A stretch of 64,000 nt of DNA, from NCBI RefSeq assembly GCF_026130545.1, contig NZ_JAMOIM010000019.1, positions 1 through 64,000 on the forward strand, written 5' to 3'. The translations under genes were made by a program, and so were the position numbers. This DNA is from Lichenifustis flavocetrariae (lineage in GTDB: Bacteria; Pseudomonadota; Alphaproteobacteria; Rhizobiales; Beijerinckiaceae). Every line of letters begins with the position of its first letter. Within the stretch, counting starts at the first letter, position 1. Of this stretch, positions 1 through 64,000 are shown in pieces. Below the pieces are notes generated by a model. The model saw only the letters and a program-made list of their open reading frames with translations, searched no databases and was not told the origin of the DNA.

Positions 1-75
1 AATGGTGGCCGACATCAAATCGGAACGCTGGCCGGCTTCAGATCGGAATACCCGGCCGGCTTGCATCGGAATTCG
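1..75. repeat. Tandem 23-bp repeats resembling an IS21-family terminus
   Basis: The heptamer ATCGGAA recurs at 19, 42 and 65, exactly 23 bp apart, and GGCCGGCTT follows the first two copies. A further degenerate unit lies at 1-18. Arrays like this are typical of the ends of IS21-family elements, where they bind transposase. The repeat runs directly into a short-chain dehydrogenase gene that has lost its start. The transposase genes would lie to the left, outside the window. The IS assignment is inference from the repeat style. Confidence 0.55.
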
Positions 76-632
76 CACTTAACGCGCTGTTCGCGCGCAT
101 CAAGGCCGACAAGGGCCGCCTCGACGTGGTGGTGGCCAATGCCGGCGGGGGCGCCATGGTGCCGCTCGGGCAGATCACGGAGGAGCATTTCGACGACACC
201 TTCGACCGCAACGTGAAAGGCGTGGTCTTCACGGTCCAGGGCGCGCTGCCGCTGCTCGCCGAGGGCGCCTCGGTGATCCTGACCGCGTCGACCACCAGCA
301 TCGAGGGGACGGCCGCTTTCAGCATCTACTCGGCCTCCAAGGCGGCCGTGCGCAATCTGGCCCGCAGCTGGATCCTCGACCTCAAGGGCCGCAACATCCG
401 CGTCAACGTGCTGAGCCCTGGCGCCACCCGGACGCCGGGCCTGGTCGAACTTGCTGGCCCCGACAGGGCGCAGCAGCAGGGCCTCGTCGACTACCTCGCC
501 TCACGAATCCCGCTTGGTCGGGTAGGTGAGCCAGATGAGATCGCAAAGGCGGCCGTGTTCCTCGCCTCGGACGACGCGAGCTTCGTCAACGGCGCCGAAC
601 TCTTCGCGGACGGCGGTCAGGCTCAGGTCTGA
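69..632 (+). pseudogene. SDR family oxidoreductase, 5'-truncated
   Basis: From about position 69 an open frame encodes the middle and C-terminal part of a classical short-chain dehydrogenase. The NAG motif (VVANAGGG) is near the start. It is followed by the catalytic Ser (LTASTTS) and the YSASK Tyr/Lys pair, then a PG segment and a C-terminal [10 protein letters not shown] typical of the family. The N-terminal Rossmann strand with the TGxxxGIG cofactor loop is missing and is replaced by the 23-bp repeats. A GTG at 126 could still initiate, but the product could not bind NAD(P) normally. It is most simply a gene beheaded by an insertion sequence. Confidence 0.8.
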
Positions 633-652
633 GCGGTCGCGGAGGCAGACCC

Positions 653-1150
653 ATGTGCGAGGAGCGGACCCGGCACGCCACGAACCGGCTTCTCGCCAAG
701 CTCGGGTTGGGTGCCGATCCCGAGGACATTGCCGCCCTGTTCTGCCGCAAGGTCGACTGGGCGGTGCCGGGCGACGCCAGCGCGCTGCCCTGGATAGGAC
801 GGCGCAGCGTAGGTCGGCGAACTGTCGCCGACTACATCCGTCAGAGCCGAGCGCTGGTCGAGCCCGGCGCGTTCGTGGTGACCGACATCCTGGTCCAGGG
901 CGAACGCGCCGTGATCCTCGGCGAGCGCTGTTGCTGCCTGCGCCAAACCGGCAGGTCGGTCGAGACCGAATTCGCCATCGTGCTCACCGTGACATGCGGC
1001 CGGATCACCCGCTTCCGGCTGCTCGAAGACAGCTTCGCCGTCTCCCAAGCCTCGCGCTCATGCTCCTCGACTGGAAATCACAGCACCTGCTTCGCAATAG
1101 GCAGCGGACATTCGAACCGGACCGATGCCGATCCCAATTCTGTACTTTAG
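653..1150 (+). CDS. SnoaL-like / NTF2-fold protein with aberrant C-terminus
   Basis: The gene lies 20 bp after the broken SDR, with a good ribosome site (GGAGG) before the ATG. Residues 1-125 look like a SnoaL/NTF2-type small alpha-beta barrel: an N-terminal helix, a W-x-V-P-G strand, a helix with RRTVADYIRQ, and alternating strands ending in ITRFRLLEDSFAV. Such proteins are small isomerases, hydrolases or ligand-binding partners of redox enzymes, and this one may once have served the SDR. The last 35 residues are rich in Ser, Cys and Asn and do not look like the family. The natural C-terminus may therefore have been lost by a frameshift near 1050. Substrate unknown. Confidence 0.6.
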   Translation: MCEERTRHATNRLLAKLGLGADPEDIAALFCRKVDWAVPGDASALPWIGRRSVGRRTVADYIRQSRALVEPGAFVVTDILVQGERAVILGERCCCLRQTGRSVETEFAIVLTVTCGRITRFRLLEDSFAVSQASRSCSSTGNHSTCFAIGSGHSNRTDADPNSVL

Positions 1151-1254
1151 CAAAGGCTGCGGAAGCGTCTAAAAAGCTTGAGAATTGCAAATCATCGATT
1201 GCATTGGGATTGCGGACCTCTGAGAGGGGCGGCAAAGTACCTCTCGGAGGTACA

Positions 1255-2055
1255 ATGAAAGTAGCTTTCGTCGAATGGCCAGAAGCGCTGCTGCCTGACA
1301 CGCCAGCTTGGACTGTCATCGCACGCCAGGTCGCCGCCTCGGGCGCGGAACTTTTGGTCACGAATGAACTCCCGTTTGGGCCATGGATCGCAGCTGGCGC
1401 GACGTTCGACAAAACCATGGCTCGGCGGAGCGTTGAATCCCATGAAGCCGGAATAGCAGCATTAGCCAAGCTCAACCTGCCTGCAGTCTTGTCTTCTCGG
1501 CCTATTTGGTTCGAGGAGCATCTGCTCAATGAGGCGTTTATCCTTTCTGATGGGCAAGTCCGGCCCGTCCACCAGAAGAACTATTTTCCTGAAGAAGAGG
1601 GTTGGTGGGAGGCATCTTGGTTCCATACCGTCCAGCACGGCTTCAGGGCTGCCGAAGTGCAAGGCTTGTGCCTTGGCGTGATGCTTTGCACTGATGCCAT
1701 GTTCAACGAACACGCACGACACTACGGGCGGCAAGGTACGAGCCTCATCGCCATCCCTCGTGCAGCCGGAATGGCCACGGAGAATTGGCTTACAGCCGGG
1801 AAAATGGCTGCGATTGTCTCGGGCAGCTATATCGTCAGTTCCAACCGGGTTGGAACATCTGACCAGGGAACGATCTTTGGGGGCGCCGGCTTCGCCTTTG
1901 GTCCAGACGGCTCCTTACTGGCAACGACGGATGCGCAGCGGCCACTGCTGGTCGTCGAAGTAGACCCTGAGCGATCCAGGCGTCAGCGGCTGGCCTACCC
2001 ATGCTATGTCGGACAACTCGCGGGCGGAGCCAGCCATTTGCTGCATCACTCTTGA
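1255..2055 (+). CDS. Carbon-nitrogen hydrolase (nitrilase superfamily)
   Basis: This is a 266-residue cytoplasmic enzyme of the nitrilase superfamily, which hydrolyses C-N bonds of nitriles, amides or carbamoyl groups through a thiol intermediate. The Glu-Lys-Cys triad is visible: Glu38 (TNELPFGPW), Lys108 (HQKNYFP) and Cys145 (VMLCTD). The ATG at 1255 is chosen because CGGAGG sits four bases upstream; the longer open frame from 526 overlaps the upstream genes. The short length and the FNEHAR segment after the Cys suggest an amidase-like branch rather than a true nitrilase. It is unrelated to the Nit1 nitrilase at 49392. Its 3' end overlaps the convergent methyltransferase frame by about 140 bp. 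Confidence 0.85.
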   Translation: MKVAFVEWPEALLPDTPAWTVIARQVAASGAELLVTNELPFGPWIAAGATFDKTMARRSVESHEAGIAALAKLNLPAVLSSRPIWFEEHLLNEAFILSDGQVRPVHQKNYFPEEEGWWEASWFHTVQHGFRAAEVQGLCLGVMLCTDAMFNEHARHYGRQGTSLIAIPRAAGMATENWLTAGKMAAIVSGSYIVSSNRVGTSDQGTIFGGAGFAFGPDGSLLATTDAQRPLLVVEVDPERSRRQRLAYPCYVGQLAGGASHLLHHS

Positions 2056-2706
2056 GTATTTCGCCGACATAGCCGGGGGTGGCCTGCTAACCTTCACCGC
2101 CTCCACCCACATGAATGCGGCCTCCTCGTTGTCTTGCTTTTCGATCACTGAATGGCGAACACGCAGCCCGGCATCTGCCAGCGACTGATAGGTTTCAGTC
2201 TCGCCAGCGTGGCCAAAGAACATCGTCGTTCCAAGCCAGTCACCCGTCCACTCTCCTGCTGGGCCGGTTCCGAAGCTTGCAATGAATGTTCCGCCTGGCC
2301 GGAGCCAATCGGCGATGCTGGCGATCATCGCCCCTTGTCGAGCCGGCGGAACATGCGTGATCGAGTAGAAGGCACCTACGGCGTCGAAGGAGCCGAGCCT
2401 GAAGGCTACCTTCGACATCTCTGCGACCAGGAATGAAGCCGAGGGTACGTTTTGGCGGGCTCTGACGATTTGCTGTCGCGACCCGTCAACGCCGACCACC
2501 GTATGTCCCGCAGCCGCCAGATCACGGGCAACCGGGAGCCCGGCACCACATCCCAGGTCGAGCACGCAACCGCCAGAGGCCGGCAATCTGCCGAGAAGGC
2601 GATCAAACCACTTCTGCCGCACCGTCGAGACGCCGAACCGTTCAAGGTAAGCATCTGCTATCTTGTCATAGCCCGACAGAACCAGATGTTGCTCATCGAT
2701 CGTCAT
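1915..2706 (-). CDS. Class I SAM-dependent methyltransferase
   Basis: The first 205 residues form a Rossmann-type methyltransferase. Motif I is VLDLGCGAGLPVA (about residues 48-60), the acidic loop is VVGVDGS, and a post-II region FDAVGAFYSITHVP and WLRPGGTF follow. It resembles small-molecule methyltransferases of the Methyltransf_11/25 type. The remaining 55 residues run antisense through the end of the nitrilase gene and look non-native, so the original stop has probably been lost or displaced near 2085. Methyl acceptor unknown. Confidence 0.75.
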   Translation of the reverse strand: MTIDEQHLVLSGYDKIADAYLERFGVSTVRQKWFDRLLGRLPASGGCVLDLGCGAGLPVARDLAAAGHTVVGVDGSRQQIVRARQNVPSASFLVAEMSKVAFRLGSFDAVGAFYSITHVPPARQGAMIASIADWLRPGGTFIASFGTGPAGEWTGDWLGTTMFFGHAGETETYQSLADAGLRVRHSVIEKQDNEEAAFMWVEAVKVSRPPPAMSAKYSRVMQQMAGSARELSDIAWVGQPLTPGSLRVYFDDQQWPLRIRRCQ

Positions 2707-2936
2707 GGGGGCGATCGTCGCAGACTATTTGAAATTGGTCGACCCTGACACAGACCGAGCGAATACGCTCACGGTGCGAATTCGATCTCGCAAGCGGCCA
2801 AAGGCCCCGGATCGGCGAAGGCCTCCCGGGGGGACGTCGGTGAACGCCGGCTCGATACGGGGATCGGTGGCGCCCCCGCGCGCGGTGACGTACCGAGCGA
2901 AGAACCCGCGCAACATCGTCGAACAGGTCGCGCGCC

Positions 2937-3296
2937 TCATGGTTCGATCCGCTCGGCGATCTGATCCAGGATCAGACGGCCGGCGCGGCCGTCGTCGCCA
3001 GGCTCGAACGTCAGTTGCGCGCCCACGCATTTGTAGAAGAAGGTCCAGTCGGGTGTCGGGAACACGCGATAGGCCTTCTGCTCGCCCAGCTTGACCAGAA
3101 GCCCTCGATCGTCGGCGGTCACGTCGAAGATCTGTGGCGGCGTCAGTCGATGGCGCGCGGTCAGTCGGCGCAGTTGCGCGGGATCGACCGGAACCGCCGT
3201 GCGGTGCCACATCAGCTGAAAGCGGGGATCGAGGATGTGGATCCCGAGATCGGCCGTGCCACCCGCGTTGCCGATGATCACGATCCTGGCCATCAT
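2937..3296 (-). CDS. Small protein with a DUF3471-like beta domain
   Basis: A 119-residue protein. Residues 55-115 (DVTADDRGLLVKLG, then VFPTPDWTFFYK, then AQLTFEPGDDGRAGRL) resemble the C-terminal beta domain (DUF3471-like) found after serine hydrolase/beta-lactamase domains. Here the domain stands alone after a short N-terminal segment MARIVIIGNAGGTADLG. The start ATG overlaps the stop of the upstream fusion gene (ATGA, 3293-3296), so the two are probably co-translated. Function unknown, and the similarity is judged by eye. Confidence 0.55.
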   Translation of the reverse strand: MMARIVIIGNAGGTADLGIHILDPRFQLMWHRTAVPVDPAQLRRLTARHRLTPPQIFDVTADDRGLLVKLGEQKAYRVFPTPDWTFFYKCVGAQLTFEPGDDGRAGRLILDQIAERIEP

Positions 3297-4861
3297 GATT
3301 CCTCAATGGACCGCTCGGCGCTGGTTGTTCCTTGATGGAACAGCAGGCGCCACCCGGCTTCCGCCCGGATCCAGACCGAACTGCGAAGACTTTTCTTGTC
3401 GGCCGCGTCCGGCGTATGTCGAGAAACCCGATAGGTCACCAGCACCGCATCGGGGCCGAGGCGTCGGAACGTGAAATCCCCGGCCTCTCGCACGATCGTC
3501 CCGACGCTGTTCCCTTCGGCCGCAAGGCTCGATACCGTTGCCGACTTATCGAAGACCCGGCCGGAGCTGCCGAACTCGACGAAGTCGTCGTGCAGCAGGG
3601 TTGCCACCTCCTGGGCCGAAGCCCGTGTGCCTGCATCCAGGAGGCGCAACTCACCTGCCTTGATCGTCACCACGTCGTCGGTCGAATCTGCCGCCGCGCC
3701 CGAGGCGCGCGCCGCGACCTGCATCAACTCGATCCGGTTCCCGAACGGGTCGTCCACGTAGCGCCGGTCATAGCCATCGAGCGGCTCGTCCGCCCGGCAA
3801 AGGTACCCGGCCGCTTCGAGCCGGCTCACCAGTTCCGCAAGGTTCGGGATCAGCAGGGCGGGATGAGCCTTCCGCGCCGGGACGAAGTCGCAGTCGACGC
3901 CGAGGTGAAGCTTCGTGGCGCCGCCGACGAACCAGCAGCCTCCCCGGGCCGCGAGGTTGAAAGGCTTGGCGACTTCGGCCAAGCCGAGCAGGCCAGCGTA
4001 GAAGGTGCGGGCCTCGGCCTCCCGTCCCGGCGGCATGGCGAGTTGGACGTGGTCGAGGCTCGTCAATAGCGGTGCCGGTGGCTTGCGCGCCCGCATGTGC
4101 AGGAACAGGGGCACGACCGCCGTGTCGGCCACGATCGGCACGGTCCGGGCCAGCTTGGGGTCGGCCCGGGGTTCGCCCATCGCTTCGATCACCAAGCCGG
4201 TCCCGAGGATCATGGCGATCCACTCGGACAAGGTGCGGTGGAAGCGCGGCGTCCGAAAGGGTTCGACCTCATCCCGTTCAGCCTTGGGCAAGGTGGAGAA
4301 CCACCAGGTATCCTCCCGGCCGTCGATGCGGTGGAAATATCCCCCGAGTTCGACGCCGCGCACCCTTCCCTCGTCGTCCCGCAGCACCTTGCGGTGGGGC
4401 GGCATGAAGCAGGGGTGCAGAATGGAGAACTGGAGGAAGCCGCCGGGGCGCAGGACACGTGCCGCTTCCCGCAGAGCTTGACCAGGGTCCGGCATGTCCA
4501 TCAGCGACATGAAGGCCGTGGCGAAGTCGAAGCCGCCGTCCTTGAACGGCAGCGATAGACCATCGCCGAGCGTGAACGTGATGCCGAGCGGATCGGCGGC
4601 TTCAGCCTCTTGCGCGTGGCGGATGAAAGTCGGTGCGATGTCGACGGCACGCATGCAGGCGCCGCGCCGGACGAGCTGCCGGGTGTTGGAACCCTCGCCA
4701 CAGCCGATGTCGAGGCCGACAAGACCGTCGACGGGCGGCAGCATGGCCAAGAAGGTGGGCGTGTTCAGCGCGTCGCGATAGACGTCGAGCCCACGCCTGG
4801 CATGACGAGTCCATGTCTCGGCGTTCGCCTCCCATGCCCTTGCGACGTCGTCGGGCTTCAT
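3293..4861 (-). CDS. Methyltransferase-glyoxalase-NTF2 fusion protein
   Basis: The 522-residue product has three recognisable domains. Residues about 1-265 are a class I SAM methyltransferase (GLDIGCGEGSNT motif I, DLxPPF-like loop, ARVLRPGG). Residues about 265-385 are a VOC/glyoxalase-type domain (SLDHVQLAMPPG, FYAGLLGL, YVDDPFGNRIELMQ). Residues about 395-515 are a DUF4440/NTF2-like domain (LRLLDAGTRAS, LLHDDFVEFGSSG, WRLLFHQGT). The ATG at 4861 has GGAGG four bases upstream and is preferred over the in-frame start at 4981. The three domains are usually separate proteins, so the fusion is unusual. Modification or detoxification of a small molecule is plausible, but the substrate is unknown. 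Confidence 0.85.
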   Translation of the reverse strand: MKPDDVARAWEANAETWTRHARRGLDVYRDALNTPTFLAMLPPVDGLVGLDIGCGEGSNTRQLVRRGACMRAVDIAPTFIRHAQEAEAADPLGITFTLGDGLSLPFKDGGFDFATAFMSLMDMPDPGQALREAARVLRPGGFLQFSILHPCFMPPHRKVLRDDEGRVRGVELGGYFHRIDGREDTWWFSTLPKAERDEVEPFRTPRFHRTLSEWIAMILGTGLVIEAMGEPRADPKLARTVPIVADTAVVPLFLHMRARKPPAPLLTSLDHVQLAMPPGREAEARTFYAGLLGLAEVAKPFNLAARGGCWFVGGATKLHLGVDCDFVPARKAHPALLIPNLAELVSRLEAAGYLCRADEPLDGYDRRYVDDPFGNRIELMQVAARASGAAADSTDDVVTIKAGELRLLDAGTRASAQEVATLLHDDFVEFGSSGRVFDKSATVSSLAAEGNSVGTIVREAGDFTFRRLGPDAVLVTYRVSRHTPDAADKKSLRSSVWIRAEAGWRLLFHQGTTSAERSIEES

Positions 4862-5024
4862 CGCGCCTCCGTCCATCGTCAAGGAACAGCATGGATCCCT
4901 CGACGTCAAGATCGACCAATCTGCCCGACTTACAGTTGCCCGATGATGACTGCCGGTCGCCGAGCGTAGTCGGGTGGGCAAGGTCGACTTCCTGCGATTG
5001 GCGAGTGAGCCAGTTCACTCAATG

Positions 5025-5759
5025 AGGCAGTTGCAGAAAAAAGAAGCCGAGCAGACCAAATAGAGGAACAACGCCGCCGATCATTTTAGCGAGGCGGAGG
5101 ACCTTGAGCGTACTCACGGCGTCGGCATGGCGTGCGGTCCTGGACAAGGCGTACTGGAGAACAGGCAATTCCGCGATAGCCATCGGTCTTCAAGCGGATT
5201 TGGATGGAAGCGAGCCGGAAGGCCGATCGCAATGGAGCCCTCGATCGTCGCTCGCCGCACGGCGGTCGAAGAAGTGCCTTCTATGACAGCGCTCCGCACC
5301 TGGGCACCCCCATCTTCGGGCGCCCGCAAGCCGATTCGGATATGCCGTGTGCCGGGGCCGATCTACCTTCATCGTGACTGCCGGCGTCGCGCCAAGCAAG
5401 ATGCGCGCGGGATCACATCGATCCCCCTGCCGTCAGCCAGCGAACAATCGCGCGCGATCCTTCGGATCACGTGGGCTGGATCGTCGAAGGTTGGGAACCG
5501 CTGAAAGGCACCGACTCGCATGAGGAAGAGCCTACCACCCCGCCGCTGGCGATTAAGCGATGCCTGTCACGCCACTCGCCGGAAGCGCAAACCGTCATCT
5601 GGGTCTCACTACCGAATGGCCTTGCTTTGCCGCCCGCATAGTCCGGAGAGCACGAGACCGGCGCCGCTGCCGGTGCCCGAACGACTTCCCGTCGATTTCC
5701 ACCTTTCTCTCAGGCCCCGCAAAGCACGCGGTAAACGAACATCCCGTTCAACGGAATGA
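5025..5759. other. Stretch without a confident gene; possible gene remnant
   Basis: No intact gene is seen. On the + strand a frame without an ATG from about 5380 to 5641 reads DHVGWIVEGWEPLKGTDSH and onwards with coding-like composition. This could be the tail of a lost gene, but I do not recognise it. The rest shows no sustained coding pattern. Confidence 0.35.
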
Positions 5760-5768
5760 CCACATATC

Positions 5769-5809
5769 ACCCGGATACAATTGACAGGTAAATTATACCC
5801 GGATATTAA
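5769..5809 (+). promoter_or_regulatory. Promoter with repeated ACCCGGATA box, upstream of DUF2239 gene
   Basis: A consensus -35 TTGACA (5781-5786) and a -10-like TATTAA (5804-5809) are 17 bp apart. The 9-mer ACCCGGATA occurs twice, at 5769-5777 and 5797-5805, 28 bp apart. One copy lies just upstream of the -35 and the other overlaps the -10, which is a layout expected for a repressor operator. The region is markedly more AT-rich than its surroundings. Confidence 0.6.
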
Positions 5810-5836
5810 TCGCACATGCATTCCGGAGAGCGCGAT

Positions 5837-6499
5837 ATGTCCGATTTCCTGACCAAACCCTGCACGGCTTTCGTTGCCCAGCAATTGCTGTTTTCCGGGC
5901 CGCTGGCTGAGGTGGCTATTGCGGTCGCGCGATCAGCTGGCATGGGCGATGCTGGTCTCGTGTTTGACGATGCGACAGGCTGCATCGTCGATCTCGATCT
6001 ACGCGGCAGCGATACGGAGATCATTGAGCGGCTGTCCGAGCTTACGATACCGCATGTGGGTCGCTATCGCCCCAAAGCCGGCGAGACCTCCGACTCAGCG
6101 GCGCCGAAGGACGGACAGAGAGGCCGCGGGCGGCCGAAATTGGGAGTCGTCGCGCGCGAGGTGACCCTGCTGCCGCGCCAATGGGAGTGGCTGGCGGCTC
6201 AGACGGGTGGCGCGTCCGCAACGCTGAGGCGTCTTGTCGAGCATGCCCGCAAGGCGACGGATCCGCGCCAACACAGACGGGTGGCGCAGGAGGCCGCGTA
6301 TCGGTTCATGCAGGCGATCGCCGGTGACCTGCCCGGCTACGAGGAAGCGACGCGCGCCCTTTTCGCGGACGACCAGTTCGCGTTGGAGGAACGGATCGCC
6401 GCTTGGCCGGAGGACATCCGGACCTATGCCCTGCGCCTCGCCTTCGACTCTTCCGCTCACCCGGATCAAGACCAAACAGCGGGGCTAGAACGCCAATGA
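5837..6499 (+). CDS. DUF2239 family protein
   Basis: A protein of about 220 residues matching the DUF2239 family pattern: N-terminal LTKPCTAFVAQQLLFSGPLAEVA, a DLDLRGSDTEI strand, then GRPKLGVVAREVTLLPRQWEWLAAQTGGASATLRRLVE, an arc-like DNA-binding-type segment, and a helical C-terminus. ATG 5837 is preferred because GGAGAG lies seven bases upstream. An in-frame ATG at 5816 is only seven bases after the -10 and would need leaderless translation. It is first in an operon with DUF1330 and a broken hydrolase, with ATGA overlaps. Biochemical role unknown; the AAs resembling a ribbon-helix region hint at regulation. Confidence 0.8.
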   Translation: MSDFLTKPCTAFVAQQLLFSGPLAEVAIAVARSAGMGDAGLVFDDATGCIVDLDLRGSDTEIIERLSELTIPHVGRYRPKAGETSDSAAPKDGQRGRGRPKLGVVAREVTLLPRQWEWLAAQTGGASATLRRLVEHARKATDPRQHRRVAQEAAYRFMQAIAGDLPGYEEATRALFADDQFALEERIAAWPEDIRTYALRLAFDSSAHPDQDQTAGLERQ

Positions 6500-6957
6500 G
6501 CAAGTCCCAATTCACTTCATATATCGAGCCGACGCCGGAAGCTGGCCGGCTGTTCGTTCAGCACGGCCTTACGGGTCCCGTCGTCATGCTCAATCTGCTG
6601 AAGTTCAGGGATGCCGCCGACTATTCCGCTCATCCCGAACTGGCGCCCGCCGTGCCGATCAGCGGCGCCGAGGCCTTCGATCGTTACGTCCGGCATACGC
6701 TGCCCCATCTGCGCGAAAGTGGGGGCGATGTTCTGTTTTTCGGCGCGGCTGGGTCGTTCCTGATCGGTCCCACCGACGAGCGGTGGGACATGGCGATGCT
6801 GGTGCGGCAGGCGAGCGTCGCGGCCTTCCTGTCCTTTGCCGGCAACGAGGGATATCTCGCGGGTCTCGGTCATCGCACGGCGGCCGTCGAGGATTCGCGC
6901 CTTCTGCCCCTGTCAGAAATGCCCCTGCCTCTCGACCCGAATGGAACAAGTTCATGA
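6496..6957 (+). CDS. DUF1330 family protein
   Basis: A 153-residue protein of the dimeric ferredoxin-like (alpha/beta barrel) DUF1330 type. Visible blocks are PVVMLNLLKFR near residue 30, a central FDRYVRHTLPHL helix, GGDVLFFGAAGSFLIGP, and WDMAMLVRQASVAAFLSFA. DUF1330 domains are often small stress-linked or substrate-binding proteins. Its ATG overlaps the DUF2239 stop and its stop overlaps the ATG of the next, broken gene, so all three were one translationally coupled operon. Function unknown. Confidence 0.8.
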   Translation: MSKSQFTSYIEPTPEAGRLFVQHGLTGPVVMLNLLKFRDAADYSAHPELAPAVPISGAEAFDRYVRHTLPHLRESGGDVLFFGAAGSFLIGPTDERWDMAMLVRQASVAAFLSFAGNEGYLAGLGHRTAAVEDSRLLPLSEMPLPLDPNGTSS

Positions 6958-7135
6958 CGTTCGCGAAGGTCAACGACATCGAACTGGCTTGGGATGATTG
7001 CGGCGACCCCACTGATGAAGCCGTCCTGCCGATCTCGGGGCTGGACCGCAGATGATCCGGTGGGCGAGGCTCTTTCGTGAAGGGTTCGCCGCGAGGGGGT
7101 ATCGCGTCAGCCGCTTCGACAACCGGATGCCGGCC
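6954..7135 (+). pseudogene. Alpha/beta hydrolase remnant, frameshifted and truncated
   Basis: The frame from ATG 6954 encodes MTFAKVNDIELAWDDCGDP and LPISGL, the first strands of an alpha/beta hydrolase, and stops at about 7055. The continuation is in the next frame (MIRWARLFREGFAARGYRVSRFDNR), as expected for the segment after the HGxG loop. After about 7135 homology ends; the nucleophile elbow, acid and His are absent. The gene is therefore dead. The 270 bp that follow hold nothing recognisable. Confidence 0.75.
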
Positions 7136-7405
7136 GCTCCCTGCATTTCAGTGCCTCGGCGCCGCCAGATTTCGGGGTGCTGGCCTCCGCGCCGATGGTG
7201 GGGCCGCGGCCCGATGTCGCCAGCGGCAGAATCAATGGATCCGCCTGACCTGGGTCGGATATCAGTGTAACGCCGATCCACATTCTCCGATCCGGTCTCG
7301 ACACGAGCTTCAGCTCGAGACTCGTCGTAACTGGGATGACCCGAGCCCGCCGGCCTGGGTTGGGCATGGATGCCCAAGGCGGGCGTGTGTCCGATGGTGG
7401 AGGCG

Positions 7406-9148
7406 TCAGGACGCCTTGCGTCGAGGCGCCTGGCCTGTCGCCCTTCCGGGCCGCTTACCTGATCCGCCTGAGGCCAGGCTGCGGACGTTCGTGATCAAAT
7501 CGCCACCGAGACGGAATTGATCGACCAGCCGGGCCAACTCCGACGTCTCCTGTGCGAGCGTATGGCTCGCGGCCGTGGTCTGCTCCACCATGGCGGCGTT
7601 CTGTTGGGTCACCTGGTCCATCTGGTTCACGGCCGTATTGACCTCCTGCAGAGCCGTCGCCTGCTCCTGGGCCGAAGTCGCGATGCTCGACACGATCGTG
7701 CTGACCTCCGCCACCTGGACGACGATCTGTTCGAGAACGACCCCAGTCTGACCCACGAGCTTGACGCCTTCGTCCACCTGGCCGGCCGACGTCGAGATCA
7801 GCGCTTTGATTTCCTTGGCGGCTTCGGCCGAGCGCTGGGCCAGGGCGCGGACTTCGGAGGCCACGACCGCGAAGCCTCGGCCCGCCTCGCCGGCCCGCGC
7901 CGCCTCCACGCCCGCATTCAACGCAAGAAGGTTGGTCTGGAATGCGATCTCGTCGATGACGCCGATGATCTGGCCGATCTGTTGCGACGATCGTTCGATA
8001 TTGTGCATGGCGCCCACCGCTTGGCGCACCACAACCGACGAGGTCTCGGCGCTCTCCTTGGCGGTTCCGACGACCTGTCGGGCGTGCGCGGCGCCCTCGG
8101 AGGTCTTCTTGACCGTCGCCGTGATCTCGTCGAGTGCCGCAGCAGTCTCTTCGAGGCTCGCCGCCTGCTGCTCGGTGCGCCGTGACAGATCGTCGGACGA
8201 CGTGCGAATCTCCTCCGTCCCGTTGAGGATCGCACTAGAACCCTGCCGGACCTGCCGCATCGTCCCCTGCAGCGTGTCGAGAGCGCGATTGAAGTCTGTC
8301 CGCAGCATGTCGAGTTCGGGGATCAGCGCGTGGTCGATCCTCCGTTCGAGGTCGCCTTCCGCAAGAGCCGTCAAAGCGGCGCCGAGCTGCGCCACGCTCT
8401 CTATTCTCGCGGTCACATCGGTCGCGAACTTTACGACCTTTGTGACCTTGCCCTTTTCATCTAAGATCGGATTGTAAGATCCCTGAATCCAGACTTCATT
8501 TCCGCTCTTGCCAAGCCGTTTGTACTCGGCGGCCTGGTATTCGCCATTGCGAAGGCGCTCCCAGAAGTCTCGGTAGTCTTGACTGTCGCGAAACGCGGGT
8601 TCGACGAAGATGCTGTGCGACTTGCCCCGGACTTCATCCAGCGTGTAGCCCAGTAGGTTCAGAAAATTCGCGTTGGCGTTGAGGACGGTACCGTCGACCG
8701 TGAATTCGATCACGGCCTGAGATCGGCCAATGGCGGCGATCTGGGCGGTAAAGTCGAGGTTCAGCAGGCGCTCCTTGGCGTCCGCCCATTCCACGACGAA
8801 ACCCCTCCTCTTGCCACCCTTGAAGAGGGGGGTGACCAACAGGTCGAAGGTTCTCTTGCCGAGCCGGATGGTCGCCAGGTGGGGCTTTTCGAGCGTCGCA
8901 AGCATGTTGCGCTGATGCGCCGGATTTTTGTGGAAAATGTCGATGTTGCTGCCCACCAGCGCCGCCACGCTGAAATGAGGAAGCTCCTTCCTGAGCTCGG
9001 CTTCAGCCTCGCGCATCAGGGCTGTGAGCGAGTCATTCATGAAGGTGATCTTCAGGTCTTTATCGGCGACCATCACATTGGTTCGAAGCGCGTTGAGAAA
9101 CGGCGCGACTGTTGTGCTGACGGCTGAACCATTAAACGAATTGAACAT
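7406..9148 (-). CDS. Methyl-accepting chemotaxis protein with PAS domains, soluble
   Basis: A receptor of about 580 residues. Residues 1-115 form a PAS-like sensor ([20 protein letters not shown]). A second PAS ([25 protein letters not shown]) with a PAC-like end follows to about residue 265. Then comes a HAMP-like linker ([14 protein letters not shown]) and the MCP signalling domain with the hairpin tip [23 protein letters not shown]. No membrane segment is visible, so it should sense an intracellular cue, perhaps via heme or flavin in a PAS domain. The ATG at 9148 has GGAG seven bases upstream; the open frame extends to 9307. No che genes are nearby. Confidence 0.88.
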
Positions 9149-9687
9149 CGCGTCGCTCCACCGCAATTTAGCCGGTGCATAGAAATTTCTGAGAGACCGA
9201 TGTCTCCACTGATCACGGCGCCGTGAGACTGGGCATGGAAATGCTAAGCGAGTCTTAGCTGGATCGATCGAAGGGCTTCCATTCGGGCCATTGGAGCCAC
9301 GTGGCAAAGTATCAAGGAATAATAAGATCGATATTATCGGAACAGAACCGCCACTTCCGTCTTGCGGAAGGTGAATAGATTAATGGAAATTTGTATTCCG
9401 AAAGGGAAAAGATGACATCGTGTCAGGTTTTCCCTTCTCATAGTCAGGCGACGTCGATATTGTGGAATTATCGGCGTCTAAATTCTGGTTTTGACAAGAA
9501 TTTTGACATCCTTATGCTACTACTCTGGTCACTCGAATGATTAATGACCGAAAATGCATCTGCATTCCTATTTGCATCTACATCACCAGAACCAATATCC
9601 TCTTAATATAGAAGATGTCTATTGGCAGGTTCATACGTTTAAAATTCAGAAGAACAAATAAACGCCTTCGCAGAGTAAATTCCGGTC
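9149..9687. other. AT-rich intergenic region, no gene seen
   Basis: The region between the chemoreceptor start and the histidine-kinase remnant is clearly AT-richer than the flanks, especially 9300-9680. It probably holds the promoters for both genes. No coding frame with family-like sequence was found. Confidence 0.4.
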
Positions 9688-10117
9688 ATGTTTCGGTTCA
9701 CATTTTCTGGCCGGGGCTCACAGGCTGTTGTCTACGCTCTCAACCATTCGCTCGCGATCATCGAATTCGACCTGAGCAGCACGGTCCTCTCAGCCAATGC
9801 GAATTTCTGCGCTGTCCTCGGCTACGACCTGTCCGAGATCAAGGGAGGCTCACAATCGAAGGCGAACATCGCTACTTCGCGATCAGCAAGGCCCGATGGA
9901 AAGGCGCAGCCAGTTCGGCGCTCGGGGTCGTGGATATTGCGCGCGATGTCACCGAACAGCGACTTCTCGCGGAAGAGCGGCGGGCGATCGCGAAGCGTTT
10001 TATGAGCGCTCAGGAGCAGGAGCGGCTCCGGATCGCGAGGAACCTGCACGATCAGGTCGACCAGGACCTCACGGCTTTATTCCTGGGACTAGCTTGCCTT
10101 GAAAGCGTTGTGTCAGA
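9688..10117 (+). pseudogene. PAS-histidine kinase remnant, interrupted by an IS3-family element
   Basis: The frame from 9688 encodes a PAS domain (SLAIIEFDLSSTVLSANANF) up to LSEIKG near 9845. It then shifts frame, with loss of the middle of the PAS domain, into EGEHRYFAISKARW, a PAC end (VVDIARDVTEQ), and a HisKA_3 dimerisation helix with the phospho-acceptor box RIARNLHDQVDQDLTALFLG. The ATPase domain is missing. The left inverted repeat of the IS begins at 10118, inside the kinase frame. The PAS segment resembles that of the neighbouring chemoreceptor. Confidence 0.75.
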
Positions 10118-10144
10118 TGTCCGCCGTCAGGGCTCATGAGACAG
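10118..10144 (+). repeat. Left inverted repeat of the IS3-family element
   Basis: This end begins TGTCCGCCGTCAGGG and ends AGACAG. It matches the reverse complement of 11657-11683 in its outer 14 bases with one mismatch, and again in the inner GACAG. Confidence 0.75.
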
Positions 10145-10202
10145 ACTGAGGGGTTTCGACGAGGGAGGGTTTCTGGCGCATCGTAGCCCTTAAGGAGCGA
10201 AG

Positions 10203-10577
10203 ATGAGCCAGAAAACCGGTCAGGCAAAGCCACCAGCCGAGACGGTGGTCAAGGAGATCCGCCGCGCGACACGGAAGCACTATTCGGCCGAGGAGAAGAT
10301 CCGCATCGTGCTGGAAGGCTTGCGGGGCGAGGACAGCATAGCGGAGCTGTGCCGGCGCGAAGGCCTTGGATCGAACATCTCCTATCGATGGTCGAAAGAC
10401 TTCCTGGAAGCCGGCAAGAAGCGCCTTGCTGGCGATGCCGTGCGCGAGGCGACCTTGGACGAGGTGAAGGGGCTGCGCCGCGAGTCACTGGCCCTCAAGG
10501 AGGCCGTTGCCGATCTCACGCTGGAAAACCGGCTGCTCAAAAAAAGCGTGACCGGCAGTGGGGACGACGACGCATGA
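10203..10577 (+). CDS. IS3-family transposase OrfA
   Basis: A 124-residue helix-turn-helix protein of the IS3 OrfA type: KHYSAEEKIRIVLEGLRGE, IAELCRREGL and NISYRWSKDFLEAGKKRL form the HTH. A C-terminal leucine-zipper-like helix runs to ENRLLKKS. It would bind the IS ends and, after a -1 frameshift, be joined to OrfB. The frame is intact, but its partner is broken. Confidence 0.88.
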   Translation: MSQKTGQAKPPAETVVKEIRRATRKHYSAEEKIRIVLEGLRGEDSIAELCRREGLGSNISYRWSKDFLEAGKKRLAGDAVREATLDEVKGLRRESLALKEAVADLTLENRLLKKSVTGSGDDDA

Positions 10578-11611
10578 GGTACCCGGCGTCCGAAAAGGTC
10601 GAGATCATCCGCTTGGTTGAGCAATCGCACCTGCCGGTCCGGCGCACCTTGGAGATGATCGGCGTCCCGCGGGCCACGTGTCTACCGTTGGTATGATCTC
10701 TACCAGACGGGCGGGCCCGAGGCGCTGGAAGACCGCTCGCCTCGGCCGAGCCGGGTGTGGAACCGCATCCCGGACCCGATCCGCGACAAGCTCGTCCGCC
10801 TCGCCCTGGAACAGCCGGAACTGTCGCCGCGCGAGCTGGCGGTGCGCTTCACTGACACGGGACAAGCTACTTCGTGTCAGAAGCTTCGGTGTACCGCCTG
10901 CTCAAAGCCCATGACCTCATCACCAGTCCGGCCTTCATCGTCATGAAGGCCGCCGATGAGTTCAAGAACAAGACCACGGCACCGAACCCGATCTGGCAGA
11001 CCGACTTCACTTACCTCAAGGTGGCTGGGTGGGGCGAAGCGCGCCAGGGGCCACGACCTGCGTAGCAGGTTGGGGTGGCACGCGGAGGGTGGTTCTACCT
11101 ATCGACTGTCCTGGACGACTTCTCGCGGCTCACATCGTGGCCTGGAAGCTCTGCACCACCATGGCGGCCAGCGACGTCACCGATACCCTGAACCTGGCTC
11201 TGCAGGCGTCAGGGCTCGAGCAGGTCGCCGTCGTGCATCGGCCCAGGCTCCTGTCCGACAACGGGCCGTGTTACGTATCGGGCGAGCTGGCGCAATGGCT
11301 CGAACGGGAACGCATGCGGCACATCCGGGGCGCCCCGTTCCACCCCAGGACACAAGGCAAGATCGAGCGTTGGCATCAAACGCTCAAGAACCGCATCCTG
11401 CTCGAAAACGACTATCTGCCGGGCGATCTGGAGGCCGAGATCGCGACCTTCGTCGACCACTACAACACCCGACGCTATCACGAGCCTGGACAATCTCACG
11501 CCCACCGACGTCTACACGGGACGCGGCGACGCCATCCGGCTCGAGCGCCAACGCATCAAGCGGCAAACCCTTCTCCATCGCCGCTTGCAGCACATCCAAC
11601 ACGCCGCGTAA
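10574..11611 (+). pseudogene. IS3-family transposase OrfB, multiple frameshifts
   Basis: OrfB starts at the ATG overlapping the orfA stop (EKVEIIRLVEQSHLPVRRTL). The family sequence then jumps between frames near 10685, 10865, 11060, 11120 and 11485. The catalytic DDE core can still be traced: WQTDFTYLK (first Asp), LLSDNGPCYVSGEL (second Asp) and QGKIERWHQTLKNR (Glu). The original stop is at 11609-11611 after the LLHRRLQHIQHAA tail. At least four indels make it non-functional. Confidence 0.85.
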
Positions 11612-11656
11612 CATCAACACAGCTGCGCCAGACCCACCCTTCGTTCACGCCGCAAG

Positions 11657-11683
11657 CTGTCCCAAAAAGCCTGACGACGGACA
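11657..11683 (-). repeat. Right inverted repeat of the IS3-family element
   Basis: The reverse complement reads TGTCCGTCGTCAGGC and ends in GGGACAG, mirroring the left end at 10118-10144. Beyond it, 11684-11874 contains no recognisable gene. Confidence 0.75.
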
Positions 11684-11874
11684 GTTGGACGTGAAGAGCG
11701 GTGACCTTCTCGGCAACTTCCCGCAAGGCCTGAGCCACCTCGCCCTGATCCACGCAGCCGTTCAGCTGCGGGCCGGTAACGGCTTCAGCCGCTGAGCAAG
11801 AGCGTCTTCCGCCCGACTTTGTTCACGAGTGGCTCTACGTCAGGAAGACATACGTCGGAGATGGAAGTCGAAGC

Positions 11875-12927
11875 CTACACGGATGCGATCTCGACATCGT
11901 CATAGCCCTTGAGCCGATAGACCAGCATCGAGACGATCCAGCTCACGATGAACACGGCGACGATCACGTAGCCGATCATGCCGAAATTATCGTTCAGGGC
12001 TCCGATGATGTCCCACACACCACCTTGAAGCTGAAGCCTGTCGACCATCATGCCAAGAGCTTCGATGCCACCAACAAGGAGCGCCACAACAACCGAGACG
12101 GCCGTGATCGTCATGTTATAGTAGAGCTTGCGGACCGGCTTGACGAAGGCCCAGTTATAGGCGCCGAGCATCAATACGCTGTCGGTGGCGTCGAGAAGCG
12201 ACATGCCCGCGGTAAACAGGGCAGGGAACACCAGGATCGTCCAGATCGACAGGCCCTGCGCGGCTTGGCTCGCCGAAATGCCGAGCAGGCCCACTTCGGT
12301 CGCCGTGTCGAATCCGAGCCCGAACAGGAGCCCAAGCGGATACATGTGCCAGGAGCGGCGAACCACGCCAAACAGCGGCCTGAAGATCCGGGCGAGGAGA
12401 CCGCCTCCCGCCAGCATGCTGTCGAGATCCTGTTCGACAAGTCGGCCGCCGTTTTTCACCTTTCGGAACGTGCGATAGACCGACATGAGGATGAGGATGT
12501 TGGCCACCGCGACGATCAACAGAAAGAATGCGGAGATCGACGTGCCGATGACGCCGCCCACCACCCTGAACGCATCAAATCGCTCCTGAAGCGTCACCGT
12601 CAGCGCGGCGATGGTGACCGTGAGCGCGACAACGATCGAGGAATGGCCAAGGGAAAAGAAGAACCCGACCGAGATCGGCTTCTTGCCGTTCTGCATCAGC
12701 TTCCGGGTGACATTGTCGATCGCGGCGATGTGATCCGCGTCAAAGGCATGCCGGAGCCCGAAACTGTAGGCCACAAAGGCGGTGCCGATCAGGACCGGGA
12801 AACGATGAAAGGCCACCAGGGCCCAGACCCACGCGCCGAGATTCGCCGTGATCAGGATCGCATACATCGCGGCCACCTTGCCGGGCACCCCGACCGCCTC
12901 ATCGTCGAACACCCGCCAAAATCTCAT
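11875..12927 (-). CDS. NiCoT family nickel/cobalt transporter (HoxN/NixA type)
   Basis: A 350-residue inner-membrane permease with about eight hydrophobic segments. The NiCoT signature RHAFDADHIAAIDN lies at residues 59-72, and the second signature LGHSSIVV and FGLGFDTATEV follow. Proteins of this family import Ni2+ (or Co2+) with high affinity. The start overlaps the larB stop (ATGA), so it is the last gene of the larC-larE-larB operon. It very likely supplies nickel for the pincer cofactor these enzymes build. Confidence 0.93.
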   Translation of the reverse strand: MRFWRVFDDEAVGVPGKVAAMYAILITANLGAWVWALVAFHRFPVLIGTAFVAYSFGLRHAFDADHIAAIDNVTRKLMQNGKKPISVGFFFSLGHSSIVVALTVTIAALTVTLQERFDAFRVVGGVIGTSISAFFLLIVAVANILILMSVYRTFRKVKNGGRLVEQDLDSMLAGGGLLARIFRPLFGVVRRSWHMYPLGLLFGLGFDTATEVGLLGISASQAAQGLSIWTILVFPALFTAGMSLLDATDSVLMLGAYNWAFVKPVRKLYYNMTITAVSVVVALLVGGIEALGMMVDRLQLQGGVWDIIGALNDNFGMIGYVIVAVFIVSWIVSMLVYRLKGYDDVEIASV

Positions 12928-13646
12928 GAAGCAAGATCCGTTCGTTCAGACTGATGATGATCACCACCGGTCTTGGCCGCCGGGCGCTCAGATGCACGAA
13001 GCATGTTCATGATCCGCAAAGCCGCGCAGGCCGCGCCGTAGCCGTTGTCGATGTTCATGATCGGAACACCGGGCGCGCAACTTGCCAACCCCGCATGAAG
13101 GGCCGTGGTGCCGCCGGCCGCGACGCCGTAGCCCACGGACGTCGGCAGGCCGATCACGGCACTCGACACGAGACCGCCCACGACGCTGATCAGCGCCGCG
13201 TCCATGCCAGCCGCGACGATGACCACCGGTGCCTGCCGGATCTCCTCGATGCGGTCGAGCAGGCGCCAAAGGCCGGCCACCCCAACATCCGTGAAGGTTT
13301 GGTGCGCCTGGCCGTTGAAGCCGAGCGTCCGCGCCGCCTCACGGCCCATCGGGACATCGGAGGTCCCGGCCATGACGATCGCTACGGCGGGCCCAGGCTC
13401 CTGTGACCGTGGCCGCCCGAGGATGGCAGTACGCGACATGGGATCATAATCGAGCGCGTTTCGCTGCTCGGGCGGGAGGGCCGCGAACTTATCGGGGTCG
13501 AGCCGGGTCAGCAGCAGGCCGGTTACCCCTTGGCGCACACCCGCCACGATGGCGGCAACCTGTTCAGCGCTTTTTCCGGCGCAGAACACGGCCTCGTCCA
13601 GCCCGATGCGCGACCGGCGCTCGAAGTCGAAGTTGTAGTCCGCCAT
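12924..13646 (-). CDS. larB: Pyridinium-3,5-biscarboxylic acid mononucleotide synthase LarB
   Basis: LarB carboxylates and hydrolyses nicotinic acid adenine dinucleotide to start synthesis of the nickel-pincer nucleotide cofactor. The 240-residue protein shows the N-terminal LarB region (FDFERRSRIGLDEAVFCAGKS). It then has a PurE-like (AIR carboxylase) domain: VIVAAGMDAALISVVGGLV, PTSVGYGVAAGGTTALHAGLASCAPG and NIDNGYGAACAALRI. Its ATG overlaps the larE stop by one base. Length and blocks match the family well. Confidence 0.93.
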   Translation of the reverse strand: MADYNFDFERRSRIGLDEAVFCAGKSAEQVAAIVAGVRQGVTGLLLTRLDPDKFAALPPEQRNALDYDPMSRTAILGRPRSQEPGPAVAIVMAGTSDVPMGREAARTLGFNGQAHQTFTDVGVAGLWRLLDRIEEIRQAPVVIVAAGMDAALISVVGGLVSSAVIGLPTSVGYGVAAGGTTALHAGLASCAPGVPIMNIDNGYGAACAALRIMNMLRASERPAAKTGGDHHQSERTDLAS

Positions 13647-14464
13647 CAGGCAATGCCATGCAGGAAGGCGCTGCCGTTCCGGTAGACCGCGAATACGAGA
13701 TCGGCGGTTGCGGCCTCTCCGGCGAAGAGATCCGCCACCTGCGCCCGGACCGCGGCCTCCCGGCTGCCCGTGACAGCCTTCAGGGTTTCGGGGTCGAGTT
13801 CGATGACGACACCGGTGCGCCGCACGCGGCAGCGGATCGTGCCTCTGGGAAAATCCTCGGCGAGCCGGCGTTCTACCGCGTGGATCGCCTTCAGGATGTC
13901 GGCACGAATGGGAATGCCGGTCTCGACACGGCTCGACAAACAGGGCGCGGCCGGCAACTCAGCAAGGTCTCCGAGACCGGCCGCTCGGGCGAGGCGTCGC
14001 ACCCCCGCCTTGTCGACCTGCGCTTCAAGATAGGGATGGCGGACATCGTTGTTCCGAGCGGCGTCGAGTCCGGGCCGATATTCCCCAAGGTCGTTGACAT
14101 TGGCGCCGGAGACGATCTGCGCCGTCGTGTGACGCGCGATGCTGCCGTAGAGATTGGTCTTGCAGAAAAAGCAGCGATTGACCGGGTTGGCGCGATAATC
14201 CGCGTCGTCGAACTCCCCGGCGTCGATCACATCGAGCCGCCAACCCTGCTCGGAGGCTATCCGCTCTACCCGGGCCGTCGCGTCACCCGGAACCGCCGGC
14301 GAGACGGCATGGAACATGATCACGCGTTCAGGAGCGTGTGCATGGGCGAGCGTGGCTAAGGTCAGACTATCGATGCCGCCACTCACCGCGACCGCGATCT
14401 CCCGATCGATATCGTCGAGGGTGGCGCGCAGCCGGTCCGCTTCGGTGTCCGTATCCATGGCCAT
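13646..14464 (-). CDS. larE: ATP-dependent sulfur transferase LarE
   Basis: LarE adenylates the LarB product and inserts sulfur into it. The PP-loop SGGIDS is at residues 28-33. Cysteines 98 and 101 (NRCFFCK) and Cys175 in PCLSSR are present. Cys175 occupies the position of the sacrificial cysteine of the lactobacillar enzyme. With three cysteines this protein could instead carry an iron-sulfur cluster as sulfur carrier, as known for some LarE proteins, but this is inference. It lies between larC and larB, five bases after the larC stop, with a GAGG ribosome site. Confidence 0.93.
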   Translation of the reverse strand: MAMDTDTEADRLRATLDDIDREIAVAVSGGIDSLTLATLAHAHAPERVIMFHAVSPAVPGDATARVERIASEQGWRLDVIDAGEFDDADYRANPVNRCFFCKTNLYGSIARHTTAQIVSGANVNDLGEYRPGLDAARNNDVRHPYLEAQVDKAGVRRLARAAGLGDLAELPAAPCLSSRVETGIPIRADILKAIHAVERRLAEDFPRGTIRCRVRRTGVVIELDPETLKAVTGSREAAVRAQVADLFAGEAATADLVFAVYRNGSAFLHGIA

Positions 14465-14468
14465 GTCC

Positions 14469-15770
14469 CTAACCTCGCTTTGACGTCTGGGCCAGACGGG
14501 TCAACGCGGCGGCCTCGCCCGCACGCCGCAACGCCGTACGCGCCACATGGCCCGGCTCGGCCGCGACATCACCCGCCTCGGTCTTGCCCGTGACGCTCCC
14601 GTCCGGGCGCGTCACGGCCTTGACATGCATCGCCCGTCCCCCGACGTCGACCTCCTCGAAGCGACGCACCAAGGCCACGCCTTGGACAATATTATGCCGA
14701 AGCCCGATCGTGGTGGTCTCCGTGAAGCAAGCCGCGATCGCGTCGTCGAGCCGTTCGGGTGCCACCAAGACCTGCACATGCGTGGCGAGGCGCCCCTTCT
14801 TGCCAAACGCGACGCTCTGCAGAACGTCGTGGACACCATCAAGCGCCCGCAAATGGTCGAGGCCATGGGTCAGATCCTCGGCCGACTGGTCGTCGACCTC
14901 GAAGGTGATGACGCAGAGTTGCCGGTGCGCGTAGTCGAAAGCCCCGGCAACCGCCTCGGCCTCGTCGAACGCCAGAACCCGGAGGCAGTTGCTCAGCCCC
15001 CGTAGAACCCGCGTTCCGAAACCCGTTCCGGTTGCCCGCAACCTTCGGGCACCGTTCACCGCGGGCGCATGCGAGGCCAGCAGATATCGCGCGATGGCGG
15101 CGCCGGTGGGGGTCACTCGTTCTCCCGCGATCCCATCGTCGATCGTCTCAAGCCCGCGCAGCAGCAGCGCCGTGGCTGGGGCCGGGACGGGCAGCAGGCC
15201 ATGCGCCGTTCGAACTCGGCCGCCGCCGAGCGGCAGGGGTGCGCTGGTCCATCGCGTCGCGTCGAGACGCGTGATGAGAAGTGCCGCTGCCACGATATCA
15301 ATAATGGAATCGACCGCGCCGACCTCGTGGAACGTCACCGCATCTTCCGCCACGCCATGAACCTCCGCTTCGGCCTGTGCCAGAAGTGCGAAGATCCCCA
15401 CCGCATGCCCGGTCACGGTTCGATCGAGTGCGGCGGATTCGATCTGCGAGCGGATTTCGCCCCAGGCGCGATGCGCACCGTGATGATGATGCGGCCCATG
15501 GTCGTCGTGCTCGTGCCGGTGGTGGTGCCCATGAGGATGATCGTGAGCATGGTCCGGCAGCGCATGAGCAGCTTCGGCCGCAACATTGAACCGATGACCA
15601 GTGAGGACGCCGTCCTGGTGAGGCACAAGCCTGCACGCCGCTTCAGAGCCAAGCTGCAGGGCTGCGACGGCGGCTTCCACCTCAGGCCAAAGATCAGGAA
15701 AAGCATCAAGGCAGGCGGCGACGAACATGTCGCCCGACCATCCCCCAAGCGGATCAACGTGTAACTGCAA
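14469..15770 (-). CDS. larC: Nickel insertion protein LarC (single-frame, full length)
   Basis: LarC is the CTP-dependent nickel insertase (cyclometallase) that completes the pincer cofactor. The N-terminus HVDPLGGWSGDMFVAACLDA is characteristic. A long His-rich stretch around residues 75-105 fits nickel storage, and the C-terminal LarC2 part ends in EAGDVAAEPGHVARTAL. Both halves are in one frame, unlike the programmed frameshift of the lactobacillar gene. I place the start at the TTG at 15770, which has GGAG seven bases upstream; a TTG at 15794 is the alternative. First gene of the larC-larE-larB-nickel transporter operon; larA is absent from the window. Confidence 0.92.
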   Translation of the reverse strand: MQLHVDPLGGWSGDMFVAACLDAFPDLWPEVEAAVAALQLGSEAACRLVPHQDGVLTGHRFNVAAEAAHALPDHAHDHPHGHHHRHEHDDHGPHHHHGAHRAWGEIRSQIESAALDRTVTGHAVGIFALLAQAEAEVHGVAEDAVTFHEVGAVDSIIDIVAAALLITRLDATRWTSAPLPLGGGRVRTAHGLLPVPAPATALLLRGLETIDDGIAGERVTPTGAAIARYLLASHAPAVNGARRLRATGTGFGTRVLRGLSNCLRVLAFDEAEAVAGAFDYAHRQLCVITFEVDDQSAEDLTHGLDHLRALDGVHDVLQSVAFGKKGRLATHVQVLVAPERLDDAIAACFTETTTIGLRHNIVQGVALVRRFEEVDVGGRAMHVKAVTRPDGSVTGKTEAGDVAAEPGHVARTALRRAGEAAALTRLAQTSKRG

Positions 15771-15908
15771 CGCCCGGCTCCAGACAGACCTCAAGCCTAC
15801 TTATAGTGGTCTGCGGCGTCTTGGACAGGCGCGGTGCGATGCCGCGAGCATGACTGCGTTTCGCGCGCTATGTTCCGGGACTGCGATTGCAAACCAAGGG
15901 AGCCCATC

Positions 15909-16976
15909 ATGGCAGCCTCACCCGTTTCGAATGGCGCTCTGCCGCCAGCCCTGCCGACGGGCCTCAACCGTCCCGCCGACCCTGCCAATCTGCCACTCAT
16001 CAGCCAGGCGGGCGAAATGCGCGGCGAAATGCTTTACCGCCCGCTGGGCCGCACCGGAGAGATGGTTTCAGCCATCGGGCTCGGCGGATTCCATATTGGA
16101 AAAAGCCGCCTCACCGATGAGGAATCGGTCAAGCTCATCCATGCCGCGATCGATCGGGGCATCACCTTCATGGACAATTGCTGGGATTATAACGAGGGCC
16201 GCAGCGAACTCCGGATGGGAGTTGCCCTCAATCAGGGCAACTACCGGGACAAGGTGATGCTCATGTCCAAGATGGACGGGCGTACGAAGCAGGAGGCGAT
16301 GGACCAGATCGACACGTCGCTCAAGCGCCTCCGCGTCGATTGCATCGACATCGTCCAGCACCATGAAATCCTGCGCTACGACGATCCCGACCGTATCTTC
16401 GCCGAAGGCGGGGCCATGGAGGCCTTCGTCGAGGCGAAACAAGCCGGGAAGCTCCGCTACATCGGTTTTACGGGTCACAAGGATCCGCGCATTCACCTGC
16501 AGATGCTCGATGTCGCGGCCGAGCATGGCTTTCACTTCGACACGGTGCAGATGCCGCTCAACGTCATGGACGCGCATTTCCGCTCATTCGCCCATCTTGT
16601 GCTGCCCTACCTCGTCGAGCACGGCATCGGCGTGCTGGCCATGAAGACATTCGGGGACGGCGTGATCCTGAAAAGCGACGCACCCATCAAGCCGATCGAG
16701 TATCTACACTATTCGCTCAACCTGCCGACCTCGGTCGTGATCACCGGCATCGAGAACCAGGCGAACCTCGACCAAGCCTTCGAGGCGGTCAGGACATTCA
16801 AGCCGATGGACAGGGCGACGATCGCCGAACTCCTGTCCCGCAGCGCCAGCTATGCGACCGCCGGCAAATACGAGCTGTTCAAGACGAGTTCGACCTTCGA
16901 CGGCACAGCCAAGAACAATGACTGGCTGGGCGAGGATGTCGAAGGCGTGAAGAAACTCGCGCCCGTCCTGGAATGA
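15909..16976 (+). CDS. Aldo/keto reductase
   Basis: A 355-residue NADPH-dependent aldo/keto reductase. The catalytic tetrad is visible as Asp and Tyr in DNCWDYNEGRSE, Lys in LMSKMDG and His in VQHHEI. The strand GLGGFHIGKS and the C-terminal cofactor region FKTSST are also present. A GGGAG sits before the ATG at 15909. It is divergent from larC with about 140 bp between them, so shared regulation with the nickel-pincer operon is possible. Substrate unknown. Confidence 0.85.
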   Translation: MAASPVSNGALPPALPTGLNRPADPANLPLISQAGEMRGEMLYRPLGRTGEMVSAIGLGGFHIGKSRLTDEESVKLIHAAIDRGITFMDNCWDYNEGRSELRMGVALNQGNYRDKVMLMSKMDGRTKQEAMDQIDTSLKRLRVDCIDIVQHHEILRYDDPDRIFAEGGAMEAFVEAKQAGKLRYIGFTGHKDPRIHLQMLDVAAEHGFHFDTVQMPLNVMDAHFRSFAHLVLPYLVEHGIGVLAMKTFGDGVILKSDAPIKPIEYLHYSLNLPTSVVITGIENQANLDQAFEAVRTFKPMDRATIAELLSRSASYATAGKYELFKTSSTFDGTAKNNDWLGEDVEGVKKLAPVLE

Positions 16977-16984
16977 TCATACGG

Positions 16985-17007
16985 CGGCCAGACATGTGAG
17001 CTGGCCG
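16985..17007. terminator. Hairpin between convergent aldo/keto reductase and clpS
   Basis: CGGCCAG (16985-16991) pairs with CTGGCCG (17001-17007) across a nine-base loop, directly after both convergent genes. There is no long T-run, so terminator strength is uncertain. Confidence 0.5.
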
Positions 17008-17313
17008 TTACTCCTCGGGCTCGGTGATGAACTGAAGCGGGTAGCCTTTCTGTTGCCCCAGATCGGTCGCGCGTGCCGCTTTGGTTTCGGCGACATCCTG
17101 CGGGTATACGGCGATCACGCAGGAGCCGAGCTTGTGCGCGGTGATCATCACCGCATAGGCGCGCTCCTTCCCCATGCGGAACTCGGCCTTCAGCACCATG
17201 ACCACGAAATCGCGTGGCGTGTAGTCGTCGTTGAGCAGAATGACTTTGTAGAGCCGAGGCCGCTCAAGCTTGGGCTTGACCTGCGGCCGTGACGTGATCA
17301 CGACATCCGTCAT
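17008..17313 (-). CDS. clpS: ATP-dependent Clp protease adaptor ClpS
   Basis: A 101-residue ClpS. Its core LYKVILLNDDYTPRDFVVMVL contains the NDDYT/P substrate-binding pocket, and AYAVMITAHKLGSCVIAVYPQDVAETKA matches the ClpA-binding region. ClpS delivers N-degron substrates to ClpAP. Alphaproteobacteria often carry two paralogues; this may be the second, accessory copy, as no clpA is adjacent. Confidence 0.93.
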   Translation of the reverse strand: MTDVVITSRPQVKPKLERPRLYKVILLNDDYTPRDFVVMVLKAEFRMGKERAYAVMITAHKLGSCVIAVYPQDVAETKAARATDLGQQKGYPLQFITEPEE

Positions 17314-17531
17314 GAGGTGGCGTCCTCGTGAAGTCTTGCTCCAATTTGCGACAGAACCGCGAAGGCTTCAATGGCTCGGCATCGGGCTGGATTGTCACAA
17401 GCGGAGGGCTTGCTGAACGGAGTTCCGCTCGCGGATCGACATCAGAACGCGTGAATGCTGCGGCTCGTCTGGCTGAAATGCTGCCGAGGTTCGCGTCAGG
17501 GAGTTCAGCCCTACGCACGATCCCTATAACG

Positions 17532-17561
17532 TTCCGCGCCCGGTTGATGCCGGGCGCGGAA
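17532..17561 (-). terminator. Strong hairpin downstream of azoR
   Basis: TTCCGCGCCCGG (17532-17543) and its perfect complement (17550-17561) form a 12-bp GC-rich stem with a six-base loop, ending seven bases past the azoR stop. No U-run follows on either strand, so it may act with Rho or as an mRNA end protector. Confidence 0.6.
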
Positions 17562-17567
17562 GATCGA

Positions 17568-18173
17568 TCAGAGCGCCTTCAAGGTCGCGATCTCGGCCAT
17601 GGCTTTCGCGACAGAAGCCTCACGTTGATCCGGGCCGAGCGCGATCCCTTCGGCCACAATGACCTCGGGGTTCGTGATCCCGATGAACCCAAGGACGGTC
17701 CGCAGGTAGGTTTCCGCGTGCTCGAAGGCCTGATGTGGCGAGCCGGGTGCATAGATACCGCCGCGTGCGATAGCCAGGATCACGCGTTTTCCACCCGCCA
17801 GGCCTTCAGCGCCCTTGTCGGTGTACCGGAAGGTCTTTCCCGCAACGAGAATGCGATCCACCCAGGCTTTCAACTGGCTGGAGATCGTGAAGTTATAAAG
17901 CGCTACACCGAGCACAACGGTGTCGGCGGCCAGAAACTCTTCGAGAACCTTGCCGCCCAAGGCCAGATCCTCTTGCAGGGCCTGATCGTGCTGCACGTCC
18001 GAGCTCTGTCCGGCCAGATAGGCGCCAGTCAGGTGCGCGATTGGGGCGGCCACAACATCCCGATAGGTGACGTTCGCGGCCGGCACCTTCAACTGCGCCA
18101 GGACGGCTGCCGAGAGGGCGCGGCTCACCGAATTGCCGCCCAAGATGCTGGAATCGATATGCAGTATGTTCAT
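17568..18173 (-). CDS. azoR: FMN-dependent NADH-azoreductase
   Basis: A 201-residue flavodoxin-fold quinone/azo reductase. The FMN-binding DSSILGGNSVSRALS loop is near the start, LYNFTISSQLKAWVDRILVAGKTF is the family core, and LAIARGGIY follows. The enzyme reduces quinones and azo dyes with NADH and protects against thiol and quinone stress. It is divergent from an HxlR-type regulator across an 80-bp gap with a perfect inverted repeat, a typical azoR/hxlR pair. Confidence 0.92.
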   Translation of the reverse strand: MNILHIDSSILGGNSVSRALSAAVLAQLKVPAANVTYRDVVAAPIAHLTGAYLAGQSSDVQHDQALQEDLALGGKVLEEFLAADTVVLGVALYNFTISSQLKAWVDRILVAGKTFRYTDKGAEGLAGGKRVILAIARGGIYAPGSPHQAFEHAETYLRTVLGFIGITNPEVIVAEGIALGPDQREASVAKAMAEIATLKAL

Positions 18174-18191
18174 TGCTCACCTCAGTCTGGT

Positions 18192-18219
18192 ATCTATTTG
18201 TGACCGACGCTAAATAGAT
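18192..18219. promoter_or_regulatory. Inverted-repeat operator between azoR and hxlR-type gene
   Basis: ATCTATTT (18192-18199) and AAATAGAT (18212-18219) are perfect inverted repeats separated by 12 bp in the divergent intergenic region. Their AT-rich sequence stands out from the surroundings. HxlR/YodB-type dimers bind such sites, so this is the probable operator controlling both genes. Confidence 0.75.
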
Positions 18220-18252
18220 GACCGTGATTGCCGCGCGCAAGGAGGCACATTT

Positions 18253-18705
18253 TTGGAACCCGAGCACATCGATGTAACCGAGCCCATGCCGCTTCACTGC
18301 CCGGGTGCCTGCAAGACGGTGAGCGGTGTTCTCGCCCGGATCGGTGACAAATGGAGTGTTCTCGTCATCATGCAGTTGGGCGACGAGCCAAGGCGGTTCA
18401 ACGATCTGAAGCGGACGATCGGCGGCATCTCGCAGAGAATGCTCACCTTGACGCTGCGCGGTCTCGAACGCGACGGTCTCGTCACGCGGACAATCTATCC
18501 GACCATCCCGCCGCGCGTCGACTATCGACTAACGGATCTCGGGCGCTCTCTGAGACAACCCGTGCAAGCTCTCGGACAATGGGCGATGGGCAATTTGAAA
18601 GCGATCGAGCGAGCGCGATCGACATACGATGCCGCTCCGGCAGGCCAGATCTTTGGAGTCGCTGAGGCAAGTGGGCGTCGCGATGACACGCATGCGATCG
18701 GCTGA
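18253..18705 (+). CDS. HxlR family transcriptional regulator
   Basis: A 150-residue winged-helix protein with the HxlR core [49 protein letters not shown] and [14 protein letters not shown]. Cys16 and Cys20 near the N-terminus (HCPGACKTV) could be redox or electrophile sensors, as in YodB/QorR relatives. The start is a TTG with GGAGG seven bases upstream. It probably represses the divergent azoR and itself through the 18192-18219 palindrome. Confidence 0.88.
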
Positions 18706-18724
18706 ACGCCTTGATCACCAATCG

Positions 18725-18802
18725 ATGTTGACGACTGAAATGATCCCGAATGGCCTGGACGCCATCAAGGACAGCAACAATGAGACAGGGGTGCCCGCAT
18801 GA
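18725..18802 (+). CDS. Possible 25-residue ORF coupled to selD
   Basis: The frame from ATG 18725 encodes 25 residues ([20 protein letters not shown] and five more). Its TGA overlaps the selD ATG as ATGA. No homologue is recognised. It may be a leader that couples selD translation or simply the relic of an upstream gene. No strong ribosome site is visible. Confidence 0.3.
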
Positions 18803-19848
18803 TTGCCTCCGCCAAACGACTGACCGAACTGGCACATGGGGGCGGATGCGGATGTAAGCTTGCGCCGTCCGTCCTGCAGAGCTTGCTGGCCGACCAGCCC
18901 ATGTCAGGGGTGTTCGGTCAATTGCTCGTCGGCACTGAAACAGCGGACGATGCCGCCGTCTGGCAGATCGACGACACGACGTGCGTGATCGCCACCACGG
19001 ATTTCTTCATGCCGATGGTGGATGATCCGCGCGATTTCGGCCGCATTGCCGCCGCCAATGCGATCTCGGACATCTACGCCATGGGTGGCAAGCCCATCAT
19101 GGCGCTTGCGATCCTCGGCATGCCGATCGCCACATTGGCGCCAGAGACGATCCGCGAGATTCTGAAGGGCGGCGCCTCCATTTGCGCTGAGGCCGGGATC
19201 CCGGTCGCGGGGGGGCATTCGATCGATGCGCCGGAGCCGATCTATGGGCTTGCGGTGATCGGCCTTTGCCGCCCGGATCAGGTTAGGCGGAATGCCGGCG
19301 CGCGCGCAGGCGACGCTTTGATCCTCACCAAGGGCATCGGCGTTGGCATATATTCCGCGGCCATCAAGCGCGGCGGCTTGCCCGACGGGGCTTATGGGGA
19401 AATGATCGCCTCGACTACCCTCTTGAACCGAATCGGGCAGCACCTCTCTTCCGACGAGGCCGTGCATGCGATCACCGATGTGACCGGCTTCGGTTTGCTG
19501 GGACATGGGCTTGAAATGGCGCGTGGATCGGGTTTGGGGCTTCAGATCGACGCCACCACCGTCCCGTTGCTCAAGCACGCCGCGACGCTGGCCGAGCAGG
19601 GGTTCGTCACCGGCGCGTCCGAGCGCAACTGGGCAAGCTACGGCGACGCCATAGATCTGCCGGGCGACTTTCCCGATTGGCATCGCAAACTCCTGACCGA
19701 CCCGCAGACGTCGGGCGGTCTGCTGGTCGCTTGCGCGCCAGACAGGGCGACAGCGATCCTCACCGAGATCGTGGACGCCGGATATCCAGCGGCCCGGATC
19801 ATCGGTCGTGCCGTGACCGGAGAGGCGCGCGTGATCGTGCAGGGCTGA
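18799..19848 (+). CDS. selD: Selenide, water dikinase
   Basis: SelD makes selenophosphate from selenide and ATP for selenoprotein or selenouridine synthesis. The 349-residue protein has the N-terminal Gly-rich loop with Cys17, Cys19 and Lys20 ([10 protein letters not shown]), matching the catalytic Cys17/Lys20 of the E. coli enzyme. It also has [29 protein letters not shown] and [13 protein letters not shown] for ATP and metal binding. The active position is Cys, not Sec. No selA, selB or selU is in the window, so its partner pathway is elsewhere. Confidence 0.93.
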
Positions 19849-19916
19849 GGGAACAGTGCGCTCACCGGGGAACTCGGGACGTTGGGTTTCGGTTGGCGCC
19901 GCGGGAGGGTCGGTCC

Positions 19917-20288
19917 ATGAAACAGCTGCCACAGCTCGTCGCGGCACTCGTGTTGAGTGCAACCATTCCCGCCTTGGCTGAGGATCCACCGTCGACTCAG
20001 AGCCTGAAGGCCCCTGGCGATTGCACGCGGACAGAGGCTGCGACGCGGCCAGCGCCGGCGGCTGCCGATGGTACCGCACCGGGGAATGCGGGCTCGACGG
20101 GGTGGAGCGGGGGAACGGGCGGCTCCTATGTCGGGACGGTTCCGGCCGGCGCGGCACCCGACTCGAAGACCTTTCAGCCTGCGACGGCTCGGGGGCTCGA
20201 CCCGATCAGCTCGCCTCCCAAGATGGCGCAGCGAGACTGCCCCAATGGAAACATTCCTTCGCCGTCCCAGTCGCAAGGAAAAAGCTGA
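19917..20288 (+). CDS. Small secreted protein, hypothetical
   Basis: A 123-residue protein with a clear Sec signal peptide (MKQLPQLVAALVLSATIPALA, cleavage after about residue 21) and a mature part rich in Gly, Ala, Ser, Thr and Pro with two Cys. It looks unstructured and periplasmic. GGGAGGGT precedes the ATG. No family is recognised. It is convergent with the transglycosylase gene. Confidence 0.6.
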   Translation: MKQLPQLVAALVLSATIPALAEDPPSTQSLKAPGDCTRTEAATRPAPAAADGTAPGNAGSTGWSGGTGGSYVGTVPAGAAPDSKTFQPATARGLDPISSPPKMAQRDCPNGNIPSPSQSQGKS

Positions 20289-20366
20289 TCGCCGCCCGAT
20301 CAAAGCGGGCAGCCTGGATGGCCAATCAGGTTGCCGCAGGATCGTCTTCACCGACGACCCTTTCCT

Positions 20367-21311
20367 TCAGCTTCGGAGAACCACGCAACTCCCGCGCGCC
20401 GCATGGATCTGGGAGCATAGCGCAGCGGCGGCGGCGCGTGTCTGAGCCGGCACTCGGACGCGATAGAAGGCGTGAAAACCGCGCGTCCGCATGCGCGTGC
20501 CGATGATCATCGGTCGGACGTCACCCAGAATGGCGCTGTAGCGGCCACGTACCCGCTCGAAGCTTGCCAGCGCAACGGTCTTCGAGAAATTGCCCGAAAG
20601 CTGGACGCCCCAGGGGGCCAGCGCGGCCGTCGCGATCGTGCTCGCGAGCGGTGTCGAGATGCGGATCTCATGCGCGACATCGACGCACGACCGTTCGGGT
20701 GACTGAGACTTGAAAGCGATCTTCTTCCGGGCATCCTCGGCCCAGTCCTCGGCCGATCGACCCGTGATCCTCAGCACATAGTCTTCGGTTTCGAAAGGGA
20801 GCCCGCCCTTTCCCGCGAGCCAGTTCGCAACGCGGTTCGGACCGCCATTATAGGCTGCGGCTGCAAGGCCGAAATTGCCGAAGCGCGACGACAATTCCGC
20901 CAGAAAAGCCGCCGAGGCGGGAATGGCCTGCTCCGGGTCGAACGGATCGTCGAGACCGCGCTCGTGCGCCGTTCCGGGCATGAACTGGGCCACGCCTTGT
21001 GCGCCGGCCGGGCTCACCACGCCGGGACGGAAGCTGCTCTCCTGCCAGAGGAGCCGGGTCAAAAATTCGGCCGGCACGCTTTGCTTGGCCGCGGCGCTGT
21101 CGATGAGGCGGCAGAGAGCCTGTTCGACCGATTCACCTGTGCTCTTCGCAGGTGCGACCGGCTCCGCATGCGAGAGGATCGTGCCTGCGACATAAAGGAA
21201 GATCGCCAGAGTCGGTGCGACAATGCGTGGTCGTGTCAGTTTCGCATGTGCCCGCAACGCTGTCTGCTCCCCCTGTCGCCCTGTGCTTCCTACCCGAGCG
21301 ATCCCTCGCAT
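20367..21311 (-). CDS. Lytic transglycosylase (SLT domain) with SPOR-like C-terminus
   Basis: A 314-residue exported murein hydrolase. A hydrophobic signal segment (VAPTLAIFLYVAGTILSHA) ends near residue 50. The SLT domain spans about 60-180 with catalytic Glu in LLWQESSFRPG, then SPAGAQGVAQFMPGTA and the AAYNGGPNRV motif. The C-terminal 80 residues (WGVQLSGNFSK, then FYRVRVPAQTR) resemble a SPOR-type peptidoglycan-binding repeat. A TTG at 21257 with an upstream GGGGGAG gives a shorter signal peptide and may be the true start. It cleaves glycan strands in the periplasm. Confidence 0.87.
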   Translation of the reverse strand: MRGIARVGSTGRQGEQTALRAHAKLTRPRIVAPTLAIFLYVAGTILSHAEPVAPAKSTGESVEQALCRLIDSAAAKQSVPAEFLTRLLWQESSFRPGVVSPAGAQGVAQFMPGTAHERGLDDPFDPEQAIPASAAFLAELSSRFGNFGLAAAAYNGGPNRVANWLAGKGGLPFETEDYVLRITGRSAEDWAEDARKKIAFKSQSPERSCVDVAHEIRISTPLASTIATAALAPWGVQLSGNFSKTVALASFERVRGRYSAILGDVRPMIIGTRMRTRGFHAFYRVRVPAQTRAAAAALCSQIHAARGSCVVLRS

Positions 21312-21430
21312 GTCGACGCTCAGTGGTTTGCGCTAACCGAAACATCACGTGCGGCTTGGCCTCAATTCTGCTTACTTGCCCCGTGAATCGCTGAGGCGAG
21401 AGCCGTTGCGCTGCTACGCCGGAGACATGC

Positions 21431-23224
21431 ATGTCGAATTTCTGGGCCGCCTTGAAGGACATCTGGCGCCTCACCTATCCGTATTTCTTGCGCAAGACGT
21501 CCGGTGAGGTCCGGCTCTGGTTTGTCGGCCCGGTCCGCGTACAGGAGCGCGCCATCGCGTTCACCTTACTGGCCGCTGTGGTGGGACTGGAGATCGCCTT
21601 TTCGGTCTTGGCCAAGCGATTCAACACTTGGTACGCCGGGTTCGGCAATTCCATTCAGGAGAAGGATTTCCCGGCGTTTCTGCATTCCTTCAAGATCTTC
21701 GGCATCCTGGCCTTCATCTATATCGTTATCGCGGTCTACAAGAATTACCTGAACCAAGTACTGCAGATCCGCTGGCGCAAGTCGATGACGGATTACTTCG
21801 TGGCGCGCTGGCTCCAGCCAGGACAGCATTACCGCCTCCGCATGGTGACTGGGCCGGCGGACAATCCCGATCAGCGTATCGCCGAAGACGTGCACTCCTT
21901 CGTCGGGCAGACAATGGTGCTTGGGATCGGTTTCTTCGGCAATATCATGCGCTTGGGAATTTTCCTTTATGTGCTGTGGGAGTTGTCGCAGACGTTTCCC
22001 ATGACGAGCTTCGGCTTGTCGTTCAATATCCCGGGCTATCTGATCTACCTCGCCGTGGTCTATGCGGCCATCGGGACGTTCTTCACGCATTGGATCGGCA
22101 AGCCACTCATCCGGCTCAAATACGACCAGGAGCGGTATGAGGCGAATTTCCGCTTCGGCATGGCTCGCATCCGCGAGAATAGCGAGCAGATTGCGCTACT
22201 GGGCGGCGAGAAGGCCGAGCAAGCCGAACTCGGGCAGCGCTACGCCTCGGTGCTGGCCAACGTCTATGGCGTCATCAACCGCCAGAAGCGTCTAAACTGG
22301 TTCACAAGCTTCTTCGGGCAGTTCTCCGTCGTCTTCCCGTATTTGTTGCTGGCTCCCGCCTATTTTTTCGGGAAGGCCACCTACGGCACCTTCATGCAGA
22401 CCAACCAAGCCTTCTCGAGCGTGCAGGACGGGCTCACCTGGTTCGTCGATCAATATGCGACGCTGGCCGACTATCGTGCCGTTGTTCAACGACTGATCGG
22501 CTTCGAGACCGCGATGCAACTGACGACCGAAGCCTCGACCGCAAAGCCGCACATCGAGACCGTGATGGCGCCCGGCTCCGACCTTGCGGCCGAAGATCTG
22601 ACCGTCACCCTACCGACCCACAAGCCACTGACGGCTGCCGCCACCCTGCGGGTGAGTCCCGGCGAGCGGGTGCTCCTCACAGGCCGTTCGGGCTCCGGCA
22701 AAACCACGCTGCTGCGCGCCTTCTCAGGCATCTGGCCGTTTGGACAGGGTCGGATCGAGGTGCCGAAAGGCGCGACCTTGTTTGTGCTGCCGCAGCGAAC
22801 CTATCTGCCGCTCGGCACTTTGCGCCAGGCACTCGTCTATCCGCAGACCCTCGACGCCTATTCACAGGCGGAGGTGCATCATGCCTTGGATGCGGTCGGT
22901 CTCGGCGCCCTCTCGCACGAGCTTGACGAGGCCGGCAATTGGTCGCAACGGCTGTCTGGCGGCGAACAGCAGCGACTCGGCGTCGCCCGCGTGCTATTGG
23001 CGAAGCCCGACTTCCTCTTTCTCGACGAGGCTACTTCGGCGCTCGATGAGGCCAGCGAGGCCGACATCTACCGGACGCTCATCGATACGTTGCCGAAGAC
23101 CGCGATCGTCTCGATCGGACACCGCTCGACGCTCGATCAGTTCCATACCCGGCAGATCGCCATGAGCCGTGCCGGCGATGGGTTGTTTCGGCCGATCGAT
23201 TTGGTTCCACAAGCGGCCGAATAG
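21431..23224 (+). CDS. ABC transporter, fused permease-ATPase (BacA/BclA/YddA-like)
   Basis: A 597-residue protein. Residues 1-370 form an SbmA/BacA-like membrane domain with about six helices (motifs NTWYAGFGNSIQEKDFPAF and LNQVLQIRWRKSMTDYFVARWL). Residues 390-590 are an ATPase with Walker A GRSGSGKTT, signature LSGGEQQRLG and Walker B FLFLDEAT. Homologues import antimicrobial peptides, bleomycin-type drugs or vitamin B12. The rhizobial BclA version protects bacteroids from plant NCR peptides. Actual substrate here unknown. Confidence 0.9.
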   Translation: MSNFWAALKDIWRLTYPYFLRKTSGEVRLWFVGPVRVQERAIAFTLLAAVVGLEIAFSVLAKRFNTWYAGFGNSIQEKDFPAFLHSFKIFGILAFIYIVIAVYKNYLNQVLQIRWRKSMTDYFVARWLQPGQHYRLRMVTGPADNPDQRIAEDVHSFVGQTMVLGIGFFGNIMRLGIFLYVLWELSQTFPMTSFGLSFNIPGYLIYLAVVYAAIGTFFTHWIGKPLIRLKYDQERYEANFRFGMARIRENSEQIALLGGEKAEQAELGQRYASVLANVYGVINRQKRLNWFTSFFGQFSVVFPYLLLAPAYFFGKATYGTFMQTNQAFSSVQDGLTWFVDQYATLADYRAVVQRLIGFETAMQLTTEASTAKPHIETVMAPGSDLAAEDLTVTLPTHKPLTAAATLRVSPGERVLLTGRSGSGKTTLLRAFSGIWPFGQGRIEVPKGATLFVLPQRTYLPLGTLRQALVYPQTLDAYSQAEVHHALDAVGLGALSHELDEAGNWSQRLSGGEQQRLGVARVLLAKPDFLFLDEATSALDEASEADIYRTLIDTLPKTAIVSIGHRSTLDQFHTRQIAMSRAGDGLFRPIDLVPQAAE

Positions 23225-23236
23225 GATCAGGCCGCC

Positions 23237-23926
23237 TCACCACGCAACGGCGGATCCCTTGTAATCCAGGTATTCGCAAGTGGAACTGCCGATACGGGAG
23301 ATGAGGACGTCGGCAACGCCGCGCATCGCGGTCGCGACATCGAGAGAGGCAGTCGGGCCGCCCATGTCGGTTCTGACCCAGCCGGGCGCGATGGCAAGAT
23401 GGGCGGGCCCCTCCCGATGCCGCGCCGCGCGGGACCTGAGAAGCGTGTTCAGGGCGGCCTTGCTGGCCCGGTAGACGTCCCATCCGCCGCCGGTATTGTT
23501 GGTCACGCTGCCAAGACCGGATGACATCACACCGATGACTCCGGGTGTTGCCAGCAGGGGCGCGAAGATCTCGATCATGCGGATCGGCGACAGGGCGTTG
23601 GTGGTCATCAGCCGTGTGAACTCATCAATCTCGGACTGGTCAGCGGGCCGCTTGTCGTCGACCACGCCGGCATTGACGAAGAGGATCGTCACGCGTTTGT
23701 CGCCGAGGCCAGACGCAAGGTATCTGGCGGCAGCCGGATCGTTAATGTCGAGCGTCTCGAGACGCAGCCGGTCCGGATGCCGGGTTTTGAGTTCCGCAAG
23801 CCCTTCGGATGATCCCCTTGATGTCGCGACAACGGCCCAACCGCGCGCCAAAAACTCCTTCGTCATTCCGAGCCCGAGCCCACGCGAGGCGCCGAGAACG
23901 AGGAGGGATTGCGTCGGATCGGCCAT
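23237..23926 (-). CDS. SDR family NAD(P)-dependent oxidoreductase
   Basis: A 229-residue short-chain dehydrogenase of the C-factor/YciK-like branch. The cofactor loop is GASRGLGLG (residues 12-20), NAG appears as VNAGVV, the catalytic Ser is in MSSGLGS, and YRASK is the Tyr/Lys pair. It is convergent with the transporter gene. Substrate cannot be told from sequence. Confidence 0.85.
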   Translation of the reverse strand: MADPTQSLLVLGASRGLGLGMTKEFLARGWAVVATSRGSSEGLAELKTRHPDRLRLETLDINDPAAARYLASGLGDKRVTILFVNAGVVDDKRPADQSEIDEFTRLMTTNALSPIRMIEIFAPLLATPGVIGVMSSGLGSVTNNTGGGWDVYRASKAALNTLLRSRAARHREGPAHLAIAPGWVRTDMGGPTASLDVATAMRGVADVLISRIGSSTCEYLDYKGSAVAW

Positions 23927-24024
23927 GATGATCTCCGGGTGCGAGGGTTAAATGTCGCAACTCGCGTCATCGACCAGCCCAAGCCCTACATTCCACACAC
24001 ATTTGTAAATGAGGGCATGCGGAC

Positions 24025-24753
24025 GTGGGCAGGATTATCATCTTCGGCGGCAGTGGCGGCATTGGCCGGGCGGTGGCGGCGCGATTGCGGGCACGTAACG
24101 AAGAGGTCGTTCTGGTCGCGCGCGATGCCACAAAGCTTGCGAAGGCAGCAGACGACCTCGGCTGCCAAACCCACCAGGCCGATGTCACCGATCCTGTAAA
24201 TCTCGGCACGACGCTCGCCGCCATCGCGGCGCAGGGAGCTGTCGACGGCCTCGTCTATGCCGTCGGAACCATCACGGTAAAGCCGCTCGGGAGCCTGACG
24301 CCAGCCGATTTCGATCGGGATTTTGCCGTCAATGCACGAGGCGCCGCGCTCGTGCTCCAAGGGCTCGCGGGAGGCTTGCGGGCGTCCGATCAGGCCGCCG
24401 TGGTGCTGTTTTCGTCGGTGGCCGCCAGGCAAGGGTTTACAGGTCACGCGTCAATCGCCATGGCGAAGGCTGCGGTCGAGGGCCTCACCCTATCACTCGC
24501 GGCCGAATGGGCGCCCAAGGTCAGGGTCAATTGCATCGCGCCGTCACTGACGCGGACTCCGCTTGCTGCGTCCCTCACCAGCAACGAGGCCCTGGCAAAG
24601 GCGGTGGCCGAGATGCATGCCCTCCGACGTCTCGGCGACCCCGAGGATATGGCCGGATTGGCGGCTTTTCTTCTTTCGTCGGATGCTAGCTGGATCACCG
24701 GCCAGGTCATCGGTGTCGACGGTGGACGATCCGCCCTGCGCACGAAGGGCTGA
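24025..24753 (+). CDS. SDR family oxidoreductase
   Basis: A 242-residue classical SDR with the glycine loop GGSGGIGRAVA (residues 8-18), an AVG in place of NAG (VYAVGTI), a catalytic SSV segment, and a C-terminal GQVIGVDGGRS. The usual catalytic YxxxK is replaced: the region reads FTGHASIAMAKAA, with His-Ala-Ser in place of the Tyr pattern. The Lys is kept, but activity may be altered. The start is a GTG at 24025. It is two bases upstream of the DUF2256 gene. Confidence 0.82.
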   Translation: MGRIIIFGGSGGIGRAVAARLRARNEEVVLVARDATKLAKAADDLGCQTHQADVTDPVNLGTTLAAIAAQGAVDGLVYAVGTITVKPLGSLTPADFDRDFAVNARGAALVLQGLAGGLRASDQAAVVLFSSVAARQGFTGHASIAMAKAAVEGLTLSLAAEWAPKVRVNCIAPSLTRTPLAASLTSNEALAKAVAEMHALRRLGDPEDMAGLAAFLLSSDASWITGQVIGVDGGRSALRTKG

Positions 24754-24754
24754 G

Positions 24755-24970
24755 ATGCCACCGATGCGACGCAAGGGCGACCTGCCGAGCAAGGTCTGCG
24801 TGACGTGCGGGCGACCCTTCGCGTGGCGCAAGCGTTGGGCCAAATCGTGGGACCAGGTTCGCTATTGCTCCGACGCCTGCCGGAAAACCATACGGCTGAA
24901 GCCGGCCGTCAGCCTTGCTCACAAAGAGGAGGGCAAGGCTTCGAAACGGCCGAACCTGCCATCCGCATAG
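24755..24970 (+). CDS. DUF2256 zinc-ribbon-like small protein
   Basis: A 71-residue basic protein with the DUF2256 pattern: KVCVTCGRPFAWRKRW, then RYCSDACRK, giving CxxC and CxxxC metal-binding pairs. DUF2256 is commonly encoded beside cryptochrome/photolyase-like or SDR genes; its function is unknown. Its end overlaps the convergent flavin reductase gene by about 50 bp. Confidence 0.85.
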   Translation: MPPMRRKGDLPSKVCVTCGRPFAWRKRWAKSWDQVRYCSDACRKTIRLKPAVSLAHKEEGKASKRPNLPSA

Positions 24971-25446
24971 AGTAGCGGCGCCGCCTGGGCGCCGTGCAGG
25001 ATGGCATGGACAGCTCCAATGAGGATGAGATGGGAGTGCCGCTCGACGCTCTCCTCCAGATCGCAACCGACTGCCGCGAGTGCATCCGCGAGTTGCGGCA
25101 GGCCGGCCGGTGATTGAAGCCAGTGCCCCTCGCCGAACCGCGCCGCGCCCTTGATGTCCCCAACTCCGGCGAAGCGTGACGCAAGGCCGGCATGGTGTTC
25201 TGCAAGGATGTTCACGCCGAAGCGCTTGTGGCGCAGGATTGTCGGCAGGGCCGACACCTTGCGATTGACGCAGACGAGTATGCAGGGGGGATCGAGCGTC
25301 AGCGACGTCACCGACGTCGCCGTGAAACCGCGGCGTTCCTCACCTTCGCCGACGGTGACGATACAGACGCCGCCCGCCAACTGGCGCATCGCGGCCCGGA
25401 GGCCCTGCGGCAAATCGGGCTCCTCACCCAACAGCGAACCCGGCAT
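24919..25446 (-). CDS. Flavin reductase-like FMN-binding protein
   Basis: A 175-residue split-barrel flavin reductase. The family blocks are LAGGVCIVTVG, GFTATSVTSLTLDPPCILVCVN, FGVNILAEHH and LILIGAVHAIL. Such enzymes use NAD(P)H to supply reduced FMN/FAD to a monooxygenase. No partner monooxygenase lies adjacent; the nearest oxygenase is the P450 at 29-30 kb, which would not normally use it. Confidence 0.88.
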   Translation of the reverse strand: MPGSLLGEEPDLPQGLRAAMRQLAGGVCIVTVGEGEERRGFTATSVTSLTLDPPCILVCVNRKVSALPTILRHKRFGVNILAEHHAGLASRFAGVGDIKGAARFGEGHWLQSPAGLPQLADALAAVGCDLEESVERHSHLILIGAVHAILHGAQAAPLLYADGRFGRFEALPSSL

Positions 25447-25542
25447 GAGGCTGGACGTTCTCTCTGACGCGCTTAAACGCGCGCTCCGTCCTACCGCAAG
25501 CCATCCGATCTGGCGAGTGACCGAGAGCTTCTGGACCCCCGC

Positions 25543-27132
25543 TCAGTGAGCGCCGCCGCCCCCGCCGCGCGCTGCCGGCCGACGCATGAGGGGCGTTACC
25601 GCGACGAGAGTAAGAAACACAACCGTGAGGCATACGAACACGTCACCGAGTGCCATGACGAGCGCCTCGCGGCGCGCCATAAGGGCAAGCTGCTTCGTCG
25701 CCGCGAGCGAGGCGTCCGACCCGAGTCGGGCAAAGGCGTCGGTCAAATTCGACAAGGTCGTCTCCGCCTGCTCCCGACCCCATGCGACATGCTCGTGCAG
25801 GCGGGCCATGTGCAGGTCCCACCGATTGTTCAGGATGGTGTTGATCAGCGCGAGCCCAATGGCGCCGCCGAGGTTGCGGGTCAGATTGTAGAGACCGGAG
25901 GCGTTCTTGATTCGTTGCGGCGGCAGGGTGCCGAGCGCGACATTGTTGATCGGAACCATCGCGGTCATCAGCGAGAACCCGCGCAGCATCTGCGGCACCA
26001 GCAGTTCCCAGAAGTCCCAATCCTTGGTCACGGCAGAGGCCTGCCAGGTGCCGATCGCGAATCCCGCAAAACCGGCCGCGATCATCAGTCGCGGATCGAT
26101 CTTGGTCATCAGGCGTCCGACGATCGGCGCCGCCGCGAACATGCAGAGGCCCGACACGAACATGGTCTCGCCGATCTGCAGCGAGGAATAGCCACGGACC
26201 CGTGCGAGGTAGATCGGGTAGATATAGGTCAGGCCATAGAGCCCGATGCCCATGACGAACGAGAACAGGGATCCGAATGCGAAATTGCGATCCTTGAAGG
26301 CACTCAAATCGACGATCGGCTGCTTGGCCGTGGCGGCACGCCAGAAGAACAGAAACGCGCCTGTGACCGAGACGATGGCGCCGACTTGGATGATCGTCTC
26401 GTCGAACCAGTTCTTTTGAGGGCCTTCTTCCAGCACATATTCGGCGGCCCCAAGGAACATCGCCATGCCGATGAGACCAAGCCAGTCGAAGCGGTCGATC
26501 AGCGAGAGATCGGGCTTGTCGAAGTCGATCAGTGACCAGGTGAGGAGCGTCACCACGATGCCTGGTACGATGTTGATCAGGAACAGCCAATGCCAGGAGA
26601 AGAGGTCGGTGAGATAGCCACCGATCGTCGGTCCGACCGTCGGTGCGAGCGTGGCCACGAGACCGATCACCGGCGCGATGATCGGTTGTTTGTCGCGCGG
26701 GAAGATCGTGAATGCCGCGGCGAAGACGGTTGGGATCATGCCGCCGCCGATAAAGCCCTGCAAAGCTCGAAAGACGATCATCTGGTTGATGTCGGTCGCG
26801 GTCGAGCACAGAAAGCTCATGACCGTGAAGCCGGCGCAGGAGGCCGCAAAGAAATAGCGGGTCGAGAAGGCGCGAGAGAGGATGCCGGACAACGGGATCA
26901 TCACCACTTCGGCGATGAGATAGGCGGTCTGCACCCAGGCGACTTCTTCGGAACTCGCCGACAGCCCGGCCTGGATCTCGGACAACGAGGCCGAGACGAT
27001 CTGGATATCCAGGATCGCCATGAACATGCCGAACACCATGGCGATGAAGGCAATCAGACGCCGCTTGTCGAGATTGCCCGGCACAGCGGGCGCGGCCGCG
27101 ACGGGACGTCCCATGGGAATAGCCTGCGCCAA
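25543..27132 (-). CDS. DHA2-family MFS multidrug efflux permease (EmrB-like)
   Basis: A 529-residue inner-membrane transporter with about 14 hydrophobic segments. Family motifs are FMAILDIQIVSASLSEIQAGL in TM1, WVQTAYLIAEVVMIPLSG and RALQGFIGGGMIPT. EmrB proteins export hydrophobic drugs or uncouplers through a periplasmic adaptor and TolC. It lies four bases after the stop of the HlyD/EmrA-like gene, so the two form an operon. A third, TolC-like component is not present here. Confidence 0.92.
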   Translation of the reverse strand: MAQAIPMGRPVAAAPAVPGNLDKRRLIAFIAMVFGMFMAILDIQIVSASLSEIQAGLSASSEEVAWVQTAYLIAEVVMIPLSGILSRAFSTRYFFAASCAGFTVMSFLCSTATDINQMIVFRALQGFIGGGMIPTVFAAAFTIFPRDKQPIIAPVIGLVATLAPTVGPTIGGYLTDLFSWHWLFLINIVPGIVVTLLTWSLIDFDKPDLSLIDRFDWLGLIGMAMFLGAAEYVLEEGPQKNWFDETIIQVGAIVSVTGAFLFFWRAATAKQPIVDLSAFKDRNFAFGSLFSFVMGIGLYGLTYIYPIYLARVRGYSSLQIGETMFVSGLCMFAAAPIVGRLMTKIDPRLMIAAGFAGFAIGTWQASAVTKDWDFWELLVPQMLRGFSLMTAMVPINNVALGTLPPQRIKNASGLYNLTRNLGGAIGLALINTILNNRWDLHMARLHEHVAWGREQAETTLSNLTDAFARLGSDASLAATKQLALMARREALVMALGDVFVCLTVVFLTLVAVTPLMRRPAARGGGGGAH

Positions 27133-27136
27133 CGCC

Positions 27137-28372
27137 TTAGCGCCCCGCGAGCTTGGTCAGGTTCGACGCAAAAGCGTCGAGCCCCAAGGCACTCACGAGC
27201 GACGGCTTCGGCAGGCTTTCGTCGCGGGTGTGAACCTCGACCTCCACCGACAGGCCCGGCCGAAGAAAGCCCTCGTCGGCCACCTCGCTCGGAATCCGGA
27301 TGCGGACGGGAACGCGTTGTACGATCTTCGTGAAGTTGCCCGTGGCATTCTCGGGCGGCAGCAGCGAAAATTCAGCGCCTGAGGCCGGCGCGATGCTCTC
27401 CACGCTCCCCTCGATGGCGCGGCTCGAAAAGGCATCCGGCTTGATGGTCACCTTCTGTCCCGGTTGCAGCCGGTCGATCTGGGTTTCCTTGAAATTGGCC
27501 TCCACATAGGCGCTCTTCAGCGGCACGAGCGCGAGGAGGCGTGTGCCAGTCTGCACATATTGTCCCGCCTGAACCGCCTTGTTGCCCACCACACCATCGA
27601 AGGGCGCTCGGATTGTCGTAAAGCTCAGATTCCGCTCCGCCATCGCGAGACTGGTTCCGAGTTCCGCCTCGACCTGGCGGGCCTCGACCTGCTGAGCCTT
27701 GAGAACGTCCAGGTTGGCTTCCGCCGACGTCACGGACGCGGTGGCGCTCGCGACGGCGGCTGCGGCACGATCACGGTCGGCCAGCGCCTGATCGAGGCGC
27801 TGCTGCGTGCCGTAGGTGCTCTGCATCAAGGTCCGGGCACGATCGTATTCCGTCGCGGTTCGCTGCGCGTCTGCTTTGGCGGAGGCAAGCGAGGCTTTGG
27901 CCTGATCGATCATCGCGCCCTGGGCGGCCACCTGCCGGCCGATGCGGTCGATCGTAGCCCGCTGCGTCTCGATCTTCGCCTGGGCGCTGTCGACCGCATT
28001 GCGATAGTCGCCGTCATCGATCGTGGCGAGGACGTCGCCCTTGGACACCCTGGTGTTCTGAACGATCGGGACGGTCGCCACATAGCCGGCGACCTTGGCC
28101 GCGATCGTCGACATGTCGGCCTTCACATAGGCATCATCGGTCGCAACAAGGAAACGCCCTTCGACAAACCAACGGTAGCCTTCGTATCCGCCGGCCCCCA
28201 ACGCCGCCAGCACGACCAGCGGCAAAACGCGCCTCTTCTTTTTCTTGGGCGGCAGGATGTCACCATGCCGGGCGACCGCGGCGGGCGGCTGGCTGATCAC
28301 GGCGCCTGCGTTCGCAGCTTCGGACCGCGTTGTGATCTGGGTCGGAGCTTCGCTGATGGCGGACTCGGACAT
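27137..28372 (-). CDS. HlyD/EmrA-family membrane fusion protein
   Basis: A 411-residue periplasmic adaptor. After a basic KKKKRR stretch, one TM helix lies at residues about 48-65. A biotinyl-lipoyl domain (VATDDAYVKADMSTIAAKVAGYV), a long alpha-hairpin (residues 120-240) and the barrel (FTTIRAPFDGVVGNKAVQ) follow. It bridges the EmrB-like permease to the outer-membrane channel. The promoter region upstream holds two perfect palindromes matched to the divergent TetR gene. Confidence 0.92.
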   Translation of the reverse strand: MSESAISEAPTQITTRSEAANAGAVISQPPAAVARHGDILPPKKKKRRVLPLVVLAALGAGGYEGYRWFVEGRFLVATDDAYVKADMSTIAAKVAGYVATVPIVQNTRVSKGDVLATIDDGDYRNAVDSAQAKIETQRATIDRIGRQVAAQGAMIDQAKASLASAKADAQRTATEYDRARTLMQSTYGTQQRLDQALADRDRAAAAVASATASVTSAEANLDVLKAQQVEARQVEAELGTSLAMAERNLSFTTIRAPFDGVVGNKAVQAGQYVQTGTRLLALVPLKSAYVEANFKETQIDRLQPGQKVTIKPDAFSSRAIEGSVESIAPASGAEFSLLPPENATGNFTKIVQRVPVRIRIPSEVADEGFLRPGLSVEVEVHTRDESLPKPSLVSALGLDAFASNLTKLAGR

Positions 28373-28390
28373 GGGGGCTCCAACCTTGCG

Positions 28391-28419
28391 ACGAATGACC
28401 GAACCGTTCGGTCATTCGT
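28391..28419. promoter_or_regulatory. Operator palindrome 1 (TetR-type)
   Basis: A perfect 29-bp palindrome whose core TGACCGAACCGTTCGGTCA spans 28396-28414, centred at 28405, 19 bp upstream of the emrA-like start. The same core recurs at 28454-28472. Expected binding site of the divergent TetR regulator. Confidence 0.88.
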
Positions 28420-28452
28420 TGACATACGTGGAAACGCACTTCAAAACAAGAG

Positions 28453-28473
28453 TTGACCGAACCGTTCGGTCAA
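28453..28473. promoter_or_regulatory. Operator palindrome 2 (TetR-type)
   Basis: A perfect 21-bp palindrome centred at 28463, 58 bp from the first. It shares the 19-bp core TGACCGAACCGTTCGGTCA and ends two bases before the tetR-type ribosome site. It would allow autorepression. Confidence 0.88.
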
Positions 28474-28486
28474 TGGAGGCGCTGTG

Positions 28487-29128
28487 ATGGTGGACGCAAC
28501 ACTGCTGAGCCCGGCAGAAGCCGCTGAACGGGATGACGGCGGGAAGCGACGCCAAATCATTGAGGGCGCGCGTCGCGTGTTTCACCACAGCGGATTTGAT
28601 GCGGCCAGCATGAACGAGATCGCCCGCACGGCGGCGGTGTCGAAGGGAACGCTTTATGTCTACTTCGACAGCAAAGAGGCGCTGTTCGAGGCGCTGATCC
28701 GGCAAGACAAGCGCGAGCAGGCTGAACAGACCTGCCGCTTCGACGAGGCCGAGGCCGAGGCAGACCTTCGTTCGGCCCTGATCATGGTGGGAACCCGGCT
28801 CATCTCCCTGATCCTGGAACCGGCCCGGGTCGCGCAGCTACGGACCATCATTGCCGTCAGCGCGAAGTTTCCGCGGATTGGCCAGGCCTATTACGAGGCC
28901 GGGCCCAAGTATGGCATGGAGCGTCTCGCCGAATTTCTCCGCTCCCGTGCCGATGATCTTCAAATCGTGGACTACCAAAAAGCTGCGTACCATCTGGCCG
29001 AGCTCTGTAAGTCCAGACATTTGCTTCAAGCGATTCTATGTGTCGGCCAGCAACTCTCGCGAGAAGATATCCTCGATCATGTCAGCGAGGCCGTCGACGT
29101 CTTCCTGCGCGCCTACAAGGTACGCTGA
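28487..29128 (+). CDS. TetR/AcrR family transcriptional repressor
   Basis: A 213-residue regulator. The HTH lies at residues about 25-70 (RRQIIEGARRVFHHSGFDAA, then MNEIARTAAVSKGTLYVYF). The all-helical C-terminal ligand domain resembles TetR_C types seen with EmrAB pumps. ATG 28487 has GGAGG seven bases upstream; a GTG at 28484 is adjacent. It very probably represses the divergent efflux operon through the two palindromes. Its last 16 bp overlap the convergent P450 gene. Confidence 0.9.
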   Translation: MVDATLLSPAEAAERDDGGKRRQIIEGARRVFHHSGFDAASMNEIARTAAVSKGTLYVYFDSKEALFEALIRQDKREQAEQTCRFDEAEAEADLRSALIMVGTRLISLILEPARVAQLRTIIAVSAKFPRIGQAYYEAGPKYGMERLAEFLRSRADDLQIVDYQKAAYHLAELCKSRHLLQAILCVGQQLSREDILDHVSEAVDVFLRAYKVR

Positions 29129-30570
29129 TCCCGGTTGCGCTGTGAGGCCAGCATCGGCATTCCTCCTTGGGGCCGAAGGGACACCCGCTGCAACGGCATG
29201 ACGACATGTCCGGCGCAGAGGTCGAGGCGATAGCGTCGAACGACCGTCGCGAGGATGATGACAGCCTCTTGGATCGCGAAAGAGGCTCCGATACAGACGC
29301 GCGGGCCGGCCCCGAAGGGGAGATAGGCGAAACGGTCGATTGACTGCTTGTTCGGCTCGAGAAAGCGGTTCGGATCGAACACGCCGGGGGAAGGCCAGAG
29401 CTTGTTGTGCCGATGCAGAACCCAGGGCGAGATCACGATCCGTCCGCCGGCCTTGACGCGCAACGTGCCGAGCATGTCGGGGCCGATGGCATCGCGCGTG
29501 AGCGTCGCGGCCGGGGGATAGAGCCGGAGCGCTTCGTCAATCACGGCCCGGGTGTAGGGCAGGGCGTCGATCGAGCCCGGCACAAACCGCCCATCGGGAA
29601 GCTCCCGGTCCACTTCGGCTTCGAGGCGTGCTCGCGCATGTGGATCTTGCGACACGAGATAGAGCGCCCAGGTCAGCGTGTTCGAGGTCGTCTCATGGCC
29701 GGCCGCGATGAAGGTGACGATGTTGGCCTTGATGTCGTCTTCGCTGAGGCCCTCGCCGCTTTCCGGATCGGCCGCCTCCAGCAGAAGGGTCAACAGGTCA
29801 CGTGGCGCAGCTTCGGGGCTCTTCTGGATGAGAGAACGACGTTCTTCGATCATCGTCGTCACGACGCCGTCGAAAAACTGGAGGGTGGAGCGTGCCTTCA
29901 ACCTGCCGACGCGCGGGATCCAGGCCGGCATGTCGAGGATATCCAGCGGATCGAGCTTGCCCATGGCTTCGAGGTAGCGGGTAACGGCCGCAATGAAATC
30001 CTCGGTGCGACGTCCCAGGCCATCCGAGAAGATGGTGCGGGCCAACACGTGCAATGTCGCGCGCGCCATCTCCCGCGATGCATCGAGACGTCTGCCGTCG
30101 CGCTGTCGGTCCCATCGCTCGACCAATTCGCTCGCGACGTCGGCCATGGCGACTTGAAAGCTCATCACGGTACGGGGCGTGAAAAGGGGCGCCAGGGCGC
30201 GTCGCTGCATGCGCCAGTTATCGCCTTCGGCAAGCAAAAGCCCTCGCCCGAGGCCGGATGACAGAACCCTCTGCTGCAGGCGGTCCTTCGGGTAGTTGGC
30301 GACATTGTCGACCAGAATGTGCCTGATGAGCGCGGGGTCGCTCACCACAACGATCTTGCCTAGGATACTTTCGCCGCTCAGCAGCAACCGGTCGTAATGC
30401 AGGCGGGTCCAGGTCGCGACCGGGTTTCGGCGGAGTTCCTTGAGTAAGGCCAGCGTGCCGAGTGGCCTGTCGACCGGGGGAGGGCCCGGCGCCTCGAAAT
30501 GATGCGGGCTCAGGCCTGGTTCCGGAGTTACCGCGAAGCGGCTCGGGCCGGCGGCGTCAAGGCTCGTCAT
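29113..30570 (-). CDS. Cytochrome P450
   Basis: A 485-residue heme monooxygenase. The I-helix motif AGHETTS is at 290-296, the ExxR motif (EALR) at 346-349, and the heme-ligand loop FGAGPRVCIG at 419-428 with Cys426. The ATG at 30570 is preceded by GGAAGGA; the open frame extends further but without P450 sequence. No membrane anchor is seen. Length and motifs resemble bacterial class-I P450s related to CYP4-like/fatty-acid hydroxylases. No ferredoxin partner is adjacent, so electron supply must come from elsewhere. Confidence 0.93.
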   Translation of the reverse strand: MTSLDAAGPSRFAVTPEPGLSPHHFEAPGPPPVDRPLGTLALLKELRRNPVATWTRLHYDRLLLSGESILGKIVVVSDPALIRHILVDNVANYPKDRLQQRVLSSGLGRGLLLAEGDNWRMQRRALAPLFTPRTVMSFQVAMADVASELVERWDRQRDGRRLDASREMARATLHVLARTIFSDGLGRRTEDFIAAVTRYLEAMGKLDPLDILDMPAWIPRVGRLKARSTLQFFDGVVTTMIEERRSLIQKSPEAAPRDLLTLLLEAADPESGEGLSEDDIKANIVTFIAAGHETTSNTLTWALYLVSQDPHARARLEAEVDRELPDGRFVPGSIDALPYTRAVIDEALRLYPPAATLTRDAIGPDMLGTLRVKAGGRIVISPWVLHRHNKLWPSPGVFDPNRFLEPNKQSIDRFAYLPFGAGPRVCIGASFAIQEAVIILATVVRRYRLDLCAGHVVMPLQRVSLRPQGGMPMLASQRNRDQRTL

Positions 30571-30869
30571 GCTCTTCCTTCCATCGGCCTCGGCAACGGG
30601 CTCGCATTGAAGATCGGGGCACAACATGCGGGGTCGAGAGCCGCGTGCGCAATGGCCGCGGCTTCGTGTCCCCCTTTGCCAATCGAAACGATGCCCGAAA
30701 GCAAGGCTTGGAAAGGGAATCGCTCCTCCGTAGGCCGGTTTCTTGACGAGGCAACAGCGGCCTCTTACAAGCCGCCCACGATCAGGATCGCGCGGCAGGG
30801 ATCCCGAGAATTTGTGTGAGAGGCCGCGCGCGATGCGACGATGCTTCGAAAGGACCGAGCGGCGACCCG

Positions 30870-31679
30870 ATGTCACTTTTACCCACGAGGCGAGACTGGA
30901 CACTCGCCGGGCGTGACCTGACGAGGGGTTTCGCGGCATGGAATATCTGGTTCCTCCTTGGGGTCAGCGACATACGGCAACGATATAAGCGATCCCGCTT
31001 TGGCCAATTTTGGATCACCCTCAGTATGGGGATCTTCATCGGCGGCATCGGTGTGGTCTACAGCGCACTCTTCAACCAACCGGTGGCGCAGTATATTCCC
31101 CATGTCGCCGTCAACATGACCGTATGGACCCTGATTTCTGGGGTCGTAGGTGATGCCGCGAACGTTTTCACGCAGTCGGCCATGTATATGCGGCAGGATG
31201 CCCTGCCGAAGACGATCTTCATCATGCGACTGATTATCCGCAACATCGTCGTGTTTGCGCATAATGTCGTTATCGTACCGCTGGCCTTCATCATTTTTGG
31301 AATCATCCCTACACCCCTGGTCTTTGCGGCGATTCCCGGCCTGATCATCGTTATTCTGGCCCTGTTCCTGATCACGCTCATCCTCGGCGTGCTGTCCACG
31401 CGATTCCGCGATCTGGCGCAGATCACCCAGAACGCCCTGCAACTTCTCTTCTTTATCACTCCGATCATGTGGCGGAGCGATCAGCTGTCGGCTGGGCGCC
31501 AGATTATCGTGGTACTCAATCCGTTCGCCTCGTTGCTCCAGCTCGTTGCAGATCCACTTCTCGGCATCGAGCCGCAGCCACACACCTACATCGCAAGTTT
31601 CACCTTCATCGCGTTTTTGTTGGTTCTTGCCCTGCCGCTGTTTGCACGTTTCCGTGCTCGCCTCGTTTACTGGCTGTAG
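30870..31679 (+). CDS. ABC-2 type transporter permease (Wzm-like)
   Basis: A 269-residue membrane protein with six hydrophobic segments. DIRQRYKRSRFGQFWITLSMG at residues 35-55 is typical of the O-antigen/polysaccharide export permeases. LLFFITPIMWRSDQL and NPFASLLQLVADPLLG are further family blocks. Together with the ATPase five bases downstream it would export a glycan across the inner membrane. Confidence 0.9.
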   Translation: MSLLPTRRDWTLAGRDLTRGFAAWNIWFLLGVSDIRQRYKRSRFGQFWITLSMGIFIGGIGVVYSALFNQPVAQYIPHVAVNMTVWTLISGVVGDAANVFTQSAMYMRQDALPKTIFIMRLIIRNIVVFAHNVVIVPLAFIIFGIIPTPLVFAAIPGLIIVILALFLITLILGVLSTRFRDLAQITQNALQLLFFITPIMWRSDQLSAGRQIIVVLNPFASLLQLVADPLLGIEPQPHTYIASFTFIAFLLVLALPLFARFRARLVYWL

Positions 31680-31684
31680 CAGTC

Positions 31685-32425
31685 ATGACGTACATCCACC
31701 TCGATCATGCTTCGGTCGAGATCCCCATCTACAATTCCCGCGGACGTTCGCTGAAGGCGGCTCTGTTGCGGCAGGTCGGTGGGGCTGTCGAGGCGAACAG
31801 CCGTGACGTCGTCACCGTCAAGGCACTGCAGGATATCAGTTTGCGCCTGGAGCCCGGGGCGCGGCTCGCGTTGATCGGGCATAATGGAGCAGGCAAATCC
31901 ACCCTGCTGCGCGTCTTCGCCGGTGCCTATGAGCCGACGAGCGGCCACGCCGAAATTCACGGTTCGATCTCGTCCCTGTTGGACATGACGATGGGGATGG
32001 ATGCCGAATTGACCGGCGCGGAGAATATCATCCTGCGTGGCGCCTTCGTGGGCATGAGTCTGAAAGAGGCACAGAACCGCGTCGATGAGATAGCCGACTT
32101 CTCCGAACTCGGGCCCTACCTGCACCTGCCCCTGCGCACCTATTCGAGTGGCATGACGCTACGGCTCGCCTTTGCGATTTCCACCACACGGGCTCCAGAC
32201 ATTCTCTTGTTGGATGAACTGATCAGCGTTGGCGACGCGGCCTTTGCGTTGAAGGCGCAGATGCGAATCCAAAAGCTGATCGACAAGGCCGGCATCCTCG
32301 TCCTGGCCTCTCACGACATTAAAACGCTCAAGCGGTATTGTGACACGGCCATTATGCTGCAAAGCGGCCGGATCGTGGCGCAGGGAACGATCGACGAGGT
32401 ACTGGAGCGCTACGCTTCGCCGTGA
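31685..32425 (+). CDS. ABC transporter ATP-binding protein (Wzt-like)
   Basis: A 246-residue ATPase partner of the upstream permease. Walker A is GHNGAGKST, the signature is the degenerate TYSSGMTLRLAFA, and Walker B is ILLLDELISVGD, which are hallmarks of KpsT/Wzt-type exporters. It lacks the C-terminal carbohydrate-binding domain of some Wzt proteins. The start is an ATG shortly after the permease stop. Confidence 0.9.
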   Translation: MTYIHLDHASVEIPIYNSRGRSLKAALLRQVGGAVEANSRDVVTVKALQDISLRLEPGARLALIGHNGAGKSTLLRVFAGAYEPTSGHAEIHGSISSLLDMTMGMDAELTGAENIILRGAFVGMSLKEAQNRVDEIADFSELGPYLHLPLRTYSSGMTLRLAFAISTTRAPDILLLDELISVGDAAFALKAQMRIQKLIDKAGILVLASHDIKTLKRYCDTAIMLQSGRIVAQGTIDEVLERYASP

Positions 32426-32474
32426 GCGTCGAGGACACCGTCACACAACACGGCTCTTTGGCATCGAAGTGGCT

Positions 32475-32497
32475 GCCCGGCTCCGCAGCGGGCTTTT
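32475..32497 (+). terminator. Rho-independent-like terminator after the exporter operon
   Basis: GCCCG (32475-32479) pairs with CGGGC (32489-32493), with additional GCTGC/GCAGC pairing possible, followed by TTTT. It lies 50 bp past the Wzt-like stop. Confidence 0.6.
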
Positions 32498-32719
32498 GAT
32501 CGCTGCGATCGGATTAGACGCGGCCGGATCAATCGAGGATCGGACACACTGCCGCATGCGATCGCTACACTCTGTGAAAGCTTACGCAACTTCTTAAGTC
32601 GTCCAGAACTTCAAGGATAGCACCGACTTCAAGAGGCGTATGGGTCTGCGCCCCGCACCTGGTGCGTCCGGGCTAGGTCGACGCCGGCTGGCCGGCGCTG
32701 AGGACAAGGATTCGGTCGC

Positions 32720-34075
32720 GTGACTTCGAGCGTAGAAACGTGGTTCAGGCAAACCGTCAAGAGATCGGCGTCAGCTGCGCTCATCGTCGCGATTCCGGCC
32801 AACAATGAGGCCGATCGAATCGAGGCGTGCCTCGCGGCCCTTGCGATGCAGCGCGACCACTATGGAGCTCCCCTGGCCGAGGGTTCCTTCGAGGTTCTGC
32901 TTTTCGCGAACAATTGCAGCGATACGACCGTCGAGCTTGCGAATGCCATCGCGGCCGCCGTGCCGTATCGGCTGCATGTCATCGAAGAGACGCTTTCTCC
33001 GGAGATGTCCAACGCCGGCCGCGCCCGCAAACGCGCCATGGATCTTGCAGCCGAGCATCTCGAACGGGCTGAGGTCCCTTACGGCGCCATTCTGACAACG
33101 GATGCGGACAGTCGCGTCGGCCCGACATGGGTCAGTGCAACCCGCGAGGCGCTTGCCAAGGGTGTGGACTGCGTGGCCGGCTATATCGACGCCGATCCAG
33201 CCGAGATCATCCGGCTCGGCTCGGATTTCCTGAAGCGGGGGCGGCTCGAAGACCGCTATCTTCGTCTCATCGCCGAGATCGAAGCCCGCGGCGATCCCCG
33301 ACCTCATGATCCCTGGCCCAACCATCGCGTGTCTTCTGGCGCGAGCCTTGCCGTTTCGCTTGCTGCCTACCGAGCAATCGGCGGACTACCGCCTCTCGCC
33401 CTGGGTGAAGATGCCGCTCTGACGCGGCGCCTCGAGGCGAGCGGTTTCCTGGTCAGACACACGATGGAGGTCCACGTGACGACCTCCTGTCGTTTCGACG
33501 GACGTGCCGCCGGTGGCGCTGCCGATACGATGAGGTTTCGCCACGAGAACCAGGACGCGCCCTGCGATGCGAGCTTCGAGCCCGCGCTCGCGGCGACACG
33601 ACGCGCTCTAATCAAAGGAAGGTTACGTCGTCGGTGGGGCCTGCAGCCATCGTTCTCCCAAGTGGGCCAAATGCTCGCCCTCACGGACGGCATTTTGAAC
33701 ACTATGGCGGTCAGCCATCGAGCTTCCGGATTCGATGATTTCTGGGAGGCGGTCGAAGCTTTGAGTCCAGTGCTCCAGCGGCGACACGAACTGCGCCCAT
33801 CGGGCCTTCCGAACGAAATCAGACGCGCCGAACAGGTTCTTCGGGCTCTAAAGGCCAACTTCGAGCCACCGAAGGCACGGGAGACGATAGATGTCCCTCA
33901 GCGCAATCATGTGAGTAGATCCACGTTTGCGCCTGACTTAGATGCACAGGTCGGTGACCTTCAGTCCGGTGAGGGGATCATTCGTCTCCGCACGCCAATG
34001 GCGCAGGGCGATCTCGCCGCCGGGCACCAGACTCCTGAAACAGCCGGCAACGACATCGGCGAAATCTTCGGCTGA
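32720..34075 (+). CDS. Family 2 glycosyltransferase
   Basis: A 451-residue GT-A-fold glycosyltransferase. ALIVAIPANNEADRIEACLAAL opens the domain, ILTTDADSRVGPTWV contains the DxD-like metal site, and RVSSGASLAVSLAAYRAIGGLPPLALGEDAALTRRLEASG includes the ED acceptor motif. The start is GTG 32720. The C-terminal 60 residues after about 33890 look less like the family and may be read-through. It probably adds sugar to the glycan exported by the Wzm/Wzt-like pair upstream, though the 295-bp gap suggests its own promoter. Confidence 0.85.
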   Translation: MTSSVETWFRQTVKRSASAALIVAIPANNEADRIEACLAALAMQRDHYGAPLAEGSFEVLLFANNCSDTTVELANAIAAAVPYRLHVIEETLSPEMSNAGRARKRAMDLAAEHLERAEVPYGAILTTDADSRVGPTWVSATREALAKGVDCVAGYIDADPAEIIRLGSDFLKRGRLEDRYLRLIAEIEARGDPRPHDPWPNHRVSSGASLAVSLAAYRAIGGLPPLALGEDAALTRRLEASGFLVRHTMEVHVTTSCRFDGRAAGGAADTMRFRHENQDAPCDASFEPALAATRRALIKGRLRRRWGLQPSFSQVGQMLALTDGILNTMAVSHRASGFDDFWEAVEALSPVLQRRHELRPSGLPNEIRRAEQVLRALKANFEPPKARETIDVPQRNHVSRSTFAPDLDAQVGDLQSGEGIIRLRTPMAQGDLAAGHQTPETAGNDIGEIFG

Positions 34076-34371
34076 GAGGTAATTGCGCTCTCTCGCCGGT
34101 CTACGGGTCGAACGGCCCGAAGGCGCATCTCGCGGCACGATGCAGGCGTATTTTCCACAAACGGACGTGCCATCGGTATGGTCGATGCGTCTTGTGACAC
34201 TTGTTTCACCGCGGTGAGCGTCGATCCACTAACGCCGCCATCATGACATCGCGCAGATCTGTTTACGTTTTGTCCAGGAACCGGTGTATTGTCGCTTGCC
34301 CGCGAATTGCGACTGGCACGCGTTTCGTATGGGCATCAAGTTGTGCATATCGGACCGAGGGTCAATCTCCG
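34076..34371. other. Intergenic, no gene recognised
   Basis: Between the glycosyltransferase and the COG3904 gene the composition is mixed. An open frame enters from 34201, but its first 57 codons do not resemble the downstream protein. The promoter for the next gene is presumably here. Confidence 0.3.
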
Positions 34372-35181
34372 ATGAATGAGCTAAACCACGGATCTGACAT
34401 TGTTTCGAGCGGGTCTGCCGGATTTAACAACACGGCTATCGAACAGTTTTCCACATTGTCGCGGCTCAAGACCTTTCTGTTCGACGCTTTCCAAAGCCGT
34501 CGTGCGCTCATGCGATGCCTCGGATTCGCACTGGTGCTTCCCGTCGGCTTGGCGCCTACGGCCGGGCAAGCCGCAGGAGCGATGACATTCTCGGTTGCCA
34601 CGCTAGGGGGGGAGAGCGACCCCTGCGGGCGCAACTGCGCCGAGGTGATCAGCGCGAAGGGCGAGATCAACAACGATACAGCCGACGAGTTCCTGGCCTT
34701 TCTGTCGAGCCACCTGCAGGAGCAGGGGTTGCGACCCGTGGTTCTGCTCGAATCGCCAGGCGGCACCGTGGTCGGCGCCATGCAGCTTGGCATGATGTTC
34801 CGGAAGATCGGCGCTGCCGTGATCGTGGCTGAAGCGGTCGAGGAGCCCGGTACGGACCGGGTAAGGGTCGCACCAGGCCTCTGCATGTCGGCCTGCGTCT
34901 ATGCTTTTTTCGGGGGGAAGAAGCGGGTTGTTCCGCCGGTCAGCAAACTCGGGATCCATCGGATGGTGATCAATGAGAGCATGCGGGATCCCGCTGGCGG
35001 CACGGTGCGTCAGCAGACGTTCGGGACCGACGACATCGTCTCGACCCTCTCGGCCTACACTAAGATGATGGGGATCGATCCAAACGTCATCGAATTTGCC
35101 GAGCGCGTGGCGCCTGACACGATTCACATCGTGACGCCAAAGGAGATCGCACGCTGGCGGCTCGGGGCACCCCGACTTTAG
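34372..35181 (+). CDS. Periplasmic ClpP-like protein (COG3904 type)
   Basis: A 269-residue protein with a membrane anchor or signal segment at residues about 46-67 (LMRCLGFALVLPVGLAP). A ClpP/crotonase-like domain follows: GEINNDTADEFLAFLSSH, then VVLLESPGGTVVGAMQLG, and the nucleophile-like Ser173 in GLCMSACVYAFFGG. KLGIHRM and IHIVTPKEI follow. It resembles small secreted ClpP-fold proteins of alphaproteobacteria with unknown substrates. ATG 34372 was chosen because the signal segment then lies near the N-terminus. Catalytic His/Asp are not certain. Confidence 0.75.
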   Translation: MNELNHGSDIVSSGSAGFNNTAIEQFSTLSRLKTFLFDAFQSRRALMRCLGFALVLPVGLAPTAGQAAGAMTFSVATLGGESDPCGRNCAEVISAKGEINNDTADEFLAFLSSHLQEQGLRPVVLLESPGGTVVGAMQLGMMFRKIGAAVIVAEAVEEPGTDRVRVAPGLCMSACVYAFFGGKKRVVPPVSKLGIHRMVINESMRDPAGGTVRQQTFGTDDIVSTLSAYTKMMGIDPNVIEFAERVAPDTIHIVTPKEIARWRLGAPRL

Positions 35182-35207
35182 GCGCGAAGGTTTTCCACAG
35201 ATCGCCT

Positions 35208-35245
35208 GTCACGCGCTTGACTTGATCAAGCGCGTGACATATCCC
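35208..35245 (+). promoter_or_regulatory. 13-bp perfect hairpin overlapping a likely tRNA promoter
   Basis: GTCACGCGCTTGA (35208-35220) and its perfect complement (35226-35238) form a stem with a five-base loop. A -35-like TTGACT (35217-35222) and TATCCC (35240-35245), spaced 17 bp, overlap the hairpin. It may both end the COG3904 transcript and mark the tRNA promoter, 42 bp upstream of the tRNA. Confidence 0.55.
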
Positions 35246-35286
35246 GCAGTCACTCCAGTCGTCCTGCCCCGCAGGCTCCTGACTGC

Positions 35287-35363
<77 letters not shown>

Positions 35364-35441
35364 CTCTATTGTTTAAAAACATCTCCCAAAAAGCCGCCTC
35401 AAAGGTGTCCGTTGATCCGTGGCATCAGTGATTTACGCGGA

Positions 35442-36374
35442 TCAGACATCCGGCTGCGATCTGCTGGCGTCGACATGCGACGCCCAGAAAGCCACCGACT
35501 TCCGCATCTGTGTCACGACGGCGCGATCGCTCGGCTCGCGCTCGCGGAAGGCGAGCTCGAGGCAAAGTTCGTTGTCGTGGCCTCCGCCCTCCCGGATCGC
35601 CGTGAGCATCTGTAACGGCTGGATACGTCCGTCTTGGTTGCGTTCGGCCGTGAATGGCCAATGGCCTCCCTTGTTCATCGAGCTCTGCTTGATGTGGATG
35701 ATTGGGGAACGCGCCGCAAAATTGCTCGCCCACGCGTAGGGATCCGTGTCGACGGGGTTGGACGACGACACGTCGCCGTGGTCGATATCGACCATCGGCA
35801 GGAGAGGCAGCGGCAGCGACGCCGCATCGATCTCGGCCTGAAGCTGCCGCGTGGCGGCCTGGGTATGGCCGAGCTCGCGTCCCACCGACATGGGTTCCCA
35901 GAACAGATAGGTCAGCCCTCGGCCTAGGGCGTGTTCCGCCACCTCGCGCCAGCATGCCAAAGCCTCGGCCATGATCGATGCGCGACGTTCGGGATCATCG
36001 AAGTCCCGGAACGTGAGGATGGCAAATTGCGTCCCGATCGCCGGGCAGCCGAGGTCGGCGGAGATGTCGGCGAGGGTCTTGAACCAGGCGACGGAATGGC
36101 GGCGCGCCTCCGGGTCGGGATGGCCGAAATGGTTCAGCCGACCGTAAGGACCCGTCATCATCGACGTCACCTTCACGCCCGAAACCGCGCAGCTCTTGGC
36201 CATCCGGTCCGTCATGCGCCTGACGAGGGGGAGCGGCCACGCCGGGTCGATGAATTCGTGCGTCAACTGGATCCGGCCGATGTCGACCTCGTTGGCCAGC
36301 ACATCGACGAGATCCTCGGGCTCAGCAAAGCGGTTGACGAAGGGATTCGTGCTCAATGACAGGGTGAAGCCCAT
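35442..36374 (-). CDS. eryC: L-3-tetrulose-4-phosphate racemase EryC
   Basis: A 310-residue TIM-barrel protein of the xylose-isomerase/sugar-phosphate epimerase superfamily, very similar by eye to Brucella EryC: SLSTNPFVNRFAEPEDL, QLTHEFIDPAWP, MMTGPYGRLNHFGHPD, YLFWEPMSVGRELGHT, DIDHGD and HIKQSSMNKGGHWPFTAE. EryC was shown in Brucella to interconvert L- and D-3-tetrulose-4-phosphate, the third step of erythritol breakdown. ATG 36374 follows GGAGGAAGGA. It is divergent from eryD, unlike Brucella, where eryABCD run together. Confidence 0.92.
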   Translation of the reverse strand: MGFTLSLSTNPFVNRFAEPEDLVDVLANEVDIGRIQLTHEFIDPAWPLPLVRRMTDRMAKSCAVSGVKVTSMMTGPYGRLNHFGHPDPEARRHSVAWFKTLADISADLGCPAIGTQFAILTFRDFDDPERRASIMAEALACWREVAEHALGRGLTYLFWEPMSVGRELGHTQAATRQLQAEIDAASLPLPLLPMVDIDHGDVSSSNPVDTDPYAWASNFAARSPIIHIKQSSMNKGGHWPFTAERNQDGRIQPLQMLTAIREGGGHDNELCLELAFREREPSDRAVVTQMRKSVAFWASHVDASRSQPDV

Positions 36375-36439
36375 GCTGTTCCTTCCTCCTCGACTTCCAT
36401 TCGCTAGCGCGTCAACCGTTGAAACAAAGGGAAGCAGGC

Positions 36440-36674
36440 TTGCAATTTTTTTGCAACCGCTGAAATTTATAACAACCGAGGCTTCAAAATGTGGAGCGGA
36501 AGAACCCTTCCCGTGGCCGGCAAACCAGCGTGGCCCGTGAGAGGCCAGCTTCCCGCAGTCCCGCATTCGCAAGCGATCACGTGGGCTTACTAGCATTCTG
36601 CTGGTCTTTTCAGAAATACGCTTGACGCCGTCACGCAGCCGTGAAACTTTTTACATAGGAAGAATGAAATTTCA
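36440..36674. promoter_or_regulatory. eryC-eryD divergent control region
   Basis: The 312-bp gap between eryC and eryD is AT-rich in its middle. It contains two TTGCAA hexamers (36440-36445, 36451-36456) 11 bp apart, TGAAATTT at 36461-36468 and the palindrome TGAAATTTCA at 36665-36674, just before eryD. The repeated TGAAATTT boxes are candidate EryD operators; this is inference. Confidence 0.5.
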
Positions 36675-36686
36675 GAGCGCGGTGTG

Positions 36687-37667
36687 ATGTCCCAGGAAGT
36701 CGAGCGTAAGGCCGTCACCGAAGATGAGTCCTGCCTCGTCGCTCGTGCGGCCTGGCTTCATCATGTCGGTGGTCTGACGCAGGCCGAGGTCGCCACGCGG
36801 CTCAGTGTGCCGAACGTCAAGGCGCATCGCCTGATCGCGCGGGCGGGCCGCGAAGGAATGGTCCGGGTTTTCGTCGATGGCGACATCGCGCGCTGCGTCA
36901 AGCTGGAGCAGAAGTTGTGTCAAGCCTTTGGGCTGAGCTTCTGTGAAGTCGCCCCGAACATCGAAGAAGCCGCGCTCCCGCTGCGCGCCCTCGGGGTTCT
37001 GGGCGCCCGCTATCTCAGGCTCGTCTGCGAGAAGGGGGATCATCCCGTCATCGGGCTGGGGCACGGGCGCACGCTTGCGGCCTGCGTCGCCCACCTGCCG
37101 CAGATCGACGTCAAGAAGGTGCGCTTCGTGTCGCTCCTCGGTGGCTTCACACGTCGCTTCGCGGCCAATCCGTTCGATGTCATCAACCGCATTGCTGAGA
37201 GGACGGGCGCCGAGGCCTACGTGCTGCCCGTCCCGTTCTGCCTCAATTCCGCCGAGGACCGTGCCGTGCTCATGGCACAGCGGGGCATCGACGAGGTGTT
37301 CGATCTTGCCCGCAGCGCCACGCTTCGCTTCGTCGGCATCGGCACCGTCGATGGGAGCGCAGCTTCGCTGGCGACGTCGGGCATGATCGAAGCGCAGGAA
37401 TTCGACGACGTGGCTCGCGCGGGCGGCCGGGGCGAAATCCTGGGCCATTTCTTCGATCGACGCGGGCAGCGGGTCGAGACTGAATTGTCGGGACGTCTCG
37501 CATCTCTGTCCTATGAAGACCTTCGGGGCGGGCAACTCGTCGCCGTCGCGGGAGGCCGTGAAAAGCCCGAGGCAATCCGTGCCGCGCTCTTGAGCGGGTT
37601 GGTGAATGGCTTGCTGACCGATGAGCGGACGGCGGATGCCCTTATGGGACCCAGATCCGGCGAATAG
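36687..37667 (+). CDS. eryD: Erythritol operon regulator EryD (SorC/DeoR family)
   Basis: A sugar-binding transcriptional repressor of about 326 residues. The N-terminal HTH is ARAAWLHHVGGLTQAEVATRLSVPNVKAHRLIARA (residues about 15-50). The SorC effector domain carries VIGLGHGRTLAACVAHLP, VSLLGGFTRRFAANPFDVI, GIGTVDGSAASLATSGMI and a C-terminal AVAGGREKPEAIRAALLSGLVNGLLTDERTA. These blocks match Brucella and rhizobial EryD, which is relieved by erythritol. ATG 36687 is preferred over the GTG at 36684. Confidence 0.93.
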   Translation: MSQEVERKAVTEDESCLVARAAWLHHVGGLTQAEVATRLSVPNVKAHRLIARAGREGMVRVFVDGDIARCVKLEQKLCQAFGLSFCEVAPNIEEAALPLRALGVLGARYLRLVCEKGDHPVIGLGHGRTLAACVAHLPQIDVKKVRFVSLLGGFTRRFAANPFDVINRIAERTGAEAYVLPVPFCLNSAEDRAVLMAQRGIDEVFDLARSATLRFVGIGTVDGSAASLATSGMIEAQEFDDVARAGGRGEILGHFFDRRGQRVETELSGRLASLSYEDLRGGQLVAVAGGREKPEAIRAALLSGLVNGLLTDERTADALMGPRSGE

Positions 37668-37724
37668 GCATCGACCGGCGCAGGACGCGGAAGACGTCGC
37701 GCAGGAGAGTTCGGAGGAAACTAG

Positions 37725-37811
37725 ATGGACGAGAGGCACCGCTCTCATTTCGGCGTCTTTGCGCCACAGCACCCCGATGGGGCAACCCTCCTTGAAGGGC
37801 TCGTCGGCTGA
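37725..37811 (+). CDS. 28-residue leader ORF coupled to eryA
   Basis: An ORF with its own strong ribosome site (CGGAGG, 37711-37716) encodes 28 residues beginning MDERHRSHFGVFAPQHPDG. Its TGA overlaps the eryA ATG (TGATG), while eryA itself lacks a good independent ribosome site. It may be a translational coupling leader or a true small protein. No family is recognised. Confidence 0.5.
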   Translation: MDERHRSHFGVFAPQHPDGATLLEGLVG

Positions 37812-39421
37812 TGTCCCGCGACCTGCTCATCGGCATCGACGCGGGGACGTCGGTGATCAAATCGATCGCGTTCACGCTGGACGGCACGCAAGTCGGCGCC
37901 TTCGCGCGCCCCAATGTCTATCGAACCGTGGACGGTGTCGGGGCTGAGCAAGATATGGCGGCCACTTGGGCCGATGCCGCGGCGACCCTGCGCGGCCTCG
38001 CCGGAACGGTCCCGAATTTGGCCGAACGCGTCGCCGCCATTGCGGTCACGGCGCAGGGCGACGGCACCTGGCTGATCGATGCTGACGGCGAACCTGCCGG
38101 GCCGGCGCTCATCTGGCTCGATGCCCGCGCCGCCGACCTCACGGCGGAGCTGCGGGCCTCCCCGACCGGCCGTCGTCACTTCGAGAGTACCGGTTCGGGC
38201 CTCGCGGCGTGCCAGATGGGCCCGCAACTCATGTGGCTCGATCGCTATCGACCCGATGTCATGGCCCGGGCCACGACGGCTCTCCACTTGAAGGATTGGC
38301 TCTATTTCAAGCTTACGGGGATACGGGCGACCGAAGCCTCCGAGGGGGTCCACTCCTTTGGCGACTTCCGCACCATGGACTATGCGCCTGCCTTGCTCGA
38401 CGGGTTCGGTCTCTCGCGTCGGTCTGGTCTGCTGCCGCCGATCATCGACACCAAGGCGCAGTCGGGAAGGCTGAGCCGGGCCGCGGCGGATGAAATTGGC
38501 TTAGGCGAGGGCCTTCCGGTGATCCTCGGGCCAATCGACATCGTTGCCACCGCGCTTGGCGCCGGTCTCTACGACCCCCACAGTGACACCGGTTGCACCA
38601 TCGTGGGCTCTACCGGCATGCACATGCGCATCGCGCGCTCCGCCGGTGACGTGCGCCTCAATCGGGACAGCACCGGCTACACGCTGGCTTTCCCGGTGCC
38701 AGGCACCTTCGCGCAGCTCCAGTCCAACATGGCCTCGACGCTGAACATCGATTGGCTGGTGGATCTTGCGCGCGGCGTGCTGAAGCAGCATGGCGTCGAG
38801 AAGAGCCGCTCCGATATCTTCCTCAATCTCGATGACCACGTTTTGGCGGCCGAGCCCTGCGTCGTGCTGTTTCACCCCTACATCTCCGAGGCGGGCGAGC
38901 GCGGCCCTTTCGTGGATGCCGCCGCCCGGGCGCAGTTCCACGGCCTCTCGGTGCGCCATGGGTTCAATGATCTGATGCGAGCCGTCTACGAAGGTCTGGC
39001 CTTTGCGGCCCGCGATTGTTACGCCGCCATGGGGCCGATGCCACCTGAGGTGCGTGTCACAGGTGGTGCCGCCCGGTCGAAGGCCCTTCGCACCGTCCTG
39101 GGGGCCGCGCTGGGGACTCGCATCCGCACCTCGACGCGGGAAGAGGCCGGCGCCGCCGGCGCCGCCATGGTGGCCGCCGTCGCGATTGGGGTCTGTCCCG
39201 ACATGGAAGGCTGCATCGAGCGGTGGGTGACTCCGACGCTCGCCAGCGCGATCGAGCCCGACCCCGATCTGCAGCGCCGCTACGACCGGCTGTTTCCCAC
39301 CTATGTCGCAGCCCGCAAAGCGTCCGCACCGACCTGGCAGGCCATGCGGACCGCCAACGGTGATCATGTGCCGGCGGACCCGCCGCGCCTTGAACCCAGC
39401 ATGAAGGACGACAGGCGATGA
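37811..39421 (+). CDS. eryA: Erythritol kinase EryA (FGGY family)
   Basis: A 536-residue FGGY-family kinase that phosphorylates erythritol to L-erythritol-4-phosphate with ATP. The phosphate-1 loop DLLIGIDAGTSVIKSIAFTLDG opens the protein. QGDGTWLIDADGEPAGPALIWLDARA and GSTGMHMRIA follow. The adenosine motif is RVTGGAARSKALRTVLGAALG near residue 420. Sequence and context match Brucella EryA. The last four bases overlap the eryB ATG. It is a little longer than the usual 520 residues because of a C-terminal tail. Confidence 0.93.
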   Translation: MSRDLLIGIDAGTSVIKSIAFTLDGTQVGAFARPNVYRTVDGVGAEQDMAATWADAAATLRGLAGTVPNLAERVAAIAVTAQGDGTWLIDADGEPAGPALIWLDARAADLTAELRASPTGRRHFESTGSGLAACQMGPQLMWLDRYRPDVMARATTALHLKDWLYFKLTGIRATEASEGVHSFGDFRTMDYAPALLDGFGLSRRSGLLPPIIDTKAQSGRLSRAAADEIGLGEGLPVILGPIDIVATALGAGLYDPHSDTGCTIVGSTGMHMRIARSAGDVRLNRDSTGYTLAFPVPGTFAQLQSNMASTLNIDWLVDLARGVLKQHGVEKSRSDIFLNLDDHVLAAEPCVVLFHPYISEAGERGPFVDAAARAQFHGLSVRHGFNDLMRAVYEGLAFAARDCYAAMGPMPPEVRVTGGAARSKALRTVLGAALGTRIRTSTREEAGAAGAAMVAAVAIGVCPDMEGCIERWVTPTLASAIEPDPDLQRRYDRLFPTYVAARKASAPTWQAMRTANGDHVPADPPRLEPSMKDDRR

Positions 39422-40920
39422 CGGATCATGGGATTGTCGACCTTGCGGTCATCGGCGGCGGCATCAACGGCGCTGGCGTCGCGCGCGATGCGTCGGGTCG
39501 GGGCCTCAAAGTCCTGCTGTGTGAGAAGGGCGACCTTGCCGAGGGCACGAGCTCGCGGTCAGGGAAGCTTGTTCATGGCGGCCTTCGTTACCTCGAATAT
39601 TACGAGTTCCGCCTTGTGCGCGAGGCCTTGATCGAGCGCGAAGTGTTGTTGCGCTCTGCGCCCCATATCATTTGGCCGATGCGTTTCGTCCTACCGCACT
39701 CACCCGAACAGCGGCCGGCCTGGATGGTGCGCACGGGCCTGTTTCTCTACGACCACCTCGGGGGCCGCAAAATGCTTCCGGGGTCGCGCAAGCTCGACCT
39801 GCGCCGCGCGCCCGAGGGTCGTGCGATCAAGAAGGAGTTCGTCACCGCCTTCGAATATTCGGACTGCTGGGTCGACGACGCGCGGCTCGTGGTGCTGAAC
39901 GCGCTCGATGCGAAACAGCGGGGCGCGATCGTGCTGACCCGCACGGCCGCGACCTCGGCGCGGCGCGGCGACGATGGGCTGTGGACCGTCACCATGAAGG
40001 GGGCCGACGGCTCTTCCCGCTCTGTCAAGGCGCGCGCGCTGATCAACTCGGCCGGACCATGGGTCGAGGACGTCATCGGGCGCGTCGCAGGCCGCAACAG
40101 CTCGTACCGCGTCCGCCTCGTCAAAGGGAGCCACATCGTGGTGCCAAAATTCTGGGACGGCCCGCAAGCCTATCTGTTTCAGAACGACGACAAGCGCGTG
40201 ATCTTCGTCAATCCCTACGAAGGGAACTTATGCCTCATCGGCACCACCGACATTCCCTTCACGGGCCGGCCCGAGGAGGCGACGATCGACCAGAGCGAGA
40301 TCGAGTATCTCCTCAGGGTGGTCAATCGCTATGCGGCCAAGCCGTTGGAGCAGAAGGATATCGTCTCTTCCTTCTCGGGCGTCCGGCCGCTCTATGACAA
40401 CAACGCCGACGCCAATGCCTCGGCTGTCACACGCGACTATGTGTTCGAGGTCGACGCGCCGGAGGGCCAGCCGCCGTTGCTCAGCGTCTTCGGCGGCAAG
40501 ATCACCACGTTCCGCAAGCTCGCCGAACATGCGCTCGACAGACTGACCAAGACATTCCCCACCATGGACAAGGCCTGGACCGCCGAGGCCACCTTGCCGG
40601 GGGGAGATCTGCCGAATGCCGACTTCGCGGCCTTCCTGGCAGCGCTTCGGGCGGACTATCCATGGCTGTCCGCCGACCTGTCCGAGCACTACGCCCACCT
40701 CTACGGCACGCGGGCCCGGCATCTCCTGGGTTCAGCGACAGGCTTGGACGCGCTCGGGCATCACCATGGAAGCCTGCTCTACCAGCGGGAAGTTGACTTC
40801 CTGCGCGAAACCGAGTGGGCGCTCACGCCGGCCGACATCCTGACCCGTCGCACGAAACACGGGCTTCATATGAGCGCCGACGAGAAGCAGGACTTCGAAC
40901 GCTCGATGGAGGCCGCCTGA
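39418..40920 (+). CDS. eryB: Erythritol-phosphate dehydrogenase EryB (GlpD family)
   Basis: A 500-residue FAD enzyme of the glycerol-3-phosphate dehydrogenase family. The dinucleotide loop is DLAVIGGGINGAGVARDASG. EGTSSRSGKLVHGGLRYLE contacts FAD, and SGVRPLYD and LSVFGGKITTFRKLAEHAL are GlpD signatures. EryB oxidises L-erythritol-4-phosphate to L-3-tetrulose-4-phosphate. In this context EryB is far likelier than a glycerol enzyme, though the two cannot be told apart by motif alone. Confidence 0.92.
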   Translation: MTDHGIVDLAVIGGGINGAGVARDASGRGLKVLLCEKGDLAEGTSSRSGKLVHGGLRYLEYYEFRLVREALIEREVLLRSAPHIIWPMRFVLPHSPEQRPAWMVRTGLFLYDHLGGRKMLPGSRKLDLRRAPEGRAIKKEFVTAFEYSDCWVDDARLVVLNALDAKQRGAIVLTRTAATSARRGDDGLWTVTMKGADGSSRSVKARALINSAGPWVEDVIGRVAGRNSSYRVRLVKGSHIVVPKFWDGPQAYLFQNDDKRVIFVNPYEGNLCLIGTTDIPFTGRPEEATIDQSEIEYLLRVVNRYAAKPLEQKDIVSSFSGVRPLYDNNADANASAVTRDYVFEVDAPEGQPPLLSVFGGKITTFRKLAEHALDRLTKTFPTMDKAWTAEATLPGGDLPNADFAAFLAALRADYPWLSADLSEHYAHLYGTRARHLLGSATGLDALGHHHGSLLYQREVDFLRETEWALTPADILTRRTKHGLHMSADEKQDFERSMEAA

Positions 40921-40989
40921 CATGGTTTGGCCGATCCGACATTGCGTTTTCCCAGGCCTTCGCATCATCCAGGCAGAAGGGCTCCCGGC

Positions 40990-41646
40990 ATGAGTTCGCA
41001 CGCCAGCATCGGGATTAGATCGCGGCCGAAATCCGCTGTTCGAGTCGTTCTATGGTCGGCCGCAGCCATCCTGCTGATCGGCGCGATGGCGGTCGACACG
41101 AAGGTGGTGCGGATCGGATCCGGCGCGGACGCACCGAAGGGCGCTTTCTCCGCAGCAGACTACGGCAAAAGCGAATTTCCGAAGGTCCAGGCCGCCATCG
41201 AGGGGCGGGCCGTGGAAGCCGCGACCCTGGCGGCCGCGCTTACGAAGGACTCGGCGGCAGCGGTCAAGCAATATGGGATTGCGGTGGGCAGCGGATCCGA
41301 AATCGCCGTCAAGTTCACGGGCGTGGCCGGCAAGCAGGATTCCGGCATCTACGATGTCGCCGTCGAAGGCGTCCCAAACACTGTGTTGATCCACGTTCAG
41401 ACCGGACCGGCGATCAATGGCACAGACCTGCGCGATGCCACCGGCACGATCAGCTTTGGGCAATTCACCAACCAGATCGAATATCAGAATGCCGGCTCCG
41501 CGCTGAACAAGGAGATGAAGAAGCAGGTGCTGTCCAAGGTCGATGCCGGCCATCTGACGGGCAAGACCATCTCCGTCGTCGGAGCCTTCCTGTTGACCAG
41601 CCCGGACACCTGGCTCGTCACGCCCGTTCGGCTGAGCGTCCAATGA
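40990..41646 (+). CDS. DUF2291 family protein in the erythritol operon
   Basis: A 218-residue protein with one N-terminal membrane helix (VRVVLWSAAAILLIGAMAV, residues about 17-36) and a periplasmic domain of the DUF2291 type: FSAADYGKSEFPKVQAAIEGRA, then GSGSEIAVKFTGVAGKQDSGIYDVAVEGVPNTVLIHVQTGPAINGT, and IEYQNAGSALNKEMKKQVL. DUF2291 genes recur beside polyol/sugar ABC importers but have no proven function. Its stop overlaps the eryE ATG. It may assist the transporter in the periplasm. Confidence 0.85.
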   Translation: MSSHASIGIRSRPKSAVRVVLWSAAAILLIGAMAVDTKVVRIGSGADAPKGAFSAADYGKSEFPKVQAAIEGRAVEAATLAAALTKDSAAAVKQYGIAVGSGSEIAVKFTGVAGKQDSGIYDVAVEGVPNTVLIHVQTGPAINGTDLRDATGTISFGQFTNQIEYQNAGSALNKEMKKQVLSKVDAGHLTGKTISVVGAFLLTSPDTWLVTPVRLSVQ

Positions 41647-43184
41647 GCACGACAGACACGAGGGGGGCTGTGCCCGGGGACGCCGTTCTATCGGCGCGCA
41701 ATATCGCCAAGGCCTATGGCAACATCCATGCCCTCAAGGGTGTGAACTTCGATGTCCATCGGGGCAAGGTCACCACGTTGTTCGGTGAAAACGGCGCAGG
41801 TAAATCGACGCTCATGAAGATCCTGTCGGGAGTGGTGCAACCCACCTCCGGCGTCATCGAGCTGGACGGCGATCCGGTGACGTTCTCTTCCGCCTCGGAC
41901 GCACGGGACTGCGGCATCTCCATCATCCATCAGGAGCTGAGCCTCGCGCCAAATCTGAGCGTGCGCGACAACATCTTCATGGGACGGGAATTGCGGACCG
42001 CGAGTGGTATCGATTTCGCCGAAGAGGCCAGTCAGGCGCGCGCGCTGATGACCGAACTCGAAGAGGACATCGACCCGATGACCCTCGTGGAGGACCTTCG
42101 CCTGGGGCAACAGCAGATCGTCGAAATCGCGCGGGCGCTGTCGGTCGATGCGCGCATACTGATCATGGATGAGCCCACCTCGGCCCTGAGTGCGACTGAG
42201 GTCGAGGTCCTGTTCAAGGTCATCCGGGATCTGACCGGCCGGGGTGTCTCGATCGTCTACATCTCACATCATCTCGAAGAGGCGCTGCAGATCACCGACT
42301 ACGCCGTGGTGCTGCGCGATGGGGCCATGACCGCGAAGGCCGACCGCAAGGATATCGACCTCGAATGGATTGTCCGCAACATGGTGGGCGAGAATTACAA
42401 TCTGGGCACTCCGCCGACCGGTCATGAGTTCGGCGAGGTGGCCCTGTCGATCGAGGACGTCAGTGTCGCCGACGTCTCGGGCTCCGGCGCATCCGTCGTC
42501 GACCACCTCTCGCTCGATGTGCGTGAAGGCGAGATCGTCTGCATCTACGGACTGATGGGGGCCGGCCGGACCGAGCTCCTGGAATGCATCGCCGGACGTG
42601 TGCCGAAGACGGGAGGACGTGTCTTCCTCAAGGGCGAGGAGATCTCTCGTCTGAGTATCGCGGACCGCATCAAGCGGGGCTTGGCGCTCGTGCCCGAGGA
42701 TCGCCAGCGCGACGGCCTCGTGCAGACGATGTCGGTGGGCGAAAACCTGTCGCTCGCCAGCATTGGCTCCTTCGCCAGGCGCATGTTTCTGTCACGTGGT
42801 CGAGAACGATTGATGATCGACCGGTCGATCCGCAGTGTTCACATCAAGACCGCGGGCGGTGGCGCCGCGATTGGATCGCTGTCGGGCGGCAACCAGCAGA
42901 AGGTCGTCATCGGCAAGATGCTGACGACCGAACCCACGGTCATCCTCCTCGACGAGCCCAGCCGCGGAATCGATATCGGGGCCAAGGCCGAAGTGTTCCG
43001 GTTGCTGGCCGAGCGGGCCGCCAAGGGGCTCGCGGTCGTCTTCTCAACCTCCGAGGTCGCCGAATGTCTGAGCATCGCCCACCGGATCGTGGTGATGCAT
43101 CGCGGCCGGATCTCGGCGCAATTCGGGTCCGGTGTGACCAAAGAGCAGATCATGGCCGCTTCTGGCGAAGCCGTGATCGCCTGA
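41643..43184 (+). CDS. eryE: Erythritol ABC importer ATPase EryE
   Basis: A 513-residue sugar-type ABC ATPase with two fused nucleotide-binding domains (RbsA/MglA family). The first has Walker A GENGAGKST, a degenerate LRLGQQQIVEIARAL signature and ILIMDEPTSAL. The second has GLMGAGRTELLE in place of a classical Walker A, then LSGGNQQKVVIGK and VILLDEPSRGIDIG. It powers the EryF/EryG importer. ATGA overlap with the DUF2291 stop. Confidence 0.92.
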   Translation: MSTTDTRGAVPGDAVLSARNIAKAYGNIHALKGVNFDVHRGKVTTLFGENGAGKSTLMKILSGVVQPTSGVIELDGDPVTFSSASDARDCGISIIHQELSLAPNLSVRDNIFMGRELRTASGIDFAEEASQARALMTELEEDIDPMTLVEDLRLGQQQIVEIARALSVDARILIMDEPTSALSATEVEVLFKVIRDLTGRGVSIVYISHHLEEALQITDYAVVLRDGAMTAKADRKDIDLEWIVRNMVGENYNLGTPPTGHEFGEVALSIEDVSVADVSGSGASVVDHLSLDVREGEIVCIYGLMGAGRTELLECIAGRVPKTGGRVFLKGEEISRLSIADRIKRGLALVPEDRQRDGLVQTMSVGENLSLASIGSFARRMFLSRGRERLMIDRSIRSVHIKTAGGGAAIGSLSGGNQQKVVIGKMLTTEPTVILLDEPSRGIDIGAKAEVFRLLAERAAKGLAVVFSTSEVAECLSIAHRIVVMHRGRISAQFGSGVTKEQIMAASGEAVIA

Positions 43185-43209
43185 TCCCGAGACAAGCGGA
43201 ACCCTCCCG

Positions 43210-44304
43210 ATGACCGACGCCGCCCCATCCGTGAAGTCCTCCCGAGCCGGCCTGTTCGCCAACGGGTTCGACGTGGGGCGCCTCCTGCTCGAAGGCCGCG
43301 CCTATTTTGCGTTGATTGCCATCATCGTCGTCTTCTCGGCCCTGTCGCCATATTATTTCACGGTCAATAATTTCCTGACGATGGCGTCGCATGTGGCCCT
43401 CTTCGGGATCCTCGCGGTCGGCATGCTCCTGGTGATCCTCAACGGAGGCATCGACCTGTCCGTCGGCTCGACCCTGGGGCTGTCCGGTGTGATCGCGGGC
43501 TTCCTGATGCAGGGCGTCAAACTGAGCCTGTTCGGTGTCGTGCTCTATCCCGCCGTCTGGGTCGTGGCCCTGCTGTCCTGTGCGCTCGGCGCCTTGATCG
43601 GCCTGATCAACGGTGTCCTGATCGCACGCTTCAAGGTGCCGGCCTTCGTGGCGACGCTCGGCGTCATGTACATGGTGCGCGGCGTGGCCCTGCTGATCAC
43701 CAACGGGCTCACCTACAACAATCTCGGAGGTCGACCGGAGCTTGGCAACACGGGGTTCGACTGGCTCGGGTTCAATCGTCTCTTCGGCGTGCCGATCGGC
43801 GTTCTGGTGATGATCGTCATCGCGATCATCGGCAGCCTCGTGCTGAGTCGGACGCCATTCGGTCGGTGGCTCTATGCCTCCGGAGGCAACGAACGGGCGG
43901 CGGAATTGTCGGGCGTTCCGGTCAAGACCGTCCAGCTATCGGTCTACATGCTGTCCGGGATCTGCGCCGCGATCGCCGGCCTCATCCTCTCGTCGCAACT
44001 GACGTCAGCGGGACCGACGGCGGGCACCAGCTATGAGTTGACCGCCATCGCGGCCGTGGTGATCGGCGGGGCGGCCCTCACGGGCGGGCGTGGCAACATC
44101 CGCGGCACGATGCTCGGGGCCTTCGTGATCGGCTTCCTGTCCGACGGCCTCGTGATCATCGGCATCTCGTCCTACTGGCAGACGGTGTTCACAGGCGCGG
44201 TCATCGTGCTCGCGGTGCTGCTCAACGCCATCCAATATCGCCGCCAGCCGAAGGCTCCGGCCTCCAGCGGCGGATCAGCGACTTCTCCGCAAAAAGCGGG
44301 GTAG
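43210..44304 (+). CDS. eryF: Erythritol ABC importer permease EryF
   Basis: A 364-residue RbsC-family permease with about eight to ten membrane segments. LVILNGGIDLSVGSTLGLSGVIAG is the family motif, and YASGGNERAAELSGVPVKTVQLSVYMLSG and AVVIGGAALTGGRGN form the coupling region facing the ATPase. It forms the membrane channel with EryE. The operon order ATPase-permease-binding protein is conserved with Brucella eryEFG. Confidence 0.92.
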   Translation: MTDAAPSVKSSRAGLFANGFDVGRLLLEGRAYFALIAIIVVFSALSPYYFTVNNFLTMASHVALFGILAVGMLLVILNGGIDLSVGSTLGLSGVIAGFLMQGVKLSLFGVVLYPAVWVVALLSCALGALIGLINGVLIARFKVPAFVATLGVMYMVRGVALLITNGLTYNNLGGRPELGNTGFDWLGFNRLFGVPIGVLVMIVIAIIGSLVLSRTPFGRWLYASGGNERAAELSGVPVKTVQLSVYMLSGICAAIAGLILSSQLTSAGPTAGTSYELTAIAAVVIGGAALTGGRGNIRGTMLGAFVIGFLSDGLVIIGISSYWQTVFTGAVIVLAVLLNAIQYRRQPKAPASSGGSATSPQKAG

Positions 44305-44378
44305 GGGCCTTGGCGGCTGAGCCCGCCGAGGAAAACGGCCGGTTCACCGGCACGAACAGTCATACCAAGGAGAGAAAC

Positions 44379-45335
44379 ATGTCTGGAATGGCAAAAGGCT
44401 TGATCGCTGCGCTGACGCTTGCAGCGCCACTCTTAGCCGGCACCGCGATGTCGGCTTCGGCCGCCGGTCTCGTCTCGATCATCGTCAACGACCCGTCGAA
44501 CCCTTACTGGCTGACGGAAGGCAAAGTCGCCGCGGGCGAGGCTGAGAAGCTGGGTTATACGTCCAGTGTTGGCGCCTCGAAGGGCGACACGAACACCGAG
44601 AGCACGCTGATCGACACCGCGATCACCAACAAATCGGTGGCGATCATTCTCGATCCCGCGAATGCGAGCGGTTCGATCGGCGCGGTGAAGAAGGCCATGG
44701 CGGCCAACATTCCGGTCTTCCTCGTCAATGCCGAAATCAACCAGGAAGGCTTGGCCAAGGCCCAACTCGTCTCCAACAACGCTCAGGGTGCCGCCGCCGG
44801 AGGTCAGCAGTGGGTGAAGGACGTCGGTCAGAAGGGCAATTATGTTGAACTCCTGGGCGCACCGTCCGACAACAATGCCGCCACGCGGTCCAACGGCTAC
44901 GATACCGTGCTCAGCCAGTATGACGATCTCCACAAGGTTGGCTCGCAGGTCGCCAATTGGGATCGTACCCAGGGCCACGACAAGATGCAGAACCTGATGC
45001 AGGCCCATCCCGACATCATCGGCGTGATCAGCGGCAATGACGAGATGGCCCTCGGGGCCATCGCGGCGCTGAAGGAGGCGGGCAAATTGTCGAGCATCAA
45101 GGTCGGCGGCTTCGATGGTTCGCCGGACGCCGTCGCGGCGATCAAGGCGGGCGAGCTGCAATATACGGTGCTCCAACCTGTCGCCACCTTTGCCGCGAAG
45201 GCCGTACAGGAAGCCGATTCCTTCCTGAAGACCGGCAAGACGGGAGCGTCGAGCGAGAAGCAGCTCTTCGACTGCATCCTGATTACGAAAGCCAATGTCG
45301 ACAAGATGAACGCGCCGTTTACGCTCGATAAGTAA
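44379..45335 (+). CDS. eryG: Erythritol periplasmic binding protein EryG
   Basis: A 318-residue Peripla_BP_4 protein with a Sec signal peptide (residues 1-28, cleaving in SASAAG). VSIIVNDPSNPYWLTEGKVAAGEAEKLGY and VISGNDEMALGAIAALKEAGK are class I sugar-binding-protein motifs. AAGGQQWVKDVGQKGNYVELLGAPSDNNAATRSNGY covers the hinge. It delivers erythritol to EryEF. AAGGAGAG precedes the ATG. Last gene of the ery operon. Confidence 0.92.
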   Translation: MSGMAKGLIAALTLAAPLLAGTAMSASAAGLVSIIVNDPSNPYWLTEGKVAAGEAEKLGYTSSVGASKGDTNTESTLIDTAITNKSVAIILDPANASGSIGAVKKAMAANIPVFLVNAEINQEGLAKAQLVSNNAQGAAAGGQQWVKDVGQKGNYVELLGAPSDNNAATRSNGYDTVLSQYDDLHKVGSQVANWDRTQGHDKMQNLMQAHPDIIGVISGNDEMALGAIAALKEAGKLSSIKVGGFDGSPDAVAAIKAGELQYTVLQPVATFAAKAVQEADSFLKTGKTGASSEKQLFDCILITKANVDKMNAPFTLDK

Positions 45336-45442
45336 GAGCGCTTTGCACACACAGGCGCAGTGCCGTTGAGGGTGCTGAGCTGGGGTGCATGGAAGTTCGG
45401 GCGGAGTAGGGTCGAGCCTGCTTTGGCCAATCACCCTACGAG

Positions 45443-45637
45443 TCAAAGCTCGGCGATCAACTCCTTGATCTGCCGAGCCAGGGCGTAGGTTGTAATGGGT
45501 TTTGTTCCAACCCGCATGCCGGGTTTGAGATGGCCGCGATCGAGCATGGTGTTTTCCGCGGGCGCCAATGATGAGAAGGGCACCTTGAGGCCTGGTCGAA
45601 TGTTCCGCGCAACGTCGGCAACCTGGCATCCGTTCAT
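45443..45637 (-). pseudogene. Receiver-domain fragment of a hybrid histidine kinase
   Basis: The 64-codon frame reads MNGCQVADVARNIRPGLKVPF and continues into HLKPGMRVGTKPITTYALARQIKELI. This matches the last half of a response-regulator receiver domain: MNG after the phospho-Asp, the Lys-Pro turn, and a final helix. The first half with the Asp pocket is missing, and degenerate positions suggest decay. A remnant left by rearrangement beside the IS630 debris. Confidence 0.65.
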
Positions 45638-45834
45638 CTTGTTCGGAAGACCAACGTTGCGATCATCAGGTCAATTCACGCGTCTGACTGGAGAACCTTC
45701 AGGCTGAAACTCCGTCCTTCGCCTCGGAGGTGATCCCCGCATCCACAAGAACATCGCTAGTGGATTGACGTCGACGCACGAGTCCCGTCTGGGATTCCGT
45801 TCTTTGTCGTGGCGTGCGCGTCTGGGCGATGGGC

Positions 45835-46422
45835 CCAGGAATTATCGTTGATGTGACTGCCGCACACCGCGCCCGACTTGAGGCTGTGGTCGCGGACCGC
45901 AACAGCCCACAGAAGCATGTCTGGCGCGCCGCGAGCGTGCTGGCAACGGCAGACGGGTACGGCACGAACGCCGTCCATGCAGCGGACCGGACGGGCCATG
46001 GCGAAGGCCGTGGGCGTCAGCCTGTCCTACGTGCATCGGGTCTGGCCGTCCCACAGGCTGCAGCCGCACCGCATCCGGACCTTCAAGCTCTCGAACGATC
46101 CGGCCTTCGCGGCCAAGGTCCGCGACATTGTCGGGCTCCATGTCGATCCGCCCGCCCATGCCGTGGTCCTCTCCCTCGATGAGAAGCGCAGATCCAAGCC
46201 CTGGACCGTACCCAGCCTGGCCTGCCCATGAAGCCTGGCCGCGCCGGGACCATGACGCACGATGACAAGCGCCATGGCACGACCACCCTGTTCGCGGCCC
46301 TTGACGTGTTGGACGGCAAGGTGGTCGGCCGATGCATGCAGCGCCATCGCCATCAGGAGTTCATCCGCTTCCTCAACGCCGCCGAGAAGACCGTCCCGGC
46401 CAGCAAGGCCATGCACGTCTGA
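45835..46422 (+). pseudogene. IS630-family transposase remnant
   Basis: Segments of an IS630 transposase appear in three frames. [21 protein letters not shown] is in the first. [18 protein letters not shown] and [36 protein letters not shown], with the first catalytic Asp, are in the second. [50 protein letters not shown] and KAMHV are in the third. A block is deleted near 45980, and the C-terminal DDE part is missing after 46422. Immobile. Confidence 0.8.
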
Positions 46423-46430
46423 GGCGTTTC

Positions 46431-47159
46431 GTCGATCACGACATAACGGCTCGATCGGGGTCCGCCATCGTGCTCGACGACGGGCGAGAAGGCTGGATCC
46501 TCTCCCCTTTCGGGACGCACGCCGCTCGTCGGCACCTCCATGCTGAACCCCGTCACGTGCAAAATTTGATGGCACGAGACGTATCAGCAGGTTCGATGAG
46601 GTTCCTGAAGTCCGTTGTTACACTTTTCTGATTGTTGCTCACTCAGTCTCGGCACCACGGCATGGCACTGAGCTCCTCAGGGACACCCTTGGTGTGCGGA
46701 GGACCATCGATCGTAGGAAGCTACCCGCAAGGCGGCCGGCTGTGACGTAATCCGGGCCGAGAAGGTTTGGGCAAGTGCTGCGACGAGGTGACCACCTTTT
46801 CGGACTTCATCCGGCAATGGCGCGAACTCTGGCGGAAGTCGCGAGAGCGGTTCGCGTGGCTTCTGTTTCAGGATCTGACCCGTTGCTGCCGTCGCTAACG
46901 TCCGCTTTCTCGCATGCCAATCAATCGAAATGACCAACCTTGGCTATTATTGATCCGGGGTTTGTCGTGATAAAATCAATAATTCATGACGTAAGCCTTC
47001 AAACGCCGCCAGCTAGATCGCGGCGTGTCGGTGGAAAAGGTTCTGCTTGAACCGGTCTAGCAGTGGCGTGCACTGTCGATTCCGACGAAGTCGCTCCCTG
47101 TTTCCGAGATGATGGCGTCCCCTGATTTGGGGATGATGTCGCCTGTTGCCGGTCAGTGA
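46431..47159. other. Degenerate region after IS630 remnant, no gene recognised
   Basis: Only short unsupported frames occur. An 86-codon minus-strand frame at 46677-46937 begins MVISIDWHARKRT, but no family is recognised. The section around 46930-47000 is AT-richer. It is probably debris from insertions between the ery and Nit1C modules. Confidence 0.4.
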
Positions 47160-48566
47160 TCAGGCTAATGCCGGACCGTCCTCGAAACTATGCGCCATGA
47201 ACTCCAGCGCGCGGCGGACGCCGCCGCGGCTGATTGGGCCGCCGAGGCAGACCCGCACGGCTTCGGGCGGAGAGCCAGTGACGGTGAAGACGTCGCTGGC
47301 AACGATCCCGATGCCGGTCTCCCGCATGTGACCGATGAAAGCGGAGCGCGTCCAGGGTGGGGGCAGGTGGACCCACAGGTTGAAGCTGATCGGGTCGGCC
47401 TGGAAGGAGCCCGGCGGCAGGATCGAGGTCGCCAGCGCTTGCCGCGCGGCGGCTTCCGTGCGGATGAAGCGCAGGATCGCGTCAGCCGTGCCGTCTTCGA
47501 TCCAGCGTGTCACGATGGCGGCGGTGAAGGGCGAGGCCATGACATTGGCGGCGCGGAGGGCGGCCGCGAAGGGCCAGCCTGACCGCGTGTCGGGAGCCAG
47601 GACATAGGCGGCGCGCAGTCCCGCCCCAATGCATTTGGCAAGGCCCGCGACGTGCCATGTCAAGTCCGGGGCAATCGCGGCGAAAGGAGGCGGGCTCTTT
47701 GTGGGGATGAAGCCGTAGGCGTCATCCTCGATGATCGGCACGTGGAAGTGCCGCGCGGTGGCCGCGATGGCGTCACGCCGGTCTTTCGGGATCGTCAGCG
47801 TCGTAGGGTTTTGCAGCGTCGGGTTGAGGTAGAGCGCCTTCGGCTTCAACGTCCGGCAGGCGTCCGCGAAGGCGTCGGGGTCAATGCCATCCCGGTCCAT
47901 CCGCAGCCCGACGAGTGACAGGCCCAGCTGGGCCGCGATGGCGCGGGCGCCGGGATAGGTGATGGCCTCGCAGAGGATCGTCTCACCTCGTTGCGCCAGA
48001 ATTCCGAAGATGCCGAGCAGGGCGGGATGGGCGCCGGGAGTCACGAAGATGCGATCCTGCGTCGGCACCAGTGCCCGCCGTCCGAGCCAGCTCGATGCCG
48101 CGTCCTTGTCGGCCGGCGCACCGCCGAATCCCTGGTACCGCAGGAGCCCCATCACGTTTTGCGAGACGGCCGCGATGCCTTCTTGCATCCGCTTGAGCAG
48201 CGCCGGATCGTCCTGTTCCGGTGGCAGGTTCATCGACAGGTCGACCAGGATTGGCCGCACGGCCGATCGCTGGACGGCGGCCGGTGAGGCCAGCCCGGTG
48301 ATCGACGTGCCCTGGCCGACCTTGGAGACCACGAGGCCGCGTTTCTGCGCCTCGCCATAGCCGCGCGCCACAGTGGTGAAGTCGATCCCGAGCCGCGCCG
48401 CGAGTTTGCGCTGGGGCGGAAGACGGTCAGCCAACGACAGGCGGCCCGCCGCGATGTCCGAAGCGATCGCATCGGCGATCGCCAGGTAGCGCGGCTTGTC
48501 GCTCTCCTCGAGGTTGGGGATCCAGTCGGCCATGCCGCTCTCTTGCGGCAGCGCTCCGTCGGTCAC
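47160..48566 (-). CDS. MocR-type regulator (GntR HTH + aminotransferase fold)
   Basis: A 468-residue fusion. Residues about 20-90 form a GntR winged helix (YLAIADAIASDIAAGRLSLADRLPPQRKLAARLGIDFTTVARGYGEAQKRGLV). Residues 115-460 are a fold-type-I aminotransferase domain with FVTPGAHPALLGIFGILAQRGETILCEAITYPG, IIEDDAYGF, and the PLP lysine in HVAGLAKCIGAGLR. MocR proteins sense PLP or amino-compound ligands and regulate divergent genes. It is divergent from the Nit1C operon across 310 bp, so control of that operon is likely. The stop is followed by remnants, so it is the boundary gene. Confidence 0.9.
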   Translation of the reverse strand: MTDGALPQESGMADWIPNLEESDKPRYLAIADAIASDIAAGRLSLADRLPPQRKLAARLGIDFTTVARGYGEAQKRGLVVSKVGQGTSITGLASPAAVQRSAVRPILVDLSMNLPPEQDDPALLKRMQEGIAAVSQNVMGLLRYQGFGGAPADKDAASSWLGRRALVPTQDRIFVTPGAHPALLGIFGILAQRGETILCEAITYPGARAIAAQLGLSLVGLRMDRDGIDPDAFADACRTLKPKALYLNPTLQNPTTLTIPKDRRDAIAATARHFHVPIIEDDAYGFIPTKSPPPFAAIAPDLTWHVAGLAKCIGAGLRAAYVLAPDTRSGWPFAAALRAANVMASPFTAAIVTRWIEDGTADAILRFIRTEAAARQALATSILPPGSFQADPISFNLWVHLPPPWTRSAFIGHMRETGIGIVASDVFTVTGSPPEAVRVCLGGPISRGGVRRALEFMAHSFEDGPALA

Positions 48567-48764
48567 AAGTCTCCACTCCGCAGAAAATTGATCGGATTGA
48601 ATGTATATTTGTCTAGAGGAAAGATCCAGTGATAAGGCTTGAGGGCATGTTTGCGGACCGTCACGCAGCCTGCTTGTTGAGCATTGATGCTGGTGGAGAT
48701 ATCGGCATTCCGCCTAGGAGAAGAGCTTTTCCCTCTCAAACTCTGTTGAGAATCACCTGCTCAT

Positions 48765-48782
48765 TTTGACTGTATTTTGAGC
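48765..48782 (+). promoter_or_regulatory. Repeated ATTTTGA box upstream of the Nit1C operon
   Basis: ATTTTGA occurs at 48765-48771 and 48776-48782, 11 bp apart, in the AT-rich part of the 310-bp gap between the MocR gene (start 48566) and the first Nit1C gene (48877). One helical-turn spacing fits a dimeric regulator. No clear sigma-54 -24/-12 element was seen. Role is inference. Confidence 0.4.
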
Positions 48783-48876
48783 TTGTGATTGAATGCACAA
48801 AGACGGAGATTTTGTATGGATCAACGAGATGGCGCGGCCGGCGCTCATCCACAGATCACAAGCAGAGGATCAGCCC

Positions 48877-49359
48877 ATGCCTGCCGTAAACAAGCCAGCC
48901 ACCGAGAAGGGTGATTATTTCGTCGACTACGAGGAGAAGGTCTTCGAGGACGTCAAAGCCAAGCCCGGCGAGAAGGCGCTTGTCACCTTCCACACGGTCG
49001 CTTTCGAAGGCTCGATCGGCTTCGTCAACCTGTTGCAAGCCACCCGCCTGCTGCGCAAGGGCTTCGAGACCTCGGTGCTGCTGTATGGACCCGGCGTCAC
49101 CCTTGGAATCCAGCGCGGTTTCCCGAAGATCGGCGACGAAGCATTCCCCGGTCACCTCAACATGAACAACCAGCTTACGAAATTCATGGCCGAGGGGGGC
49201 AAAGTCTATGCCTGCCGTTTCGCGCTCCAGGCTCTCTACGGTCACGGCGAGCACTCGCTGATCCCGGGTATCACACCGATCGCGCCGACCGACGTGCTCG
49301 ACCTGATCCTGATTCACAACCGAGACGGCGCCTTCATGGTCCACACCTGGACCGTCTGA
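48877..49359 (+). CDS. MSMEG_0572/Sll0783 family nitrogen-starvation protein (Nit1C)
   Basis: A 160-residue protein recognised as the first member of the Nit1C cluster: [83 protein letters not shown], and the [19 protein letters not shown] tail. It has a DsrE-like look. Cyanobacterial and mycobacterial relatives respond to nitrogen starvation; no enzyme activity is established. ATG 48877 is preceded by an AGAGGA site. Confidence 0.9.
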
Positions 49360-49391
49360 CCCGCTTCGCCTCTGCCTGAAGGAGACCAGAC

Positions 49392-50438
49392 ATGGCTGAA
49401 GCGCGGAAACTGCGTGTCGCTGCCGCGCAGATCGCCCCGGACCTCGACGGTTGGGCAGGCACGCTCGACCGCGTCCTCGCGGCGATTGCCGAGGCCGCCA
49501 GCAAAGGCGTGGAACTCGTTGTCTTCCCCGAAACCTTCGTGCCCTGGTACCCCTATTTCTCCTTCGTCCACCCGCCGGTTCTCACCGGGGCGGAGCATAT
49601 CCGCCTCTACGAGAACGCCGTGGTGGTGCCAGGGCCGGTGACCGAGGCCGTGGCGGCCGCGGCTCGCCGGCACCACATGGTGGTGGCGCTCGGGGTCAAT
49701 GAGCGCGACCACGGCTCCCTCTACAATGCCCAGCTCGTCTTCGATGCGGACGGCGCCCTGAAGCTCAAGCGCCGCAAGCTCACTCCGACCTTTCATGAGC
49801 GGATGATCTGGGGGCAGGGCGATGGCGCCGGCCTCAAGGTGGTCGAGACGGCCGCCGGCCGTGTCGGGGCGCTGGCCTGCTGGGAGCACTACAATCCGCT
49901 CGCCCGTTACGCCCTGATGGCGCAGCACGAGGAGATCCACGTCGCCCAGTTCCCCGGCTCCCTGGTCGGCCCTATCTTCGCCGACCAGATCGAAGTGACG
50001 ATCCGCCACCACGCGCTGGAAAGCGGCTGTTTCGTCGTCAATGCAACGGGCTGGCTCACCGAGGAGCAGATCGCCCGCATCTCTCCCGAGGAGAAGCTGC
50101 GCAAGGGTCTGCGCGGCGGATGCATGACCGCGATCGTCTCGCCCGAGGGCGCCCATGTGGTGCCACCCCTCACGCAGGGCGAGGGCCTGCTCGTCGCCGA
50201 TCTCGACATGGGCCTTATCGTCAAGCGAAAGCGGATGATGGACTCGGTCGGCCACTACGCCCGGCCCGAACTGATGAGCCTGCTGCTCGATCAGCGGTCT
50301 GCCACCCCGATGCACGTGACCGCCGACCCGTCCACCTCCCTCTCCGGGAACCCAGCCGATGAACGCGATGACACCGACCGAGTTGCCGACGGAGCGCCTG
50401 ATCAACGAATTGCAGTCCTTCGGAGTGCGGCTGGTTGA
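49392..50438 (+). CDS. Nit1 nitrilase of the Nit1C cluster (Nit6803 type)
   Basis: A 348-residue nitrilase. The triad is Glu47 (VVFPETFVP), Lys129 (KRRKLTPT) and Cys163 ([11 protein letters not shown]). WYPYFSF after the Glu and the ACWEHYNPL context identify a true nitrilase close to the cyanobacterial Nit6803 branch, which hydrolyses nitriles to acids and ammonia. The cluster has been linked genetically to growth on cyanide as nitrogen source in Pseudomonas. Its last 80 bp overlap the radical-SAM start. Confidence 0.93.
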
Positions 50439-51483
50439 TCCCAAGGCGGGGGCCGACAGCCGCCGCGGTGGAGCCGGCCCCTCGGACCACAAGGCGCTCA
50501 CTATTGACGGCATGACCGTGATGGTGCCGGTGCATACCGCCCCGGCCTTCGAGAGCCCCTATCTGGCCGAAAGACCCGGGCCGGACGGGCGCGGCCGCAT
50601 CACGCGCGACGGCGTCACCGTGGCGGATTTCGGCCTGCCGGCCCGGCCGCGTTTCTACGACCTGTCGACCGCCGACGGCATTCCCTATTCGAAGATCGCC
50701 GTCCTGCATGGCCGCGACGTGCTGGCCACCACGGTGCTGCAGAGCTGCATCCGCTACCAGAGCCGCACCAAGACGTGCCAGTTCTGCGCCATCGGCCAGT
50801 CGCTGGCGGCCGGCCGCACCACCGAGCGCAAGACGCCGGCCCAGCTCGCCGAGGTCGCCAAGGCGGCGGTGGAGCTTGACGGTGTCAAGCACATGGTGAT
50901 GACGACCGGCACCCCGCCCGGCAGCGATCGCGGCGCCGCGATCCTCGCCGAGAGCGCTGCCGCCGTGAAGGCGGCCGTGGCCCTGCCGATCCAGGTGCAA
51001 TGCGAACCGCCGGACGACGACATCTGGTTCGAGCGCATGCGCGATGCCGGCGCCGATGCGCTCGGCATGCATCTCGAAGCCGTGACGCCCGAGGTGCGCG
51101 CCCGCATCATGCCCGGCAAGGCGCAGGTCTCGATCGAACGCTACCTCACCGCCTTCGCGGCCGCCGTGCCGGTCTTCGGGCGCGGCCAGGTGTCGACCTA
51201 CATCCTCGCGGGGCTCGGCGACACCGTCGAGGCCATCCTGGCGATCAGCGAAAAGCTCGTCGCGCTTGGGGTCTATCCCTTCGTCGTCCCCTTTATACCG
51301 ATCTCCGGCACCCCGCTCGAAAGTCATCCGGGCCCGGATGCCGGCTTCATGCACGCCATCCTCAAGCCGCTCGCCGCGATGCTGGTCGAGAGCGGCCTGA
51401 AAGCGACCGACGTCAAAGCGGGCTGCGGCAAGTGTGGCGCCTGTTCGGCGCTCTCCACCTACGAGCGGAGGCTGACGGCATGA
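50359..51483 (+). CDS. MSMEG_0568 family radical SAM protein (Nit1C)
   Basis: A 374-residue enzyme of the radical-SAM superfamily as recognised in Nit1C clusters. The cluster-binding cysteines appear as Cys130, Cys140 and Cys143 ([14 protein letters not shown]), a wide CX9CX2C spacing instead of CX3CX2[15 protein letters not shown] and [31 protein letters not shown] follow. A second Cys cluster lies at 356, 359 and 362 (CGKCGAC), so an auxiliary FeS cluster is possible. Substrate unknown. The start overlaps the nitrilase end by 80 bp, implying coupling. Confidence 0.9.
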
Positions 51484-52022
51484 TGTTCGATCCCGTCCGA
51501 CCCTTCGTCTCGAGCGCCTTCAGCGTGAAATTCGCCACCGAGGCCTGGGAACGGCGCGGCGCGGCGGCCTTGCGCCGCCAGGTCTTCTGCGCCGAGCAGG
51601 GCCTTTTTGGCGAAGACGATCGCGACGCGCTCGACGCGGTGGCGATCCCCATCGTGGCCCTGTCGTCCTACACCGTCGCGCCCGACGCCGTCGTCGGCAC
51701 AGTGCGCATCCACGAGGCGGAGCCGGGCACCTGGTGGGGCTCGCGCCTCGCGGTCGCCGCAGACCACCGACGCGTTGGCGCTTTGGGCGCTTCGTTGATC
51801 CGCCTCGCCGTCTCCTCTGCCCACGCGCGGGGGTGCAGAACCTTCCTGGCCCATGTTCAGAGCCAGAACGCGCTGATGTTCCAGCGGCTGCACTGGGCGA
51901 TCATCGACGACATCGAGCTGCACGGGCGCCCGCACAAGAAGATGCAGGCGGATCTCGCCTTCTATCCGCCCTTTGCGACCCCGGAATCAGGCTTCCTGGC
52001 GTTGGCGCTGCGGGCCGCCTGA
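51480..52022 (+). CDS. MSMEG_0567/Sll0786 family GNAT acetyltransferase (Nit1C)
   Basis: A 180-residue GNAT-fold protein: ALRRQVFCAEQGLFGEDDRDALD, then VVGTVRIHE, the acetyl-CoA-binding-like RLAVAADHRRVGALGASLIRLAVSSAHARG, and FQRLHWAIIDDIELHGRPHKKMQADL. It is the standard acetyltransferase of the Nit1C cluster. The ATG overlaps the radical-SAM stop (ATGA). It would acylate the amine product of the pathway; this is inference from family. Confidence 0.9.
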   Translation: MMFDPVRPFVSSAFSVKFATEAWERRGAAALRRQVFCAEQGLFGEDDRDALDAVAIPIVALSSYTVAPDAVVGTVRIHEAEPGTWWGSRLAVAADHRRVGALGASLIRLAVSSAHARGCRTFLAHVQSQNALMFQRLHWAIIDDIELHGRPHKKMQADLAFYPPFATPESGFLALALRAA

Positions 52023-52999
52023 TGCTGGACGACCGCGCTTTCGCCGCCCTGGCCGCAACGTTGCGCGGGAGCCGGGGCATCTCGGCCAAGGCCGACATCG
52101 GCCTGGTCGCGCGCTCCCTCGGGCTGTCGGGCGCGTCGGCGGTGCCGGTCGGTGACGACTGCGCCGCCATCGCCGACGGCGACGGCTATCTCCTCCTCGC
52201 CATCGAGGGGTTCATGAACGAGTTCGTTGCGGGTGATCCCTGGTTCGCCGGCTGGTGCGGCATCATGGTCAACCTGTCGGACATCGCCGCCATGGGGGGC
52301 CGTCCCATCGCAGTGGTCGACGCTATCTGGGCCAGGGGCGAGGCGGAGGCGGAGCCGGTGATGCGCGGATTGCGCGACGCCTCGGCGGCCTTCGGCGTGC
52401 CGATCGTCGGCGGTCACACCAATCTGCGGACCGACCGGGGCCAGCTCTCGGTCGCCGTACTGGGCCGTGCCAAATGCCTGCTGACGAGCTTCGACGCGCG
52501 GCCGGAGCAGACGCTGGTCGCGGCCATCGACCTGCGCGGCCGCTATCGCGAACCCTTCTCCAACTGGGAGGCCGCGACCGACGCCCCGGCCGCGCGCCTG
52601 CGCGGCGATCTCGACCTTCTGCCGCAGATCGCGGAGGCGGGCCTCGCGCGGGCCGCCAAGGACATCAGCCAGGGCGGGCTCGTCGGCACGGCGGCGATGC
52701 TCGCCGAGTGCTCGGGGGTCGGCATCGACATCGACGTCGCCGCCTGCCCCAAGCCGGAGGGTGTCGATCTCGATCGCTGGCTGCTTAGCTTCCCGAGCTT
52801 CGGCCACATCCTGGCGATCGATCCCCCCAACGTCGCCGCCGTGACGGCCATGTTCGCGGCGCGAGGTATCGCGGCGGCGGCTGTCGGCCGCATTACGGCG
52901 GGACGCGCCGTGACCGTGTTCCAAGGCGAAGCCAGCGCAACCATCTGGAATTTCGCCGAGGCGCCATTGATCACGGCGTCCGTCGGAGGTGCCGCGTGA
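52022..52999 (+). CDS. Sll0787 family AIR synthase-like protein (Nit1C)
   Basis: A 325-residue protein of the PurM/SelD ATP-grasp-like superfamily. VGDDCAAIADGDGYLLLAIEGF, MVNLSDIAAMGGRPIAVVDAIW, VPIVGGHTNLRTDRGQLSVAVLG and AAKDISQGGLVGTAAMLAE are AIR-synthase motifs for phosphate and Mg-ATP. It probably activates an amide or formyl group with ATP. Its ATG overlaps the GNAT stop by one base. Confidence 0.9.
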   Translation: MLDDRAFAALAATLRGSRGISAKADIGLVARSLGLSGASAVPVGDDCAAIADGDGYLLLAIEGFMNEFVAGDPWFAGWCGIMVNLSDIAAMGGRPIAVVDAIWARGEAEAEPVMRGLRDASAAFGVPIVGGHTNLRTDRGQLSVAVLGRAKCLLTSFDARPEQTLVAAIDLRGRYREPFSNWEAATDAPAARLRGDLDLLPQIAEAGLARAAKDISQGGLVGTAAMLAECSGVGIDIDVAACPKPEGVDLDRWLLSFPSFGHILAIDPPNVAAVTAMFAARGIAAAAVGRITAGRAVTVFQGEASATIWNFAEAPLITASVGGAA

Positions 53000-54159
53000 C
53001 CGGTCGCCCCCTCCGCATCGCTCTTCTCACCCATTCCACCAATCCGCGTGGAGGCGTGGTCCATGCGCTGGCCATCGGCGACGCGCTCGCGGAACTCGGC
53101 CATGAGGCGGTCGTCCACGCGCCGGATGCATCAGGTCGGGGCTTCTTCCGCGCGACGGCGTGCCAGACCCTGCCGATCCCGGCGTCCCTTTTGAACGTGC
53201 CCGACACCCACGCGCTGGTCGAGGCCCGCATCGACGACTACCTCCGCCATTTCGCCGACCCGGCGCATCGCCGCTTCGACGTCTTCCACGCCCAGGACGG
53301 TATCTCGGGCAACGCACTCGCGACCCTGAAGCAGCGTGGGCTCATCGAGGGCTTCACCCGCACGGTCCACCACATCGAGAGCTTTGCCGATCCGCGGGTT
53401 GCCGACCTTCAGCGACGCTCGATCGTCGAAGCAGATACGCATGTCGTGGTCAGTCCCCAATGGAGCGAGGTGCTTCGGGACGACTTCGGCCTCGCCGCCA
53501 CGGTGATCGGCAATGGCGTCGACCGACTGCGCTATTCGCCCCACCTCCATCCAGAGGATCTCACGTTGCGCCGCAGGCTCCGCCTTCAGGACGGCCCGGT
53601 GTTCCTGTCGGTCGGAGGAATCGAGGAGCGCAAGAACACCGTGCGGATCCTGGAAGCTTTCGCCCAGGTCTTCGCTCTGCGCCCGGAGGCGCAACTCGTC
53701 ATCGCGGGCGGCAGCTCGCTGCTCGACCATGAGGCCTACAGATTCCGCTTTGCCGAGGCTCTCGCCGCAAGCGGCCTTCCCGCCGATGCTGTGCGTTGCA
53801 TCGGTCCCCTGGCCGATGCCGACATGCCAGCGCTCTACCGGATCAGCGACGCGCTGGTCTTTCCCTCGGTCAAGGAGGGGTTCGGCCTCGTCGTCCTCGA
53901 AGCCATGGCTTGCGGCCTCCCGGTTGTCACGTCGGCGATCCGGCCCTTCACCGACTACCTCGACGCCGACGATGTCGTGTGGTGCAGGCCTGACAGCACC
54001 GCGTCCATCGCCAACGCGATGCTGGTCGTCCTTCAGCCGGCAGTCAGAGCCCGTGTCATCGCGCAGGGTCATGTCGTTTCCGCCCGACACGACTGGCACC
54101 AAGCCGCCCGGGCGCATCTTTCGATCTATCAGACGGTGGGAGCGCTCGACCATGCCTGA
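52996..54159 (+). CDS. MSMEG_0565 family glycosyltransferase (Nit1C)
   Basis: A 387-residue GT4-type (GT-B fold) glycosyltransferase. The N-terminal ALLTHSTNPRGGVVHALAIGDAL binds acceptor. VFLSVGGIEERKNTVRILEAFA opens the donor domain, and PSVKEGFGLVVLEAMACGLPVVTSAI is the EX7E motif with KEGFGLVVLE. The start is a GTG overlapping the previous stop. The presence of a sugar transferase suggests the Nit1C product is a glycosylated small molecule. Confidence 0.9.
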   Translation: MTGRPLRIALLTHSTNPRGGVVHALAIGDALAELGHEAVVHAPDASGRGFFRATACQTLPIPASLLNVPDTHALVEARIDDYLRHFADPAHRRFDVFHAQDGISGNALATLKQRGLIEGFTRTVHHIESFADPRVADLQRRSIVEADTHVVVSPQWSEVLRDDFGLAATVIGNGVDRLRYSPHLHPEDLTLRRRLRLQDGPVFLSVGGIEERKNTVRILEAFAQVFALRPEAQLVIAGGSSLLDHEAYRFRFAEALAASGLPADAVRCIGPLADADMPALYRISDALVFPSVKEGFGLVVLEAMACGLPVVTSAIRPFTDYLDADDVVWCRPDSTASIANAMLVVLQPAVRARVIAQGHVVSARHDWHQAARAHLSIYQTVGALDHA

Positions 54160-54439
54160 GATGCGGTTCTGCGTGCGGTGGCCGGATGGCGCGGAAGAAT
54201 CCTGCTATTCGCCTTCGCTCGTGATCAAGGACTTTTTCGTCCCTGGCGAGAGCTATCCGCTTGCCGATTTCCTGTCGCGCAGCCGGCAGGCCCTCACGAT
54301 CGCGAGCGACAGGGTGCAGGCGCGCTACGGCATGCCTTGCTCGCTCGCCCTCGGCCAACTTCAGCGGATCGAAGCGGCCGGCAATGGATTTTCGGACGCG
54401 CCCGACGCGCGGGTCACGGTCCTCTCCTTCCTTGAATAG
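54152..54439 (+). CDS. MSMEG_0570 family nitrogen-starvation protein (Nit1C)
   Basis: A 95-residue protein: MRFCVRWPDGAEESCYSPSLVIKDFFVPGESYPLADFLSRSRQAL, then RVQARYGMPCSLALGQLQRIE. The block matches the MSMEG_0570 family of Nit1C clusters. It begins eight bases before the glycosyltransferase stop, so it is co-translated. Function unknown, possibly carrier-like. Confidence 0.88.
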   Translation: MPEMRFCVRWPDGAEESCYSPSLVIKDFFVPGESYPLADFLSRSRQALTIASDRVQARYGMPCSLALGQLQRIEAAGNGFSDAPDARVTVLSFLE

Positions 54440-54453
54440 ACGGACATCGTTCC

Positions 54454-55746
54454 ATGACGGCTCGCACCCTCAAATCTCACTACAACGTGGTCGTGGTCGG
54501 CGGCGGGCAAGCTGGCCTCTCGGTCAGCGCTCATCTGCGCGAACAGGGTGTCGGCCACGTGATCTTCGAGAAGAACCGGATCGCGCACGCTTGGCGGAGC
54601 CAGCGGTGGGACGCCTTCTGTCTCGTAACGCCCAACTGGCAGTGCCAGCTGCCGAACTTCCACTATGCCGGACCCGATCCGAAGGGCTTCATGCCGCGCG
54701 ACGAGATCGTCGCCTATGTCGAAGACTTCGCCGCGCACATCGATGCACCCGTGCGTGAGGGCGTCGGCGTCTTGCGGGTCGGCCGCGAAGGGGCGGGCGG
54801 CTTCGTGGTCGAGACAGAGGCCGGCACGGTGACGGCGGACGCCGTCGTGATGGCGATCAGCGCCTATCATAAGCCGCAAGTTCTCCGCGTCGCCGAACGC
54901 CTGCCGCCCATCATTACCCAGCTCCATTCTTCCGCCTACAGGAACGCCGCTGCGCTCCCGGCCGGGGCGATCGTGGTGGTGGGCTCCGGCCAGTCCGGGT
55001 GCCAGATCGCCGAGGACCTGCATCTTGCCGGGCGTCAAGTGCATCTGGTGGTCGGCAGCGCCCCGCGCTGCCCGCGCTTCTATCGCGGCCGGGATGCCGT
55101 GGAGTGGCTGTCCGACCTGGGACAATATGACATGCCGGTCGACAAACATCCCAAGGGCGAGGCAGTCCGCAAGCAGGCGAACCATTATCTCACCGGCCGC
55201 GATGGCGGCCGCGACATCGATCTCCGTCGCTTCGCCAAGGATGGCATGCAATTGCATGGCCGTCTCATGGACGTTGACGGCACGACGCTCCGGTTCGGTG
55301 ACGATCTCGTCAAGAATCTCGACAATGCCGACACGGTCTACAACGGCATCTGCGCGCTGATCGACAGGCATATCGCCGACAGCGGCATCGATGCACCGGC
55401 GGGCGAGCCCTACCGGCCGGTCTGGCAGCCAGGCGCGACGACCCACACGCTTGATATCGAGGTCGCCGGCGTATCCACCGTGATCTGGGCCACCGGGTTC
55501 CGTTCGGATTGGTCGCTGGTCGACATGCCACTGTGTGACCAGGACGGTTATCCCCGGCACACGCGAGGCGTCACGCCCATTGAGGGGTTCTACGTCGTCG
55601 GCATGCCCTGGCTTTACACCTGGGGCTCGGGACGCTTCTTGAACGTCGGGCGCGACGCGGAGCACATCGCCGAGCATATCGCAGGGCGTCGGGCGACATG
55701 GGCCGATGCGCGAAGCGGCGTCAGCCTCGCCGCCTTCGAAATCTGA
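54454..55746 (+). CDS. MSMEG_0569 family flavin-dependent oxidoreductase (Nit1C)
   Basis: A 430-residue FAD/NADPH flavoprotein monooxygenase-like enzyme. VVVVGGGQAGLSVSAHLREQGV is the FAD loop, IVVVGSGQSGCQIAEDL the NADPH loop, and VIWATGFRSDWSLVDMPLCDQDGYPRH and GFYVVGMPWLYTWGSGRFLNVGRDA close the fold. It would N- or C-oxidise the pathway intermediate. It is 14 bp after the MSMEG_0570 gene, in the same operon. Confidence 0.9.
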   Translation: MTARTLKSHYNVVVVGGGQAGLSVSAHLREQGVGHVIFEKNRIAHAWRSQRWDAFCLVTPNWQCQLPNFHYAGPDPKGFMPRDEIVAYVEDFAAHIDAPVREGVGVLRVGREGAGGFVVETEAGTVTADAVVMAISAYHKPQVLRVAERLPPIITQLHSSAYRNAAALPAGAIVVVGSGQSGCQIAEDLHLAGRQVHLVVGSAPRCPRFYRGRDAVEWLSDLGQYDMPVDKHPKGEAVRKQANHYLTGRDGGRDIDLRRFAKDGMQLHGRLMDVDGTTLRFGDDLVKNLDNADTVYNGICALIDRHIADSGIDAPAGEPYRPVWQPGATTHTLDIEVAGVSTVIWATGFRSDWSLVDMPLCDQDGYPRHTRGVTPIEGFYVVGMPWLYTWGSGRFLNVGRDAEHIAEHIAGRRATWADARSGVSLAAFEI

Positions 55747-55755
55747 GGTCTCGCC

Positions 55756-56646
55756 ATGACTGTCGCCGTCCCGCTCACGCTTGGCCAGCTCCAGGGAGCC
55801 GGGGTATTCGCCTCCTCACGCCAATCCATGATCGGACTGGGCATGCCGCACCTGACGGCCTGCGGGCTGTCGGAGACGTGGCTGCTTAAGGAGCTAGGCC
55901 ACCGCCACTGGCAGCTGATCGCCCAGGCTTCGGGCCTGGAGCGGCCGGTGTTCCGCGACCGGGCGGGCGACACCGTTTATGCCGCCTTCTGTGGCGTCGC
56001 GATCCGCGACGCGCGCTTTGACGCGCTGCGGGAGCACGACGACCTCCTGATCGCATCCGACATCGCCCGTGTCTCCCGCACGCAGTTCGCCAGCCGTCAT
56101 CACCTGTCCCGCGAGGGCAGGGCCCTGGGCGTCGTCGAGATGCTGTCGGTCTTCGTCAAGCGGGCGGCGCCGGGGCAGAACCGCTCGATCGTCCGCGTCG
56201 CCGTCGCGGGACTGGGCCAGATGCCGCTGCGGCCGGAGTTCACCGACCTGACCACGCGCGTGCCCTCGCTGAGAGGAGGCGACTGGACGGAGCATTTCGG
56301 CTTTCGTGCCGATGACGCCGAGGTGTTGGAATCGACGACGATCCTGCCGTGCCCGTCGCAGGACTTCAACGGCGCCGGCCTGCTCTACTTTTCGTCATTC
56401 CAGTCAGCGGTCGACCGCCTGGAATGGGCGACCTTCGGGGCGCGCTATCCGGCGTTGACCACAACGGCCCGTGACATCGTCTATCATGGGAACGTCGACA
56501 TCGGCGAACCGATCATCGTCGCCTTATGCGGCTTGCGCGAGACGGCCGATCACCTCGACCACTGGTGCCGCCTCACGGCCACGCGGGATGGTCGGGTGCT
56601 CGCCGACGTATTCTCGAAGCGCAAGCGGTTGGGCTTCAACGGTTGA
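55756..56646 (+). CDS. LnmK/Pnap_2097-like biosynthesis protein
   Basis: A 296-residue protein with a double-hotdog look: MGLGMPHLTACGLSETWLLKELGHRHWQLIA near residue 25-60, FVKRAAPGQNRSIVRV, LPCPSQDFNGAGLLYFSSFQSAVDRLEWATF and CGLRETADHLDHWCRLTATRDGRVLADVFSKRKR. It resembles the Pnap_2097/LnmK family, in which LnmK acts as an acyltransferase/decarboxylase that loads propionyl units on a carrier protein. It is nine bases after the flavoprotein, so it appears to be a ninth gene of this Nit1C operon. Activity here is inference. Confidence 0.7.
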   Translation: MTVAVPLTLGQLQGAGVFASSRQSMIGLGMPHLTACGLSETWLLKELGHRHWQLIAQASGLERPVFRDRAGDTVYAAFCGVAIRDARFDALREHDDLLIASDIARVSRTQFASRHHLSREGRALGVVEMLSVFVKRAAPGQNRSIVRVAVAGLGQMPLRPEFTDLTTRVPSLRGGDWTEHFGFRADDAEVLESTTILPCPSQDFNGAGLLYFSSFQSAVDRLEWATFGARYPALTTTARDIVYHGNVDIGEPIIVALCGLRETADHLDHWCRLTATRDGRVLADVFSKRKRLGFNG

Positions 56647-57048
56647 CTTGATCCGGTAGCCACGCGTCATCGAACCCGATTCTTGGCTCGCTGTCGTCAT
56701 CTTGCATCCACTCGGCGGCGGACAGAGTTGCAGACTTCGAAAGGCAGCTTCGATTGGTCCGCAGCTTCGAAGCAGATTATCTGATAACAGCCAAGTTCGC
56801 GTGTCGCGGCCAACCAGCTTGAGCTGAAGCAGACCTCTTCAATGTTGGGTTTGAATCGACATGTATCGGCCTGCTGAATGTCTGCAAGGTGGCAACTGGC
56901 CAGCGGCAACTATTGGCACAATCCGCCCCTGGACCGCAGTGTAATTGCCGGTCCAGGTGGCGAGCTACGTTGCGGCGTCAATTTTTTTGGGGACATGCTG
57001 TCGCGGCTGCGCAGTCACAGCCGCAACCACTCGACCAGGAAGTTCGTT
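56647..57048. other. Intergenic region, no gene recognised
   Basis: Only short frames without family-like sequence occur. A 20-mer at 56876-56895 resembles one at 63832-63851 with two mismatches; no other structure was seen. Confidence 0.4.
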
Positions 57049-57429
57049 ATGGACGATCTCAGTGTGCGCGCAGCTCTGGAGACACATTGGGCTGCGTCCG
57101 ACGCGAATGATTTCGAACGAGAGCATCAGATCTACCGAGAAGATGCTGTCCTCGAATATCCGCAGTCCGGTGAGTTCATTCGAGGGCGGGCACACATTCA
57201 ATCATCTCGGGCCGCACAGCCGAATCAGAAGCGTTTCACGGTGCGGCGGATCGTCGGTTCGGGCGACCTTTGGATTACCGAATATGTTCTCACCTATGAC
57301 GGACAACCCTCCTACACCGTGAGCATCATGGAATTCCTGGACGGCAAGGTCGTTCGTGAAACGCAATATTTCGGCGATCCATTTGAGCCAGGTGTTTCGC
57401 GTTCTCAATGGGTCGAGCGGATGCAATAA
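57049..57429 (+). CDS. SnoaL/NTF2-like protein
   Basis: A 126-residue NTF2-fold protein: VRAALETHWAASDANDFEREHQIYREDAVLEYPQSGEFIRGRAHIQSS, then FTVRRIVGSGDLWITEYVLTYDGQPSYTVSIMEFLDGKVVRETQYFGDPFEPGVSRSQWVERM. Blocks and length match SnoaL-like proteins of the nuclear-transport-factor-2 family. AGGAAG precedes the ATG; the longer open frame from 56878 is not family-like. Function unknown. Confidence 0.82.
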   Translation: MDDLSVRAALETHWAASDANDFEREHQIYREDAVLEYPQSGEFIRGRAHIQSSRAAQPNQKRFTVRRIVGSGDLWITEYVLTYDGQPSYTVSIMEFLDGKVVRETQYFGDPFEPGVSRSQWVERMQ

Positions 57430-57612
57430 CGCTGCTGCCCTTGCCCGCAATCAGTCGGCCGCGCAGCGGCGAGCCGCTTCGGGTCGACCTCGACCATTGG
57501 CCTGAGGCAGGTAGCTTGGTCAGGAGTCGGGTAGCGTGCTGATCTCCGAAACGGCGCAGCCCAGAAGGGGTGACTAGCTTGGCCGATTGCTCCAGGTCCG
57601 CGTTGAACGTGA

Positions 57613-58220
57613 TCATACCGGTGGGGAGCGAGCGCAGGCATGGTCAGTCACGTTGGATGGCTCACCCGCGTCCGCCAGCGGCAAGACTGCGCCGATGTTT
57701 GTGAGGAGTTTGCGGGCCCGCATCAGTTCGGCGATGCGCTCAAGCCGCGTGGTCGTGACGTCGACGAGGAAAAAGGCCGCACGGGTCTCTGTTCGGGCTG
57801 CGAGGTTCTGATCGGGTTGGGAAACAACTGAGATCAAGACTCCTCCCGGTTTGATCACTTCGAACGACCCCGTCTGTATCTCACCGCCGACAAGGTCGAT
57901 CACCGCGTCCACACGGTTCACGATGCTCGTGAATTCGGTCGTGCGATAATCGATGACCTGGTAGGCCCCGAGCGTTCTGGCATAAGAAACGTCTTTCGTC
58001 CCGCAGGTGGCGATCACCGTCACGCGCTCCCGGCGCGCGAGTTGAACCGCATAGGCACCGACGTTGCCCGCCGCCCCATGAATGAGGACGGCATAGGCAC
58101 CCGTGAATTGCGCATTGGTCACGCCGAACACCGTGTCACCGACCCGAAAGTCCGGAACGCCCTCGCCGAGCCTCTCGACAATGCCCGACAAGTCCGATCC
58201 GAGCGTCAGCGGTAGAGGCC
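57613..58220 (-). pseudogene. Zinc-type alcohol dehydrogenase remnant with internal deletion
   Basis: The frame carries MDR-family segments LTLGSDLSGIVERLGEGVPDFRVGDTVFGVTNAQFTGAYA, then VLIHGAAGNVGAYAVQLAR, VIDYRTTEFTSIVNRVDAVIDLVGGE and a C-terminal quinone-reductase-like tail. Some 45 residues that normally join TGAYA to VLIHGAAG are missing without a frameshift, and the N-terminal 60 residues are also absent. The remaining NADP loop cannot form an active enzyme. Upstream sequence gives no start. Confidence 0.75.
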
Positions 58221-58874
58221 GTGGGAGAGCGCTGTTTCCGGAACGGATCCCTAGCCGCCAAGCTCAACAACGTTGTGGGCGTCGACGTGCCAAATCCAAG
58301 AAATCGCATGTCTATGGAGGATGCAGGCGGGCGTGGTCATTCAAGCACCCGGGCAGGGGCGCTTTCGGGCAACTGTCATAAAACAGGCAATATCTCGTCC
58401 CCCGCCGATCTGCCGAGCGACCTCGCGAGCGCAAGCGGGCAAGACTCAGGTACGAACGTTTCACGCCTGCTACCAGGGTCGAACGACGCCGAGCGACGAA
58501 AACGGTTTTGTCAACTGCTCCGCGACCAGGCCAGCCGTCATCAGCGCGCCTGTTGGGCAGAAGCCGATCGCTTTTTTGCTCGCACCTGATGACCACAGCC
58601 CGGCATGGGTGCAGAGATCATCAACAAACTTCTACACGTTGTATTTCGCCCTGTGTCACGGCCTCGCTGCAGGCCGTAGAGCGGCGAGAGATCGTCAGGG
58701 TGTCGCGGGTCTTTCGGGTACCATGTAGCTCTCATACAGCCTCGGACGATCACGTTGAGCCACTTGGAGGACGTCCTGGAGCCTCGCTGATGCCCAATCA
58801 GGTTGCGACGCCGTTTCGGCCCTTGCTCCAGACCTACATCCCGTGAGCGGTGAACCTCGCAGGGAGCCCGTCAA
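58221..58874. other. No gene recognised
   Basis: Longest frames (a 151-codon plus-strand frame at 58273-58728) show no family-like sequence and overlap several alternative frames. Probably eroded DNA between a broken dehydrogenase and the peptidase gene. Confidence 0.4.
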
Positions 58875-58879
58875 CCCGG

Positions 58880-59875
58880 TCACGGTCCGATCTGCGCCGC
58901 GAAGGTCTTCTCAATGAACACCTTGCCGTCGCGTGCCACCGTGTAGGTCGCCGCGTAACGTCCGGGAGGCCATCCTAACGCAGGTCGCTTCCGACCAACG
59001 CCCATGTAGACTTGATCCTTGTTTGACGGCAGGGGCGGCTCGCTGTGATCGAGCAGCGGTCCGTTCGGCCCAATCAAAACGATTCGCTGAACGTCGCCCT
59101 GCCGCAGCGTGATGGCTTGGACATAGGCCAGGACGGCTGGTGAGTCCGGTGTGAGGACCTCGGGGCCGAGACCGTTCTCGATGTCGCTCATCGTCACAGC
59201 ACGAGACGCCAGTCCTGCATTGAGGACCGTCCCGGCCTTATAGGCGAGCGTCCGTTGGATCGCCGGAGACCAAAGCGAGACGCCTCCGCTGCACGCCCCC
59301 TCGGTCTCACCGTAGGCAAACGGATCGATGACCTTGCCGTCGCGCCGCACTGTGATGTGAAGGTGCGGAAATTCAGTGTCGCCAGACAGGCCAACATGAC
59401 CGATGGGCTGCCCCGCCGCCACGACGTCGCCGGGCTTCACCATGAGGGTGCCTTGAGCCATGTGACAGTACTGGGTTTCGAAACCGTCGGCATGCGCGAT
59501 CACGAGGGCGTTCCCACAATCCCGGTCTTTGATCGCGTCGTGACCGATCACCGCCACGGAAACGTCGGCCATGCCATCCCGAGCGCGCAGCACTTTCCCG
59601 GGCGCGGCTGCCAGGACGTTGACGCCCTTGCGCTCATCAGCCATCGTCAAGAGGCGGATGTCTGTGCCGTTGTGGCCCTTGTAGGTCACGGTGCCGCATC
59701 GGTAATCCTTGGCGGCTGCCCCACCGCCATGATCCACATAATGTTGGATCTCGCAGGTCTCACCCACTTGACAGGCAACAGGCCAGCCAAGGGCGATTTC
59801 CGCCATCGCTTGCGGGGCATAGAATCCGGGCCAAGAAAGCAGGGCGGCGAGGCGCAGGGTCGATCTCATGCTCAT
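58880..59875 (-). CDS. Secreted M23-family peptidase
   Basis: A 331-residue exported metallopeptidase. A signal peptide (RLAALLSWPGFYAPQAMA) is followed by the LytM/M23 domain, with Zn ligands in YKGHNGTDIRL (HxxxD) and the HLH motif in FPHLHITVRRDGKVIDPFAY. AAGQPIGHVGLSGDTEFPHLHI is the core strand. A C-terminal beta domain (residues about 230-331) may bind substrate. ATG 59875 has GAGAG upstream; ATG 59869 is an alternative. It would cleave peptidoglycan peptides. Confidence 0.87.
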   Translation of the reverse strand: MSMRSTLRLAALLSWPGFYAPQAMAEIALGWPVACQVGETCEIQHYVDHGGGAAAKDYRCGTVTYKGHNGTDIRLLTMADERKGVNVLAAAPGKVLRARDGMADVSVAVIGHDAIKDRDCGNALVIAHADGFETQYCHMAQGTLMVKPGDVVAAGQPIGHVGLSGDTEFPHLHITVRRDGKVIDPFAYGETEGACSGGVSLWSPAIQRTLAYKAGTVLNAGLASRAVTMSDIENGLGPEVLTPDSPAVLAYVQAITLRQGDVQRIVLIGPNGPLLDHSEPPLPSNKDQVYMGVGRKRPALGWPPGRYAATYTVARDGKVFIEKTFAAQIGP

Positions 59876-60039
59876 GCATGCTCTCGCAAATGCGGACAAT
59901 CGATGGCTCTTGCCGAGGAGGCGATTCCACCACCTCGCCATTGATGGAAGAGTCTGAAGGGACGTTACTCGCCGCAGGCGGGGCCACAATGTCCGAGCAA
60001 GCCCACCTGGGGACGTCTCCAGCCCACGGGAGATGTGAG

Positions 60040-60365
60040 GTACAATGACGGATCAGGCCATCATGTGCTCAGCGAGCCACTAGTCGCCGTTCTGAATGCC
60101 GGCCACCCCCTCGCGGCACGAGCATCGGTCGTTCCACGGACTTGGCGGCGGAAACCTTCATCGGGATCTCGCCCGTACCCGAATTTTGCGCGGGGTGGTT
60201 TACGGCTATCTGGAGCGCGTCGGGGTGTCCGCCGTACCCCGTTTTGGGATCGACAACTTCGCCATGGCGATGTCGCTTGTTCAAGCAAACGATGGTGTTG
60301 CCTTGTTGCCGGCCTCGATCGAGGTCTATCTACCGACGAGCTGGCGGCGCGACTGCGACACATGA
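60040..60365 (+). pseudogene. LysR-type regulator remnant (effector domain)
   Basis: Fragments in different frames spell the C-terminal effector-binding domain of a LysR regulator: LSEPLVAVLNAGHPLAARAS (frame of 60035), then LAAETFIGISPV, then GVVYGYLERVGVSAVPRFGIDNFAMAMSLVQANDGVALLPASIEVYLP. Two frameshifts and the missing DNA-binding half make it inactive. Confidence 0.7.
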
Positions 60366-60521
60366 ACAGAAGTAACCGCGGAACTGAAGAGTGTCGGACG
60401 TTGCAGATGGGCAGCCTTCGCGAGGGCATAGACTTGAGCTTTCACCTTATCGAACGACCGGAACCGGGCAAGACCGCAAGGTCTGCACTTGGCGCAGCCC
60501 AGCTTCTTCAGAATTACTGCG

Positions 60522-61964
60522 TCATGCCTCGTCGTCCAGAAAGCTCGTCAACGCGTCTTGAAGCACGGCGTCGTCACCGGCCAAGCCGTGCATCGCGGCC
60601 ATTCTCAAGATCACGGTTGCCGTAATCCGCTCTTCGATCGTGTCTTCCCCGAAGGTGTAGTAAATGATCGCCCGCTCACCGTCCCTGTGACAACGGCCTT
60701 CGATTTGCTGCAGCTGGATCGCGCTGTACCGCATGTCGTGGACGATCAGCGATCGCGGACGGTGGCCTCCCGGCATCTCGTTCCTGTGCAGGGAGATCGA
60801 CTCCGTGACGGTGAACGTCACGACATCGAGCATGCCTGTCTGGAAAGCGATGCGGGTCGTCTCGTTCGCTTCTGCCGATGCGCGTCCATCGATCTGGCCG
60901 ACCCGCCACCCTCGACCGGTGAGAGCCTGGGCCAGGGCGGTGCCGGTTTCGAGGAAGGCCACCGACACGGCGACTTGTTGACCAGCTTCGAGAAGATCCT
61001 CGGCGAAAGCGACCGTTCCGGCAACGCGCAGCAGGCTGGCCTTCTGTCGGAAACGAAGGTCGGCCGCCCAACCCGCCGGGCGGCGCGTGCCGCCGCCCAA
61101 GAGCCCGAACTCGCGGCGGAACTCGCGCCAGGTCACCTCATAAAGGCGACGCTCGGCCGGCGTCAGCACCGTCGGTGCGAGTTCCCGCTGGACCTCGGGC
61201 CATCCTGCGATGTCGCCGGGATGCCGGCGAATCCCGATCGCGTTCGGGCCTTTGTAGAGCAGATCTGCGATGACGCCCCGATCCCGTTCGTTGGGCTCCC
61301 ATGTCCAATTCTTCCACCGGCCCTTGGCCCGACCAATACCCAGCATCTTCATCAACTGGCGAAAATCCGCCAATGTCTCGGTCGGCCGACCGGCCGCAAA
61401 TCCCAGCACACGGCCGAGATAGCCGAGCTCGTGCGGCGACTGTCCCGCAGTCGCGCTGAGGTACAGCGTGAACGTCGCGGCGTCGGCCATCTGCCGACAG
61501 GCCATCGTCTGCTGGGCATAGGGGTTGCGGAGCCGATGGCTCTCGTCGAAGACGACGATCGGCCAGACCTGCTTAGGCCGCCCCTGCCGGGCGAGCTCGT
61601 TATTCTTGGCGCGCGTCGATCGCTTGGTGCTGGTGGGCGGCGGCACGAGGAGTGCTTTGGTCCGCTCATAGTTGATGACAGTGACGCGCTTCGGGGCAAG
61701 GCCGCTTTGTGCGATCGTTCGGCGCCACTGCGGCATGGCTCCCTTCGGACAGACGATGAGCACGTCGTCCTCCGGCATCGCCGCGATGGCGGCCCAGGCC
61801 GACAATGTCTTGCCCAGGCCGGTCAGGTCTCCGAGCAGGAATCCAGGCCGCCCCTGGCCTCGTGCGGCTCGAATCGCATCACGCGCGGTTTCCTGGTGCG
61901 GTCGTGGGATGAAGACGTTCGGAGCCGCGCGAGTGGGCTCGTCCTTTGGGACGGTTGCCGGCAT
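60522..61964 (-). CDS. SNF2-like helicase, phage-type
   Basis: A 480-residue SF2 helicase. Walker A GDLTGLGKT is at residues 45-53, motif II DESH at 140-143, motif III LSATAGQSPHEL near 170, and the C-terminal motif VI QIEGRCHRDGE near 430. The compact size with two RecA lobes resembles SNF2-like proteins of phages and mobile islands. No nuclease domain is seen. Possible roles are phage replication or a defence component. Confidence 0.82.
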   Translation of the reverse strand: MPATVPKDEPTRAAPNVFIPRPHQETARDAIRAARGQGRPGFLLGDLTGLGKTLSAWAAIAAMPEDDVLIVCPKGAMPQWRRTIAQSGLAPKRVTVINYERTKALLVPPPTSTKRSTRAKNNELARQGRPKQVWPIVVFDESHRLRNPYAQQTMACRQMADAATFTLYLSATAGQSPHELGYLGRVLGFAAGRPTETLADFRQLMKMLGIGRAKGRWKNWTWEPNERDRGVIADLLYKGPNAIGIRRHPGDIAGWPEVQRELAPTVLTPAERRLYEVTWREFRREFGLLGGGTRRPAGWAADLRFRQKASLLRVAGTVAFAEDLLEAGQQVAVSVAFLETGTALAQALTGRGWRVGQIDGRASAEANETTRIAFQTGMLDVVTFTVTESISLHRNEMPGGHRPRSLIVHDMRYSAIQLQQIEGRCHRDGERAIIYYTFGEDTIEERITATVILRMAAMHGLAGDDAVLQDALTSFLDDEA

Positions 61965-61968
61965 TCCG

Positions 61969-62916
61969 CTATGTCTGCCGATCGGATCGTCGGGCCAGAT
62001 TGCCGAGAACGTGGCAGACCAGTCGTCCGACGACGGTCGCGGTCATGTCATTGATGTCGCGGGCTGGATTGAACTCGACGATGGAAAAGCCGGCCAAGCG
62101 CCTGCCCTGAAGGGCTGCCGCAGCAAGATCCGTCACCTCGTCGAGGTATAATCCGCCTGGCGAAAGCGCATTGACCCCAGGGCAGATGCTCGGATCAAGC
62201 GCGTCGCAATCCACGTGAATGAGGATCTCACCATCGTGTGGAATGGCCCTGGCGATCTCTGCCAGCCCCTTGGCCCTCGCCTGCCTGACGGTCACGAGCC
62301 GTGAACCCCAAACCCGCGCTGCTTCGACCTCTTCATGACGAGCGCTGCCGACCGCGCGGATGCCAACCTGAGTCATGGAACGCACGAAGGGCAGCTCCGA
62401 GGCCCGGCGCATCGTGCTCGAATAGCCGAGCGCCTCGTCACCAATCTTGTCTCGCCAATCGATGTGGGCATCGATCTGAAGAATGTGGAGCGCCTCCGCG
62501 TCATCGAAGGCGCGCATGAACGGGATTGCGACCGAGTCGTCACCCCCGATCAGCACCGGAATCGAGCCGCATGCTCGGATGTCGCGCGTCGCGGCCTCGA
62601 TCACGCGCCGGTTTTCAGCGTTCGCCCCCGGTACTGTCCGCAGATTGCCGAGGTCATAAGCGGTCAATGCGCCGCCGTTCAACAGTGGGCCATCGAAGTC
62701 GAAGTCCCAGTGATCGACATGGATCGAAGCCGCCGTGATCGCACGCCTCACGGCATCCGGGCCGCCCAGCGCATCAAGATCCTGTCCGCTGTCGCCATAT
62801 GCCGTCCCGTGGACCGCGCCCACGATGGAGACCGATCCGCCAACGGCTTCGCCGGACGCAGGCAGTCCCAAGAAGGTTTGCTCGATCCGGTTTGCGGCCA
62901 GGAGTGTCGGGTCCAT
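61969..62916 (-). CDS. Arginase/agmatinase family enzyme with variant metal site
   Basis: A 315-residue ureohydrolase. Metal motifs are DAHID (149-153) and DCDALDP (236-242). The usual GGDH histidine is replaced by Asp (GGDDS, residues 124-128). The dimer and substrate loops QVGIRAVGSARHEE and GGLYLDEVTDLAAAAL are present. Family members cleave guanidino groups of arginine, agmatine or guanidinobutyrate. Its stop lies five bases from the helicase start, suggesting one operon. Start ATG 62916 is preferred over the long upstream frame. Confidence 0.82.
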   Translation of the reverse strand: MDPTLLAANRIEQTFLGLPASGEAVGGSVSIVGAVHGTAYGDSGQDLDALGGPDAVRRAITAASIHVDHWDFDFDGPLLNGGALTAYDLGNLRTVPGANAENRRVIEAATRDIRACGSIPVLIGGDDSVAIPFMRAFDDAEALHILQIDAHIDWRDKIGDEALGYSSTMRRASELPFVRSMTQVGIRAVGSARHEEVEAARVWGSRLVTVRQARAKGLAEIARAIPHDGEILIHVDCDALDPSICPGVNALSPGGLYLDEVTDLAAAALQGRRLAGFSIVEFNPARDINDMTATVVGRLVCHVLGNLARRSDRQT

Positions 62917-63160
62917 GCTGCTACGATCCGAGTGGTAAGGGCGCAGACGTTCCGCTGCTACGCGACCGCAACAAGCGACTGCGCTGACTGTCAAGCCAAA
63001 CTCCGCTCGTACTTCATCACGATCCACGTCCGGGCGAGCCGATGATGCCCGCTGTCGGCGCGACGAAGTGATTCGTGCCCGATCGCGACAGGCGTAATCA
63101 GGAGGGACTCCTCGAAGGAGCCTACCATGACATCGTCTCAGCAATCCCTAGAGAGGTATC

Positions 63161-63748
63161 GTGGAACCGCGGTCGGATCATCGGGCCGAAGCCGCCGCTC
63201 AAGCCCAGGCCCATCTGGGCCATCCGACCCGCCTTCAGGACGACGGGCACGTCCGCGATCTTGCCATGTTCAACGTCGCGATCGACAGCAAGCTGCGCGG
63301 TTGCGATCTGGTCAAGCTGCGCGTGGCCGATATCCACCTCGGCGACGGCGTGCGCCTGCGGACGACGGTCGTCCAGCAGAACACCGGCCGGCCTGTGCCG
63401 TTTGAGCTCACCGAGCCGACGCGGGAAGCTCTGACGGTTTGGTTGAAGAAGCGCCGCCTGCGTGCGAGTGATTGGCTCTTCCCTAGCCGGAGCCATCCCG
63501 GCGATCACGTCACGACGCGGCAGTACAGCCGCCTTGTCGACACTTGGGTCGCAATCGCCGGGCTCGACCCGGCGGCATACGGTACCCACAGCATGCGGCG
63601 TACCAAGGTTGCGCTGGTTTACAAGCGGACCGGCAATCTTCGTGCGTGTCAGCTTCTGCTCGGGCATAGCAAGCTTGAGAGCACGGTCCGTTATCTCGGC
63701 ATTGAGGTGGACGACGCCCTCATTCTCTCCGAGCAAACCGATCTGTGA
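63161..63748 (+). CDS. Small tyrosine recombinase (integrase), likely frameshifted
   Basis: A 195-residue catalytic-domain integrase. The active-site set is visible: Arg46 (SKLRGCDL), His143 and Arg146 (HSMRR), His169 (LLGHS) and Tyr178 (VRYLGI). A preceding segment with related sequence (REVSWNRGRIIGPKPPLKP) lies in another frame upstream of about 63230, so the N-terminus was probably lost to a frameshift. The GTG at 63161 still gives an intact catalytic core. Small integrases of this kind sit in mobile islands. Confidence 0.75.
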   Translation: MEPRSDHRAEAAAQAQAHLGHPTRLQDDGHVRDLAMFNVAIDSKLRGCDLVKLRVADIHLGDGVRLRTTVVQQNTGRPVPFELTEPTREALTVWLKKRRLRASDWLFPSRSHPGDHVTTRQYSRLVDTWVAIAGLDPAAYGTHSMRRTKVALVYKRTGNLRACQLLLGHSKLESTVRYLGIEVDDALILSEQTDL

Positions 63749-63925
63749 TCGTGCTTTCGAGATCGCGGCGGCTGAACGCCGCCGCGAGCGGCCGAGACGG
63801 GTGACAACCACTGGTGCCGCGGCCGTGTGCCGAATGTCCGCAACGTGGCAAGCCACCAACAGCACCTTATGGCGCATGCCACCCGTGAGCAGACCGGCTC
63901 CGACGGGCGCCGGCCCCTAATCAGG

Positions 63926-63967
63926 TGCAAGCTTGCAAACGGCGATCTCCCCGCCTGCAAGCTTGCG
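63926..63967. repeat. Two near-identical TGCAAGCTTGC palindromes 30 bp apart
   Basis: TGCAAGCTTGCA at 63926-63937 and TGCAAGCTTGCG at 63956-63967 are palindromic 12-mers repeated with exactly 30 bp spacing, near the window's right edge and downstream of the integrase. They could be protein-binding sites; role unknown. Confidence 0.45.
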
Positions 63968-64000
63968 AACCATGGGCAGTAGGTGTCGTTCAGAACGCGA

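Follow-up and report, generated by a model that had tools for sequence, protein, structure and literature searches.

We analysed a stretch of 64,000 nucleotides from Lichenifustis flavocetrariae (hereafter the window), in which a single long reading frame joins a SAM methyltransferase (MT), a VOC/glyoxalase domain and a DUF4440/NTF2 domain, and found that the joint between MT and VOC is either a private change or an assembly error, and not the mark of a conserved channelling enzyme. The reading that we favour, with a probability of roughly 0.66, is that the frame arose through a recent, private merger of neighbouring genes, when one base was inserted where a stop and a start overlapped. The first-pass annotation had proposed that the fusion marks one metabolic channel. 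That proposal was not borne out, as the relatives examined are free-standing and a single base at the joint sets the window copy apart from an unfused one in the same assembly.

The frame comprises 522 codons followed by TGA and runs from window position 4861 to 3293 on the minus strand; reading of the plus strand meets stops. It begins with an ATG at 4861, with GGAGG four bases 5' of this codon, and ends with a TGA at 3295-3293. The same annotation had described one frame of 522 codons with MT, VOC and DUF4440/NTF2 domains, and a Pfam search bore this out, with all three domains scoring above their cut-offs: Methyltransf_11 at 82.5 bits (cut-off 21.2), Glyoxalase (PF00903) at 21.3 bits, barely above its cut-off of 20.6, and DUF4440 (PF14534) at 56.6 bits (cut-off 25.2). 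Translation of the minus strand likewise upheld the claim that the assembled frame crosses the domains uninterrupted, with no in-frame stop between MT, VOC and NTF2. The parts of the frame are as follows.

4067..4861, minus strand: methyltransferase part, residues 1-265, with Methyltransf_11 at 50-143; on contig C113 the counterpart stands alone, as a frame of 265 aa closed by TGA
4064..4070, minus strand: MT/VOC joint, CTA TTG, residues 265-266; the sole gap in the coding alignment of the copies
3698..4066, minus strand: VOC/glyoxalase part, residues 266-388, with Glyoxalase at 271-379; matched by 2qqz
3293..3697, minus strand: DUF4440/NTF2 part, residues 389-522 plus the stop, with DUF4440 at 401-506

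Chance is excluded as the source of a 522-codon frame with three database domains. The first part belongs to the class I SAM-dependent methyltransferases by its Methyltransf_11 score and its SAM motif; it contains LDIGCGEG, which we take to be the glycine-rich SAM motif of this class, and C54 and E56 are kept in 68/68 relatives. The middle part belongs to the VOC/glyoxalase superfamily by its PF00903 score and by its H, H and E residues. H271, H319, H333 and E378 are kept in 41/41 relatives, and H271, H319 and E378 are presumably the metal-site residues. The VOC domain is also backed by a solved VOC protein, 2qqz (E 1.5e-27, with nearly the whole middle part aligned). The last part belongs to DUF4440 (PF14534) by its Pfam score, and it had no match among solved structures at E <= 0.01. 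The fused protein is presumably made and may fold and be active, with no linker between MT and VOC.

A search of the organism's own genome (7.5 Mb in 180 contigs, 99.72% complete) revealed a second copy at positions 32041-33605 of contig C113 (G000:C113). The contig that carries the window and C113 likely come from one organism, although the assembly is rated 3.04% contaminated. The second copy consists of two frames, one covering residues 1-267 (32041-32841) and the other residues 262-522 (32823-33605). Over the coding sequence the two copies are approximately 97% identical, with agreement at 764/786 bases in MT, 359/369 in VOC and 394/402 in NTF2, and the sole gap in the 1.57 kb alignment is one base at window position 4067, C113 being the shorter. 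The window joint reads CCG CTA TTG ACG AGC (P L L T S). At the corresponding place C113 reads TCG CTC TGA, a stop, such that its MT is a protein of 265 aa that ends in ARKPPASL, and its VOC part goes on in another frame from CTG ACG AGC. The MT-VOC frame is private to the window copy and the sister copy is split at the MT/VOC border; the VOC-NTF2 join is common to both.

In mechanistic terms, we can best say that three proteins of small-molecule type, encoded by a coupled operon, would have become one polypeptide in the window copy. The ancestral operon, now held twice in the assembly, would have had the order MT, VOC-NTF2, P-loop kinase, with each start overlapping the preceding stop as ATGA. 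In the window copy, one T would have been inserted in the MT/VOC overlap, changing CTATGACG to CTATTGACG; the inserted T would abolish the MT stop and make the VOC start ATG an internal TTG, giving a protein of 522 aa. In C113, the overlap would have kept its TGA, and the VOC start would have become CTG through one A-to-C change. Termination-reinitiation would in this way be replaced by one polypeptide in which the domains are fixed at 1:1:1, most likely as three nearly independent domains tethered end to end, the first a SAM methyltransferase of the small-molecule kind, the second a VOC domain with a metal site and the third an NTF2 fold. TTG266 has no evident ribosome-binding motif in front of it, which is what a coupled start would lead one to expect, and the NTF2/kinase border is still an ATGA overlap (TCATGATGG). 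From the two copies and the free-standing relatives we infer the order of these events and an ATGA ancestor at the MT/VOC border (CTATGACG), a state present in no sequence examined. The inserted T is presumably a real mutation; note that the sequence would look no different if the assembly were wrong by one base.

In prokaryotes, unidirectional gene pairs are far more often spaced by a 4-nt or a 1-nt overlap than in any other way, and these short overlaps couple translation (PMC10666635). A change of frame between neighbouring genes that have fused homologues in another genome is a recognised case (PMC3711429). In overlapping, translationally coupled pairs that are fused in some genomes, the stop of the first gene and the start of the second coincide, as we propose for MT and VOC. 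Relative to such coupled pairs, the present case differs in that the fused and unfused forms stand in one assembly and are approximately 97% identical.

We compared the joint with the natural gene ends of free-standing relatives drawn from the genus, family, genome-contig and order searches. (The window's own row, L143, was removed, and the ends of the relatives are mechanical extrapolations from tblastn matches.) The last residue before the stop fell at the equivalent of window residues 261-266 in 63 of the 69 MT relatives; five of the others end at 269-273, and the sixth, L078, is a 492-aa frame that runs through masked letters and was counted as not ending at 261-266 and dropped from the residue-conservation alignment. 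Among the VOC relatives, the nearest start codon lies at 263-266 in 39/41 and the end at 383-389 in 35/41. Thus, the MT/VOC joint coincides with a natural gene border. The VOC-NTF2 joint, though present in both copies, is also near natural gene ends, with the nearest start at 388-390 in 11/19 NTF2 relatives.

The closest listed of the free-standing class I methyltransferases (Methyltransf_11 proteins of Bosea, Rhizobium and others) are 57-73% identical to the window MT over approximately residues 1-263, and they share its start and almost its end; unlike the window protein, they mostly stop at the border (the 63/69 above) and have no adjoining VOC or NTF2 match. Free-standing VOC/glyoxalase proteins of approximately 120-130 aa are up to 69% identical to the window VOC and carry H, H and E at the same positions (2qqz included), but, unlike the window VOC, they have an ATG or GTG start of their own and no adjoining MT or NTF2 match. 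At the order level, DUF4440/NTF2-like relatives (PF14534) are up to 47% identical to the window NTF2 and differ from it in that the 18 that were read out stand alone as proteins of 100-129 aa.

Among the matches listed in the genus, family, genome-contig, plasmid and class searches, no other genome or plasmid carried the MT-VOC joint. (The searches were sampled, such that a diverged or unlisted fusion could escape.) Within the genus, three of six genomes gave a match, these being the organism's own genome, one with MT only (73%) and one with VOC only (63%). Within the family, 72/397 genomes matched at E <= 1e-30, with the three best candidates scored per genome; ten genomes other than that of the window listed both MT and VOC matches, on different contigs in eight (which, in draft genomes, is no proof of distance) and more than 2 Mb apart in two. 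A scan of genome contigs with six patterns gave 493 stretches encoding a relative. Among the best 80 of these 493, which were examined, one row (L045, query 1-307) passes the MT/VOC border, through a stop that comes soon after MT and with unrelated sequence beyond, and was rejected as an MT-VOC fusion; another (L092, 172-411) runs backwards from VOC through stops. We also rejected G201 (3-313), with three stops in the stretch, and G357:C57 (241-383), with one. A tblastn search with the three parts over the gathered sequences (flanks of up to 4 kb for contig-scan loci and 1.5 kb for family loci) gave a domain match in 120, with MT only in 74, VOC only in 41 and all three in five; these five are the window, the locus L001 that corresponds to it and three loci that belong to the C113 copy. 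Matches were found in 440 of 72,556 plasmid records, and at no place did a match reach 80% of the query (51% coverage in the best of the 15 rows shown). In the class, the VOC-NTF2 part matched 24/385 genomes at E <= 1e-15, and at no listed place outside the organism's own genome did VOC and NTF2 occur together. L113 (265-461) was rejected as a VOC-NTF2 protein, there being no NTF2 match at E <= 1e-3; its 244-aa frame runs on into a different-looking C-terminal region. No paper on a fusion of MT, glyoxalase and DUF4440 or NTF2-like domains was found in open-licence PMC text. The combination had been called unfamiliar, and it is indeed unusual, mainly because it is private.

Comparison of the two copies gave non-synonymous/synonymous changes of 8/14 for MT (dN/dS 0.187, neutral binomial p 1.7e-4), 3/7 for VOC (0.146, p 0.0047) and 5/3 for NTF2 (0.588, p 0.35). 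The departure of MT and VOC from neutrality argues that these parts have been under constraint during some or all of the time that the copies have been apart; given the p value of 0.35 for NTF2, this claim covers MT and VOC only. In the window MT, A64V stands against A in 69/69 relatives, and D177H, V219L and E236K depart from the commonest residue. C113 departs at A86T in MT, at Q273L in VOC (Q in 41/41 relatives) and in its CTG start. At five positions (3, 40 and 256 in MT, 301 and 316 in VOC) the changes could not be polarised. Because the window MT has V64 and lies in a decaying block (see below), a loss of MT function in the window copy is possible. We have also entertained the idea, speculative and rather doubtful, that one inserted base gave rise to a newborn working three-domain enzyme in a cell that holds a sister operon, approximately 97% identical and unfused, with a weakened VOC start, and that the copies may split the work. 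MT is better kept in C113 and VOC better kept in the window, and these numbers are too small for a claim.

The main rival to a recent merger is an error of sequencing or assembly, in which case the true window sequence would have an ATGA overlap between separate genes and the cell would contain no such long frame. The joint hangs on one base whose removal restores the ancestral overlap that we propose, fusion is absent from both the sister copy and the free-standing relatives, and the locus was chosen for being a fusion, a choice that favours errors. However, the extra base lies outside any long homopolymer (CTATTGACG), and a one-base gap occurs only here in the coding alignment, which argues that the sequence is not error-ridden at this place; we consider such an error unlikely, though it deserves real weight. 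We give much less credence to a fusion older than the duplication, in which the loss of one base later exposed a hidden TGA and split C113 again. When the copies alone are considered, a fused ancestor is as parsimonious as one with an ATGA overlap, each needing two changes, and C113 is also without a normal VOC start, having CTG. Only the free-standing relatives, as outgroups, disfavour the fused ancestor, since they add a further, earlier fusion event; among the matches listed, no third genome showed the fused form.

Least probable, in our estimation, is a true channelling enzyme, in which MT, VOC and NTF2 serve one pathway and their fusion was selected. Such an enzyme would fit the surplus of synonymous changes that separates the two copies in MT and VOC, the active-site residues that are kept and the fact that the genes are already neighbours in the sister copy. 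Against these points, the joint is not conserved, the ten family genomes that have both MT and VOC carry them at a distance or on separate contigs, and the neighbouring genes in the block have decayed. A conserved channelling fusion would show the same joint in several genomes; among the matches listed no second genome with the joint was found, and we do not favour this explanation. A recent private merger remains our preferred reading. Its biochemical weight is small, as it concerns three common protein families that share a frame in one draft genome. It does offer a neat example of a fused and an unfused form, one base apart in length at the joint, that can be compared within one assembly, and it carries the caution that a single fused frame is no proof of a metabolic channel and that an unfused sister copy should be looked for first.

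The window copy lies in a larger block that can be aligned with C113, with the following features around the 522-codon frame.

3258..3296, minus strand: start of a P-loop kinase gene, cut inside the P-loop after 13 residues; the full 175-aa frame is in C113
2937..3257, minus strand: tail of a beta-lactamase-family serine hydrolase (DUF3471-like), in frame with the kinase start; 84% identical to C113:35126-35468
4862..5032, minus strand: upstream non-coding stretch that shares high identity with C113, 95-97% per 60 bases, then 62-72%
5140..5542, minus strand: three short relics collinear with C113:25921-31688, in pieces 80-85% identical

The first-pass annotation had placed a coupled small DUF3471-like protein downstream of the fusion. 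The overlap stands, in that a frame of 119 aa (2937-3296) shares an ATGA with the NTF2 stop; the DUF3471 assignment does not, as the frame scored 19.2 bits against DUF3471 (PF11954), below the cut-off of 29.3. The small protein is instead a deletion chimera of two unrelated genes, with approximately 1.48 kb lost relative to C113. There, the P-loop kinase starts in an ATGA overlap and matches AAA_18, AAA_33 and AAA_28, all below their cut-offs, and the hydrolase counterpart is a 410-aa frame with a Beta-lactamase (PF00144) match of 185.9 bits. The C113 hydrolase changes frame near its 3' end, and its match with the window tail is divided between two frames, which meet at 35330.

As a whole, window 2945-5542 corresponds to five collinear pieces of C113:25921-35468, with C113 sequence missing between them, and has the appearance of a shrunken relic, an island in decay. 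(A 38-base match out of line with these pieces joins window 2960-2924 to C113:1030-993.) Identity to C113 is uneven across the block: per 60 bases it amounts to 93-100% in window 5032-3258, a stretch that takes in approximately 170 bases of upstream non-coding sequence, it falls to 62-72% (gaps counted) just upstream of 5032, and the four other pieces are 80-85% identical. Such a sharp step at the block edge suggests that 5032-3258 was either homogenised later, as a gene-conversion tract, or acquired separately.

Around the sister copy (L009:11509-19133, approximately 26.5-34.1 kb of C113) lies a run of small-molecule-type genes encoding a carbon-nitrogen hydrolase, a GNAT acetyltransferase, an alpha/beta hydrolase, an APH-family phosphotransferase, GrpB, MT, VOC-NTF2 and the P-loop kinase. 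In the window, a second SAM methyltransferase (1915-2706, minus strand; Methyltransf_25, 65.5 bits) is located just downstream of the chimeric frame, and a full-length DUF2239 gene (5816-6499, plus strand; 250.2 bits) sits beside the decayed block.
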